Origin: a virus
Virus record (IMG/VR): IMGVR_UViG_3300020162_001770
Coordinates: 1 to 36,387 of that record
Length of the DNA stretch: 36,387 nt
Strand: one strand, 5' to 3'
The notes below the pieces were generated by a model. It was not told the DNA's origin. It worked only from the letters and a program-made list of their open reading frames with translations, and did not search any database. Shown piece by piece: positions 1 to 36,387 of the stretch (position 1 is its first letter; the number at the start of each line of letters is the position of its first letter). The translations under genes were made by a program, and so were the position numbers.

Positions 1-35
1 CTATATATGATAACTATCCTTAACCCCGCCGATAT

Positions 36-326
36 TCACCCCAAAGGCAACTCTATAGGCTTCTTCTCATAATCAAGAATAGTGAAATCATGGGCCCCAT
101 TCTTAACCCAACTTTCAAACTCATCCCAATCCTGAGCATAAGCAAAGACTTTCTCATCAAAAGACCTACACTCTTCCGAAACATAAAGCCAATCGCCCAC
201 ATCAATCCCAACCCCAATGAAAGTCTCAAAGGTTAAAGATTCATCTTCCATCATAACCAAACACCAAACAAAATCAAAATCCCCCTCATCAAAGGAAACC
301 TTAATAACTGCAACATCCTCAATCAT
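36..326 (-). CDS. Small acidic phage protein of unknown function
   Basis: A 96-residue, strongly acidic, soluble protein with no motif I recognise and no signal or membrane segment. Its ATG overlaps the TGA of the preceding gene in an ATGA arrangement (4 bp), which supports both the start and co-translation. It is the last gene before the left edge of the window. Its codons end in G or T much more often than those of genes in the middle of the window, a feature shared with the next two genes and with the N-terminal part of the polymerase at the far right end. Confidence 0.75.
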   Translation of the reverse strand: MIEDVAVIKVSFDEGDFDFVWCLVMMEDESLTFETFIGVGIDVGDWLYVSEECRSFDEKVFAYAQDWDEFESWVKNGAHDFTILDYEKKPIELPLG

Positions 327-577
327 TTGCTATCTCCAAAGAACTCGTACATCAAACTATCAATATCTTCATATCTAAAAAAGGCAGAACCTTCACTATA
401 ATCAATCATAACCCCAAGGACAGACACAAACAAAGTCAAATCCTTACCCTGAGGAGTCTTAATATGAATACCCAAAGCCCTAGAACTAGACCCATCAGAA
501 GCATCAAAATAATAAGAATTCTGATCAAGATCAAAACCCTGACCCTCATCCAATTCCAACTCATCATCCATATCCAT
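323..577 (-). CDS. Small acidic phage protein of unknown function
   Basis: An 84-residue acidic protein beginning MDMDDELELDE. A longer frame opens at 619, but its first 14 residues lie over the end of the upstream gene. The ATG at 577 is preceded by a GAGGAG ribosome-binding site and overlaps the upstream stop by one base (TAATG), so I take it as the start. No domain recognised; the middle carries a hydrophobic strand pattern (TLFVSVLGVMIDY) typical of a small alpha/beta fold. Confidence 0.75.
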   Translation of the reverse strand: MDMDDELELDEGQGFDLDQNSYYFDASDGSSSRALGIHIKTPQGKDLTLFVSVLGVMIDYSEGSAFFRYEDIDSLMYEFFGDSK

Positions 578-849
578 TACTTCTCCTCGACTCTTTGTGG
601 TGCTTTTACAGTTACCCATTTATAAAAAGGATCAGATAGATCATCCAAAACCCATTCATCAGTACTATCCCCAACAGGGAACAAATACCAAATACCTTCC
701 TTAGTATTCATCCATTGAATCTCAGGAGACAAACCCTGATCATTACAGCCAGCTAATAATTGCTCAATCACATCACCAACTGCTTTGTCAATCTTATTCG
801 TATGCATATGAATACGAACCTTAAAATCCATAGTATAAGTATTACTCAT
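577..849 (-). CDS. Small phage protein of unknown function
   Basis: A 90-residue protein starting MSNTYTMDFKVRIHMHTNKID. The frame stays open to 987, but the extra 46 residues are a hydrophobic shadow of the upstream gene. The start at 849 overlaps the upstream stop by 8 bp and has an AGAGG ribosome-binding site. The N-terminal strand pattern resembles that of its upstream neighbour (842-1099), so the two may share a fold, but identity is too low to call by eye. Confidence 0.7.
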   Translation of the reverse strand: MSNTYTMDFKVRIHMHTNKIDKAVGDVIEQLLAGCNDQGLSPEIQWMNTKEGIWYLFPVGDSTDEWVLDDLSDPFYKWVTVKAPQRVEEK

Positions 850-1099
850 CATCATCCTCTTTGTAGGGGAAATTATCCCATTCAACAATAATATCAATAG
901 ACCAACCACCAACATCAAACCCATAATGATCAATAAGGAACTGTCGAGCAGTTTCAATAGCCAACTCTTCAGCAGAATCCTCATCAATACGAACAGGCAT
1001 ATAAAACACAGCCTTAGTACTAACAGTCATGTATTCAGCAGCAAAAATAACATTTGCTATGTATTCATATTCTTCAACTTCTTCGTGATAATTACTCAC
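842..1099 (-). CDS. Small acidic phage protein, GTG start
   Basis: An 85-residue acidic protein (MSNYHEEVEEYEYIAN...) ending in a run of Asp/Glu. The GTG start at 1099 has a strong AAGGAG site 7 bases upstream and overlaps by 8 bp the stop of a 24-codon membrane-peptide frame (1092-1166), which suggests translational coupling. The body predicts as beta-beta-alpha (a YMTVSTKAVFYMPVRI strand pair, then AEELAIETARQFLIDHY). No known family recognised. Confidence 0.75.
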   Translation of the reverse strand: MSNYHEEVEEYEYIANVIFAAEYMTVSTKAVFYMPVRIDEDSAEELAIETARQFLIDHYGFDVGGWSIDIIVEWDNFPYKEDDDE

Positions 1100-1166
1100 C
1101 TTTCACTCCTTTTAAAATATAGTAGGTACAACAAAAAACAAAAACAAAAGTCAATATATTAAACAT
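1092..1166 (-). CDS. 24-aa hydrophobic membrane peptide
   Basis: A very short frame starting MFNILTFVFVFCCTYYILKG and ending VKGE. A CAGGAG ribosome-binding site lies 5 bases before the ATG, a -10-like TATAAT lies 16 bases further up, and the stop overlaps the next start in the GTGAGTAA arrangement used repeatedly in this genome. Residues 2-18 form one transmembrane segment. It may be a real micro-protein or a translational leader for the downstream gene; the sequence supports translation but not a function. Confidence 0.55.
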   Translation of the reverse strand: MFNILTFVFVFCCTYYILKGVKGE

Positions 1167-1181
1167 GCAATCTCCTGTATT

Positions 1182-1207
1182 ATTATACAATTATCATAAG
1201 GATAATT
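1182..1207 (-). promoter_or_regulatory. Candidate promoter with overlapping inverted repeat
   Basis: On the minus strand a perfect TATAAT lies at 1187-1182, 16 bases before the ATG of the 24-aa peptide. Immediately upstream is an inverted repeat AATTATC-N5-GATAATT (1189-1207) covering the -35 spacer, as expected of an operator. No good TTGACA-like -35 is visible. It follows the 13-bp hairpin at 1231-1261, so transcription may end and restart here. Confidence 0.4.
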
Positions 1208-1230
1208 ACTCATTAATATTAGGTGTATTC

Positions 1231-1261
1231 TTGCTGGGATAAGCATCACTTATCCCAGCAA
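1231..1261 (-). terminator. 13-bp perfect hairpin 3' of gene 1270-1530
   Basis: A perfect 13-bp stem (1231-1243 with 1249-1261; core GCTGGGATAAG) closes a 5-nt loop, 8 bases past the stop of gene 1270-1530. On the minus strand no T-run follows (AAGAATAC), so it is not a textbook intrinsic terminator. Actinobacterial terminators and RNA-end-protecting hairpins often lack U-tracts, so a terminator or processing role is plausible. Confidence 0.5.
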
Positions 1262-1269
1262 AAACATCA

Positions 1270-1530
1270 TCATTCAGGGATTGGTAATCCAGTAATTAAC
1301 CCTGGCATTTCCAATTCCGCAGCACAAACAACTTCACAAACAATCATTTCCTTATTGTCTAACATGATGTTAAATATAGGAAAAGCGATATTGGGATCAT
1401 TATCATCAATCCCAATATAAATGCCTACGATAGTCGCATTCTTAAGAGGAGCATAATATTTAGCCATCCAAGAATGGTTCTTCTTAGCGTTTTCTAATTC
1501 CATATCTGTAAACGTTTTACGATGTTCCAT
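1270..1530 (-). CDS. Small phage protein of unknown function
   Basis: An 86-residue protein with a basic N-terminus (MEHRKTFTDMELENAKKNH) followed by a beta-rich core (ATIVGIYIGIDDND...IFNIMLDNKEMIVCEVV). Its ATG overlaps the upstream stop by one base (TAATG). The upstream gene has a comparable layout, with a short N-terminal helix and then a strand pair around a GGVVKGFGVV segment, so the two may belong to one small-barrel family. No known domain recognised. Confidence 0.7.
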   Translation of the reverse strand: MEHRKTFTDMELENAKKNHSWMAKYYAPLKNATIVGIYIGIDDNDPNIAFPIFNIMLDNKEMIVCEVVCAAELEMPGLITGLPIPE

Positions 1531-1760
1531 TATTCAGCAGTACCTTTCACCTTTGGTAAACCAAACAAAAAGCCCGGTCCATTCCCTTCTGGGTCTTGTG
1601 ATACTTCAACTTGCACTTCTTCACCAGTAATAAGCTTTACAATAAAGCAAGGCCAATAACCATCTTCTTCTTCAACAACTCCAAATCCTTTGACTACACC
1701 TCCCACTAACTGACCATAATAATCTTCCCAAAATTGCTTTTCTGTTCTTTCAGTAGTCAT
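1530..1760 (-). CDS. Small phage protein of unknown function
   Basis: A 76-residue protein starting MTTERTEKQFWEDYYGQLVG. The ATG has an AAGGAA ribosome-binding site. A short helix is followed by strands (GGVVKGFGVVEEEDGYW, CFIVKLITGEEVQVEV), suggesting a small beta-barrel. It is in tandem with gene 1270-1530, overlapping it by one base. Function unknown. Confidence 0.7.
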   Translation of the reverse strand: MTTERTEKQFWEDYYGQLVGGVVKGFGVVEEEDGYWPCFIVKLITGEEVQVEVSQDPEGNGPGFLFGLPKVKGTAE

Positions 1761-1804
1761 TTCCTTGTCTCTTTCTTGTTGGGTTAATAAAATACTTAGG
1801 TTAA

Positions 1805-1993
1805 TTACCAGGTTTTTTCATATAATTCAAGTGCAGCAATATCAACTTCACAATCAAACTTTTCCTTAAGAAATTCGTTGATTGAATCATAAAACACTCT
1901 TGCTGACTCATAAGCGTCGCTACTCATATTCTTAGCAGTAATCGCGACAGATAGTTTTACATAATGCGTAGCAGTTTTCTCTAAACTATTCAC
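1805..1993 (-). CDS. Small phage protein, GTG start
   Basis: A 62-residue protein. The frame opens at 2038, but the first 15 residues are a basic shadow of the upstream zinc-motif gene. The GTG at 1993 is preceded by a near-ideal GAGGAGG site and overlaps the upstream stop by 8 bp (GTGAATAG), so it is the better start. The sequence (NSLEKTATHYVKLSVAIT...YDSINEFLKEKF) reads as a beta strand plus amphipathic helices. Function unknown. Confidence 0.7.
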   Translation of the reverse strand: MNSLEKTATHYVKLSVAITAKNMSSDAYESARVFYDSINEFLKEKFDCEVDIAALELYEKTW

Positions 1994-2129
1994 TTTCCTC
2001 CTCACAATCATGACCGTAAGCCATTTCCTCACCGTCAAGCATTTTCATACACTCAGGACAACGACCAACATAAACTTTGCCATCGTCATCAATTTTTACA
2101 TGGACTAAATCAATTTTTACATCTTTCAT
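1986..2129 (-). CDS. 47-aa zinc-motif protein
   Basis: A short acidic protein starting MKDVKIDLVHVKIDDDGK and containing CPEC (residues 24-27) and a C-terminal HDC (40-42), a layout compatible with binding one zinc. The ATG has a GGGAG ribosome-binding site 5 bases upstream and the stop overlaps the next start by 8 bp. Small zinc ribbons of this kind are common in actinophages. DNA, RNA or protein binding cannot be told apart from sequence. Confidence 0.65.
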   Translation of the reverse strand: MKDVKIDLVHVKIDDDGKVYVGRCPECMKMLDGEEMAYGHDCEEESE

Positions 2130-2141
2130 AATCACTCCCAA

Positions 2142-2348
2142 TTATACTTTCGTGTATTCTTCAATACAGTTTCGTGAGCAAGCTTTCTTTGAATCCTTCT
2201 CATATATGACACCTTTGACAATACCCCTGCTACACACAGGACAATTGAAAGGCTTATCGGTACTGCCAAAATACATAATAGGATTACCAATAAGAACTTT
2301 AACAACTTTCTCATTTGATGCTACTTTCGCTATTTTTTTAGTTGCCAT
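2142..2348 (-). CDS. 68-aa treble-clef-like zinc finger protein
   Basis: A basic N-terminus (MATKKIAKVASNEKVVKV) precedes four cysteines arranged as CPVC (36-39) and CSRNC (57-61), separated by a hairpin GIVKGVIYEKD. The CxxC...CxxxC layout resembles MYM/FCS-type zinc fingers. The ATG lies three bases past the upstream stop. A competing frame at 2132-2314 is a hydrophobic shadow. It probably binds nucleic acid or a protein partner; the target is unknown. Confidence 0.7.
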   Translation of the reverse strand: MATKKIAKVASNEKVVKVLIGNPIMYFGSTDKPFNCPVCSRGIVKGVIYEKDSKKACSRNCIEEYTKV

Positions 2349-2351
2349 AAC

Positions 2352-2903
2352 CTATACGCTTTCTTCTCCTGGGTCGTTTTGTGCTTTGATTTTCATTTCT
2401 TCATAGATAAAAGATGCCATATCCCTACTATGAACACTATTGCTATACAACTTTTTATATTCATCATTTCTTAACTTAACAATGATATTCTCTTCAAAAA
2501 GTAATTCTTTGGCAGCATTAAGCATAATTTCCCAACTATCTGACCAAATACTGTCATGTATTTTTTGAAGCAATTCAAGCATAACTACGCTATCAGAATC
2601 AATTCCCCATTCAGGATGAGAATCTCTTACAATATCTAAAACATGATCACTATCAACAGGTGTTAATTCAATGTTTTCATCATAATAAGCATCCTTAATT
2701 AGGCAACCGACAGCACAACTTTTACCGTTATACCACGATTCAGAAGATTCTGATTTTTCATCATAGTCTTTTGCTCTATAAGCACAATCATTATCATAAA
2801 TCATTGACTTTTCACCTTGAGAAAGTAAATGATCATAAACAAGATCAAAAGCTTGTCTATCATTTTTTACAAAAGTTCTATTAAGAATTTCTAAACTAGT
2901 CAT
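2352..2903 (-). CDS. Phage protein of the CAVGCLI-motif type, unknown function
   Basis: A 183-residue protein. The start at 2903 is chosen because AAGGAG lies 6 bases upstream and the overlap with the previous gene is 8 bp; the longer frame to 2939 adds only shadow residues. The layout is an N-terminal helix (AFDLVYDHLLSQG), then CAYRAKDY, then KSCAVGCLIKDAYYDE, then a helical half. I recall the pair of motifs C-x-YR ... CAxGCLI-x-D-x-Y from uncharacterised proteins of many tailed phages; function is unknown. Confidence 0.75.
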   Translation of the reverse strand: MTSLEILNRTFVKNDRQAFDLVYDHLLSQGEKSMIYDNDCAYRAKDYDEKSESSESWYNGKSCAVGCLIKDAYYDENIELTPVDSDHVLDIVRDSHPEWGIDSDSVVMLELLQKIHDSIWSDSWEIMLNAAKELLFEENIIVKLRNDEYKKLYSNSVHSRDMASFIYEEMKIKAQNDPGEESV

Positions 2904-3270
2904 TTTTGTCTCCTTGGTTCTTATAACTGAATAAATCACATATTTCTTGCGAATCAGCCCTAAAATCCTCTAAGGCTTCTTCTATATCCACAACACCCTT
3001 TTTGTAATGACTCCACTTAAAGGCTCTTAGACGCTCAATCCTAATGCTATGGTAAAGAACCCAGCCCTCACTTCTCATAACAAACAGATTTCCATAGCTT
3101 TGGTAGTCATAAGAATTTCTCCTAATGATAATTTTCATTAGACTATTAAACTTTCCATCATTTCTAATCTGTTCATATACAAGATCATGTTGTGCAACAT
3201 AAAAATCTTCATAATTGATAGGGAAAGGTAAATCCTTATTAATCAACTGACCCTCGCGTTCTGTATTCAT
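2896..3270 (-). CDS. Hypothetical phage protein
   Basis: A 124-residue protein with charged and aromatic residues throughout (EDFYVAQHDLVYEQIRNDGK, RSEGWVLYHSIRIERLRAFKW). Its start makes a 4-bp ATGA overlap with the upstream DUF3846-like gene and its stop overlaps the next start by 8 bp, so it sits firmly inside the operon. No family recognised. Confidence 0.7.
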   Translation of the reverse strand: MNTEREGQLINKDLPFPINYEDFYVAQHDLVYEQIRNDGKFNSLMKIIIRRNSYDYQSYGNLFVMRSEGWVLYHSIRIERLRAFKWSHYKKGVVDIEEALEDFRADSQEICDLFSYKNQGDKND

Positions 3271-3599
3271 TGAATGAACCCCATATCCTTAAGGAAACTA
3301 ATAGTAAAATCCGGGACACTAGTGCTATTACCATTATCATCTGTATGACCAAAGATAACTACATTGCCAACAATAATATCACCTTTCATTAAATTACCTG
3401 ATTGCTTTGCAAGATATGTAGCAATCGTATTGCTATCCAACCCATGAAGTTTACCTTCTTCATTAATAAACATATATCCAAATTGGCCAAGATGAACTCC
3501 CTCAATCCAACCCTCAACATATGCATTAATCTCTTCATATTCCCATGAAGATTCAACCAACTTACATTCATCATCAACTGAAATAGTTATAGCTTTCAT
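3267..3599 (-). CDS. DUF3846-like phage protein
   Basis: A 110-residue protein. The N-terminus MKAITISVDDECKLVE, the central MFINEEGKLHGLDSN and the following KGDIIVGNVVIFGHTDDNG match my memory of the DUF3846 layout: a strand-rich start, then an acidic EEGxL turn, then a GDxxxG strand. DUF3846 proteins occur in phages and plasmids and have no known function. The next gene starts in an ATGA overlap. Confidence 0.65.
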   Translation of the reverse strand: MKAITISVDDECKLVESSWEYEEINAYVEGWIEGVHLGQFGYMFINEEGKLHGLDSNTIATYLAKQSGNLMKGDIIVGNVVIFGHTDDNGNSTSVPDFTISFLKDMGFIQ

Positions 3600-3611
3600 A
3601 TTCTTCCTTTT

Positions 3612-4025
3612 CTAATACAAGCCGTAGGCTTCTCTTTGATCTTCCGAAATAATTGTTAAAATAGAATTACTACCCATAGGTGAATCATGATGATGTAGTG
3701 AATACTTAATGTATTCGCTATATACTTCTCCACGCATAGTCCATTCACTATTGACAGACATACCTCTTATTAATTCTTCTACAGTTTTAGCATGGATAAA
3801 ACCACTATGTTCTCCATCCCATAACTTTAAGTTACTTACTTTCCACCACATTGTTTCATTCTTATCAAATAAGTGTTCTGTAATATTATTAAAATCTTCT
3901 AATACATCATTCCAGCAATTTCTATCACAATATTCTAATGGAATTACTACATCTTTCTCTTCATCATAATACTCACAAGTACAAGTATTAGTAATATTAA
4001 AATTGTAAATTATACCTGCATCCAT
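3612..4025 (-). CDS. Hypothetical phage protein
   Basis: A 137-residue protein with a cysteine-containing N-terminal third (CTCEYY at 15-20, YCDRNCW at 32-38) that could hold a metal, followed by a tryptophan-rich segment (MWWKVSNLKLWDGEHSGF). A GGAGA ribosome-binding site lies a few bases before the ATG. No domain recognised; the cysteines are too irregular for a confident zinc call. Confidence 0.7.
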   Translation of the reverse strand: MDAGIIYNFNITNTCTCEYYDEEKDVVIPLEYCDRNCWNDVLEDFNNITEHLFDKNETMWWKVSNLKLWDGEHSGFIHAKTVEELIRGMSVNSEWTMRGEVYSEYIKYSLHHHDSPMGSNSILTIISEDQREAYGLY

Positions 4026-4035
4026 ATCTATCTCC

Positions 4036-4452
4036 TTAGAATTGTCTTGGGTCTACTTCAGAACCCATATCAAAAGTTACAGCAGAATATTCACCAGTTT
4101 CATCTGGAATATGATACTCATTAATATTCCAATACCATTCATTACCACCAATAACAACTTGTTCATAATCATCAAGATCTTTGATAGCTTCCTTCAATTC
4201 ACCAACAGTTAAAGTAGGAGAATTCTTTCTCCTCCACTTAACAATTTCAGCTTTGAAATCACTAAGCCAAAGAGCAATGCCATAAACTTTTTCATCAAGA
4301 CATGAATCAAAAGGAAAATCATGTTCCATTTTATCAATATCATTAATAAAACTTTCAGGCATTCTTTGCCATTGTGCACATACTTCATACAATTCATTAA
4401 CTACATTCTGAAAACCTTCAGAAACCAATTCCATTGATTCAATTGAACCCAT
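4036..4452 (-). CDS. Phage protein with TVGELKEAI C-terminal module
   Basis: A 138-residue protein. The C-terminal 60 residues (LTVGELKEAIKDLDDYEQVVIGG, then a strand and a terminal EVDPRQF) follow a module I recall from many phage hypothetical proteins, in which a 'TVGELxxxL...DxxVxI' start leads to a short beta domain. The N-terminal 75 residues are helical. It is the first gene after the tRNA-Arg/hairpin block and has an AAAAGGAAG ribosome-binding site. Confidence 0.7.
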   Translation of the reverse strand: MGSIESMELVSEGFQNVVNELYEVCAQWQRMPESFINDIDKMEHDFPFDSCLDEKVYGIALWLSDFKAEIVKWRRKNSPTLTVGELKEAIKDLDDYEQVVIGGNEWYWNINEYHIPDETGEYSAVTFDMGSEVDPRQF

Positions 4453-4486
4453 ATACTTCCTTTTCTCTATTGAACGGATAAATAGA

Positions 4487-4521
4487 AATAAGACAAAGCA
4501 ATTTGCATGCTTTGTCTTATT
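4487..4521 (-). terminator. 14-bp perfect hairpin 3' of tRNA-Arg
   Basis: Perfect 14-bp inverted repeat (4487-4500 with 4508-4521; AATAAGACAAAGCA and its complement) around a 7-nt loop, 4 bases past the tRNA-Arg 3' end. In the minus-strand transcript it is followed by TTTCTATTTAT, a weak U-rich stretch. It probably terminates or protects the tRNA transcript and separates it from the mRNA for gene 4036-4452. Confidence 0.6.
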
Positions 4522-4525
4522 CCAG

Positions 4526-4598
4526 CGTTTTAGGTAGGACTTGAACCTACAACCTACAGATTAGAAGTCTGTTGCTCTATCCATTGAGCTACTAAAAC
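4526..4598 (-). tRNA. tRNA-Arg (anticodon UCU)
   Basis: A full cloverleaf can be written on the minus strand: acceptor GTTTTAG pairing CTAAAAC, D-arm GCTC...GAGC, anticodon stem ACAGA/TCTGT with loop CTTCTAA (anticodon TCT), T-arm GTAGG/CCTAC with loop TTCAAGT, and discriminator G. No CCA is encoded. It reads AGA, a codon used often by these AT-rich genes and probably poorly served in the host. It lies between the structured RNA element (4603-4726) and a hairpin. Confidence 0.93.
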
Positions 4599-4602
4599 GT
4601 AA

Positions 4603-4726
4603 TTAGAATAGGCAGGAAATCTTAACTCAACCACAATGAAAGTCTTAATACAACTAAGCCGTAAAACTTAATCGCACAGATTTCCCTTAACTTTCCGAAA
4701 GGGTAATAAAGCTTAGCCTATTCTAA
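4603..4726 (-). ncRNA. Candidate pseudoknotted structured RNA
   Basis: A 124-nt non-coding stretch between gene 4737-5330 and tRNA-Arg. It is closed by a perfect 11-bp helix (4603-4613 with 4716-4726). Inside, an 8-bp helix (4615-4622 with 4678-4685) and a 5-bp helix (4655-4659 with 4711-4715) interleave, which defines an H-type pseudoknot stacked on the outer helix. An additional 6-bp pairing (4638-4643 with 4690-4695) and a small CTTT-CCG-AAAG hairpin (4691-4701) are possible. No reading frame fits. It does not match a ribozyme or riboswitch class I can name. Confidence 0.55.
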
Positions 4727-4736
4727 ATCTTATAAA

Positions 4737-5330
4737 CTAATTACATTTAATTGACCAAGGTTTCCAACCACATTGACCATTTGCTTCACGCGAAGACCAA
4801 AGTTTATATGCAAACCAAAGATTATTTCTAGCATCAAACATATCCTCAGGATGATTGTAACCTAACTCTAACAACCAAGCTGAATGAATTTGATTAATTT
4901 GGCTTAAGCCTGCGTCATGCCCATTCCAGGCATCAACAGTACACCTTGATTCTTTCCAAAGTACTTGACTTAACTTTGGCCATTCCCTTTCTGTCCAACC
5001 AACTTCTAATGCTAAGTCGTGAAATTCACCACATTTACCATATAAGTAACGAAGTTCCTCAACAGTAAACGCTTCACCATCTTCAATTGCAATATTAACT
5101 TCATCAATATCTACAACTTCAGTTGGAAAAACTGGCATTGTCGTTGTACTTTCAATAATTGTTGTAGTTACATTCTCAGTTGTTATAGTTTGCACTACTG
5201 GACTAAGTTCATAATAACCACTTGATAACTCAATAGATTCAGTAGTATTATTCTCTGAACCTAATCCTAACTTAGCAGCACCAAGTACTACTAATATTCC
5301 TGCTATAAAAATTACTTTTTTATTTTTCAT
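4737..5330 (-). CDS. Secreted or membrane-anchored lytic transglycosylase (SLT/lysozyme-like)
   Basis: A 197-residue protein. Residues 1-5 are basic and 6-23 form a signal or anchor segment. Residues 25-75 are a Thr/Ser-rich linker. The C-terminal domain shows the SLT signature: catalytic-type E127 in KESRC, GLSQIN (141-146), and the helix pattern LWFAYKLW. Four cysteines (100, 130, 187, 196) could form two disulfides. The family cleaves peptidoglycan MurNAc-GlcNAc bonds outside the cytoplasm. It sits among tRNAs rather than with tail genes, so a role in lysis or wall remodelling fits better than a virion role. RBS AAAGGAG. Confidence 0.85.
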   Translation of the reverse strand: MKNKKVIFIAGILVVLGAAKLGLGSENNTTESIELSSGYYELSPVVQTITTENVTTTIIESTTTMPVFPTEVVDIDEVNIAIEDGEAFTVEELRYLYGKCGEFHDLALEVGWTEREWPKLSQVLWKESRCTVDAWNGHDAGLSQINQIHSAWLLELGYNHPEDMFDARNNLWFAYKLWSSREANGQCGWKPWSIKCN

Positions 5331-5354
5331 TATTTGCTCCTTTAAAAAGTGTGT

Positions 5355-5441
5355 CTAAACGAAAACCGTTTTGGCATCGCTGATTTCAGTAGCAAAACGT
5401 AATTGTCTACAAACAAATCGCTTCACTATTAGTTTAATCAA
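5355..5441 (-). CDS. Possible 28-aa leader peptide (TTG start), weak
   Basis: Between tRNA-Ile and the transglycosylase gene, a GAGG site lies 6 bases before a TTG opening a 28-codon frame (starting MIKLIVKRFVCRQLRFAT). It ends 24 bases before the transglycosylase start and spans the two alternative hairpins at 5357-5399, so translation of it could affect folding. The start codon is poor and no homologue is known to me. This may equally be plain leader RNA. Confidence 0.25.
   Translation of the reverse strand: MIKLIVKRFVCRQLRFATEISDAKTVFV
5357..5399 (-). promoter_or_regulatory. Mutually exclusive hairpins in the transglycosylase leader
   Basis: In the minus-strand leader, CGTTTTG (5393-5399 on the plus axis) can pair with CAAAACG (5367-5373), 7 bp. 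The same 5367-5371 segment can instead pair with 5357-5361 (5 bp, loop GTTTT). The helices share one strand, so only one forms at a time, as in attenuators. No U-run follows the second hairpin, so any switch would act on translation or stability. Confidence 0.3.
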
Positions 5442-5470
5442 ATAAGCCTCACCTCCAAAGTAATCTATCT

Positions 5471-5476
5471 ATTATA
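5471..5476 (-). promoter_or_regulatory. Candidate -10 box upstream of transglycosylase
   Basis: A perfect TATAAT on the minus strand, 8 bases past the 3' end of tRNA-Ile. The -35 position would fall inside the tRNA T-arm and shows no consensus. If used, it gives a leader of about 130 bases holding the alternative hairpins and the small TTG frame. Confidence 0.35.
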
Positions 5477-5483
5477 CTACAAG

Positions 5484-5555
5484 TACCCCTATATGGAATT
5501 GAACCATATCTAACACCTTATAAGAGTGCTGTACTAACCAGTATACGATAGGGGC
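5484..5555 (-). tRNA. tRNA-Ile (anticodon UAU)
   Basis: Cloverleaf on the minus strand: acceptor GCCCCTA with TAGGGGT (one G-T pair), D-arm GTA...TAC, anticodon stem GCACT/GGTGT with loop CTTATAA (anticodon TAT), T-arm ATGGT/CATAT region with loop TCAATTC, discriminator A. No CCA encoded. It reads AUA directly, a codon frequent in this AT-rich genome. Together with tRNA-Arg(UCU) it supports codon-usage compensation. Confidence 0.9.
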
Positions 5556-5563
5556 ATGCTATA

Positions 5564-5752
5564 TCAAATAGATATAGCTTCCTTAATAAAGGAACCGTAC
5601 AAATATTTATAGGGCATCAAATGGCATCTCATATTGTATTGCTGGTTATCTTTCAAATAATCATTGAAACTCTTATATGAGATAATATCTACACCATTTT
5701 CTTTTGCTTCCCTAATCAAAGAGAACAATCTGTCTTTCATTTCCTTATTCAT
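5564..5752 (-). CDS. Small hypothetical protein
   Basis: A 62-residue, mildly basic protein (MNKEMKDRLFSLIREAKENG...). Two predicted helices are followed by a tyrosine-rich end. It starts in an ATGA overlap with the preceding gene and ends 8 bases before the 5' end of tRNA-Ile, so the tRNA must be cut out of the same transcript. No family recognised. Confidence 0.65.
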   Translation of the reverse strand: MNKEMKDRLFSLIREAKENGVDIISYKSFNDYLKDNQQYNMRCHLMPYKYLYGSFIKEAISI

Positions 5753-6249
5753 TCCATTCTCCCTGCTGGCATATAATCTTCAAAAGAAACAGTTTTTGCT
5801 TCTTCAATCGTTTCAAACTCATACTTAACATTTCTTTCATGAATCTTTTTAGTAACAGGATCTAATTCAAGAATCCATTTATGATCAGCTTCATCACAAT
5901 TATGATAAATATGAAGATGATCAAGATAAGGAGCAATTGCTAAAAAGAAAACCTCATGCTGACCCCACTTATCATTATAACTAAAATCAAAACAAACTTG
6001 GTTCTTAATCAACAAAGAACTATAATCCCAACCTAAAATAGATGAAAACAAATGATCAACTTCAGTCAAATGCTCATCATAGTTTTTATCAGTCCAAGAA
6101 AACCAGTATTCCCTTTCAGAATTTGGACCATAAGACCCACCTCTTTTCAAATCATCTCTCTTATTCAAATCTTTTAAGGCTTGAATAATAGCACTAGCAT
6201 TTTTCTCATCATAATGCATTGTCCCAGAAATATCAATATATGTACCCAT
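5749..6249 (-). CDS. Hypothetical phage protein
   Basis: A 166-residue protein starting MGTYIDISGTMHYDEKNA. The ATG at 6249 is preferred over an upstream TTG because GGAG lies 6 bases before it. The opening 'xIxISGxxxYDE', then the mid-protein YWFSWTDKNYDE and LDHLHIYHNCDE strands, suggest a mixed alpha/beta fold. I cannot assign a family. Confidence 0.7.
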   Translation of the reverse strand: MGTYIDISGTMHYDEKNASAIIQALKDLNKRDDLKRGGSYGPNSEREYWFSWTDKNYDEHLTEVDHLFSSILGWDYSSLLIKNQVCFDFSYNDKWGQHEVFFLAIAPYLDHLHIYHNCDEADHKWILELDPVTKKIHERNVKYEFETIEEAKTVSFEDYMPAGRME

Positions 6250-6250
6250 C

Positions 6251-6676
6251 TTATGCTCCAATCATCAATTCTTTGTGTGTACGATATGAAAATTCAATTG
6301 CCATACTAATAGCTTCACTCAATGTGTGACAAACATATTCTAAAGAAGGAATACTATAAACAGTATCATCTTCATACTCAATATGTAATTCAAACCAAGG
6401 ATTGTTAATCCATTCAATAGTGCCTGCTTCTTGTAAATCAAATAAGTCTTTATCATTATTGATATTACAAGAGATTAAATCCTTAGGCTTCCTTAATGCA
6501 TGAGCTTCTTGTTTATTTACATAGTAAGCAATTCTTGTTTCTCCTAAAGGAATAATAAAAATATTACTTTTTTCACCTTCGACTTTTACTAATGGCAAAT
6601 CATATCCATCTGCATACCAAACAGCATCTTCTCTGCCAAGTTCTCTTTGATCATCTTCAAAATATATTGAATACAT
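6251..6676 (-). CDS. Hypothetical phage protein
   Basis: A 141-residue acidic protein with alternating strands (SNIFIIPLGETRIAYYVN, WFELHIEYEDDTVYSI) and a final helix (LSEAISMAIEFSYRTHKEL). Strong GGAGG ribosome-binding site. Its stop lies one base before the next start. Function not recognised. Confidence 0.7.
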   Translation of the reverse strand: MYSIYFEDDQRELGREDAVWYADGYDLPLVKVEGEKSNIFIIPLGETRIAYYVNKQEAHALRKPKDLISCNINNDKDLFDLQEAGTIEWINNPWFELHIEYEDDTVYSIPSLEYVCHTLSEAISMAIEFSYRTHKELMIGA

Positions 6677-6691
6677 AAAACCTCCAAATAA

Positions 6692-6949
6692 TTATTTATT
6701 GTTTACAATACTTCCAAGAAGATAAGCAAAAACATCAAGCCTATCTTGTTCAGTTAGATTATCTTTGTAATACATAATTGCTGAATCAATAACATCTTTT
6801 GTAAACTCTTTATCATACTTATGCTTCTTCAACACAGTAATAAGATGATTTGACCACTCAATAGAAAAAGCCAAACCAGGATCATTTTCTTTTGATGTAC
6901 TTTTCTTGATACCAGCAAATGTTCTTAAGAATCTTTTAACAACAGTCAT
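6692..6949 (-). CDS. Small helical hypothetical protein
   Basis: An 85-residue, all-helical protein with a basic N-terminus (MTVVKRFLRTFAGIKKS) and amphipathic helices (FSIEWSNHLITVLKKHK, QDRLDVFAYLLGSIV). ATGA overlap with the preceding KTSC-like gene. No known domain. Confidence 0.7.
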   Translation of the reverse strand: MTVVKRFLRTFAGIKKSTSKENDPGLAFSIEWSNHLITVLKKHKYDKEFTKDVIDSAIMYYKDNLTEQDRLDVFAYLLGSIVNNK

Positions 6950-7224
6950 TCATTCTCCCAAGGTTTAACTACCCTATTGCCAATGTAATTTGGTTTAATT
7001 AACTTACTAAAAGCAGAACCAAAAGATTCTGAATCAAAACATCTAGAAAGCACACCTAAAGGTAAATCGCTATAAGAATACCTTATACCATTTGAGAATG
7101 TAACAATTAGATCACCATTAACTTTATAAAAGTCAGTCATATCCTTGTTGTTTGATATAGAAATATAAACAATATCAGTAATATTACTAGAAGCTAAATC
7201 ATCAATTTCAATTCTAATCTTCAA
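6946..7224 (-). CDS. KTSC-domain-like protein, TTG start
   Basis: A 92-residue protein. After a short N-terminal strand, residues 20-80 follow the KTSC layout: a strand VYISIS, then LIVTFSNGIRYSYSDLP, then the helix start VLSRCFDSESFGSAFSKLIKPNY (compare 'LxVxFxNGxxYxYxxVP...SxGxxFxxxIRxxY'). KTSC domains occur in phages and beside lysyl-tRNA synthetase and have no settled function. The only start that keeps the domain is a TTG overlapping the upstream stop by 11 bp. Confidence 0.65.
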   Translation of the reverse strand: MKIRIEIDDLASSNITDIVYISISNNKDMTDFYKVNGDLIVTFSNGIRYSYSDLPLGVLSRCFDSESFGSAFSKLIKPNYIGNRVVKPWENE

Positions 7225-7588
7225 TGTCCAACTCCAATTCTATTGCTATCTCTTCATCTATACCAAACTCATCAGCAAGCTTTTCATAATCAAAACCATC
7301 ATCAGGTGTTTTACCTGATTTAAAAAGATCATTATGATAACCAAGATTCTTTTGTATCTCGCGATAAGTTGCTGAATACGGATTATAAAAATATTCTTTG
7401 AATGGCCCTACTACATCTTCTCCAGTAGTATATTCAAATATCCTTGCATACCAATTATCTGGTTTCAATCCATGTTGCCTTTGGCAAATCCTATTGGCTT
7501 TGCTTAAAGCTTCTTGAATAGTACCAGTGTCATCAACACGAATAGGTATTCTGAACTCTACTACATAATAGTTATCAAACTTAGGCAT
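7214..7588 (-). CDS. Hypothetical phage protein
   Basis: A 124-residue acidic protein. An N-terminal strand-helix unit (YYVVEFRIPIRVDDTGTIQEALSKA) resembles the opening of gene 842-1099, with a strand, the RIDED/RVDDT turn and a helix. A tail ends in repeated Glu/Asp. It begins one base after the 41-aa membrane protein gene. No domain recognised. Confidence 0.7.
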   Translation of the reverse strand: MPKFDNYYVVEFRIPIRVDDTGTIQEALSKANRICQRQHGLKPDNWYARIFEYTTGEDVVGPFKEYFYNPYSATYREIQKNLGYHNDLFKSGKTPDDGFDYEKLADEFGIDEEIAIELELDIED

Positions 7589-7589
7589 A

Positions 7590-7715
7590 TTATCCTAACA
7601 AAGCAATCAAGGCTGCACCTGCAAAACCTAAACTAAGTATAAAAAACAATGGTATCATTGAAATTAAAACAAAAATTATTATTATAAAAGCTATCGGATA
7701 CAATAATCTATACAT
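7590..7715 (-). CDS. 41-aa double-membrane-spanning small protein
   Basis: A short frame (MYRLLYPIAFIIIIFVLISM...) that is almost entirely hydrophobic. Residues 8-29 make one long transmembrane segment and 30-40 a Gly/Ala-rich second segment. Its ATG overlaps by one base the TGA of the large GHKL/HExxH gene (TGATG), and it ends one base before the next start, so it fills the gap exactly. Size and topology would suit a holin-like or accessory membrane peptide, but no family is recognised. Confidence 0.65.
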   Translation of the reverse strand: MYRLLYPIAFIIIIFVLISMIPLFFILSLGFAGAALIALLG

Positions 7716-9373
7716 CAGATATCATCCACACTAATAACATTCTCAAGACCATTAATAATAAGTCCTGTACCATCATTATTAACAGATAGCATACCAGACA
7801 TAAAAGTCACAATCTTACGACCATTGTAAACACAATCATTATTGATTACAAACATTTTCTTCGCAACCCTTAGAACTAAAGATTTAGATGAAAAAGATGG
7901 AATGATATCCCAATCCATAGAACCACCCAAAGATGACAACTTGTCAATGGGAAATACTATCATACCGTCAATCACTTGATGAACGGATTCCTTGAAATAT
8001 TTCGTCATCAGTTTACCAATTCTCATATCAGCAAGGTCTCTAAACTTTTTGCCAGCATCATTACCATCAACATAGCCAGATGAAAGATGATCATATTCAT
8101 GGATAATAGTTGAAACAATATTCTCAACACTATCACAGCAATGATCCAAATTGATAAGAATAATACGATCTTCAACAGGACTCTTCATATTAATAGTCAT
8201 ACCAAGATTCTTTTCAATACTTGAAGTAAAGATACCAATCCTATTAGAATCAATAACATAATCTAAATTAGGCTCAAAGTGTCGAGCAATATCCAATGCC
8301 TTAACAACATTAGGATAATCATTTAAATTGTAATCAATCTCAAATTTGTATTCTTCACCAGCAACAGTCAAATAGTTTTTGACATTCTTGTTATTAAGAA
8401 TAGTATAGAAATTGTTATTTGCTACATACACAGGATTATAACCACGCAATGTAATTGCATCTTTTACACCAAAAGCCATAGCTTCTCTATCAAAGATAAC
8501 AGAGTTATCTCCATAGATATTTAGAAATGATGTCTTAATCCCTCCAAATGCACCAGAGTAACTATAAGCAGAGAGATTAGCCCTGGCAAATTCAAAATGA
8601 TTATTATCTACCATACCAGCGTTAATAAAATCTCTGCACAATTCATTATCTTCAAGATGTGCTAATACTGTAGAGATCTTATACTCTAAGTCCCAAAGAG
8701 ATCCAACAGTTCTCTCTTCGTTAAGAATAAGACTATTAATATTGTAATCAAACAAAGATGTATATTCATCAGTCGAATAAACTAATACTCCATGACAATA
8801 TACTCTAAACAATTTGTCAATCTTTTTGAGTAGACTAACATCATTAACTTGAAGAAGTACTTCACGATTTACAGAGAAATACTTATCAAAATTATTATGA
8901 ATTTGCATAAGCTCAGGTGCAGCAGTAATGAAAACAGAAAACTCACCACTAACAGGTTTGATTTCGCTTTTATCAACAATACTAACATTCCAACTACCAC
9001 CATCAACAGCACCGTCAATGGCATTTGCAATTGCTTCACGATAGATTTGAAATGAATCAATCCAAGATAAAGAACCTGCTTCTAATGTAAAAGATGAAGG
9101 CTTACGGTAATCACCATAATCATAAGCAATACATTCAATATCATCTTCCATTTGTTTTACATATTGCATAACAAATGGTCCAGTATTATCATTACCACTA
9201 AACCACCATTCCCAACCATTTCGTAAAGCTGCAATTGGGGCAAACTTAATACCTGAACCAAATTGACCAATCGTATTTGGATCATTTCTCTTAGTTGAAA
9301 GACCAAGCTTCTCCAGAGCAATTCTAGAGACATTCTCGGCAGTATTAGTAATTTTCAAATACTTAGTAGACAT
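7715..9373 (-). CDS. GHKL-ATPase-like protein with HExxH metalloprotease motif
   Basis: At 552 residues this is the largest protein of the left operon. Residues 1-120 carry IGQFGSGIKFA (35-45), like the G-box lid of GHKL ATPases, and then REAIANAID (112-120), like the N-box. The boxes are in the reverse of the usual order, so the ATP-binding fold may be permuted. Residues 372-470 hold HEYDH (425-429), an HExxH zinc-protease motif, followed by a possible third ligand in a DLADMR helix. I recall 'IGQFGxGxKxA' proteins from other phages and metagenomes, uncharacterised. The fusion suggests an ATP-gated protease or a decoy acting on host proteins. RBS AGGAAGG. Confidence 0.7.
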   Translation of the reverse strand: MSTKYLKITNTAENVSRIALEKLGLSTKRNDPNTIGQFGSGIKFAPIAALRNGWEWWFSGNDNTGPFVMQYVKQMEDDIECIAYDYGDYRKPSSFTLEAGSLSWIDSFQIYREAIANAIDGAVDGGSWNVSIVDKSEIKPVSGEFSVFITAAPELMQIHNNFDKYFSVNREVLLQVNDVSLLKKIDKLFRVYCHGVLVYSTDEYTSLFDYNINSLILNEERTVGSLWDLEYKISTVLAHLEDNELCRDFINAGMVDNNHFEFARANLSAYSYSGAFGGIKTSFLNIYGDNSVIFDREAMAFGVKDAITLRGYNPVYVANNNFYTILNNKNVKNYLTVAGEEYKFEIDYNLNDYPNVVKALDIARHFEPNLDYVIDSNRIGIFTSSIEKNLGMTINMKSPVEDRIILINLDHCCDSVENIVSTIIHEYDHLSSGYVDGNDAGKKFRDLADMRIGKLMTKYFKESVHQVIDGMIVFPIDKLSSLGGSMDWDIIPSFSSKSLVLRVAKKMFVINNDCVYNGRKIVTFMSGMLSVNNDGTGLIINGLENVISVDDI

Positions 9374-9377
9374 TGTA

Positions 9378-9839
9378 TCAACCTTCCTTTTTTAGTTTCT
9401 CTTTATAATCTAAAGCGAATACGGTTATAAGTGATTTAATTTCTGCAACAGAAAGAATAATGTTTCGCCGGGCATAATCTTTTGCCAAACGCAAAGCCCA
9501 ATCAGAATTCTTGATGTAACTAACATTTGTAGACAGACCAATATGCTTATGCACAATGTCAGGAGTTAACTTATTGTCAATCCATTCACCATCAACAAAG
9601 CTAGTAGTGAAAGAAAGGTTATCATATTTCTCCATGATTTTCCATCTCGCATACCATTCTTTAGCGTTAGTATCAGTAATATTACCAATGCCAACAGCCA
9701 TAGAACCAAAAATCATAGTCTTAGTTTGAGCATTCACATCATGATATAATTCACCAATATCAGGACTATGCTGAACCCATAACTCGTCAGGATTTTCTTT
9801 AAAATACGCAACTCTTTCAGTACTCCAATTTAAACTCAT
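9378..9839 (-). CDS. Hypothetical phage protein
   Basis: A 153-residue protein starting MSLNWSTERVAYFKENPDEL. The ATG at 9839 has a GAGAGGAG site upstream and lies one base after the previous stop; the frame open to 9875 is shadow. A helical segment with IFGSMAVGIGNIT is followed by an aromatic ARWKIMEKYDN stretch. Its position directly upstream of the GHKL/HExxH gene makes a shared role possible, but no family is recognised. Confidence 0.7.
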   Translation of the reverse strand: MSLNWSTERVAYFKENPDELWVQHSPDIGELYHDVNAQTKTMIFGSMAVGIGNITDTNAKEWYARWKIMEKYDNLSFTTSFVDGEWIDNKLTPDIVHKHIGLSTNVSYIKNSDWALRLAKDYARRNIILSVAEIKSLITVFALDYKEKLKKEG

Positions 9840-9840
9840 T

Positions 9841-10539
9841 TCAGGACTCCTCTCCAAATTTGAACTTATCTCCATGAACTAATGAAAGATTATCTTTCAC
9901 CTTATTAGTCAACCATTCAGCATTCAATGCAAAATAGGCACTCTCTTCACTTACTAACTTAGCAGTATTCATAACAATCTTATTAAAGTCATCACGACTA
10001 ATAGTAATACTGTTACTTGGAACGCTATTAGGAACAGAATTAGTAACACTAGGATTATTACTAGCGTCAGTCACTTTCAAATTACTAAGAGCAAGATCGT
10101 CTAATGCTTTAACTTCCTCTGCAATAAAAGATTCAGGATCACGTAATCCCCTTACAACACTAACTTTGAAATCCAAATCTTTCTCAACCAAATACAAAAA
10201 CGCTTTTGCAATTGCATCTGTAAAAGCATGACCTGTACCACAACCATTCCCTGGCACATATGATTCCAAAAGACTTTGTGCTTCATCATTAACATTAAGT
10301 TCATCTGGAATATCCAAATAATCTCTCAATGTAGTAGACAAGTCATAAAAGTCAAGATGTTCTTGAATATTACTTGCCAATTCTTCATGATCAATTTCAT
10401 CAATTACTTTGCTGGATAGTGAATCGTAATCAATTTCTTCCAACAATTCTTCAATATAGTTTTGCTTGTTGTCCGAAATAAAATTTTGAATAAATTCCTC
10501 AATATCTGAGGTAGGGATACTAATATTGATATTTTCCAT
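9841..10539 (-). CDS. Acidic helical hypothetical protein
   Basis: A 232-residue protein. The N-terminal 100 residues are strongly acidic and helical. A cysteine- and glycine-containing turn (YVPGNGCGTGHAF, 94-106) precedes a helix. Then comes an Asn/Ser/Val/Pro-rich low-complexity linker (about 162-180) and a C-terminal helical domain. The linker shows it is two-domain. RBS GGAGAAAAC. Function unknown. Confidence 0.7.
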   Translation of the reverse strand: MENINISIPTSDIEEFIQNFISDNKQNYIEELLEEIDYDSLSSKVIDEIDHEELASNIQEHLDFYDLSTTLRDYLDIPDELNVNDEAQSLLESYVPGNGCGTGHAFTDAIAKAFLYLVEKDLDFKVSVVRGLRDPESFIAEEVKALDDLALSNLKVTDASNNPSVTNSVPNSVPSNSITISRDDFNKIVMNTAKLVSEESAYFALNAEWLTNKVKDNLSLVHGDKFKFGEES

Positions 10540-10551
10540 TTTGTTTTCTCC

Positions 10552-10929
10552 TTAGTTGATTTCTGATGTTTCAATTAGATTTTCAATAACTCTTTCAGCA
10601 TATTCATAAATGTATGAATTTTTAGAAACTTTCATCGACGCATGGTCAAACCAATCTTGATAATGATATTCAATATATTCAATACAGTTATCACTATCAA
10701 CAAAAACATTTAGCCAATCAGCAGGGCCACCCGTACTAAAAAGAATTTTAACAACTTTTTTAGTTGTAACTTCTAAAGGCAAATTCCAAAATTCTTCAAT
10801 TGCTTCATACGTATCTTCAGAATTTTTATTATCATTTATTTTTTCAATTAAAGTTTCCATATAAATGGACCAATCATCACACTTGCCCTGAATCAAATCT
10901 TGGCAAGTCTTTTTCTCATTGTCAGACAT
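10552..10929 (-). CDS. Phage protein with STGGPADW motif
   Basis: A 125-residue protein with the run KILFSTGGPADWLNVFVD followed by YHYQDWFDHASMKV. I recall the pairing of an STGGPxxW strand-turn with a DWFD helix from uncharacterised proteins of actinophages and other tailed phages. A GAGAG ribosome-binding site precedes the ATG. Function unknown. Confidence 0.7.
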   Translation of the reverse strand: MSDNEKKTCQDLIQGKCDDWSIYMETLIEKINDNKNSEDTYEAIEEFWNLPLEVTTKKVVKILFSTGGPADWLNVFVDSDNCIEYIEYHYQDWFDHASMKVSKNSYIYEYAERVIENLIETSEIN

Positions 10930-10941
10930 TTTCTCTCTTTT

Positions 10942-11043
10942 CTATAGGTTGTATATTTTAGATATTTTACACAAAGGAACACCACCATTTTCTAACACAT
11001 ACTCTAATGAAAATTGAGTATGTGCTAGAAAACGATATGGCAT
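10942..11043 (-). CDS. 33-aa small protein spanning a hairpin
   Basis: A frame starting MPYRFLAHTQFSLEYVLENG that begins 4 bases after the ParB-like gene stop and ends 12 bases before the next start, filling the gap with normal spacing. The ribosome-binding site is weak (GAGTGAG). The frame is read through a 17-bp inverted repeat, so the DNA may be serving as RNA structure instead of, or as well as, protein. No homologue known to me. Confidence 0.45.
   Translation of the reverse strand: MPYRFLAHTQFSLEYVLENGGVPLCKISKIYNL
10988..11032 (-). promoter_or_regulatory. 17-bp hairpin, fully paired only in the minus-strand RNA
   Basis: Arms 10988-11004 and 11016-11032 pair over 17 positions around an 11-nt loop. 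The one non-Watson-Crick position (10995/11025) is A-C on the plus strand but U-G on the minus strand. The helix is therefore complete in the minus transcript. It lies 3' of the ParB-like gene, is not followed by a U-run, and overlaps the 33-codon frame. A processing or stability element is likely. Confidence 0.5.
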
Positions 11044-11047
11044 TTAA

Positions 11048-11950
11048 TCACTCACTCAAATAATTTTTAGCGTCTGCTGATAATACAATATACTTATCAA
11101 TCTTATTCTTTGTAAGCTTGTAATTGTAGTTATCAATAATCATTGATGACAATGTTATTGATTTCGTAACAAATTTAACATCACTTGCAATCATATGAGA
11201 TTTAGCGATAGCCAATGATGGTTCGCCTAACTTCTTAATTGCTAACGCAAGTCTGTCAGTATCTACATTTTTATACTTTACAATAATTGTAGAAACTGCT
11301 GTAATATATTCTGCTTGAAACGATGTAGAATTATTTCCATTGGCACTTAGTAATACTTTGATTACTTTTTCTAAGTTAATAATTCCTATCTTATTATTAA
11401 CTTTATGTAGAGTACCAATGGCTCTTATTACACCATCTCCAGGCTTATCGCCAACACAAATGTTATTACGATTAAGCATGTTATTGAGTTCAATTAACTC
11501 AACATCACCAGATTTAATTGATGCTTTGTACAAATCAGATTTCTTAGGCTTTGTACGATTCTCATTCATAATAACAAACAATCGTGCTTCATCTTCAATA
11601 GTTAAATCAAAGAATACAATTGCATTGATATCAGTATTGCCATAACCTAATTGCTTCAAAGCTTCAACTCTATGCTGACCGTCAATGATATACAAATCAC
11701 CATTCTCACGGATAGACAAAGTTACAACCCCAATAGCATTTGGATCATAATTCTTAATGATATTGGCTACTTTAATCTTATTGACATCACGCTGATAAGA
11801 CAAATCAACCATCAAATCAGCAGGCTTCACCTTAGATGAAAGCTTATTCTTAATCTTGACACTAATGCCAAGATTCCTTTTTATTTCCTCAATAGAAGCA
11901 GTTTCTTCTGCTTGTTTCGTGATTTCTTCAAAAATCTGGTCGCTATACAT
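11048..11950 (-). CDS. ParB/DGQHR-domain protein
   Basis: A 300-residue protein. Residues 45-160 carry a ParB/Srx-like domain: YQRD (52-55), IIDGQHRVEALKQLG (88-102) and NENRTKPKKSD. The DGQHR core is the conserved nucleotide/phosphate-handling motif of this superfamily, which includes CTPases, nucleases and regulators. The C-terminal half is helical. ATG at 11950 is chosen over a TTG because it has GAGGAA and an 8-bp overlap with the upstream 48-codon gene. There is no partner ParA in the window, so plasmid-type partition is not supported; a nuclease or regulatory role is open. Confidence 0.8.
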   Translation of the reverse strand: MYSDQIFEEITKQAEETASIEEIKRNLGISVKIKNKLSSKVKPADLMVDLSYQRDVNKIKVANIIKNYDPNAIGVVTLSIRENGDLYIIDGQHRVEALKQLGYGNTDINAIVFFDLTIEDEARLFVIMNENRTKPKKSDLYKASIKSGDVELIELNNMLNRNNICVGDKPGDGVIRAIGTLHKVNNKIGIINLEKVIKVLLSANGNNSTSFQAEYITAVSTIIVKYKNVDTDRLALAIKKLGEPSLAIAKSHMIASDVKFVTKSITLSSMIIDNYNYKLTKNKIDKYIVLSADAKNYLSE

Positions 11951-12089
11951 AATGTAATTCCTCAATATCTGTTGTAATGTAAACTAAATTGCCTGCTATT
12001 GTTTCTTCACATTCTCTATCTGACATGATTTGTGCAATCATTTCTGCTTCAGATTGAGAATTCAATGGGATGACAGTTGTTTTTGTCAT
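11943..12089 (-). CDS. 48-aa small protein between whiB and parB-like gene
   Basis: A frame starting MTKTTVIPLNSQSEAEMIAQ. It begins in an ATGA overlap with the WhiB stop and ends in an 8-bp ATGTATAG overlap with the ParB-like start, both standard junctions here. An N-terminal strand is followed by a helix (SEAEMIAQIMSDRECEETIAG) and a final strand; two-strand-plus-helix proteins of this size often act as partners or inhibitors. No family recognised. Confidence 0.65.
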   Translation of the reverse strand: MTKTTVIPLNSQSEAEMIAQIMSDRECEETIAGNLVYITTDIEELHYV

Positions 12090-12400
12090 CGTAATTGCAT
12101 ATCGCTTTTCCACTTGATAGCCTTTCTAATTAACTCATCATCAATTTCATCATATGGGGCAAAAAACTTTTTACGTTCTCTAGCCGTAAGGCCACCCCAG
12201 ATACCAAACTCTTCCTTATTTCTAACCGCTTTAGTTAAACATTCAAATCTAACTGGGCATGTTTTACAAATAGACACTGCTTTTGAAATAGCCAACTTAA
12301 TGCTTTGATTATGAATTGGTCCTCCGTCAACATAAAACATATTGACATCAATTTCTTTGTCTCTACAAGCAGCTTTTTCTTCTAAAACTGAATCAATCAT
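12086..12400 (-). CDS. whiB: WhiB-family iron-sulfur transcription factor
   Basis: A 104-residue protein with the four WhiB cysteines, C12 (AACRD), C45, C48 (CKTC) and C54 (RFEC), which hold a [4Fe-4S] cluster, followed by the GIWGG turn (66-70) and a basic RERKK tail for DNA contact. WhiB proteins are restricted to Actinobacteria and their phages and act through the primary sigma factor. The phage copy may redirect host transcription or block superinfection, as reported for mycobacteriophage WhiB. It starts in an 8-bp overlap with the upstream gene. This is the best host marker in the window. Confidence 0.92.
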   Translation of the reverse strand: MIDSVLEEKAACRDKEIDVNMFYVDGGPIHNQSIKLAISKAVSICKTCPVRFECLTKAVRNKEEFGIWGGLTARERKKFFAPYDEIDDELIRKAIKWKSDMQLR

Positions 12401-12839
12401 TTACTTGTTCATCTCCTTCTTCGTCAAAAAACTTTAGCATTTGATTAACTTCCTTATTGATATCATAAAATGGTATTGTTGCAGCATTATCAAAAAGATC
12501 AGGAACAACTTCTTCTTCCTGCATTCTAATGTACTCAGCAAAATCATCTGTATCTATAAAAGTTATTAGAGTCATAACAAAATAACTCAAAGCAGTAACC
12601 GTATCAGTTGCTCTACTTACAATAACATTTGCACCATCTTCATTTTCAGAATCTTCATAACATTCATTCATTGTTCTCATAATCCAAGTAATATTAGATA
12701 CATAAGATGTAGGATCAATTTCCTTCATATATCCAACTAACCTAGAAAATATTTCAGCATACTGTGTACCATCAATAATCCCATCTGGAATCCTTAAGTC
12801 AGCATTAGCCAAATTCTCTGCATCATCATCATCAAACAC
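12393..12839 (-). CDS. Acidic hypothetical protein, probable GTG start
   Basis: A 148-residue acidic protein (FDDDDAENLANADLRIPDG...). An ATG exists at 12845, but the GAGG site would touch it. The GTG at 12839 has GAGG at 6 bases and gives the recurrent 8-bp overlap (GTGTTTGA), so I prefer it. Helical throughout, with a hydrophobic segment (ALSYFVMTLITFI, about 86-98). No family recognised. Confidence 0.65.
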   Translation of the reverse strand: MFDDDDAENLANADLRIPDGIIDGTQYAEIFSRLVGYMKEIDPTSYVSNITWIMRTMNECYEDSENEDGANVIVSRATDTVTALSYFVMTLITFIDTDDFAEYIRMQEEEVVPDLFDNAATIPFYDINKEVNQMLKFFDEEGDEQVND

Positions 12840-13422
12840 TTTCATCCTCTATTCCATTATTAATAAGATTTTCTTGAGATTCAACTAAAGACGTTTCATA
12901 CTCCTCAATATAGTTATCAGTAATCTGGTCAATTTTTGTATAACTTTCGACTGTCAATTGTGAAAGAACAACTCCATTCATACACTTATAGAAACCTTCA
13001 AAACACATTCCGGGTTCTTCAAACTGTAAGTGAAATAAAACATCCTTATACAACTCAGAAAGTTTTCTAATTCCTTCTTCTGGAGGACTCCAAGCAGTAT
13101 CAAATCTAAAACAATAATACTTAAGATTCTCCTTTCCATTGTCATCTTCCTCAACTAACTGAAGTTCACTAATATCCCATTTGGTACCCCAATTATTAAT
13201 TCTCCAGTAATACCAATCAGTAGCACCATATTTTTCAAATAAACGATTTGATTCTTCACTATCAGAAGGTTTACTAAATGTAGCTTTAACATCAGCCAAC
13301 TCTTTAGGAGTAGGAATGTTATTCTCAAAGAATTCGTTTGTATCTTTGAAACTATTATAAAATCTTTCAACCTCTTCACTTTTACCAATAACTGCTAATT
13401 CATTACAGCACCAATTAGGCAT
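12832..13422 (-). CDS. YubB-like (DUF1281) ferredoxin-fold protein
   Basis: A 196-residue protein starting MPNWCCNELAVIGKSEEVERF, the hallmark opening of DUF1281/YubB proteins (MPNWCxNxLxVxG). It also has the later motifs NNWGTKWD and FRFDTAWSPP typical of that family. The start at 13422 overlaps the upstream TGA by one base. Such proteins are common on phages and plasmids; the domain is a ferredoxin-like fold and function is not established. Confidence 0.8.
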   Translation of the reverse strand: MPNWCCNELAVIGKSEEVERFYNSFKDTNEFFENNIPTPKELADVKATFSKPSDSEESNRLFEKYGATDWYYWRINNWGTKWDISELQLVEEDDNGKENLKYYCFRFDTAWSPPEEGIRKLSELYKDVLFHLQFEEPGMCFEGFYKCMNGVVLSQLTVESYTKIDQITDNYIEEYETSLVESQENLINNGIEDESV

Positions 13423-13820
13423 CACATACTCCATATCTTTTTATTGTTTGGACAAAAATTAATAACAGCAGAATTAACAATAGCTACTTGCAAGTCTGCT
13501 TCTTCTTGATTAGAAGATCCTTCATTTATTCTTGAAACAATGTCATCAGCCATCATTCCTTGAGTCATTAAATCACACCATATATGACCAAATTCAATCA
13601 ATGTTTCATTATCAAACATAGAAGGTGAACTACCATAGTAATAATATAAATCATCAATATATGCTAATTCACTTGGAATTTCATTAATAACAACTGTATT
13701 TTCAATAACATAATTAGTACTTGTTAAAGGAACTAATGTTGTATTAGGAACACTATTGCTACTAGAACAAGCCATTGCTAATGGAACAAAAACTAAAAAC
13801 TTTTTATTTCTTAATACCAT
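13422..13820 (-). CDS. DUF732-like secreted lipoprotein candidate
   Basis: A 132-residue protein. A basic start (MVLRNKK) and hydrophobic FLVFVPLAMA lead to C18, a weak lipobox. After a Thr/Asn linker, the C-terminal domain has GHIWCDLMTQG, a helix with DLQVAIVNSAV, and NFCP (C82 and C123). This matches the DUF732 pattern 'G..vC..l..G...Av..yCP' known from secreted actinobacterial proteins. If exported it would sit on the cell surface, where superinfection exclusion is a natural hypothesis. The start overlaps the upstream gene by 10 bp. Confidence 0.65.
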   Translation of the reverse strand: MVLRNKKFLVFVPLAMACSSSNSVPNTTLVPLTSTNYVIENTVVINEIPSELAYIDDLYYYYGSSPSMFDNETLIEFGHIWCDLMTQGMMADDIVSRINEGSSNQEEADLQVAIVNSAVINFCPNNKKIWSM

Positions 13821-14290
13821 GCGTCAATCCCATCACTAAAATCTGCTGAATACTGTAACCACCATGCAATATAATCCCAAGATTCAATTGCATATATTCT
13901 TTCATCATCATCTTTGATTAAGCCGTAACTTACACGTTTAAATTCATCAGACATTTCATCCATCCATTCAGATAACTCTTCGCAATTACCAGCACTAAGG
14001 CCTTCACTACCATCATCTTGTTCATAACCATAAAGACTATGAGGTGGATTTTCTCCAGTAACAGAAGCAAAATCTTCTATTAATGCATTAGCATATTTAC
14101 CTCTATACCAGCAATCAGTTCCCAACATTCCTAATGTAACTCTAACAGGAATAGTTAACTTATCACTTTCCCTTTTCCAAGGGCAACCGTTAGCGTCTTT
14201 AGTTTTTTCACAGCTAATCTTTTCACCTATATAAACTGCTGTTTTTTCTAATACACAACCATAATCGTGAGGAATATTATCTAGTCCCAT
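13811..14290 (-). CDS. Cysteine-containing phage protein of unknown function
   Basis: A 159-residue protein starting MGLDNIPHDYGCVLE, with further cysteines at CEKTKDANGCPW and GTDCWYRGKY, then GLSAGNCEELSEWMDEM. Phage proteins opening MGLD with scattered Cys and Trp are familiar to me but uncharacterised. Strong AAAAGG ribosome-binding site. Odd number and spacing of cysteines argue against a simple zinc finger. Confidence 0.7.
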   Translation of the reverse strand: MGLDNIPHDYGCVLEKTAVYIGEKISCEKTKDANGCPWKRESDKLTIPVRVTLGMLGTDCWYRGKYANALIEDFASVTGENPPHSLYGYEQDDGSEGLSAGNCEELSEWMDEMSDEFKRVSYGLIKDDDERIYAIESWDYIAWWLQYSADFSDGIDAWY

Positions 14291-14291
14291 A

Positions 14292-14504
14292 TCAATCCTT
14301 TTCTACAATAAACATTACATCAATAAGTAATTTCCGGGCTGCATTAATATCTTTCTTAGTAAGAAAGAGTTCATTAATATTGTTACAAATCCATTTCATA
14401 TCACCACGCCTGTTGCTTTCAATATTGGTTTTATCCAACATTTTTTGAAGCAAAAGAAATGGTGCTTTAGGATTAGTTATCCCAAATTCATTTTTAACAG
14501 ACAT
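14292..14504 (-). CDS. Small hypothetical protein
   Basis: A 70-residue protein starting MSVKNEFGITNPKAPFLLLQ. The ATG at 14504 follows a GAGGAAGG site that overlaps the end of the upstream gene; the TTG at 14522 is less likely. Helical, with a KKDINAARKLLIDVMFIVEKD tail. No family recognised. Confidence 0.65.
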   Translation of the reverse strand: MSVKNEFGITNPKAPFLLLQKMLDKTNIESNRRGDMKWICNNINELFLTKKDINAARKLLIDVMFIVEKD

Positions 14505-14505
14505 A

Positions 14506-15243
14506 TTATTTACCTTCCTCAAACAAACTTAATTGACCTTCCAATTGGTGAATTCTATTAGATGAAGCACCATAATTATCACCCCAATGAATAGTAGGCA
14601 AACCTTGTTCTAAGACAAACTCATCCCAGAAGTCAATATAATTAGCATCACAAAGGCTTAAGTCATAAGCAACATAAAGCAAAGTATATTCACTAGGCCC
14701 AATACCATCTAAACAAAAAGACATAGGGTCGAGCAATTCATCTTCAATCATTTTTGCATAGATTTCATCAATAGTCTTTTCTTTAGACTCACGAATAAAA
14801 ATCTCTTGAGGCAAATCACTATTCATCCACTCAATAACTTCAGCAACACAAAAGTCATAGAAATGATCTTCATCAGCAATAGGGTATTCATCTAACTTAG
14901 CTTTCCAAGACATTGCATACTTAAAAGCATCAGTAATGTTACCCTCAGTAATTTCACTATTAGAATCATTAAGAATTCTAACAATGAATCTATCAGCGTG
15001 ACCAACAACCCAATGACCAAGACCAACTAATTCAAAATCCTCAGGGAATTTCTCAAGCAAATCTGCACTAATAACTTCAAAGTTAGACAACTCTAAAGCA
15101 TCAGAAGCATTACTTTTATCAATACCTGCCCAACCCCAAGATATAAACATTTCTTCATTGCCCCACCAACCAAAATCTTCAGGCTTTTCCAAAGCCATTT
15201 TAGCTAGTTCAACAATGTTATAACCTGACCATATTAGTTCCAT
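14506..15243 (-). CDS. Phage protein with C-terminal sliding-clamp-binding motif
   Basis: A 245-residue protein of a type I recall from actinophages: a GLGHWVVGHADRFIVRIL segment, then a helix ending in a DEYPIADEDHF turn. Its last residues are GQLSLFEEGK; QLSLF (237-241) is the consensus beta-clamp-binding pentapeptide. Placement at the extreme C-terminus is where such tails usually occur. This suggests contact with the replication clamp, although no catalytic motif is visible. Start overlaps the upstream stop by one base (TAATG). Confidence 0.75.
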   Translation of the reverse strand: MELIWSGYNIVELAKMALEKPEDFGWWGNEEMFISWGWAGIDKSNASDALELSNFEVISADLLEKFPEDFELVGLGHWVVGHADRFIVRILNDSNSEITEGNITDAFKYAMSWKAKLDEYPIADEDHFYDFCVAEVIEWMNSDLPQEIFIRESKEKTIDEIYAKMIEDELLDPMSFCLDGIGPSEYTLLYVAYDLSLCDANYIDFWDEFVLEQGLPTIHWGDNYGASSNRIHQLEGQLSLFEEGK

Positions 15244-15485
15244 TAGTCAATAACCTCAATTCTTGTTCCAATAAATCCATCATCAAAATATCTACTATCA
15301 CCTAACCAAAAGATTCCAGTACCCTTGCTTTTATCTAACCACTCATCTAAAGCTTCATGCAAAAACTTACGCTGTGTATTGCTAATAGCTTCTCCGTTAT
15401 CTTCAGGGAATACACACCTATAGCAAATATCTGAATGAATATTTTCATTATTAGTAGTATAAGCAATCTCACCACAAAATTTCAT
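15243..15485 (-). CDS. Small hypothetical protein
   Basis: An 80-residue protein starting MKFCGEIAYTTNNENIHSDI. The start at 15485 gives a GGAG site at 7 bases and an ATGA overlap. It contains three cysteines (FCGE, ICYRCVF) and a WLGDSRYFDDGFIG segment. Metal binding is possible but not clear. Confidence 0.65.
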   Translation of the reverse strand: MKFCGEIAYTTNNENIHSDICYRCVFPEDNGEAISNTQRKFLHEALDEWLDKSKGTGIFWLGDSRYFDDGFIGTRIEVID

Positions 15486-15814
15486 TTTGATACACTCCAT
15501 AACTCTTTAGCAAAAGCTATTTCACTCAATGCTTTTTCATCCCAATTACTTGGAAGATTTTTATCAATATGATATGCATAGTCATCAGACTCATCAAAGT
15601 AAAGTTCAACTTCGGCATAAGAGCCAAAATCATGGCTATACCATTTCATATTGAATTCAATACCATGACTTTTTGCTTCAGGGAAAAGACGATGCAATTG
15701 ATTAATATAAGCAACACATTCAACCATTGCTTTTCTACGATAATTATCTTCACCAACTTGAGCACATTTCTCTTCATAAGGAGTGCTATTAACACTAAAG
15801 CTATCTCTACTCAT
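15482..15814 (-). CDS. Hypothetical phage protein
   Basis: A 110-residue protein. ATG at 15814 with an AAGG site is preferred over ATG at 15829, which would lie over the preceding zinc-ribbon frame. A helix (RKAMVECVAYINQLHRLFP) is followed by strands (IEFNMKWYSHDF, AEVELYFDESDDY). No family recognised. Confidence 0.65.
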   Translation of the reverse strand: MSRDSFSVNSTPYEEKCAQVGEDNYRRKAMVECVAYINQLHRLFPEAKSHGIEFNMKWYSHDFGSYAEVELYFDESDDYAYHIDKNLPSNWDEKALSEIAFAKELWSVSK

Positions 15815-15815
15815 T

Positions 15816-15965
15816 TTAATACCTTTCATCCTGGTTTAAATATTCGTCATATTGGACTGATTTAACTTCATTTTCATTACAAGCAAAACAAAACGCATCA
15901 TCTGGCATTTCTTCATACTCTTGACCACAGAAGGAACAGATATATTTACTTGAAGAATTAATCAT
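15816..15965 (-). CDS. 49-aa zinc-ribbon protein
   Basis: A short frame starting MINSSSKYICSFCGQEYEEM with CSFC (10-13) and CFAC (26-29), a classic two-knuckle zinc ribbon, and an acidic tail. It starts in an ATGA overlap with the upstream gene and stops one base before the next start. Likely binds one zinc and interacts with nucleic acid or a protein; target unknown. Confidence 0.7.
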   Translation of the reverse strand: MINSSSKYICSFCGQEYEEMPDDAFCFACNENEVKSVQYDEYLNQDERY

Positions 15966-16459
15966 AATACAATATCTCCCTTAACAATTCGACGCAACAT
16001 ATCTGCTACATGTTTTGGTTTGATTTCTTCTTCATTAATGGCATAAAGAGTATTTTCATCGTTACGATATTGATAATACTCAGTCAAGTCATAATCTTTG
16101 CGATAATCAAACCAAACGCTTCTTAAATCAAATAAGAAAAGACGATCAGCTTCAGATTGCTTTAGACCTAAAAGCATTCGAGCATAATTTTTAACACCAA
16201 AATCATAGTAATCCTCTGAATCTTGATGTATATCTTCATCAATATTAAAAGCACCACCATACTCTAATGCTACTGTCCAACCAGCAATACAGCCAGCAGT
16301 ATTACAATCATTAATATCAAGATATTCATTTTCTTCATAAACAATTTGTTCATCATCTTGATCGTAATCAAAATATGAAACCCAATAACCCATGTTAAAC
16401 CTTTCTGCTTCAAGATTTTCCATGAAATTTGCTAACTCTAACATTTTAGTGTGATTCAT
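15962..16459 (-). CDS. TAGCIAGW-family protein, copy A
   Basis: A 165-residue protein with RFNMGYWVSYF, then DCNTAGCIAGWTVAL, then ARMLLGLKQSEADRLFLFD and a C-terminal VADMLRRIVKGD. The same blocks in the same order occur in the next gene upstream (16456-16983), so the pair is a tandem duplication. Proteins with 'CxTAGCIAGW' are widespread in phages and uncharacterised. ATGA overlap with its paralogue. Confidence 0.8.
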   Translation of the reverse strand: MNHTKMLELANFMENLEAERFNMGYWVSYFDYDQDDEQIVYEENEYLDINDCNTAGCIAGWTVALEYGGAFNIDEDIHQDSEDYYDFGVKNYARMLLGLKQSEADRLFLFDLRSVWFDYRKDYDLTEYYQYRNDENTLYAINEEEIKPKHVADMLRRIVKGDIVL

Positions 16460-16983
16460 TCGTCACTCCAATCATAATCGTCGTCTTCTTCTCTTTGATA
16501 AATATCTGGATTTTCCAAACTTACTTCCCCAGAAATAATCTTACGCAAAACCTCAGCGGCCATCTTATTAGTAATCGCATCAGGATCAATTCCAGTACCA
16601 TTATTCTGATGAAAGATATTAAAATCCTTAAAAGCATGATCAAACCAAATTGATCCACCTTCCATAAGGAAAAGGTTATCTCCCTCTTCTTTAGTTAAAC
16701 CAAGAAAATCACAGGCTGTTTCTTTAATTTCAGCAACATTGCTTACACTATTTGCTTCCATTATTTCTGCTCTTAAATCATGTTTCAAAGCAATAGCCCA
16801 ACCAGCAATACAACCAGCAGTAGTACAATCATAATAATCAATTTTTTGATTATTAGCGTAATAAGTAACATTACCATCGTGAGTAAAGCCTTGAATTTCA
16901 CTTGTCCAATAAGTCATATTGAACTTTTTCTCTGGCAAACTTTCAATCAATTTTGCCAGCTTAATCATATTTTCTGTATTCAT
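16456..16983 (-). CDS. TAGCIAGW-family protein, copy B
   Basis: A 175-residue paralogue of gene 15962-16459: KFNMTYWTSEI, DCTTAGCIAGWAIAL, CDFLGLTKEEGDNLFLM, VLRKIISGE. It ends in an acidic tail (REEDDDYDWSDE) that copy A lacks. The start at 16983 is supported by GGAGAAG and by the upstream stop two bases away. The two copies have diverged well beyond the conserved blocks, so the duplication is not recent. Confidence 0.8.
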   Translation of the reverse strand: MNTENMIKLAKLIESLPEKKFNMTYWTSEIQGFTHDGNVTYYANNQKIDYYDCTTAGCIAGWAIALKHDLRAEIMEANSVSNVAEIKETACDFLGLTKEEGDNLFLMEGGSIWFDHAFKDFNIFHQNNGTGIDPDAITNKMAAEVLRKIISGEVSLENPDIYQREEDDDYDWSDE

Positions 16984-16984
16984 T

Positions 16985-17233
16985 TTATGCTTCTCCATAT
17001 TCTTCAGAATCTTCAAATCTATGCCATTTACAATTCAAATCACCACACGAACGACAAAACTCATCATCATTAATTAGAATAATGTCTTCAAAATCAATTT
17101 CAAATTTCCTGTCATCGCCAACCATTACACAAACATATTTGTTAGGCGTAACAAAAGACTTACGCCAAACAATCCAAGCAATAGGTGGATAACCTTTAAT
17201 TCTTGCACAACTACCAGGGGTTATTGTTTCCAT
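16985..17233 (-). CDS. 82-aa protein with C-terminal zinc motif
   Basis: Starts METITPGSCARIKGYPPIAW. A strand-rich N-terminal part is followed by CRSCGDLNCKWHRF, a C-x2-C-x4-C-x2-H arrangement that could bind zinc. The frame open to 17308 is shadow; ATG at 17233 has GGAAAA before it and overlaps the upstream gene by 23 bp. Function unknown. Confidence 0.65.
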   Translation of the reverse strand: METITPGSCARIKGYPPIAWIVWRKSFVTPNKYVCVMVGDDRKFEIDFEDIILINDDEFCRSCGDLNCKWHRFEDSEEYGEA

Positions 17234-17456
17234 AATTTTTCCAATCTGTGATAATCTCAGTAATAATAATTTCAGAATTAGGTAACCAACCAAACCATTT
17301 ACCTTCAACAGATTTCAATAAGGTTTGATTAGCTCTATAGTTCTTCTTCATCTTTGGCTCAAACACTTCAAATAAAGGACCATTATTTTTAACTCTATTC
17401 CTAGTCCTACTAGAAGCACATCGACCATTAATTTTCACATCAACAATCTTATTCAT
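17211..17456 (-). CDS. Small basic hypothetical protein
   Basis: An 81-residue basic protein (MNKIVDVKINGRCASSRTRN...) with a Lys/Arg-rich first half and an IIITEIITDW strand near the end. ATGA overlap with the upstream zinc protein. Nucleic-acid binding would fit the charge, but no motif is recognised. Confidence 0.65.
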   Translation of the reverse strand: MNKIVDVKINGRCASSRTRNRVKNNGPLFEVFEPKMKKNYRANQTLLKSVEGKWFGWLPNSEIIITEIITDWKNYGNNNPW

Positions 17457-17677
17457 TGACTTTCCAAATCTGCTCGCACATTCAAACTCTTAAGCTCAGT
17501 CTTTTTGACCCAGAAATAATTTGACTTATGCAAAAGAGCCGGGGTATATATTTGTCTAAACGCTCTCTCGCTTTTGTCTAATCCAATCATTTGGCATTTG
17601 TCAGCCAAACAATAATCATAGCCTAAATCAAAACGCTCGTCTAAATAATCAGACGAGCAATAAACACATTTAGCCAT
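17453..17677 (-). CDS. Actinophage-type CxxC zinc protein
   Basis: A 74-residue protein starting MAKCVYCSSDYLDERFDLGY and continuing DYCLADKC. The pattern CxYC - DERxxxGYDYC - xxxxC is one I recall from short proteins of many actinophages. Four cysteines (4, 7, 23, 28) make a zinc site. The C-terminal part is basic. Function unknown. Confidence 0.7.
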   Translation of the reverse strand: MAKCVYCSSDYLDERFDLGYDYCLADKCQMIGLDKSERAFRQIYTPALLHKSNYFWVKKTELKSLNVRADLESQ

Positions 17678-17683
17678 ATTTAA

Positions 17684-17893
17684 TCAAACCTTTCTACGGA
17701 AGCTTTTATCAAACTGTTCAATAATTTGAGCAAGAAGAATAGATATTTTCTCTGACTCTTCCTTTTCACTATTACTAACTAACTTGTTTTTACTTAATGA
17801 ATAAAAGAAATCGTACTCATTTCTCAGTCGAGAAAGAATACGATCACTTTTATTCAATGAATTAAAATTGGTTATCGTCATGATATTCAACAT
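17684..17893 (-). CDS. Small helical hypothetical protein
   Basis: A 69-residue helical protein with a basic end (DKSFRRKV). Two ATGs are possible: 17893 (MLNIM..., purine-rich GAGAGAG but very close) and 17881 (MTITNF..., poor site). Both overlap the upstream gene, by 32 or 20 bp. No family recognised. Confidence 0.6.
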   Translation of the reverse strand: MLNIMTITNFNSLNKSDRILSRLRNEYDFFYSLSKNKLVSNSEKEESEKISILLAQIIEQFDKSFRRKV

Positions 17894-18161
17894 ACTCTCT
17901 CATACTGACAATTAATTCGTTATAAGCAATAGGATATTCCATCATAGCAATAGACATAATATGAGGAATTATTTCTTCAAACGATAATTTCTTGAATTCC
18001 ACTTTTGAAATACATTTCATAAAATCGTCAAGTTGTTCAAAACTTTCCTTATTAGACTCAAGATAGTTTTTCATAAATTCATATCTATCATCTGCTGTAG
18101 GCAAATCGTGTATTTCTTTTTTATCTTCAAAAGATAAGAAGATTGATTCGTACTTACCCAT
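17862..18161 (-). CDS. Helical hypothetical protein
   Basis: A 99-residue, acidic, all-helical protein (FEDKKEIHDLPTADDRYEFM...). Good AAAGGG ribosome-binding site 7 bases before the ATG. It ends in HDDNQF. No domain recognised. Confidence 0.65.
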   Translation of the reverse strand: MGKYESIFLSFEDKKEIHDLPTADDRYEFMKNYLESNKESFEQLDDFMKCISKVEFKKLSFEEIIPHIMSIAMMEYPIAYNELIVSMREYVEYHDDNQF

Positions 18162-18162
18162 T

Positions 18163-18354
18163 TTAATACCCTTTCGCTTGTGTTAGTGGTTTATCTTTTT
18201 GATTTATCCAAGTTGATTTCATAGCATTTTCAAACGCTCGACTATGAGAAAGACCATTATAATTTCTTTCCATAAAGTATTCAGTAGCAAAAGCTTTACT
18301 CCAATGAAATTCATTCATAAGTCGAAGTATTAATAATTCCTTATGCGTCGGCAT
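18163..18354 (-). CDS. Small basic hypothetical protein
   Basis: A 63-residue basic protein (MPTHKELLILRLMNEFHWSK...). The layout helix - AFATEYFMERNY - helix could be a small DNA-binding unit, but the similarity is not specific. It overlaps the upstream zinc protein by 14 bp and has an AAAGG site. Confidence 0.6.
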   Translation of the reverse strand: MPTHKELLILRLMNEFHWSKAFATEYFMERNYNGLSHSRAFENAMKSTWINQKDKPLTQAKGY

Positions 18355-18952
18355 CTCTATACCTTTCTATTTCTGGCAGACAATGCAAGCAATATGTTTT
18401 CTTATTACCATAAGGATCAAACTCAACGGTATTACTACGATCATTAATTACGCAACAATAATCGCATTTAACCATTTGTTCATAATCACTACAGTCATAG
18501 CAAAGATGAACATCTTCATTTGATGAATACATATACTCATCTGACATAGTTTCATCACAGAATGTACAAGTAAAAACATTGTCTAAGCAATCAACACAAA
18601 CTTCTGAATGTTCTTCACTAATACATTCAATATCAACATACTTGCAGCAAATATTACAATAAGATGTTTCAGATTTCTCAGTCGAATTGTTCAACAATTC
18701 TTGAATGTTATGCAACTGAATAGGAAACACGTTCTCCATCTCTTTCTCATAATCCATACGCTGGTCAATATAATGATCGTAAGGCGTTTCTATATCGCCG
18801 TGTCTACGCTTATATGAACGCTGAAGAGCTTTGTAATACTGATACTCCTCATTAGCATTTTTGTATTCCCAAGGTGTAGTCGTATATTTTGGCTTACGAT
18901 TACGCTGCGGAATGTCAATATCACAGGCATCTATAATTTCAAAGTCAGACAT
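18341..18952 (-). CDS. Multi-zinc-ribbon protein (six CxxC knuckles)
   Basis: A 203-residue protein. The N-terminal 95 residues are charged and helical. The rest carries six CxxC pairs at 99-102, 119-122, 129-132, 151-154, 163-166 and 188-191, enough for three zinc ions, in the manner of LIM or RING-like modules. ATG at 18952 follows AAGGGGAAG and is preferred over the GTG two codons earlier. Its size and knuckle number are unusual for a phage protein; protein-protein or nucleic-acid binding is the likely role. Confidence 0.75.
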   Translation of the reverse strand: MSDFEIIDACDIDIPQRNRKPKYTTTPWEYKNANEEYQYYKALQRSYKRRHGDIETPYDHYIDQRMDYEKEMENVFPIQLHNIQELLNNSTEKSETSYCNICCKYVDIECISEEHSEVCVDCLDNVFTCTFCDETMSDEYMYSSNEDVHLCYDCSDYEQMVKCDYCCVINDRSNTVEFDPYGNKKTYCLHCLPEIERYRDADA

Positions 18953-18954
18953 AA

Positions 18955-19278
18955 TCACTTCCCCTTACTGTCACGGAAATAAGCAATATTTTTGATACTA
19001 GAACCAAACATAGAACCGCCAGACATACCCTTAGCTTTCCTATGAGCAATACGCAAACGCATAGCGTAATCGCTACCTTGAGGATATTTCACAACTTTTT
19101 CAATAAAATGAATTACAGAATTAGCCTCAACCTTACGACCAGTGCTAAAAATAAAGACATAGTAATCCTTACCGTCTTTGTTTACAATTTCCCATCTCAT
19201 AATACGACCATAATCCTCAGTCCTATTATTTACAGATAGCCCTACCATTCTGTCACACTTTTCCGACATATCAGACAT
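18955..19278 (-). CDS. Hypothetical protein, first gene of left operon
   Basis: A 107-residue protein with an N-terminal strand region (RIMRWEIVNKDGKDYYVFIF) and a basic C-terminal half (MRLRIAHRKAKGMSGGSMFG). It is the first confident gene downstream of the regulatory gap at 19279-19704. RBS AAAGGGAATAGTAA. No family recognised. Confidence 0.7.
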   Translation of the reverse strand: MSDMSEKCDRMVGLSVNNRTEDYGRIMRWEIVNKDGKDYYVFIFSTGRKVEANSVIHFIEKVVKYPQGSDYAMRLRIAHRKAKGMSGGSMFGSSIKNIAYFRDSKGK

Positions 19279-19343
19279 TTACTATTCCCTTTCTAGTATT
19301 TAGGCAATAAATAACATTTGTAATGAATAATGTAATACGCGCA

Positions 19344-19371
19344 AATTGACCGACACAAAGGTCGGTCAATT
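19344..19371 (-). promoter_or_regulatory. 11-bp hairpin with adjacent tandem repeat
   Basis: AATTGACCGAC (19344-19354) pairs perfectly with 19361-19371 around a 6-nt loop. Adjoining it, AATTCCTTAG occurs twice at a 12-bp period (19368-19377, 19380-19389). No U-run follows on the minus strand. It may be a protein-binding site or an RNA hairpin in the leader of gene 18955-19278. Confidence 0.5.
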
Positions 19372-19507
19372 CCTTAGGTAATTCCTTAGCGTTTGTGTTT
19401 GGTATAACTTCCACAAAAAACACACTATCATAGGGGAAAACGCAGGAGAAACCAAACAAGTTATTTGTTTTTTGACCCGGAAAATTATTGGAAAAATGAA
19501 AGGAAAA

Positions 19508-19565
19508 AGCTCTAACGTTAGAGGATTACAAAAAAGCTCTAACGTTAGGAAGCTCTAACGTTAGG
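19508..19565. repeat. Three copies of an AGCTCTAACGTTAG palindromic repeat
   Basis: Copies at 19508-19523 (full 14-bp palindrome CTCTAACGTTAGAG), 19535-19549 and 19551-19565 (core CTAACGTTAG; the right flank is GG instead of GAG). Centre-to-centre spacings are about 27 and 16 bp. They lie just downstream of a -10 box on the minus strand. Their symmetry suggests binding of a dimeric protein. Two of them precede T-runs on the minus strand, so weak tandem terminators are the alternative. Confidence 0.75.
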
Positions 19566-19589
19566 CGTATATATGTCAGGTAATAAATT

Positions 19590-19595
19590 ATTATA
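19590..19595 (-). promoter_or_regulatory. Candidate -10 box for the left operon
   Basis: TATAAT on the minus strand. An 18-bp spacer leads to TTCATT, a poor -35. Predicted start at about 19583 places the three palindromes within the first 75 transcribed bases, a typical operator position. Confidence 0.4.
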
Positions 19596-19704
19596 AATAT
19601 AAAGAATTAGGTAAATGAACACCACAGAATCCTTATACTAATTTTAATAGAAATTTAATACATATTCCGGGCGACATATCGCACTTTAGATTTTTTCCGA
19701 TTTC

Positions 19705-20526
19705 CTAGTCAATTTTGTCTTCAATAGTAGCATTATCAACTATCCAATCAATAAGCTTACCCTTATACTCATATCGACCTAAATGCATTAACTCAATAGA
19801 AGGATCAACCCAAACTTGGCCGCCAATCTTTTGCCAATACCTACCGAATCCGTAATCTTCTGATAAGAATCTTCCATCTTCATCTACATAGCTATTGAAT
19901 AGAGCATAAGAATTATCTCTTTCTTCTCCAACTAATGCCCCTGTATCATCTTTATACTTCAGTTCAGGATACGCTTCAAATAGTTTTTCAAAGACAGATC
20001 TTTTAATTAACATGAATCCTGTTCCAGCATCATGAATTGAAATAGCACCATTATCCATTGTTACTTGATTGCTATCTTTAGTTGTAGCATTAATAACAAA
20101 CCTTGTGCTTTTTTCAGCAATTTTTTCTTTTTCACAATCATCTTTTACAAGCTTAATGACTTTATCCCAAAGAATTTCTTTAATTGGATAAGCACCTGTT
20201 ACAATTTCTTTATCATGCCATAGCATCTTTAGAATATCTTCATATTCATATCCAAGATCAACATCAATAAAAAGAAGATGTGTAAAGTTCTTATTAGCCA
20301 TAAACTTAGCAACAAGTTGATTTCTTGCTCTAGAAATTAATGAATCACTTAGTGTACTAATTCCAAACTTCATACCGTATTCTTTAAAAGCTACTACTGC
20401 CTTTATGGTAGACATAAGAAAAGGCTCAGTGACTTGTCTATCGTAACAAGGAAGGCAAATCAATGGATGCCAAGATTCAACTTGTTCAGATGTAATTTCA
20501 ATATTTTGTGGTACAGTTTCAAGCAT
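19705..20526 (-). CDS. GT-A-like glycosyltransferase
   Basis: A 273-residue protein. A strand CLPCYDRQV opens the nucleotide-sugar fold. ISRARN (64-69) and LLFIDVDLGYE (85-94) give the Asp-x-Asp metal/UDP-sugar site. Later blocks are DAGTGFMLIKR and EDYGFGRYWQKIGG. This resembles GT2/Anp1-like enzymes carried by many phages. The acceptor could be phage DNA, a virion protein or the host surface. It is bounded by a strong terminator upstream and has its own leaderless-type promoter, so it is expressed separately from the terminase genes. Confidence 0.8.
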   Translation of the reverse strand: MLETVPQNIEITSEQVESWHPLICLPCYDRQVTEPFLMSTIKAVVAFKEYGMKFGISTLSDSLISRARNQLVAKFMANKNFTHLLFIDVDLGYEYEDILKMLWHDKEIVTGAYPIKEILWDKVIKLVKDDCEKEKIAEKSTRFVINATTKDSNQVTMDNGAISIHDAGTGFMLIKRSVFEKLFEAYPELKYKDDTGALVGEERDNSYALFNSYVDEDGRFLSEDYGFGRYWQKIGGQVWVDPSIELMHLGRYEYKGKLIDWIVDNATIEDKID

Positions 20527-20532
20527 AGAAAT

Positions 20533-20538
20533 ATTATA
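20533..20538 (-). promoter_or_regulatory. Leaderless-type promoter of the GT-A gene
   Basis: TATAAT on the minus strand ends 6 bases before the ATG at 20526, so the predicted transcription start falls on the A of the start codon. No ribosome-binding site precedes the ATG. This is the layout of leaderless actinobacterial mRNAs. The -35 region lies in the terminator stem. Confidence 0.55.
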
Positions 20539-20540
20539 GC

Positions 20541-20580
20541 AAAAAAAAAGCCCTACGGTGTCTAAACCGTAGGGCTTTTT
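20541..20580 (-). terminator. Strong intrinsic terminator
   Basis: A 15-bp stem (20545-20559 with 20566-20580; core GCCCTACGGT) with a 6-nt loop. On the minus strand it is followed by nine T's, and on the plus strand by five T's. It ends the message of gene 20604-20960 and insulates the glycosyltransferase gene. Confidence 0.95.
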
Positions 20581-20603
20581 GATATTAGTTTCTAAATTAG
20601 AAA

Positions 20604-20960
20604 TTACTTACTTGAAACTTTTGTTGCATTGCTTTTAATAGACTTTATGTCGGAAGCCTTGACTTCTTTTTCTGCATTAATTTCAACATTAGTAGTTTCA
20701 GTCTTTGAAGCCTTGAAATACAACTTCTCTTCAGTTGCATCAAAACGAATAACAACCTTGAAATTCATTTTCTTAGCCTGAGCACGAATACGCTGTTGCA
20801 TTGAATTGTATGCTTTTCCTGCTGTAATTCCAGTAAGGGCAAACTTATCATTGTTTTCTGCTGAGGCAATCAAAGCATCAATGATTTGGTTTAGTTCATT
20901 GCTAACACGACCAGAACGAGTAAGTTCGGGGAATGTATCAACTTTTGACAGATTAAACAT
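20604..20960 (-). CDS. Small basic protein with Lys-rich tail
   Basis: A 118-residue protein. A conserved-looking core (FALTGITAGKAYNSMQQRIRAQAKKMNFKVVIRFDATEEKLYFKA) combines a basic helix and a beta hairpin, and the tail is rich in Lys, Ser and Asn. Strong own terminator and a possible own promoter suggest high, independent expression. A DNA-binding or nucleoid-type role would fit, without a recognised family. RBS AAGAGA. Confidence 0.75.
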   Translation of the reverse strand: MFNLSKVDTFPELTRSGRVSNELNQIIDALIASAENNDKFALTGITAGKAYNSMQQRIRAQAKKMNFKVVIRFDATEEKLYFKASKTETTNVEINAEKEVKASDIKSIKSNATKVSSK

Positions 20961-21009
20961 TTGTATCTCTTTTCTATTTGGTATGGGCTACTCGCCCTTG
21001 ACAGATATG

Positions 21010-21018
21010 ACTATAACA
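21010..21018 (-). promoter_or_regulatory. Candidate extended -10 promoter for gene 20604-20960
   Basis: TGTTATAGT on the minus strand matches the extended -10 form TGnTATAAT with one mismatch. The leader would be about 43 bases and includes a GGGC-N5-GCCC mini-hairpin. Upstream, AATCTT...AAGATT followed by T-rich sequence (about 21043-21075) may be a weak terminator for the gene before it. Confidence 0.35.
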
Positions 21019-21076
21019 CAGGATTTTCAGCAAGGAGCCAGAAAAATTAAAAATCTTATTTGTTTCAAAAAAAAGA

Positions 21077-21268
21077 TTAATTCTTGCTCTTATTTGTATT
21101 AGATACTTGAGGTTGTGCACTACTAGCACTTGCAGCCAATTCGTTCACAGTTTTCTCAAGCTTTGCGATATACAATTTAGCAACATTTAATTCCAAATTA
21201 TATGCAGCTACTTGTGAATTAAGGGCATTAATAAGTTCATTCATATCTATATTTAATTCATTACTCAT
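21077..21268 (-). CDS. Small coiled-coil protein downstream of terL
   Basis: A 63-residue protein starting MSNELNIDMNELINALNSQV. Residues 8-50 show hydrophobic residues at heptad spacing, a probable coiled coil, then a Ser/Ala/Asn tail. ATG at 21268 forms an ATGA overlap with the terL stop, so it is translationally coupled to terminase. Its role in packaging is only suggested by position. Confidence 0.65.
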   Translation of the reverse strand: MSNELNIDMNELINALNSQVAAYNLELNVAKLYIAKLEKTVNELAASASSAQPQVSNTNKSKN

Positions 21269-23007
21269 ATTGATTCTATCCATTTTTCGTTAGAGGCAAA
21301 ATCTATGGCAGAGGAATTGTCCCCTGAAACGAATTCACCTAGATCTCTATTATACATCTTCACAGTGCCCGCGTCTGGCTGATCCTCATCATAATCCCAC
21401 ATTTTATCGGGCGTTAATATTTCTATTTCAATTTCGGCATCATAAGACATATGTTGCATACAATTAAATGTAGCCCCGGCTAAAGCGTCTGCTAAGTCTT
21501 TTGAACCACTATTGGGGTGATCAATCTTATTGTTATTAAATAGTCTTAACTTCAATAGTTCTTCTTCAACAAGAAGCTCATTCCAATAACCACGTAATCT
21601 AGTATCGTAAATTGTTGTCATAAGAGTGTCGTAATCAGACTTCTTAACTGAATGGAAATCTGCATTAATATTCTGTGATCTTAGTGATTGGATCATTTCA
21701 ACAGATTGCCAACGGTCGAACGTAACTAAACCTACATTAAATTTTCTACATAAATCAACAATCATTTGTCTAACAGACGAGAAATTAATTTCTGCTCCAA
21801 CTGATGCTTCCCAGGAATGAATTAAATCAACATTAACTACTGGTAAGTGTTCCGTACCAATAGATGTTTTTACTTCTTTAAACCCAGCCGAATGCACCAT
21901 GCAAAGAGCAGCCCTGTCTCTTTTCAAACCTAAGTCAATATGAATAAATCTTGTATAGCCATCTGTGCTATTAAACCAAGGTTTAAATGAGCCATCTTCT
22001 TCATCAATAGGGTCTTCACCATAATTAAATGCTTTTCTTACTAGATCGGCATCTCTAAAGTATGCGTCTTCCATGTTAGGTGGTTCACATTCAAATCGTG
22101 CTCTTGCTTCAATTGGATTTCTAATAAATTCTGATTCCAAATCGCTTCGCTTAATCGTTGGATTAACTTCCCATGTTGCAGCTTTAATAAACCAGGTTTT
22201 TGGTTCTTTTGTTTTTTCAGCACCAAAATATCTTTGTTGAATAAAGTCACCTTTATATCTAGGGAATGACAATAGAATTACTTTACCGACTTCTGGGAAT
22301 CTAGACATAACAGATAACTTACTCATGTTATAAATTGCTGATGCAGATCCTTTAGATCTAGTTTCTCCACGCAATTCAGCATCAGTTTTAAATGCTGAGA
22401 TTTCGTCAAGGATTACACTTAATACTTCATAACCTTCCCAACCTTCACTTTCAGAGTGACCTGAGAAACATCTAACAGGCCTAGAAAAGAAAAAGATTTC
22501 AGAAACTCTAGGCTCAAACCCTACCTCATTAAAAAATGGTGATGACAACAATAAGTTCTTCAAAGGCTCAAAGAAAACTCTTTGAGCTTGTTGCGCGTTA
22601 ACAGCTAGGTTAAGTAGGTCAATATAAACACCATTTGCTTTACCATAATAGCCAAGTGGATCTCTTAGGCAATGAAGAATGTATGCTGTATACGCAATAG
22701 AAATTCTTGCACAATGGTCTTTACCCGACCCTTTACCTAACATGCAAATAACTTCATTATCTGTATACTTCGTATACCATTCTTCACCTTCTTTTTCGCC
22801 CATCAATTTTTGCAGCGTATGCTTCTTCAAAATTTGTGTAGAATGGCGTACAATTTCTAATTGAATAGGAGATAATGGTGGAAGACCAAGATATTTTTTA
22901 TCTTGAACAAATACCTCAATTGATACTGGTTCCATGCTAAGTTCTTCTTGTCTTAGCAGTCTATCAAAGTCTTTGAATTCTAAATTCATTCCTAGAAAAT
23001 CTGACAT
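21265..23007 (-). CDS. terL: Terminase large subunit
   Basis: A 580-residue packaging motor with both terminase domains. ATPase: Walker A GKGSGKD (91-97) and Walker B VILDE (198-202). RNase H-like nuclease: HIDLG (D358), VTFDRW (D431) and SKDLADALAGA (D504/D507). It pumps and cuts concatemeric phage DNA at the portal. An AAAGG site precedes the ATG. TerS-like gene lies directly upstream, separated by a 38-bp direct repeat. No portal gene follows, which is unusual. Confidence 0.93.
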   Translation of the reverse strand: MSDFLGMNLEFKDFDRLLRQEELSMEPVSIEVFVQDKKYLGLPPLSPIQLEIVRHSTQILKKHTLQKLMGEKEGEEWYTKYTDNEVICMLGKGSGKDHCARISIAYTAYILHCLRDPLGYYGKANGVYIDLLNLAVNAQQAQRVFFEPLKNLLLSSPFFNEVGFEPRVSEIFFFSRPVRCFSGHSESEGWEGYEVLSVILDEISAFKTDAELRGETRSKGSASAIYNMSKLSVMSRFPEVGKVILLSFPRYKGDFIQQRYFGAEKTKEPKTWFIKAATWEVNPTIKRSDLESEFIRNPIEARARFECEPPNMEDAYFRDADLVRKAFNYGEDPIDEEDGSFKPWFNSTDGYTRFIHIDLGLKRDRAALCMVHSAGFKEVKTSIGTEHLPVVNVDLIHSWEASVGAEINFSSVRQMIVDLCRKFNVGLVTFDRWQSVEMIQSLRSQNINADFHSVKKSDYDTLMTTIYDTRLRGYWNELLVEEELLKLRLFNNNKIDHPNSGSKDLADALAGATFNCMQHMSYDAEIEIEILTPDKMWDYDEDQPDAGTVKMYNRDLGEFVSGDNSSAIDFASNEKWIESI

Positions 23008-23008
23008 A

Positions 23009-23094
23009 GTTTTTACACCTTTATGAGCGATAATACGGGATACAAATCGTAACCTCGTTTTTTAACCTTTATGGAGAACAATTCCCGATACAAA
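23009..23094. repeat. 38-bp imperfect tandem repeat between terS and terL
   Basis: Units 23009-23046 and 23057-23094 are equal in length and agree at 28 of 38 positions, with conserved blocks GTTTTT, ACCTTTATG and GATACAAA. It fills the terS-terL gap. On the minus strand each unit reads TTTGTATC...CATAAAGGT, and the second supplies the terL ribosome-binding site. Candidates: terminase recognition (cos/pac-type) site or duplicated promoter/translation signal. Confidence 0.7.
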
Positions 23095-23102
23095 CTATAG
23101 GA

Positions 23103-23714
23103 TTATTCAATTACTTCTGCATCCTCAATATCTGGAGCAACATAAGTTTCTGGATCTGAAGCGGCAGCAACGTCACCATTCATTATTTCAAAAGCTAGAG
23201 ACAACTCGCTTCTGACTTGTTCTGCAACATCTGGATATTGTGAGATAACATCTCTTAAAATTTTTGATAGAATTTGATTAACACTTTCTGCTTTTTGCAT
23301 CCGGGCAATGTAATCACTATCAGTAGAGTTTGTCCCAGTCATCAACTTATGTAAGTTAGCTTTTTTGACAGCAATATCGGCAGCCAACTTCAAAGCCTGG
23401 ATTCTTACAGCAACCATCCCATGATCAGTTGCGATTGAAACAGTTTCCCACGCTTCTTTACTTAATTGGTCAAACTCTTGTAGAGCCTTAATTGTATTAA
23501 ACTGGATTTTTTCTAGAAAGTAAGGATCAGAGTCGGCTCTTCTTTGTAGAACATTCTTATATTGTTCAACATACTCTTTAGCCTTTGATGTGCTAACACT
23601 AAGCAAAGAACCGATCTCATTATATGAATAGCCTTTGATGTGCAAAACACCAGCATCTTCAATATCCTTCAATTCAGTTATAATATCTTTATTAGCTTTT
23701 TCTATCTCAGACAT
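23103..23714 (-). CDS. terS: Terminase small subunit candidate
   Basis: A 203-residue protein with an N-terminal helix-turn-helix (KGYSYNEIGSLLSVSTSKAKEY, about 27-48), a central helical region suited to oligomerisation, and an acidic C-terminal tail. HTH, helical core, size and position directly before terL fit a small terminase, which binds the packaging site and hands DNA to TerL. Start overlaps the glycosyltransferase stop by 8 bp. Confidence 0.75.
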   Translation of the reverse strand: MSEIEKANKDIITELKDIEDAGVLHIKGYSYNEIGSLLSVSTSKAKEYVEQYKNVLQRRADSDPYFLEKIQFNTIKALQEFDQLSKEAWETVSIATDHGMVAVRIQALKLAADIAVKKANLHKLMTGTNSTDSDYIARMQKAESVNQILSKILRDVISQYPDVAEQVRSELSLAFEIMNGDVAAASDPETYVAPDIEDAEVIE

Positions 23715-24750
23715 TCTGTATCTTTAAAATCCTTTTTCTGTAGTCAGAAACTACAGATTCCCATGAATAATTATCTCTTAAAAAGATAGATGAATCCATA
23801 GTCTTATTCAACACTTCGTCATAGTTATTAACTACATACATCATTTTATCACATAAATCATCAATTTTTGGGTCAGCCCATTCACCATTACAATAAATAC
23901 CAAATTGACCAGAAGATGTCATAGGGGCGCTCAATGGCACTGAGAGGTGCGCAAATTCAGTACAGGCAGTTTCATTAGTGCAAATGGTAGGAATACCACA
24001 AGTAATAGATTGAAAAGGGGACATGCCCCAACCCTCACCCCTCGTCGGATACACAAAGCAATCAACAGAGTTTATTAAATCAGCCAAATCTTCTTCACTT
24101 AAGTAATCTTCTATTACTTTAATTTGTTCATTTTCATTTAAAGAATTAGTGCCATTAATAATGTATCTGGCATCAGGAGTCCCCCTACTTTTTAGAATTA
24201 ATTTGTATCTATCATCATTTTTAAACAATTTTAAAAATGCGTCTACAACAAGTTGAGTATTCTTTCTAGTGGATGGGCTGCCGATATGCAGAAAAGTAAA
24301 ATCGTTATTCTTTTTCTTGTGATTTGGATAAAAAATATTAGTATCAACACCAAGATTAAAAGCAAACACTGGCACTACGACACCACTATTTATAAAACAA
24401 TTTTTAGCCCAGGCGGATGTTGTCCATATTTCATCACACTTATTCATTTCAACCACCCATTCAGGTGGAAGCACAGTAGTTTCCCAATAAGTAAAACCAA
24501 TAACGTAATCACCATTGTAACTGTAATCACACGGCAAACAGTTATTTATTAAAATTGAAGAGCGATCAGGTTCTGGTATAAACTGTATACCAGAGTCCAT
24601 ATTAACAGATATACTTTTAACATTATGATCAGAAACACAAATATCCTCAAGACCAACGACTTTTACGTCTTTTAGTCTTGAGGATATATTGTCAGATGCA
24701 TACGTATAACCATCAGCTAGATTGCTCGCTAATTTTCTCCAATAAATCAT
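23707..24750 (-). CDS. GT-B glycosyltransferase (GT4-like), first copy
   Basis: A 347-residue protein. The C-terminal half has FTFLHIGSPSTRKN (151-164) and RGEGWGMSPFQ (237-247), the GT4 donor-binding pattern with the EGxGxxPxE-like loop. The N-terminal half opens MIYWRK and contains an LGVDTNIF acceptor-side block. ATG at 24750 has a poor ribosome-binding site and overlaps the 42-codon gene by 38 bp, so re-initiation is likely. It transfers a sugar to an unknown acceptor. Confidence 0.8.
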   Translation of the reverse strand: MIYWRKLASNLADGYTYASDNISSRLKDVKVVGLEDICVSDHNVKSISVNMDSGIQFIPEPDRSSILINNCLPCDYSYNGDYVIGFTYWETTVLPPEWVVEMNKCDEIWTTSAWAKNCFINSGVVVPVFAFNLGVDTNIFYPNHKKKNNDFTFLHIGSPSTRKNTQLVVDAFLKLFKNDDRYKLILKSRGTPDARYIINGTNSLNENEQIKVIEDYLSEEDLADLINSVDCFVYPTRGEGWGMSPFQSITCGIPTICTNETACTEFAHLSVPLSAPMTSSGQFGIYCNGEWADPKIDDLCDKMMYVVNNYDEVLNKTMDSSIFLRDNYSWESVVSDYRKRILKIQNV

Positions 24751-24841
24751 CTTTATTTTCAACAACCTTATAAAGTTTAATAGAACCTAAATCAGAAATT
24801 AAAATATCTGATTCTTCTACTTTTTCAATCTCTATTGACAT
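24713..24841 (-). CDS. 42-aa acidic small protein
   Basis: A frame starting MSIEIEKVEESDILISDLGS with the best ribosome-binding site of this area (AAAGGAGG, 4 bases before ATG). Its stop lies 38 bp inside the GT-B gene. Acidic, one strand and one helix. It may be a real protein or a translation-driving leader for the glycosyltransferase, whose own site is weak. Confidence 0.6.
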   Translation of the reverse strand: MSIEIEKVEESDILISDLGSIKLYKVVENKDDLLEKISEQSS

Positions 24842-24883
24842 TATACCTCCTTTCTTGGCTAATATTTGTAATAATAAAAATAT

Positions 24884-25798
24884 TTATTTAACAATATCCG
24901 TATTTGAATATTCACAAGTTGAGCAAAGATCACCAATATTTTTATTAGGCTTTCTTCTCAAATGTTTATCGCTACCCCATCCCCATCTTTTTCTTTCGTC
25001 AGGAATATCATTATTTTTTGCGACTTCATTCTCTAATTTATTTATATACATCACAAATTCAGGAAAGAAAAATTCTAATTGTTCTTTTTCGCCTAATTTA
25101 GCAAATGAACCACACATGCATTCACCAGACATATGAATCATATCGGAAACAGGGCTTCTAGGGATCTCAGGGAAAATTTTTCTATATAAACTAATATCCT
25201 CTTTTGTCCAGTTTATAATTGGAGAAATCCACACAACAGATCTATTATGTGTTACAGCAGAAGACGCTCTTCTTCTAAATGACTCATCCCTTCTCTTTCC
25301 ACTTAAAAAAACAATTCTTTGTTTTTTAGGTATATTATTTTCTTTTACAGCTTTCCTTAACGCTCTTTCTTTAAGTCTTTGATATATTAAAAAATGCTGC
25401 ACAGGACCAGGGAACCCATTCTTTTTTATTATATTTTCATAACTATCTTTTTCATCAGATTTATATGTTTTCAATGTAATATTAAAACATTCACAAGCAT
25501 TTTTAACATAATCATAAGTTTGAGGAATTCCAATACCAGTATCTATGTGTATAGCAAAATTTGCTAAATCTTTAAATAAATGTAACAGAATTGTTGAATC
25601 ATTACCGCCAGAAAAAAGTATGCATGTATTAGATAATTCTTTTTTTTCATCAATGATAAATTTGTTAATTCCAAATTCGTAAATTTTAGTAGACTCTTCT
25701 ATCAAAGAATTTAATCTAGTTAAAGACTCTTCTTTATCTAAAGATAAAACTTCATCATTTGTCATTTTTAATTTTTCAAAATTATAATCATCAAGCAT
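24884..25798 (-). CDS. PP-loop ATP pyrophosphatase, PAPS-reductase-like
   Basis: A 304-residue protein with the PP-loop SGGNDS (63-68), followed by IHIDTGIGIP, SGKRRDES and an ISPIINWT block, as in the PAPS reductase/adenine-nucleotide alpha-hydrolase family. Two Cys clusters near the C-terminus (CMCG and CSTC) may hold a metal or Fe-S cluster. Such enzymes adenylate or thiolate substrates: sulfate reduction, tRNA thiolation, or DNA phosphorothioation (DndC). No other dnd gene is visible. Start at 25798 or 25801 after GGAG. Confidence 0.8.
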   Translation of the reverse strand: MLDDYNFEKLKMTNDEVLSLDKEESLTRLNSLIEESTKIYEFGINKFIIDEKKELSNTCILFSGGNDSTILLHLFKDLANFAIHIDTGIGIPQTYDYVKNACECFNITLKTYKSDEKDSYENIIKKNGFPGPVQHFLIYQRLKERALRKAVKENNIPKKQRIVFLSGKRRDESFRRRASSAVTHNRSVVWISPIINWTKEDISLYRKIFPEIPRSPVSDMIHMSGECMCGSFAKLGEKEQLEFFFPEFVMYINKLENEVAKNNDIPDERKRWGWGSDKHLRRKPNKNIGDLCSTCEYSNTDIVK

Positions 25799-26555
25799 CA
25801 TTAACTCCAAATAAAAATGCAATGGGGATTCCAGATTCCTTTGATTCTTTTTCTAAAATATCCCGACCATATCCATGAGTCTTGGTAAATTCAACTCTGT
25901 AGTTGAACCAACCAATAATGCCATTCCAGAATCTGTCATGGGTAGAATCTCTTAGTTCAATTAGTTCCTCGTCTGTGAGCAAGAAACTAAGAACGCCTAG
26001 AGGCATGTACACCGTCAAGTTGTAATTCTGATCTTTATCAGAAGCATACTGTTTCAAAAGGCTTTGGTAATCTTCAATGATCCTCTTTACTGCTGGACCA
26101 CCATAATGATCAATTACGCCATTTTCATTTCTTATTCTTGGGCAATAATCATCAACATTAGTGATAGTACCAAATGATCTACAAACTAATGGCCTAAAGC
26201 CATAGATAGTGCAACCACCCTTGTAAAAGGCACAATGTCTTTCAGTTTCTCCACCGGGCTTGTAAGTCTCATCCTGCATAGCATCTTTTAATGAATCTAT
26301 AACAGACTCAATCCACTTATCTGCTTCTTCTTCACCAGAGCCTTCCATCTTCAAGTAATACTCCTGACGAAGATGAAAAGCAATATTGGCACATTCCATC
26401 ATGGGAATTGTTAAACCAATACGACAGCAACTTCCAGACCCCAAGCATTTATACTCAGTAGAATTTTGTTTTGCCTCTAGAACTCTGATTTGATTATAAA
26501 TCATATCCAAGTGAGCAAACGTTGTAATGTCTTTAATACTTACATTTCTTCTCAT
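25791..26555 (-). CDS. YkgJ-family Zn/Fe-chelating cysteine protein
   Basis: A 254-residue protein with C37, C43-C44 (CLGSGSCC), C55, then C108, C115 (CAFYKGGC) and RPLVCRSFG (C125). This is the YkgJ/UPF0153 metal-chelating pattern (CxxxxxCC...C...C...RPxxCR). The C-terminal half is extra and unassigned. It overlaps the PP-loop gene by 8 bp, which suggests joint sulfur/metal chemistry. ATGA overlap with the upstream HTH gene. Confidence 0.8.
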   Translation of the reverse strand: MRRNVSIKDITTFAHLDMIYNQIRVLEAKQNSTEYKCLGSGSCCRIGLTIPMMECANIAFHLRQEYYLKMEGSGEEEADKWIESVIDSLKDAMQDETYKPGGETERHCAFYKGGCTIYGFRPLVCRSFGTITNVDDYCPRIRNENGVIDHYGGPAVKRIIEDYQSLLKQYASDKDQNYNLTVYMPLGVLSFLLTDEELIELRDSTHDRFWNGIIGWFNYRVEFTKTHGYGRDILEKESKESGIPIAFLFGVNDA

Positions 26556-26848
26556 TTAAATTTACCTTTCTTTTTTAAAGCATTAGCTTTCTGCATTTCT
26601 CTTCTTTTTCTTTCAACTAACTCTTGCATAGGAGATTTAGGTCGACGGTTAGACGTACTTTTAAGATTACGACCCTTGCCTCTATACTTCAATAAATCAT
26701 ACTTTTTAACCCAGTTATACAAAGCTTGAGGGCTTAACTCAACATTGTAATTCTTTTGCAACAACTTGCAAATATCTGTAAGATTCATACGCCTTTTAAC
26801 GTACATCTCGTATAAAAACTCTTTATCTTTATAAGGTTCTAAAGCCAT
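26552..26848 (-). CDS. Basic helix-turn-helix protein
   Basis: A 98-residue protein starting MALEPYKDKEFLYEMYVKRR. An HTH (MNLTDICKLLQKNYNVELSPQALYNWVKKY, about 21-50) resembles transposase/terminase-type HTHs, followed by a very basic tail (KGRNLKS...RKRREMQKANALKKKGK). GGAG lies 6 bases before the ATG at 26848; earlier ATGs are shadow. Likely DNA binding; could be a regulator or recombination accessory since it follows the RuvC-like gene. Confidence 0.7.
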   Translation of the reverse strand: MALEPYKDKEFLYEMYVKRRMNLTDICKLLQKNYNVELSPQALYNWVKKYDLLKYRGKGRNLKSTSNRRPKSPMQELVERKRREMQKANALKKKGKFK

Positions 26849-27419
26849 TAGATACTCCATACCATAAACCGATACCAATGGCATCAGTAATGTCACTATC
26901 TACAACAGTCGTATCAAAATCTGGAAATACATTATTCAATATTGTTCTGACGCGCTGCTTTCTTTCTTCAGATAGTCTTTTTTGTATTCCTTTTTCACCA
27001 TACTTGTCTTTCAAATCTTTGGTGTCTTTCTTTGTAAGATTCTTATAGCCGATGCCTGACTTCCATTTTAAAGGATTAACGTCTTGAACCACCTTGCAGT
27101 AGTCATCCAACTCACCCCATGTAAAACCAATTATGTAAGACAAAATACGGCTTGCTTGAAAGTTTTGTATAAAAATAGATTGCTCAATAACTGCTACATC
27201 AGGCTTATACTTGTCACAAATTAAAGGCATTTCTTTTTTAATTTTAGAAAACTTGTTAGAAATCTCAGGGATAAGAGAATAGTCAATCTTACCGCAAGCA
27301 ACTATTGTTATACCTTTCTTATTCATATCAAGAACAGCCCAGGCTAAAGAGTGAGAGGCTGGATCTAAAGAAATAACACGACATGCCTTCATGGTGGATA
27401 GCATTGAGGAAACAGTCAT
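26829..27419 (-). CDS. RuvC-like Holliday junction resolvase
   Basis: A 196-residue RNase H-fold nuclease: first Asp in VISLDPAS (D19), Glu in VAVIEQS (E79), and C-terminal SDITDAIGIG (D176, D179), the usual four acidic metal ligands of RuvC. It should cut four-way junctions or branched DNA before packaging. ATG at 27419 forms an ATGA overlap and has GGAAAGAG upstream. Confidence 0.8.
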   Translation of the reverse strand: MTVSSMLSTMKACRVISLDPASHSLAWAVLDMNKKGITIVACGKIDYSLIPEISNKFSKIKKEMPLICDKYKPDVAVIEQSIFIQNFQASRILSYIIGFTWGELDDYCKVVQDVNPLKWKSGIGYKNLTKKDTKDLKDKYGEKGIQKRLSEERKQRVRTILNNVFPDFDTTVVDSDITDAIGIGLWYGVSNGFRTL

Positions 27420-27748
27420 AACATCTCTTTCCTAATTTTTTGCTCATCCCAACCCCAAGAAACAAGTCGTGCAATATATCTTTCAGTTTTACACCTTTCA
27501 CATATTTTTTCTTTATTGTACCTAGATAATATAGTTATACAATCTTCTGTTATACATGTTCTTTTTTTAGTTTTATTAGATTTATCTGTGTAATACTTTT
27601 CTAGCAACTTTCTATTAGTCACCAGCTTTCTACACTCAGATGAACAATAAATGCCATTGTAAGTTTTTGGGATAAAACTTACAAGGCATTCATCGTTAGC
27701 ACAAAAAATCTCTTTAAAAAGGTTCGTGCTCTTCTTTCTTGCTTCCAT
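27416..27748 (-). CDS. Two-zinc-site protein
   Basis: A 110-residue basic protein with two cysteine quartets. The first is FCANDEC...YCSSEC (C-x4-C, C-x3-C), and the second is TCITEDC...ICERC (C-x4-C, C-x2-C). Both resemble treble-clef or GATA-like knuckles. ATG at 27748 follows AGGT and overlaps the Cas4-like gene by 35 bp; longer forms are shadow. Position in the recombination cluster suggests nucleic-acid binding. Confidence 0.7.
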   Translation of the reverse strand: MEARKKSTNLFKEIFCANDECLVSFIPKTYNGIYCSSECRKLVTNRKLLEKYYTDKSNKTKKRTCITEDCITILSRYNKEKICERCKTERYIARLVSWGWDEQKIRKEML

Positions 27749-28481
27749 TCGTACCTGACCAGCATTGAGAATACAGATCACATGAACCACAATTTTTAGA
27801 TGTCATTTTGTATGGCTGATCAGGGATCGTATTCTCTGTAAAGTTTTTATAAAACTTCCTGTATTTCGTAAATAACTTGTCAATAAAAGCATCATCTCTA
27901 TCAATCAAGATTGGTAGAATTTGTTGATTATTTTTATTTTCATAAATAACAAAAGCTTGCGGTAGATCTAGGCAGCGCATATAGATTTGTGCTTGCCTAA
28001 AGTGATCATCCTTTGGCTTCTTATAAATTCTCCTATATTCAAAACCTTCCATTGAGATTGATTTTATCTCAATAAGCTTTCGCCCATAGAAATCAATTAT
28101 ACCATCAGCAGTACCTTCAATGGGCGGATCATCATAAGTTACTGGAATTTCTTCTCCAACAAGAATACCCATATGATCTAAATAAGTATAAATACGTTCG
28201 TGAACCTTGTGTCCATTGTCAAAAATACGATAAGTTTGTGGATTAAATGAAGTTTCAACTTCTACACCATTAAACAAGTACCACCAGTATCTTGAACATT
28301 GGTTTGTGTAACTAGGGTGAAATCCACCAACTTTCTTTATTTTCTTTTCATTCCTATCAAGGAATGATGCATCAATTTTTTCAATCAATTCCTGCTCAAG
28401 ATCAGCAGATGTTTTCTCAACATTATCCTCTCTAGGAATTGATTCTTCTTTTGGTGCTTTTAAAGCCTTAAGTGCTTTCAT
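27714..28481 (-). CDS. Cas4/RecB-like PD-(D/E)XK exonuclease with Fe-S cysteines
   Basis: A 255-residue nuclease. C62 (TNQCSRYWW) plus C231, C234 and C240 (CGSCDLYSQC) form the four-cysteine Fe-S set of Cas4/AddB-type enzymes. The nuclease core shows GTAD (D126), LIEIK (E138, K140) and FRQAQIYM (Q163). Phage Cas4-like exonucleases process DNA ends for recombination. There are no CRISPR genes nearby, so a replication/recombination role fits. TAATG junction with the upstream gene. Confidence 0.85.
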   Translation of the reverse strand: MKALKALKAPKEESIPREDNVEKTSADLEQELIEKIDASFLDRNEKKIKKVGGFHPSYTNQCSRYWWYLFNGVEVETSFNPQTYRIFDNGHKVHERIYTYLDHMGILVGEEIPVTYDDPPIEGTADGIIDFYGRKLIEIKSISMEGFEYRRIYKKPKDDHFRQAQIYMRCLDLPQAFVIYENKNNQQILPILIDRDDAFIDKLFTKYRKFYKNFTENTIPDQPYKMTSKNCGSCDLYSQCWSGTNGSKKEEHEPF

Positions 28482-28798
28482 TAGTTATTTCCTTTTCCAA
28501 TTATTTTAAGCACGTTGATATTTTCAACCAATGCCTCATACATAGTCTTCCAAATGTCATTGACAAACTTATCCTGTTCACCCATAATACTTGACTTGCG
28601 CTTATAGACCTGCGATTTAACAATCATCATGGTTCTATACCCGGCAAGAACATTGGCATACTTCAAAGCCTGTGCTCCAACATAGAAATCTGGGTTTTCA
28701 ATAATGTCTTGAACAATTCTCATAGACTCTAAGAACTCTTCAGCTTTATCACCCATCTGTTCGGCTAACCAGTCTGGGTTTACAATTATATCTGCCAT
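28481..28798 (-). CDS. Helical hypothetical protein coupled to the Cas4-like gene
   Basis: A 105-residue helical protein (MADIIVNPDWLAEQMGDKAE...). It overlaps the nuclease start by one base and has an AAAGGAG site. The helices with conserved-looking YANVLAGYRTMMIVKSQVYKR suggest an oligomeric helical bundle. It may be a partner of the nuclease, inferred only from coupling. Confidence 0.7.
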   Translation of the reverse strand: MADIIVNPDWLAEQMGDKAEEFLESMRIVQDIIENPDFYVGAQALKYANVLAGYRTMMIVKSQVYKRKSSIMGEQDKFVNDIWKTMYEALVENINVLKIIGKGNN

Positions 28799-28823
28799 AA
28801 TACTCCTTTATATGGTATCACTA

Positions 28824-30263
28824 TTAGTAACAATATTTCTTTAATTCATTAGCAATCCACTCAACAACTGGCACAGCAACAGCGTTACCAATCATTTTGT
28901 AACGGTTGGTATTGCTAATTTCTTTACCATTATCGGCAAATCTTGTATGGTCATCAGGGAACCCCATTAAACGCTCACATTCAATAGGCGTAAGCCTTCT
29001 TAGAATCAATTCTGGTGTGCATACAGCATGCATTGATACTGTGTCTAATGTATATGAAGGGTCATTTGGTTCACCAAACCCTTTTCCTGCTGGTCCAGCA
29101 GAGTCTGAGCGACCAATGATCGTGCCCTGAATGGGGATAGCAGTTGCTGGCTCAGCAATCAAAGGAACTTGGTTACCGCCAGTACCCATCCTGCTCATAA
29201 GAGTAGGGACAATACCATCATCATAAACACGAACATCATTAACTCTTGTTCCATCAACAATTAACACAGTTGAACGTGATTCACTATTGTTATCAAAAGC
29301 ATTTAAAGTCGGGCTAACGTCTTCTTGTCGCCAAACTTCTGGCGGTAAATTACCGTCAGCATCTCTTGCCCCTGAACGAATAACTTTTACAAAAGATTCA
29401 ACAGTATGCATGACAAAGTTTTCATCAGGTCGTTTATGGCTAGTAGCCCTAAATGTTGAACCACCTTCTTGGTAATTACCAAAGCCAGTCTTGCCATAAA
29501 GGATAGGCTGTGCTACAGAGTTACCACCACTTTCAACACGCATTGTTGGAAACACTTCTTCTGATACTTGTGGATCTATTCCGTTTTTGTGATTGAATCC
29601 GTATGTTGGTCCGCTAACTTTATCAGAGCCTGATAAAGCATGGGTGGAAGCTTGTTTCCTCTTCTTTCGGCTCTTCTTAAGATTCCCGTCGCTGTCTTGG
29701 GGGACAGGTAGTATTTGTGTTCCACATCTTCCAACGATTGTAGGACAGAAACTAGCAATAAGGAACAATCTTCTCCTTCTGTGTGGGACTCCAAACCATT
29801 GTGCATCCAAGATGTGCCATTCAATTGCCAATGCCCCGATGTTTGCCATTTCGTCAATGACTGCTGCGAAGTCTTCTCCTTTATTACTTGTGAGGGCACC
29901 TGGTACGTTTTCCCAGATTGCGATTTTTGGGTATTCATTTCCTGTTGCATTTCTCATCTCCTTGATGATTCTAGTTGCTTCATAAAACATTGAGGATCTC
30001 TCCCCATCAAGACCAGCACGCTTACCAGCAACTGACAAGTCCTGACACGGTGAACCAAAGGTAATCAAACTGACTGGCTTAATCTTTGAGCCATCAACAT
30101 CTTCAACATTAAAATACTTATCTGAATCTGGCCAATGCTTATTCAATACAGATTGGCACTTACTATCCCACTCTACTTGCCAACTGTTTTCCCAGCCAGC
30201 ATTCTGAAAACCAAGATCAAAACCTCCGACCCCAGCAAACAAACTTCCAAATGTTAATTCCAT
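28824..30263 (-). CDS. C5-cytosine DNA methyltransferase
   Basis: A 479-residue enzyme with all main C5-MTase motifs: LFAGVGGFDLG (I), GSPCQD with nucleophile C73 (IV), ENVPG (118-122, VI), PHRRRRLF (VIII) and GNAVAVP (459-465, X). The region between VIII and X is long and carries four copies of a 'PTL...V.LI' element (238, 317, 352, 403), a variable target-recognition region. It methylates cytosine in phage DNA, probably to evade host restriction or as a base for further modification. No cognate endonuclease is seen beside it. Confidence 0.93.
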   Translation of the reverse strand: MELTFGSLFAGVGGFDLGFQNAGWENSWQVEWDSKCQSVLNKHWPDSDKYFNVEDVDGSKIKPVSLITFGSPCQDLSVAGKRAGLDGERSSMFYEATRIIKEMRNATGNEYPKIAIWENVPGALTSNKGEDFAAVIDEMANIGALAIEWHILDAQWFGVPHRRRRLFLIASFCPTIVGRCGTQILPVPQDSDGNLKKSRKKRKQASTHALSGSDKVSGPTYGFNHKNGIDPQVSEEVFPTMRVESGGNSVAQPILYGKTGFGNYQEGGSTFRATSHKRPDENFVMHTVESFVKVIRSGARDADGNLPPEVWRQEDVSPTLNAFDNNSESRSTVLIVDGTRVNDVRVYDDGIVPTLMSRMGTGGNQVPLIAEPATAIPIQGTIIGRSDSAGPAGKGFGEPNDPSYTLDTVSMHAVCTPELILRRLTPIECERLMGFPDDHTRFADNGKEISNTNRYKMIGNAVAVPVVEWIANELKKYCY

Positions 30264-30264
30264 C

Positions 30265-30375
30265 TTATGTCCAATCGTCGTTTTCTATTTCTTGATAAAC
30301 TTTATACATTAAATACATGGATGCAAATGTTGAACCCAAAAAAATAACAACAATCGCTCCAATTATCTTACTCAT
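30265..30375 (-). CDS. 36-aa single-span membrane peptide
   Basis: A frame starting MSKIIGAIVVIFLGSTFASM. Residues 3-24 are one transmembrane segment; the tail is acidic (YQEIENDDWT), predicting an N-out or N-in short anchor. Its start overlaps the upstream nuclease stop by 8 bp (ATGAGTAA) and its stop lies one base before the methyltransferase start. Function unknown. Confidence 0.65.
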   Translation of the reverse strand: MSKIIGAIVVIFLGSTFASMYLMYKVYQEIENDDWT

Positions 30376-30667
30376 ATGTTGTCCCCTCTATAAGGTCGTT
30401 AAAAACATCCCAGTCAATGATAGCAACCTTGATATCCGAATCCTCGCCAAGAACAACAGAAATACACGGATATTTGTAATTGGATCGCCATGCATCTTTA
30501 CGCATTTTTATCCAAGCTTCCCTAGACAAAGTAAACGTAGAGGCATTATGTTTATAGTCAATGACGAAACTGTGGTAAGTAGCGTCACCTTTCTTCAAGC
30601 CTCTGCCAGAATTCTTGACCGCTTTAGCCTTATCACGCTTGATTTCTTGCTTTTCATCTCTTTTCAT
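30368..30667 (-). CDS. Small PD-(D/E)XK-like nuclease / resolvase candidate
   Basis: A 99-residue protein: basic helix, then SGRGLKKGD (D28), a VIDYKH strand (D37, K39), and a helix SREAWIKMRKDAWR followed by strands. This order (GD...(D/E)xK...SLxxxxWxKxxxxA) fits short phage endonucleases of the VRR-NUC/Holliday-resolvase type. AGGAGG lies 8 bases before the ATG at 30667, the strongest ribosome-binding site in the region, preferred to a GTG three codons earlier. Confidence 0.65.
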   Translation of the reverse strand: MKRDEKQEIKRDKAKAVKNSGRGLKKGDATYHSFVIDYKHNASTFTLSREAWIKMRKDAWRSNYKYPCISVVLGEDSDIKVAIIDWDVFNDLIEGTTYE

Positions 30668-30723
30668 CAAGACCACCTCCTACAGTTGACACAGCAGAGT
30701 GTACCATACAAGTCGTCAACGGA

Positions 30724-31977
30724 TTACTCAAGCGAGAAGTTATTATATAAATTATTTTTAAAAGGCAGTATCTCTTCATCAGTCATCTCACGAAAAATAT
30801 CTTGGCAAATAAGATTATTGTATAAATTTTTAGAAACCATTTGAGATCTATTATTTTTATCAAACCTAACACCATCAATACTTGCATAAGACCCAGCCCC
30901 AGTGTAGTGAATAAATTTTATATCATCATTTTCTATTTCTAGAAAATAATCATAACCAAGTCTATCAACTAGATCATTAAGCATTGAATCGCATCTAGTC
31001 TGCCAATTATATTCTTTATACACACTAGGGGCTTGTTTGTAATAAAACTCACATTGCGATTTAACGTTGTTATAAAAATTCAACATTCTATCCATAAGAG
31101 AATCAAAATTAGCTAAAACAACTTCCCCCTGAGAATAGCCAGAATAAGAAGTTGGCCCAATAGTTGATTCAATAATATTATCTTTAAAATATTTATCATA
31201 TGAACACCATCGACTTGTTGATATAACAGGCATTCCTGACGCTAAGGCTTGCAATGGTATAAAGCCAAACCCTTCACCTTCGGATGGATACACAATTGCA
31301 TCATGAGAATAAAACAAATTAATCATCTCATCATGAGAAAGAGTTTTAAATATTTTTCTTACATTAGATAAAAGAGATGATAAACCAAATTCAGATGCGC
31401 CCTCATGTGAATGATATTTTAATGTTAACTCAACATCAGGATTATTACCAAATAGCATTATAAATGCTTGCTCAACCATGTCAGCGCGTTTTCTTGGCGA
31501 ACCAGAATCAACATGAAGAAATCTAATTTTATTATTCTGCCCCCTCATTCTAGGTTTCCAAGCATCGTCAACCCCATGTTCAAAAACATAAGTAGGTGTC
31601 TTAACACCAGAATTCATAACAGCATCAGCTGCAAATTGATTCCCAACCCATATTTCATCAACTTCATTCATTGGATCAATCCAGTGACTCCATGCTTTTG
31701 TTGCTTCTAAATGAGTGCCATATATTTTATATTGATTATCATGAAATTTTTTAAAATCAGGACTTCGTAAATTAGTCATTGTTTTTAAGTTATACCACTC
31801 TGGTTCCATATAAAACATTTGAATTTTAGAATATGGTGAGTTTTGAACAACATCTAATTTTTCGTCTTTATATTCAAATTTGCTGAAATGTTCACATATT
31901 CTTCTGTAACCATAAGAATAACCAAAAATACCATTAGCATCTTTTATATGTTGGTCTGTATGCATTGAAAACAGCAT
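30724..31977 (-). CDS. GT-B glycosyltransferase (GT4-like), second copy
   Basis: A 417-residue protein. The donor-binding half has IRFLHVDSGSPRKRAD (151-166) and SEGEGFGFIPLQ (232-243), the GT4 signature. FEHGVDDAWKP (132-142) corresponds to the acceptor-domain GVD block. An extra C-terminal 90 residues, starting near YFLEIENDD, are unassigned. It shares the general layout of gene 23707-24750 but is too divergent to be a recent duplicate. TAATG junction with recA, so it is coupled to it. Confidence 0.8.
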   Translation of the reverse strand: MLFSMHTDQHIKDANGIFGYSYGYRRICEHFSKFEYKDEKLDVVQNSPYSKIQMFYMEPEWYNLKTMTNLRSPDFKKFHDNQYKIYGTHLEATKAWSHWIDPMNEVDEIWVGNQFAADAVMNSGVKTPTYVFEHGVDDAWKPRMRGQNNKIRFLHVDSGSPRKRADMVEQAFIMLFGNNPDVELTLKYHSHEGASEFGLSSLLSNVRKIFKTLSHDEMINLFYSHDAIVYPSEGEGFGFIPLQALASGMPVISTSRWCSYDKYFKDNIIESTIGPTSYSGYSQGEVVLANFDSLMDRMLNFYNNVKSQCEFYYKQAPSVYKEYNWQTRCDSMLNDLVDRLGYDYFLEIENDDIKFIHYTGAGSYASIDGVRFDKNNRSQMVSKNLYNNLICQDIFREMTDEEILPFKNNLYNNFSLE

Positions 31978-32894
31978 TACAACTCCATAAGAATTTTTTT
32001 AATCTGTTGTCTTTCAATATCGTTTAAATCAATAGATGACATACCGTTCCACTTGTTTTCACCATAGGAGTACCAAGCACCACGACGCTGAATAATATTT
32101 GCCTCAATTGCCATATCAATAAGTTCACGCTCTGTATCAATCATACCTTTTTCAGGCAGAACATAATAATAACCAGTTGTTCCAATAGTGGGAAGCTGCT
32201 TAGTTTTCTCAATTGTCCAAGTAGCGCGTTGGCTAGTAATACGACTTGAATCATCTCTTTCCATTTCTTTTTGAGACATAGAAAGGAACAACTTTACAAT
32301 GTTATGCATATTATGATGAACAGTATTACCCATCTTTGCTTTAGTAACAGCAAACATTCCACTTAAATCTACAGTCTGATGAGCAATGAAGAGCATGATA
32401 TTTTTTTCTTTATGAAGATGATTAACAAGCTTCTGCAAAAAGTAACCTTGCGATCTTGCCTGTAGACCCAATGCTTTACCACCATCTGGCTTGTCATAGA
32501 ATTCTTCTTTAATAATATTAGAAAGACTATCAAACAAAAAGATATGCTTTTCGTCAGGGTGATTCAAATAGGGGACAAGATTCCTAAGAATATCTTCAAC
32601 GATAGTTGACTGAATAACAACAACGTCATCAATATCAATTCCACACTTCTCAGCATAAACATCAGAGTAAGAATACTCTGAATCAATGATAACAGGTCGA
32701 TAGCCCATCTTTTGTGCTTGAGAAATAATCCTAAAACACATGGTTGTTTTACCTACAGAAGGCGTACCCCAAAATAAATGAGTTGCCCCAGTGTTAAGTC
32801 CACCACCTAAAGCTCTATTAAGAGCAAGACTAGGTGTTGGAATAATTTCATGCTCAGGCATTTTGTCGCCCTTGCGCTTATCTACAAATAACAT
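31977..32894 (-). CDS. recA: RecA-family recombinase
   Basis: A recombinase of up to 305 residues: ALGGGLNTGATHLFWGTPSVGKTT includes Walker A (GTPSVGKT, about 43-50), an ESEYSYSD-like block (IIDSEYS), Walker B IFLFDSL, IAHQTV after L1, and an Arg-containing L2 region. It lacks the long C-terminal domain of bacterial RecA, as do phage RecA/UvsX proteins. It catalyses strand exchange for repair and recombination-dependent replication. A second ATG at 32861 (MPEHEIIPTPS) has an equally good AAGGG site; either may be used. Confidence 0.9.
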   Translation of the reverse strand: MLFVDKRKGDKMPEHEIIPTPSLALNRALGGGLNTGATHLFWGTPSVGKTTMCFRIISQAQKMGYRPVIIDSEYSYSDVYAEKCGIDIDDVVVIQSTIVEDILRNLVPYLNHPDEKHIFLFDSLSNIIKEEFYDKPDGGKALGLQARSQGYFLQKLVNHLHKEKNIMLFIAHQTVDLSGMFAVTKAKMGNTVHHNMHNIVKLFLSMSQKEMERDDSSRITSQRATWTIEKTKQLPTIGTTGYYYVLPEKGMIDTERELIDMAIEANIIQRRGAWYSYGENKWNGMSSIDLNDIERQQIKKILMEL

Positions 32895-33393
32895 TATTTG
32901 ACCTTTCAGCTATATGAATTTTTCTTTTATTAAAAACAGGAAAACCTTCTGTTTGCACAGGTGGAAGTTCTAAAAAAATAGAAGAATGCTCAACTAGATC
33001 TACATCTTGCAAGAGTCTTTCAACCTGTAATCTTGAAGGCTCAAAATCATAAGCAAATTCTACCACAATGATATCTACTTTTTTTATAAATTCAACAAGA
33101 GATTTATATTCATCATCTTGTCCTTCAAAATCAAAGCCTAGCAAAGCCACACCGACTTTGCCATGAATATATGGCGATGATGCAACCCACTCAGAAAAAG
33201 TCCCATGAAAAGCATTGTCAATAGACACCAATGGATCAATGCTATGTAATGTAGCATTATGCTTTATTGGTAATTTTTTTCTAAAAGCACCAATATCAAT
33301 AATAGTATCACAACTACTCAAGTAGTGTGAAGCAATAATTTTTCTAATCTCAAATTCAGAAGAGACTAGATATTCCCATTTCTTTGTAGCCAT
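32878..33393 (-). CDS. SAM-methyltransferase-like protein (small, FkbM-like)
   Basis: A 171-residue protein with a Rossmann opening DTIIDIGAFRKKLP and, 15 residues on, an acidic strand end LHSIDPL, as in class I SAM methyltransferases, then VDIIVVEFAYDF. Overall closest to FkbM-type enzymes but shorter. AAGGAGG sits 5 bases before ATG. It overlaps the next upstream gene by 38 bp, in a different frame. Likely target is a sugar or protein, inferred from the nearby glycosyltransferases. Confidence 0.6.
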   Translation of the reverse strand: MATKKWEYLVSSEFEIRKIIASHYLSSCDTIIDIGAFRKKLPIKHNATLHSIDPLVSIDNAFHGTFSEWVASSPYIHGKVGVALLGFDFEGQDDEYKSLVEFIKKVDIIVVEFAYDFEPSRLQVERLLQDVDLVEHSSIFLELPPVQTEGFPVFNKRKIHIAERSNNVICR

Positions 33394-33982
33394 CTTTAAC
33401 CTCCTTAGGCATTATCAAACCAGTACCACAACCAATATAGAAGTTAATATAATACAAATTATTGGCATCAGCATAATCTTGCATGGCACGAAAAGATCCA
33501 ATTTCTGGGTGATCGCCATTAGAATTATTCCAAGTATCATGAACAGTTATAGCCCAATTGCCCGACATCTTTGCGCCATAATTATTTAAATCATCTAAAA
33601 CTTGATCGTAAGAATGATCAGCATCTACATGTAGATAATTTATAGAATTAAACATTTCAACGGCATCATTTGTAAGTTTTTTAATTACAGTGACTTCGGG
33701 GTAGTTTTCAATATCATTTGTATATTCAGGTCTACCCCAAGGGCCAATATCCGCATCAACCAAATAAACTTCCGCATTTTCTATGCAGCCTTCTTTAATA
33801 AGAATTCGCTGTGCTTCCGTCATTAATTTAGGAACAAAGCCTGCGCCAGAACCAAGACACACGCACCTTTGCGATTTCAGCATGTATGGCAATATAAAAT
33901 AAAGACTTCCAGCCCCAAGATGTAATCTATCAGCACCATGAGAATTAGCATATGGGGATGTATTAATTACATTATCAAACAT
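33356..33982 (-). CDS. Class I SAM-dependent methyltransferase
   Basis: A 208-residue protein: VCLGSGAGFV (41-50) is SAM motif I, EVYLVDADIG is motif II, and INYLHVDADHSYDQVLDDLNNY plus WAITVHDTW matches the MTase_24 type, often found beside glycosyltransferases. The start makes an 8-bp ATGTTTGA overlap with dnaE. Its target is unknown; sugar methylation is the simplest guess. Confidence 0.75.
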   Translation of the reverse strand: MFDNVINTSPYANSHGADRLHLGAGSLYFILPYMLKSQRCVCLGSGAGFVPKLMTEAQRILIKEGCIENAEVYLVDADIGPWGRPEYTNDIENYPEVTVIKKLTNDAVEMFNSINYLHVDADHSYDQVLDDLNNYGAKMSGNWAITVHDTWNNSNGDHPEIGSFRAMQDYADANNLYYINFYIGCGTGLIMPKEVKDGYKEMGISSLF

Positions 33983-36387
33983 AAGTATCCTTTACCAAAT
34001 TTTTTCTTTCAATATAATCTTCAATAGAAATAATTGAAGTGTCAGTAGCAAGTTTATATGAGTCAAGACGAGTCAAAGCTTCTTTTTCAATAATCTTAGA
34101 CATCTTCACGGCAAACCAACCATTATCTTTAATGACATGCTTAATCTTTCCATACACCATCGGGAAAATAACAATCTTAATAATCTTGACACCATCCCAG
34201 GCGTACAGATTAGCCATATTCTTGCCCTTGGCAGTAACAAAAGATCTACTACTGAAAACATAAACTAGGCTCTTATCAGTTTCTTCAGATTCACAAATCC
34301 CGAGCTCTTCCTGATATAGCCAACTCATCTTATGTTCAATACCCTCATCCATCAGGGTGATCAATTCCATGATCTCAGAATTATGACACTCATAAGCATC
34401 ACAGAACATATGAAGCGTTCTGTCCCCGATCAAAGCATAAATCAACTGCCTATTTGAGATCTCAGCGTTCCTATCACAAAAGATCGTAGTTGAGCCAGAT
34501 TGGTCTTCTATTTCCACACGGAGGTATTGAGGAGTTTTCTTAGTAGAACGCACCACAGCCTTCACAATGGTCAAAGGCGAGTTGATTTCATGGAAGCCTG
34601 CTAAAGGCTGGACATACTTATCAATCTCGTTCTCATCCTGATTCAGGTTAATAGCAAACCCCAAAATAGGCAGATAATACTTCTCATTATCATAAGCAGA
34701 CGTATACCCAAGACTCTTATAAGCCCCAACCTTATCCAAACTATCCCTAAGCTTAGTATTAACACGCTTCTTACTACACTTAGCATTAAATTCCTCAATA
34801 GACGAAAAAGGTCTCAACTCAAGAATCTCAGTAATAGCACTATTACCACAACCACTCACATTGCGTAAACCAAAACGAATACCATCATCATCAATAGAAA
34901 ACGACTCATTAGACAAATTCACGTCAGGCGGATTAACCTTAACCCTCATACGATTCGCTTCCATCAAATACGCCGTAATTCTATCCTGAGCATCCTCATT
35001 ATAAAGAAGCGACCAAATGAACTCAATCGGATAATGAACCTTCAACCACATCGTCTGATACGACAACATAGAATAAGCAACAGCATGAGACTTATTAAAC
35101 ATATACAACGCTGCCAACTCAAACTCAGACCACATCTTCTCAGCAGCCTTAGGAGTAATAATAGCGTTCTTAATAAACTTATCACGATACTGATCAAAGT
35201 CGGCAGCATCACGCTTCTTACCAATGATCTTACGTAACTTGTCAGCCTCAGCCCAAGTAAAACCAGCAATACTCACAGCCATCTGCATCAACTGCTCCTG
35301 AAAGATAACCGTACCAAAAGTTTCCTTCAAAATACCCTCGACCGAAGGATGAGGATACACAGGCTTCTCCTTACCCTTCTTACAGTCAATATACTTCTGA
35401 CCCTGAGAAAGCAAAGCGCCCGGTCTAACCAAAGCATTACTTACAGCAAGATCATTAAAGTTAGAAATCCCCATACGCTCAATAAGATTCCTGTAAGCCG
35501 AAGCATCAACTTGGAAGATTCCAACCGTATTAGCATCATTAAAGTTCTCATAAACAAGATCATCATCCAAAGCCAAAGACATATCCGTAACATCAATCCC
35601 ATGACGATCCTTAATCTTAGCCAAACAATCCTTAATAACCGAAACCATCTTCAAACCCAAAATGTCAACCTTAATAAGGCCAACCGCCTCAGCATCCTCC
35701 ATATCAAAAGCAGTAACAATAGAACGCTCATCATCACCACGATTCTTACGACTCTCCACAGGACACACCTCATTCAGTGGCACAGACGACACCACCATAC
35801 CAGCAGCATGCACACCAGAAGTACGAATACGATTCTCCAACTTACGAGCAATAGGAATAATATCAGGATACTTAGAATCAAAAACACGACCCTTAGCCGA
35901 ACCCTCCAACTCATCCAAAGTCTCAAAAAACGGCGTAATATTATTAATCTCCTCATACGGCACCTGATACACACGCGCAATATCCTTAATAACACTCTTA
36001 GCCTTAAACGTACCATAAATAGAAATCGCGGCAACATTATCCTTACCCCAACGATCCCTCAAATACTGCTTCACCTCATCACGACGCTTATCCTCAAAGT
36101 CCAAGTCAATATCAGGATAATCATTACGCTCAGGATTCAAAAAACGAGAAAACAACAAACCATACTTAATAGGATCAACCTTAGAAATATCCAACAAAAA
36201 GGCCAACAAACTACCACCAACACTACCACGACCAGGACCACGCCCAACATTATTATTATCAGCCCATTTAATCAAATCCCAAACCATCAAAAAATAATCA
36301 GAAAAACCAAGCCGAGCAATAATACCCAACTCCTCATCCAACCTAACCCCATACTCCTCAGACAACCCACGCCGACCAAGTTCAAAC
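33975..36387 (-). CDS. dnaE: DNA polymerase III alpha subunit (DnaE type), 5' end outside window
   Basis: The C-family replicative polymerase. The frame stays open to the window edge (FELGRRGLSEEY...), so the PHP and early palm regions are missing. Visible: GRGPGRGSVGGSLLAFLLDI (primer/dNTP-binding), PDIDLDF with two catalytic Asp, then fingers (VSNALVRPGAL, SHAVAYSMLSYQTMWLKVHYP), a helix-hairpin-helix-like SGCGNSAITEI, and an OB-fold (LRVEIEDQSGSTTIFCD). Carrying its own DnaE suggests host-independent replication. Codon use switches from G/T-ending in the N-terminal part to mixed near 34600. Confidence 0.93.
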   Translation of the reverse strand, partial: FELGRRGLSEEYGVRLDEELGIIARLGFSDYFLMVWDLIKWADNNNVGRGPGRGSVGGSLLAFLLDISKVDPIKYGLLFSRFLNPERNDYPDIDLDFEDKRRDEVKQYLRDRWGKDNVAAISIYGTFKAKSVIKDIARVYQVPYEEINNITPFFETLDELEGSAKGRVFDSKYPDIIPIARKLENRIRTSGVHAAGMVVSSVPLNEVCPVESRKNRGDDERSIVTAFDMEDAEAVGLIKVDILGLKMVSVIKDCLAKIKDRHGIDVTDMSLALDDDLVYENFNDANTVGIFQVDASAYRNLIERMGISNFNDLAVSNALVRPGALLSQGQKYIDCKKGKEKPVYPHPSVEGILKETFGTVIFQEQLMQMAVSIAGFTWAEADKLRKIIGKKRDAADFDQYRDKFIKNAIITPKAAEKMWSEFELAALYMFNKSHAVAYSMLSYQTMWLKVHYPIEFIWSLLYNEDAQDRITAYLMEANRMRVKVNPPDVNLSNESFSIDDDGIRFGLRNVSGCGNSAITEILELRPFSSIEEFNAKCSKKRVNTKLRDSLDKVGAYKSLGYTSAYDNEKYYLPILGFAINLNQDENEIDKYVQPLAGFHEINSPLTIVKAVVRSTKKTPQYLRVEIEDQSGSTTIFCDRNAEISNRQLIYALIGDRTLHMFCDAYECHNSEIMELITLMDEGIEHKMSWLYQEELGICESEETDKSLVYVFSSRSFVTAKGKNMANLYAWDGVKIIKIVIFPMVYGKIKHVIKDNGWFAVKMSKIIEKEALTRLDSYKLATDTSIISIEDYIERKNLVKDTYV

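Follow-up and report, generated by a model that had tools for sequence, protein, structure and literature searches.

Evidence for an uncatalogued structured RNA family in phages, often encoded beside tRNA genes

The DNA analysed here (the window) is a stretch of 36,387 nucleotides from the IMG/VR record IMGVR_UViG_3300020162_001770. It represents part of the genome of a tailed phage, with a terminase-like ORF and a DnaE polymerase whose closest relatives are found in Streptomyces phages (39% identity). A guess from the similarity of this polymerase would be that the hosts are actinobacteria. The window also encodes a C5 cytosine methylase (28824-30263) and a DUF6551/DndB-like protein (11048-11965, minus strand; Pfam E values of 5e-13 and 3e-7); the DndB family has been linked to the sulfur modification of DNA. 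The region of interest is 4603-4726, near which the minus strand carries all of the large genes and a tRNA gene. Upstream is an ORF of 197 amino acids (4737-5330, minus strand), which ends in a stop codon 10 nt ahead of the RNA described below. It has an N-terminal hydrophobic stretch followed by a Thr-rich linker, and is conserved beside the RNA in several contigs. The ORF had previously been called lysozyme-like, but this name must be treated as unverified because there is no Pfam match and no useful PHROG or PDB match. Downstream, a tRNA-Arg(UCU) gene (4525-4598, minus strand; identified by ARAGORN, and by Rfam with 76 bits) starts 4 nt after the closing helix of the RNA, and is followed by a hairpin resembling an intrinsic terminator (4485-4523, minus strand; -21.6 kcal/mol, z -5.6), which is predicted as the likely end of the transcript.

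The minus strand, read from 4726 to 4603, folds at -37.4 kcal/mol (z -3.66), and none of 200 shuffles is as good. For the plus strand the values are -22.5 kcal/mol and z -2.25, with 8 of the 200 shuffles as good. The family covariance model R1 gives the minus strand 133 bits against 19.6 bits for the plus strand. In the family alignment about 56 of the 487 paired cells (~11%) are G-U. The strand scores and the G-U cells together identify the product as a minus-strand RNA, and the proportion of G-U pairs implies that selection acts on the RNA of that strand. This RNA is about 124 nt long (4603-4726), with its 5' end near 4726 and its 3' end near 4603. A preliminary description of the locus had read the plus strand, which the fold energy, the model scores, the G-U pairs and the direction of the genes all show to be the wrong one. 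Two of its helices are indeed present, an 11-bp closing helix without mismatches (4603-4613 with 4716-4726) and an inner helix of 8 bp (4615-4622 with 4678-4685), and we agree that no reading frame explains the RNA. However, the interleaving helix that it proposed, forming an H-type pseudoknot, did not survive comparison with relatives. The sole interleaving helix found pairs CTAAGC (4653-4658) with GCTTAG (4710-4715); this complementarity is present in the window copy, is reduced to a 5-mer in one relative, and is absent from the other 13.

Instead, helices P1, P2 and P3 meet in a three-way junction, with P4 and P5 carried on P3. The consensus order in the family is the closing helix P1, the dinucleotide UA, the P2 hairpin with the loop YCCUUUCU, the dinucleotide AA, and then P3 bearing P4 and P5. 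In the window copy, where all elements are on the minus strand, P1 is formed by UUAGAAUAGGC (4716-4726) and GCCUAUUCUAA (4603-4613), and 10 of its 11 pairs show double changes in the covariation test. The conserved UA (4714-4715) precedes the 5' strand of P2 (AGCUUU, 4708-4713), the loop AUUACCCUUUCGG (4695-4707), which includes the anti-Shine-Dalgarno-like motif CCUUUC, and the 3' strand (AAAGUU, 4689-4694); four of the six P2 pairs show double changes. After the conserved AA (4687-4688) comes P3, formed by GGGAAAUCU (4678-4686) and AGAUUUCCU (4614-4622), with double changes in seven of nine pairs and 100% of cells paired. The P4 hairpin (4648-4677) has 13 bp in the window copy, and its basal three pairs covary. 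P5 (4624-4644; 5 bp, taken from the MFE fold) varies within the family, as does the upper part of P4, and both are predicted by folding only. The unpaired UA and AA are invariant, as is UAA..UUAAG, this conservation being partly by construction because the seed patterns favour GCUAAG/CUAAG and UUAAG. An alternative pseudoknot, in which CCUU of the loop pairs with AAGG of the junction, could form in 9 of 15 members, without compensatory change.

Homologues were sought by scanning IMG/VR with patterns of differing constraints, and were confirmed using two covariance models, R1 (built from three sequences) and R2 (refined). At least 16 phage contigs share the RNA, with 17 full-length copies among them and three compact tandem copies in addition. 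With a pattern that specified the closing helix alone, two copies were recovered (L002 and L003), 0.5 kb apart on one 90.9-kb contig, and further copies are L047, L053, L067-L069, L072, L074, L075, L077, L136, L178, L276, L240 and L300. All members are metagenomic contigs, with no isolate among them; they range from 32 to 55% in G+C, and the RNA from 93 to 174 nt in length. The window copy scores 107.9 bits with R2 (with the window copy in the model), and its membership is also indicated by compensatory pairs in P1, P2 and P3. The sequence of P1 is wholly different between members, being UUAGAAUAGGC/GCCUAUUCUAA in the window, GUGGGGAGGGC/GCUCUCCCCAC in L276 and AUGGUAAGC/GCUUACCAU in L300. The compact copy, of 97 nt, occurs on the contigs of L068, L069 and L077, and at L069:8143-8246 it lies between a tRNA-Arg and a full copy. 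Its P3 bears a single hairpin, two of its loops are C-rich (UCCCCUUUC and UCCCC), and the full copy neighbouring it has a P1 of 26 bp.

Several candidates were rejected as members. In L001 the agreement of P1 is a coincidence (R1 gives 17 bits and R2 no match), while in L344 (17 bits) and in L137 and L141 (from a group scoring 18-23 bits) the fold is absent on inspection; L148, L172 and L176 have the same score (18-23 bits) and length as L137 and L141 and were likewise set aside. Phages with the same upstream gene as the window (L004-L020) have no copy of the RNA by R1 or R2. A blastn search of INPHARED with the window RNA and four relatives found nothing related, R2 was negative on fifteen records of isolated actinophages that have a DnaE-type polymerase, and a pattern scan of genome contigs gave false matches only. 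In Rfam 15, a scan already suggested in the preliminary description, the window and seven member-holding loci match only tRNA at the gathering cut-off, with no other ncRNA family; permissive Rfam scans of three members gave nothing near threshold. A literature search of partial coverage found no earlier description of this RNA family. It is worth adding that an unrelated conserved 5'-UTR-like stretch, AAATAGGCTAACAGCA...GGGGAAGGTTAGAGTCCTTC...GCGGATTAAAATGCCTATTGTT, was noticed at L027:3212-3329, L028:9008-9123 (minus strand) and L029:4675-4790, all three being phage contigs, with GGCTAACAGCA repeated on each side of the start codon. This is possibly another structured RNA.

The homologous loci contain covarying base pairs, so that the test by which the preliminary description could have been refuted did not refute it. 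In an alignment of 20 sequences (18 distinct) fitted to the covariance model, 24 of the 29 modelled pairs have double changes, and 96.4% of cells are paired, as against 39-49% in slid controls. None of the shuffles reaches any of the five covariation measures. The number of double-change pairs grows with sampling, from 9/29 with three sequences (slid controls: 0-1) to 21/29 with 14 and 24/29 with 20. When 15 sequences were aligned by plain MAFFT, with no fitting to the structure, the picture was similar: the structure pairs form in 12-15 of the 15 sequences, and they take nine of the top ten places when 4707 column pairs are ranked by APC-corrected G statistic. We regard the existence of the RNA family as practically certain. 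Sequence comparison also strongly supports the view that it is an uncatalogued structured RNA family of phages, present in diverse environmental contigs.

A co-directional tRNA neighbour is found for 13 of the 17 full copies, this being tRNA-Arg(UCU) in 11 cases, tRNA-Lys in one, and a tRNA with anticodon CAU in one. In eight of the 13 the tRNA is within 1-4 nt. The tRNA is 5' of the RNA with a spacer of 1 nt in L002, L067, L074, L075 and L136, and of 3 nt in L300. The order is reversed in the window and in L003, where P1 ends 4 nt and 3 nt, respectively, before the tRNA. A T-run comes right after P1 in several of the copies located 3' of a tRNA; the window copy has none. Given that eight copies abut the tRNA by 1-4 nt, one end of the RNA is probably produced by the enzymes that mature the tRNA. 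Co-maturation of the RNA with the tRNA, where the two abut, seems reasonably probable. However, four copies are without a co-directional tRNA, namely L072 (a short fragment), L178, L276 and L240, the last being followed by a convergent tRNA. It follows that tRNA-coupled processing is not universal; the RNA can evidently exist without a co-directional tRNA, as it does in L178, L276 and L240. We note also that one phage contig carries 26 tRNA genes in 10 kb (L024:735-10660). The original proposal of an unassigned structured ncRNA beside a tRNA is therefore upheld by the Rfam result, the covariation and the recurrent tRNA linkage, and is corrected as to the pseudoknot and the strand.

The P2 loop provides a clue to possible function. 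Two of the scans required CCUUUC, and for this reason only the 13 copies reachable by loop-free patterns were counted; 11 of these have CCUUUC in P2, usually in the form YCCUUUCU. The exceptions are L002 (CCCCUAGG) and L300 (GGUC), the latter carrying UUCCUUAU in the P5 loop instead. The 3' end of 16S rRNA in actinobacteria and firmicutes is CACCUCCUUUCU-3'. We take the P2 loop to correspond to the last part of this tail, that is, to the anti-Shine-Dalgarno sequence, assuming that the tail in the hosts ends CCUCCUUUCU. The hexamers complementary to UCCUUUCU, namely AAAGGA, GAAAGG and AGAAAG, rank 3, 6 and 7 among hexamers upstream of 586 gene starts in 11 member contigs, these counts being approximate because the longest ORF was taken to set each gene start. 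By the count of matching stretches, none of 1500 random 8-mers matches the upstream regions better than UCCUUUCU. Shuffles of the loop's own letters are as good in 22/279 cases for the window, 106/279 for G020, 3/279 for G023 and 4/300 for G024. The match of the loop to ribosome-binding sites is generic, and only in some genomes does it stand out strongly from shuffles of the same letters.

These features suggest a possible mechanism. The RNA would share a transcript with a phage tRNA, in most cases tRNA-Arg UCU, and the two would then be matured together. RNase P or RNase Z, in trimming the tRNA, may also create one end of the RNA, and the other end may be made by P1 plus the U-run, or by the downstream terminator. 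The P2 loop, as a copy of the 16S tail, would then pair with the Shine-Dalgarno sequence of host and/or phage mRNAs. Such pairing would lower or redirect translation of the mRNA during infection, in the manner of the C-rich-loop sRNAs of actinobacteria; in the mycobacterial B11/6C sRNA, both C-rich loops repress their targets via 5' UTRs, according to PMC10470900 (which cites Mai et al. 2019). Anti-Shine-Dalgarno action of the P2 loop, judged from its sequence, has in our view somewhat less than an even chance of being correct. The whole chain, in which a trans-acting sRNA is released with the tRNA and modulates translation by pairing of the P2 loop with ribosome-binding sites, is put forward as the most likely of the readings considered, though an equally tentative one. 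A bolder version would have the RNA as a phage mimic of the 16S 3' tail, a stable RNA freed by tRNA maturation whose anti-Shine-Dalgarno loop reprogrammes the choice of mRNA by host ribosomes; this we consider unlikely.

The strongest rival is that the RNA acts structurally or as a decoy, with a protein or the ribosome as its partner, and either sequesters a host factor or forms a stable small particle; CCUUUC would then serve as a protein-binding or tertiary-contact element. A rigid three-way junction with invariant unpaired UA/AA and UAA..UUAAG (partly forced by the patterns) is what might be expected of such an RNA, and the tRNA-linked phage RNAs GOLLD and ROOL form cages, GOLLD also pulling down ribosomes (PMC12286853). 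Against this, the sequence of the loop is that of an anti-Shine-Dalgarno in particular, and the loop is kept in the compact copy although P5 is missing there. We rate this explanation as rather unlikely. The five copies at 1-nt spacing from the tRNA, and the U-runs that immediately follow P1 in several copies lying on the 3' side of a tRNA, could instead point to a cis element of the tRNA transcript, acting as a trailer or leader in termination or protection of the 3' end or as an aid to tRNA maturation. This is quite unlikely, since the RNA is 5' of the tRNA in the window and in L003, the window has a separate downstream terminator, L178 and L276 have no tRNA, and a 3' protector does not need the conserved loop.

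A regulatory leader of the downstream gene, riboswitch-like or autoregulatory, would be consistent with the start codons found 27-38 nt after the matched RNA in L047, L053 and L136, and 6 nt after it in L178. It is nevertheless improbable: what follows is a tRNA in the window and L003, another copy of the RNA in the case of the compact copies, and a convergent tRNA in L240, and the downstream genes belong to more than one family. The self-cleaving element or tRNA-processing guide proposed in the preliminary description is very improbable. The RNA does have a compact multi-helix fold adjoining a tRNA, but the members scanned match no ribozyme or other Rfam family, even below threshold, the pseudoknot is not conserved, the ends of P1 vary freely, and four copies are without a co-directional tRNA. 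It is hardly conceivable that this is a DNA-level element (a cruciform or mobile inverted repeat) or a chance fold. The inverted repeat is perfect, and one contig has two paralogous copies, as such an element might; but G-U pairs make up ~11% on one strand only, the model scores are 133 against 19.6 bits by strand, and the covariation contradicts both ideas.

Among known systems, RNA C and D of the T4 tRNA cluster are small stable RNAs encoded among phage tRNAs. They resemble the present RNA in being small and in their location beside tRNAs, a likeness that we offer as a lead only. The actinobacterial 6C/B11 RNA consists of two simple hairpins with runs of C. It is chromosomal, and is without a closing P1 or three-way junction, whereas the present family is phage-borne and has both. 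Rfam scans of members, in a library that should include 6C if it is catalogued, give no match to 6C/B11, and with a different architecture and no profile match the present RNA is not a member of that family. The two may nevertheless act alike: 6C/B11 is a small RNA whose C-rich hairpin loops repress via 5' UTRs (PMC10470900), and the CCUUUC loop of the present RNA, being complementary to phage ribosome-binding sites, might pair with them. The right-end ncRNA of mycobacteriophages L5 and D29 is likewise a small phage ncRNA, being an abundant, host-toxic actinophage RNA from a genome-end region of ~500 nt with the Pleft promoter (PMC5712189); unlike most of the present copies, it is not linked to a tRNA. 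GOLLD and ROOL are structured RNAs of phages and prophages, and are often near tRNA islands. As the preliminary description anticipated for GOLLD, the tRNA-side habit is shared and the size and structure are not: GOLLD is often >800 nt, and both RNAs form multimeric cages (PMC12286853), whereas the present RNA is 93-174 nt, has a different secondary structure, and is not matched by the Rfam models of either. The present work adds an uncatalogued structured RNA family to phages, several of the contigs being probably from actinophages by the DnaE similarity of the window. Set beside GOLLD and ROOL, the present RNA is small, directly joined to a tRNA and equipped with a testable anti-Shine-Dalgarno motif, which makes it tractable by experiment to ask what phages gain from having RNAs of this sort next to tRNA genes.
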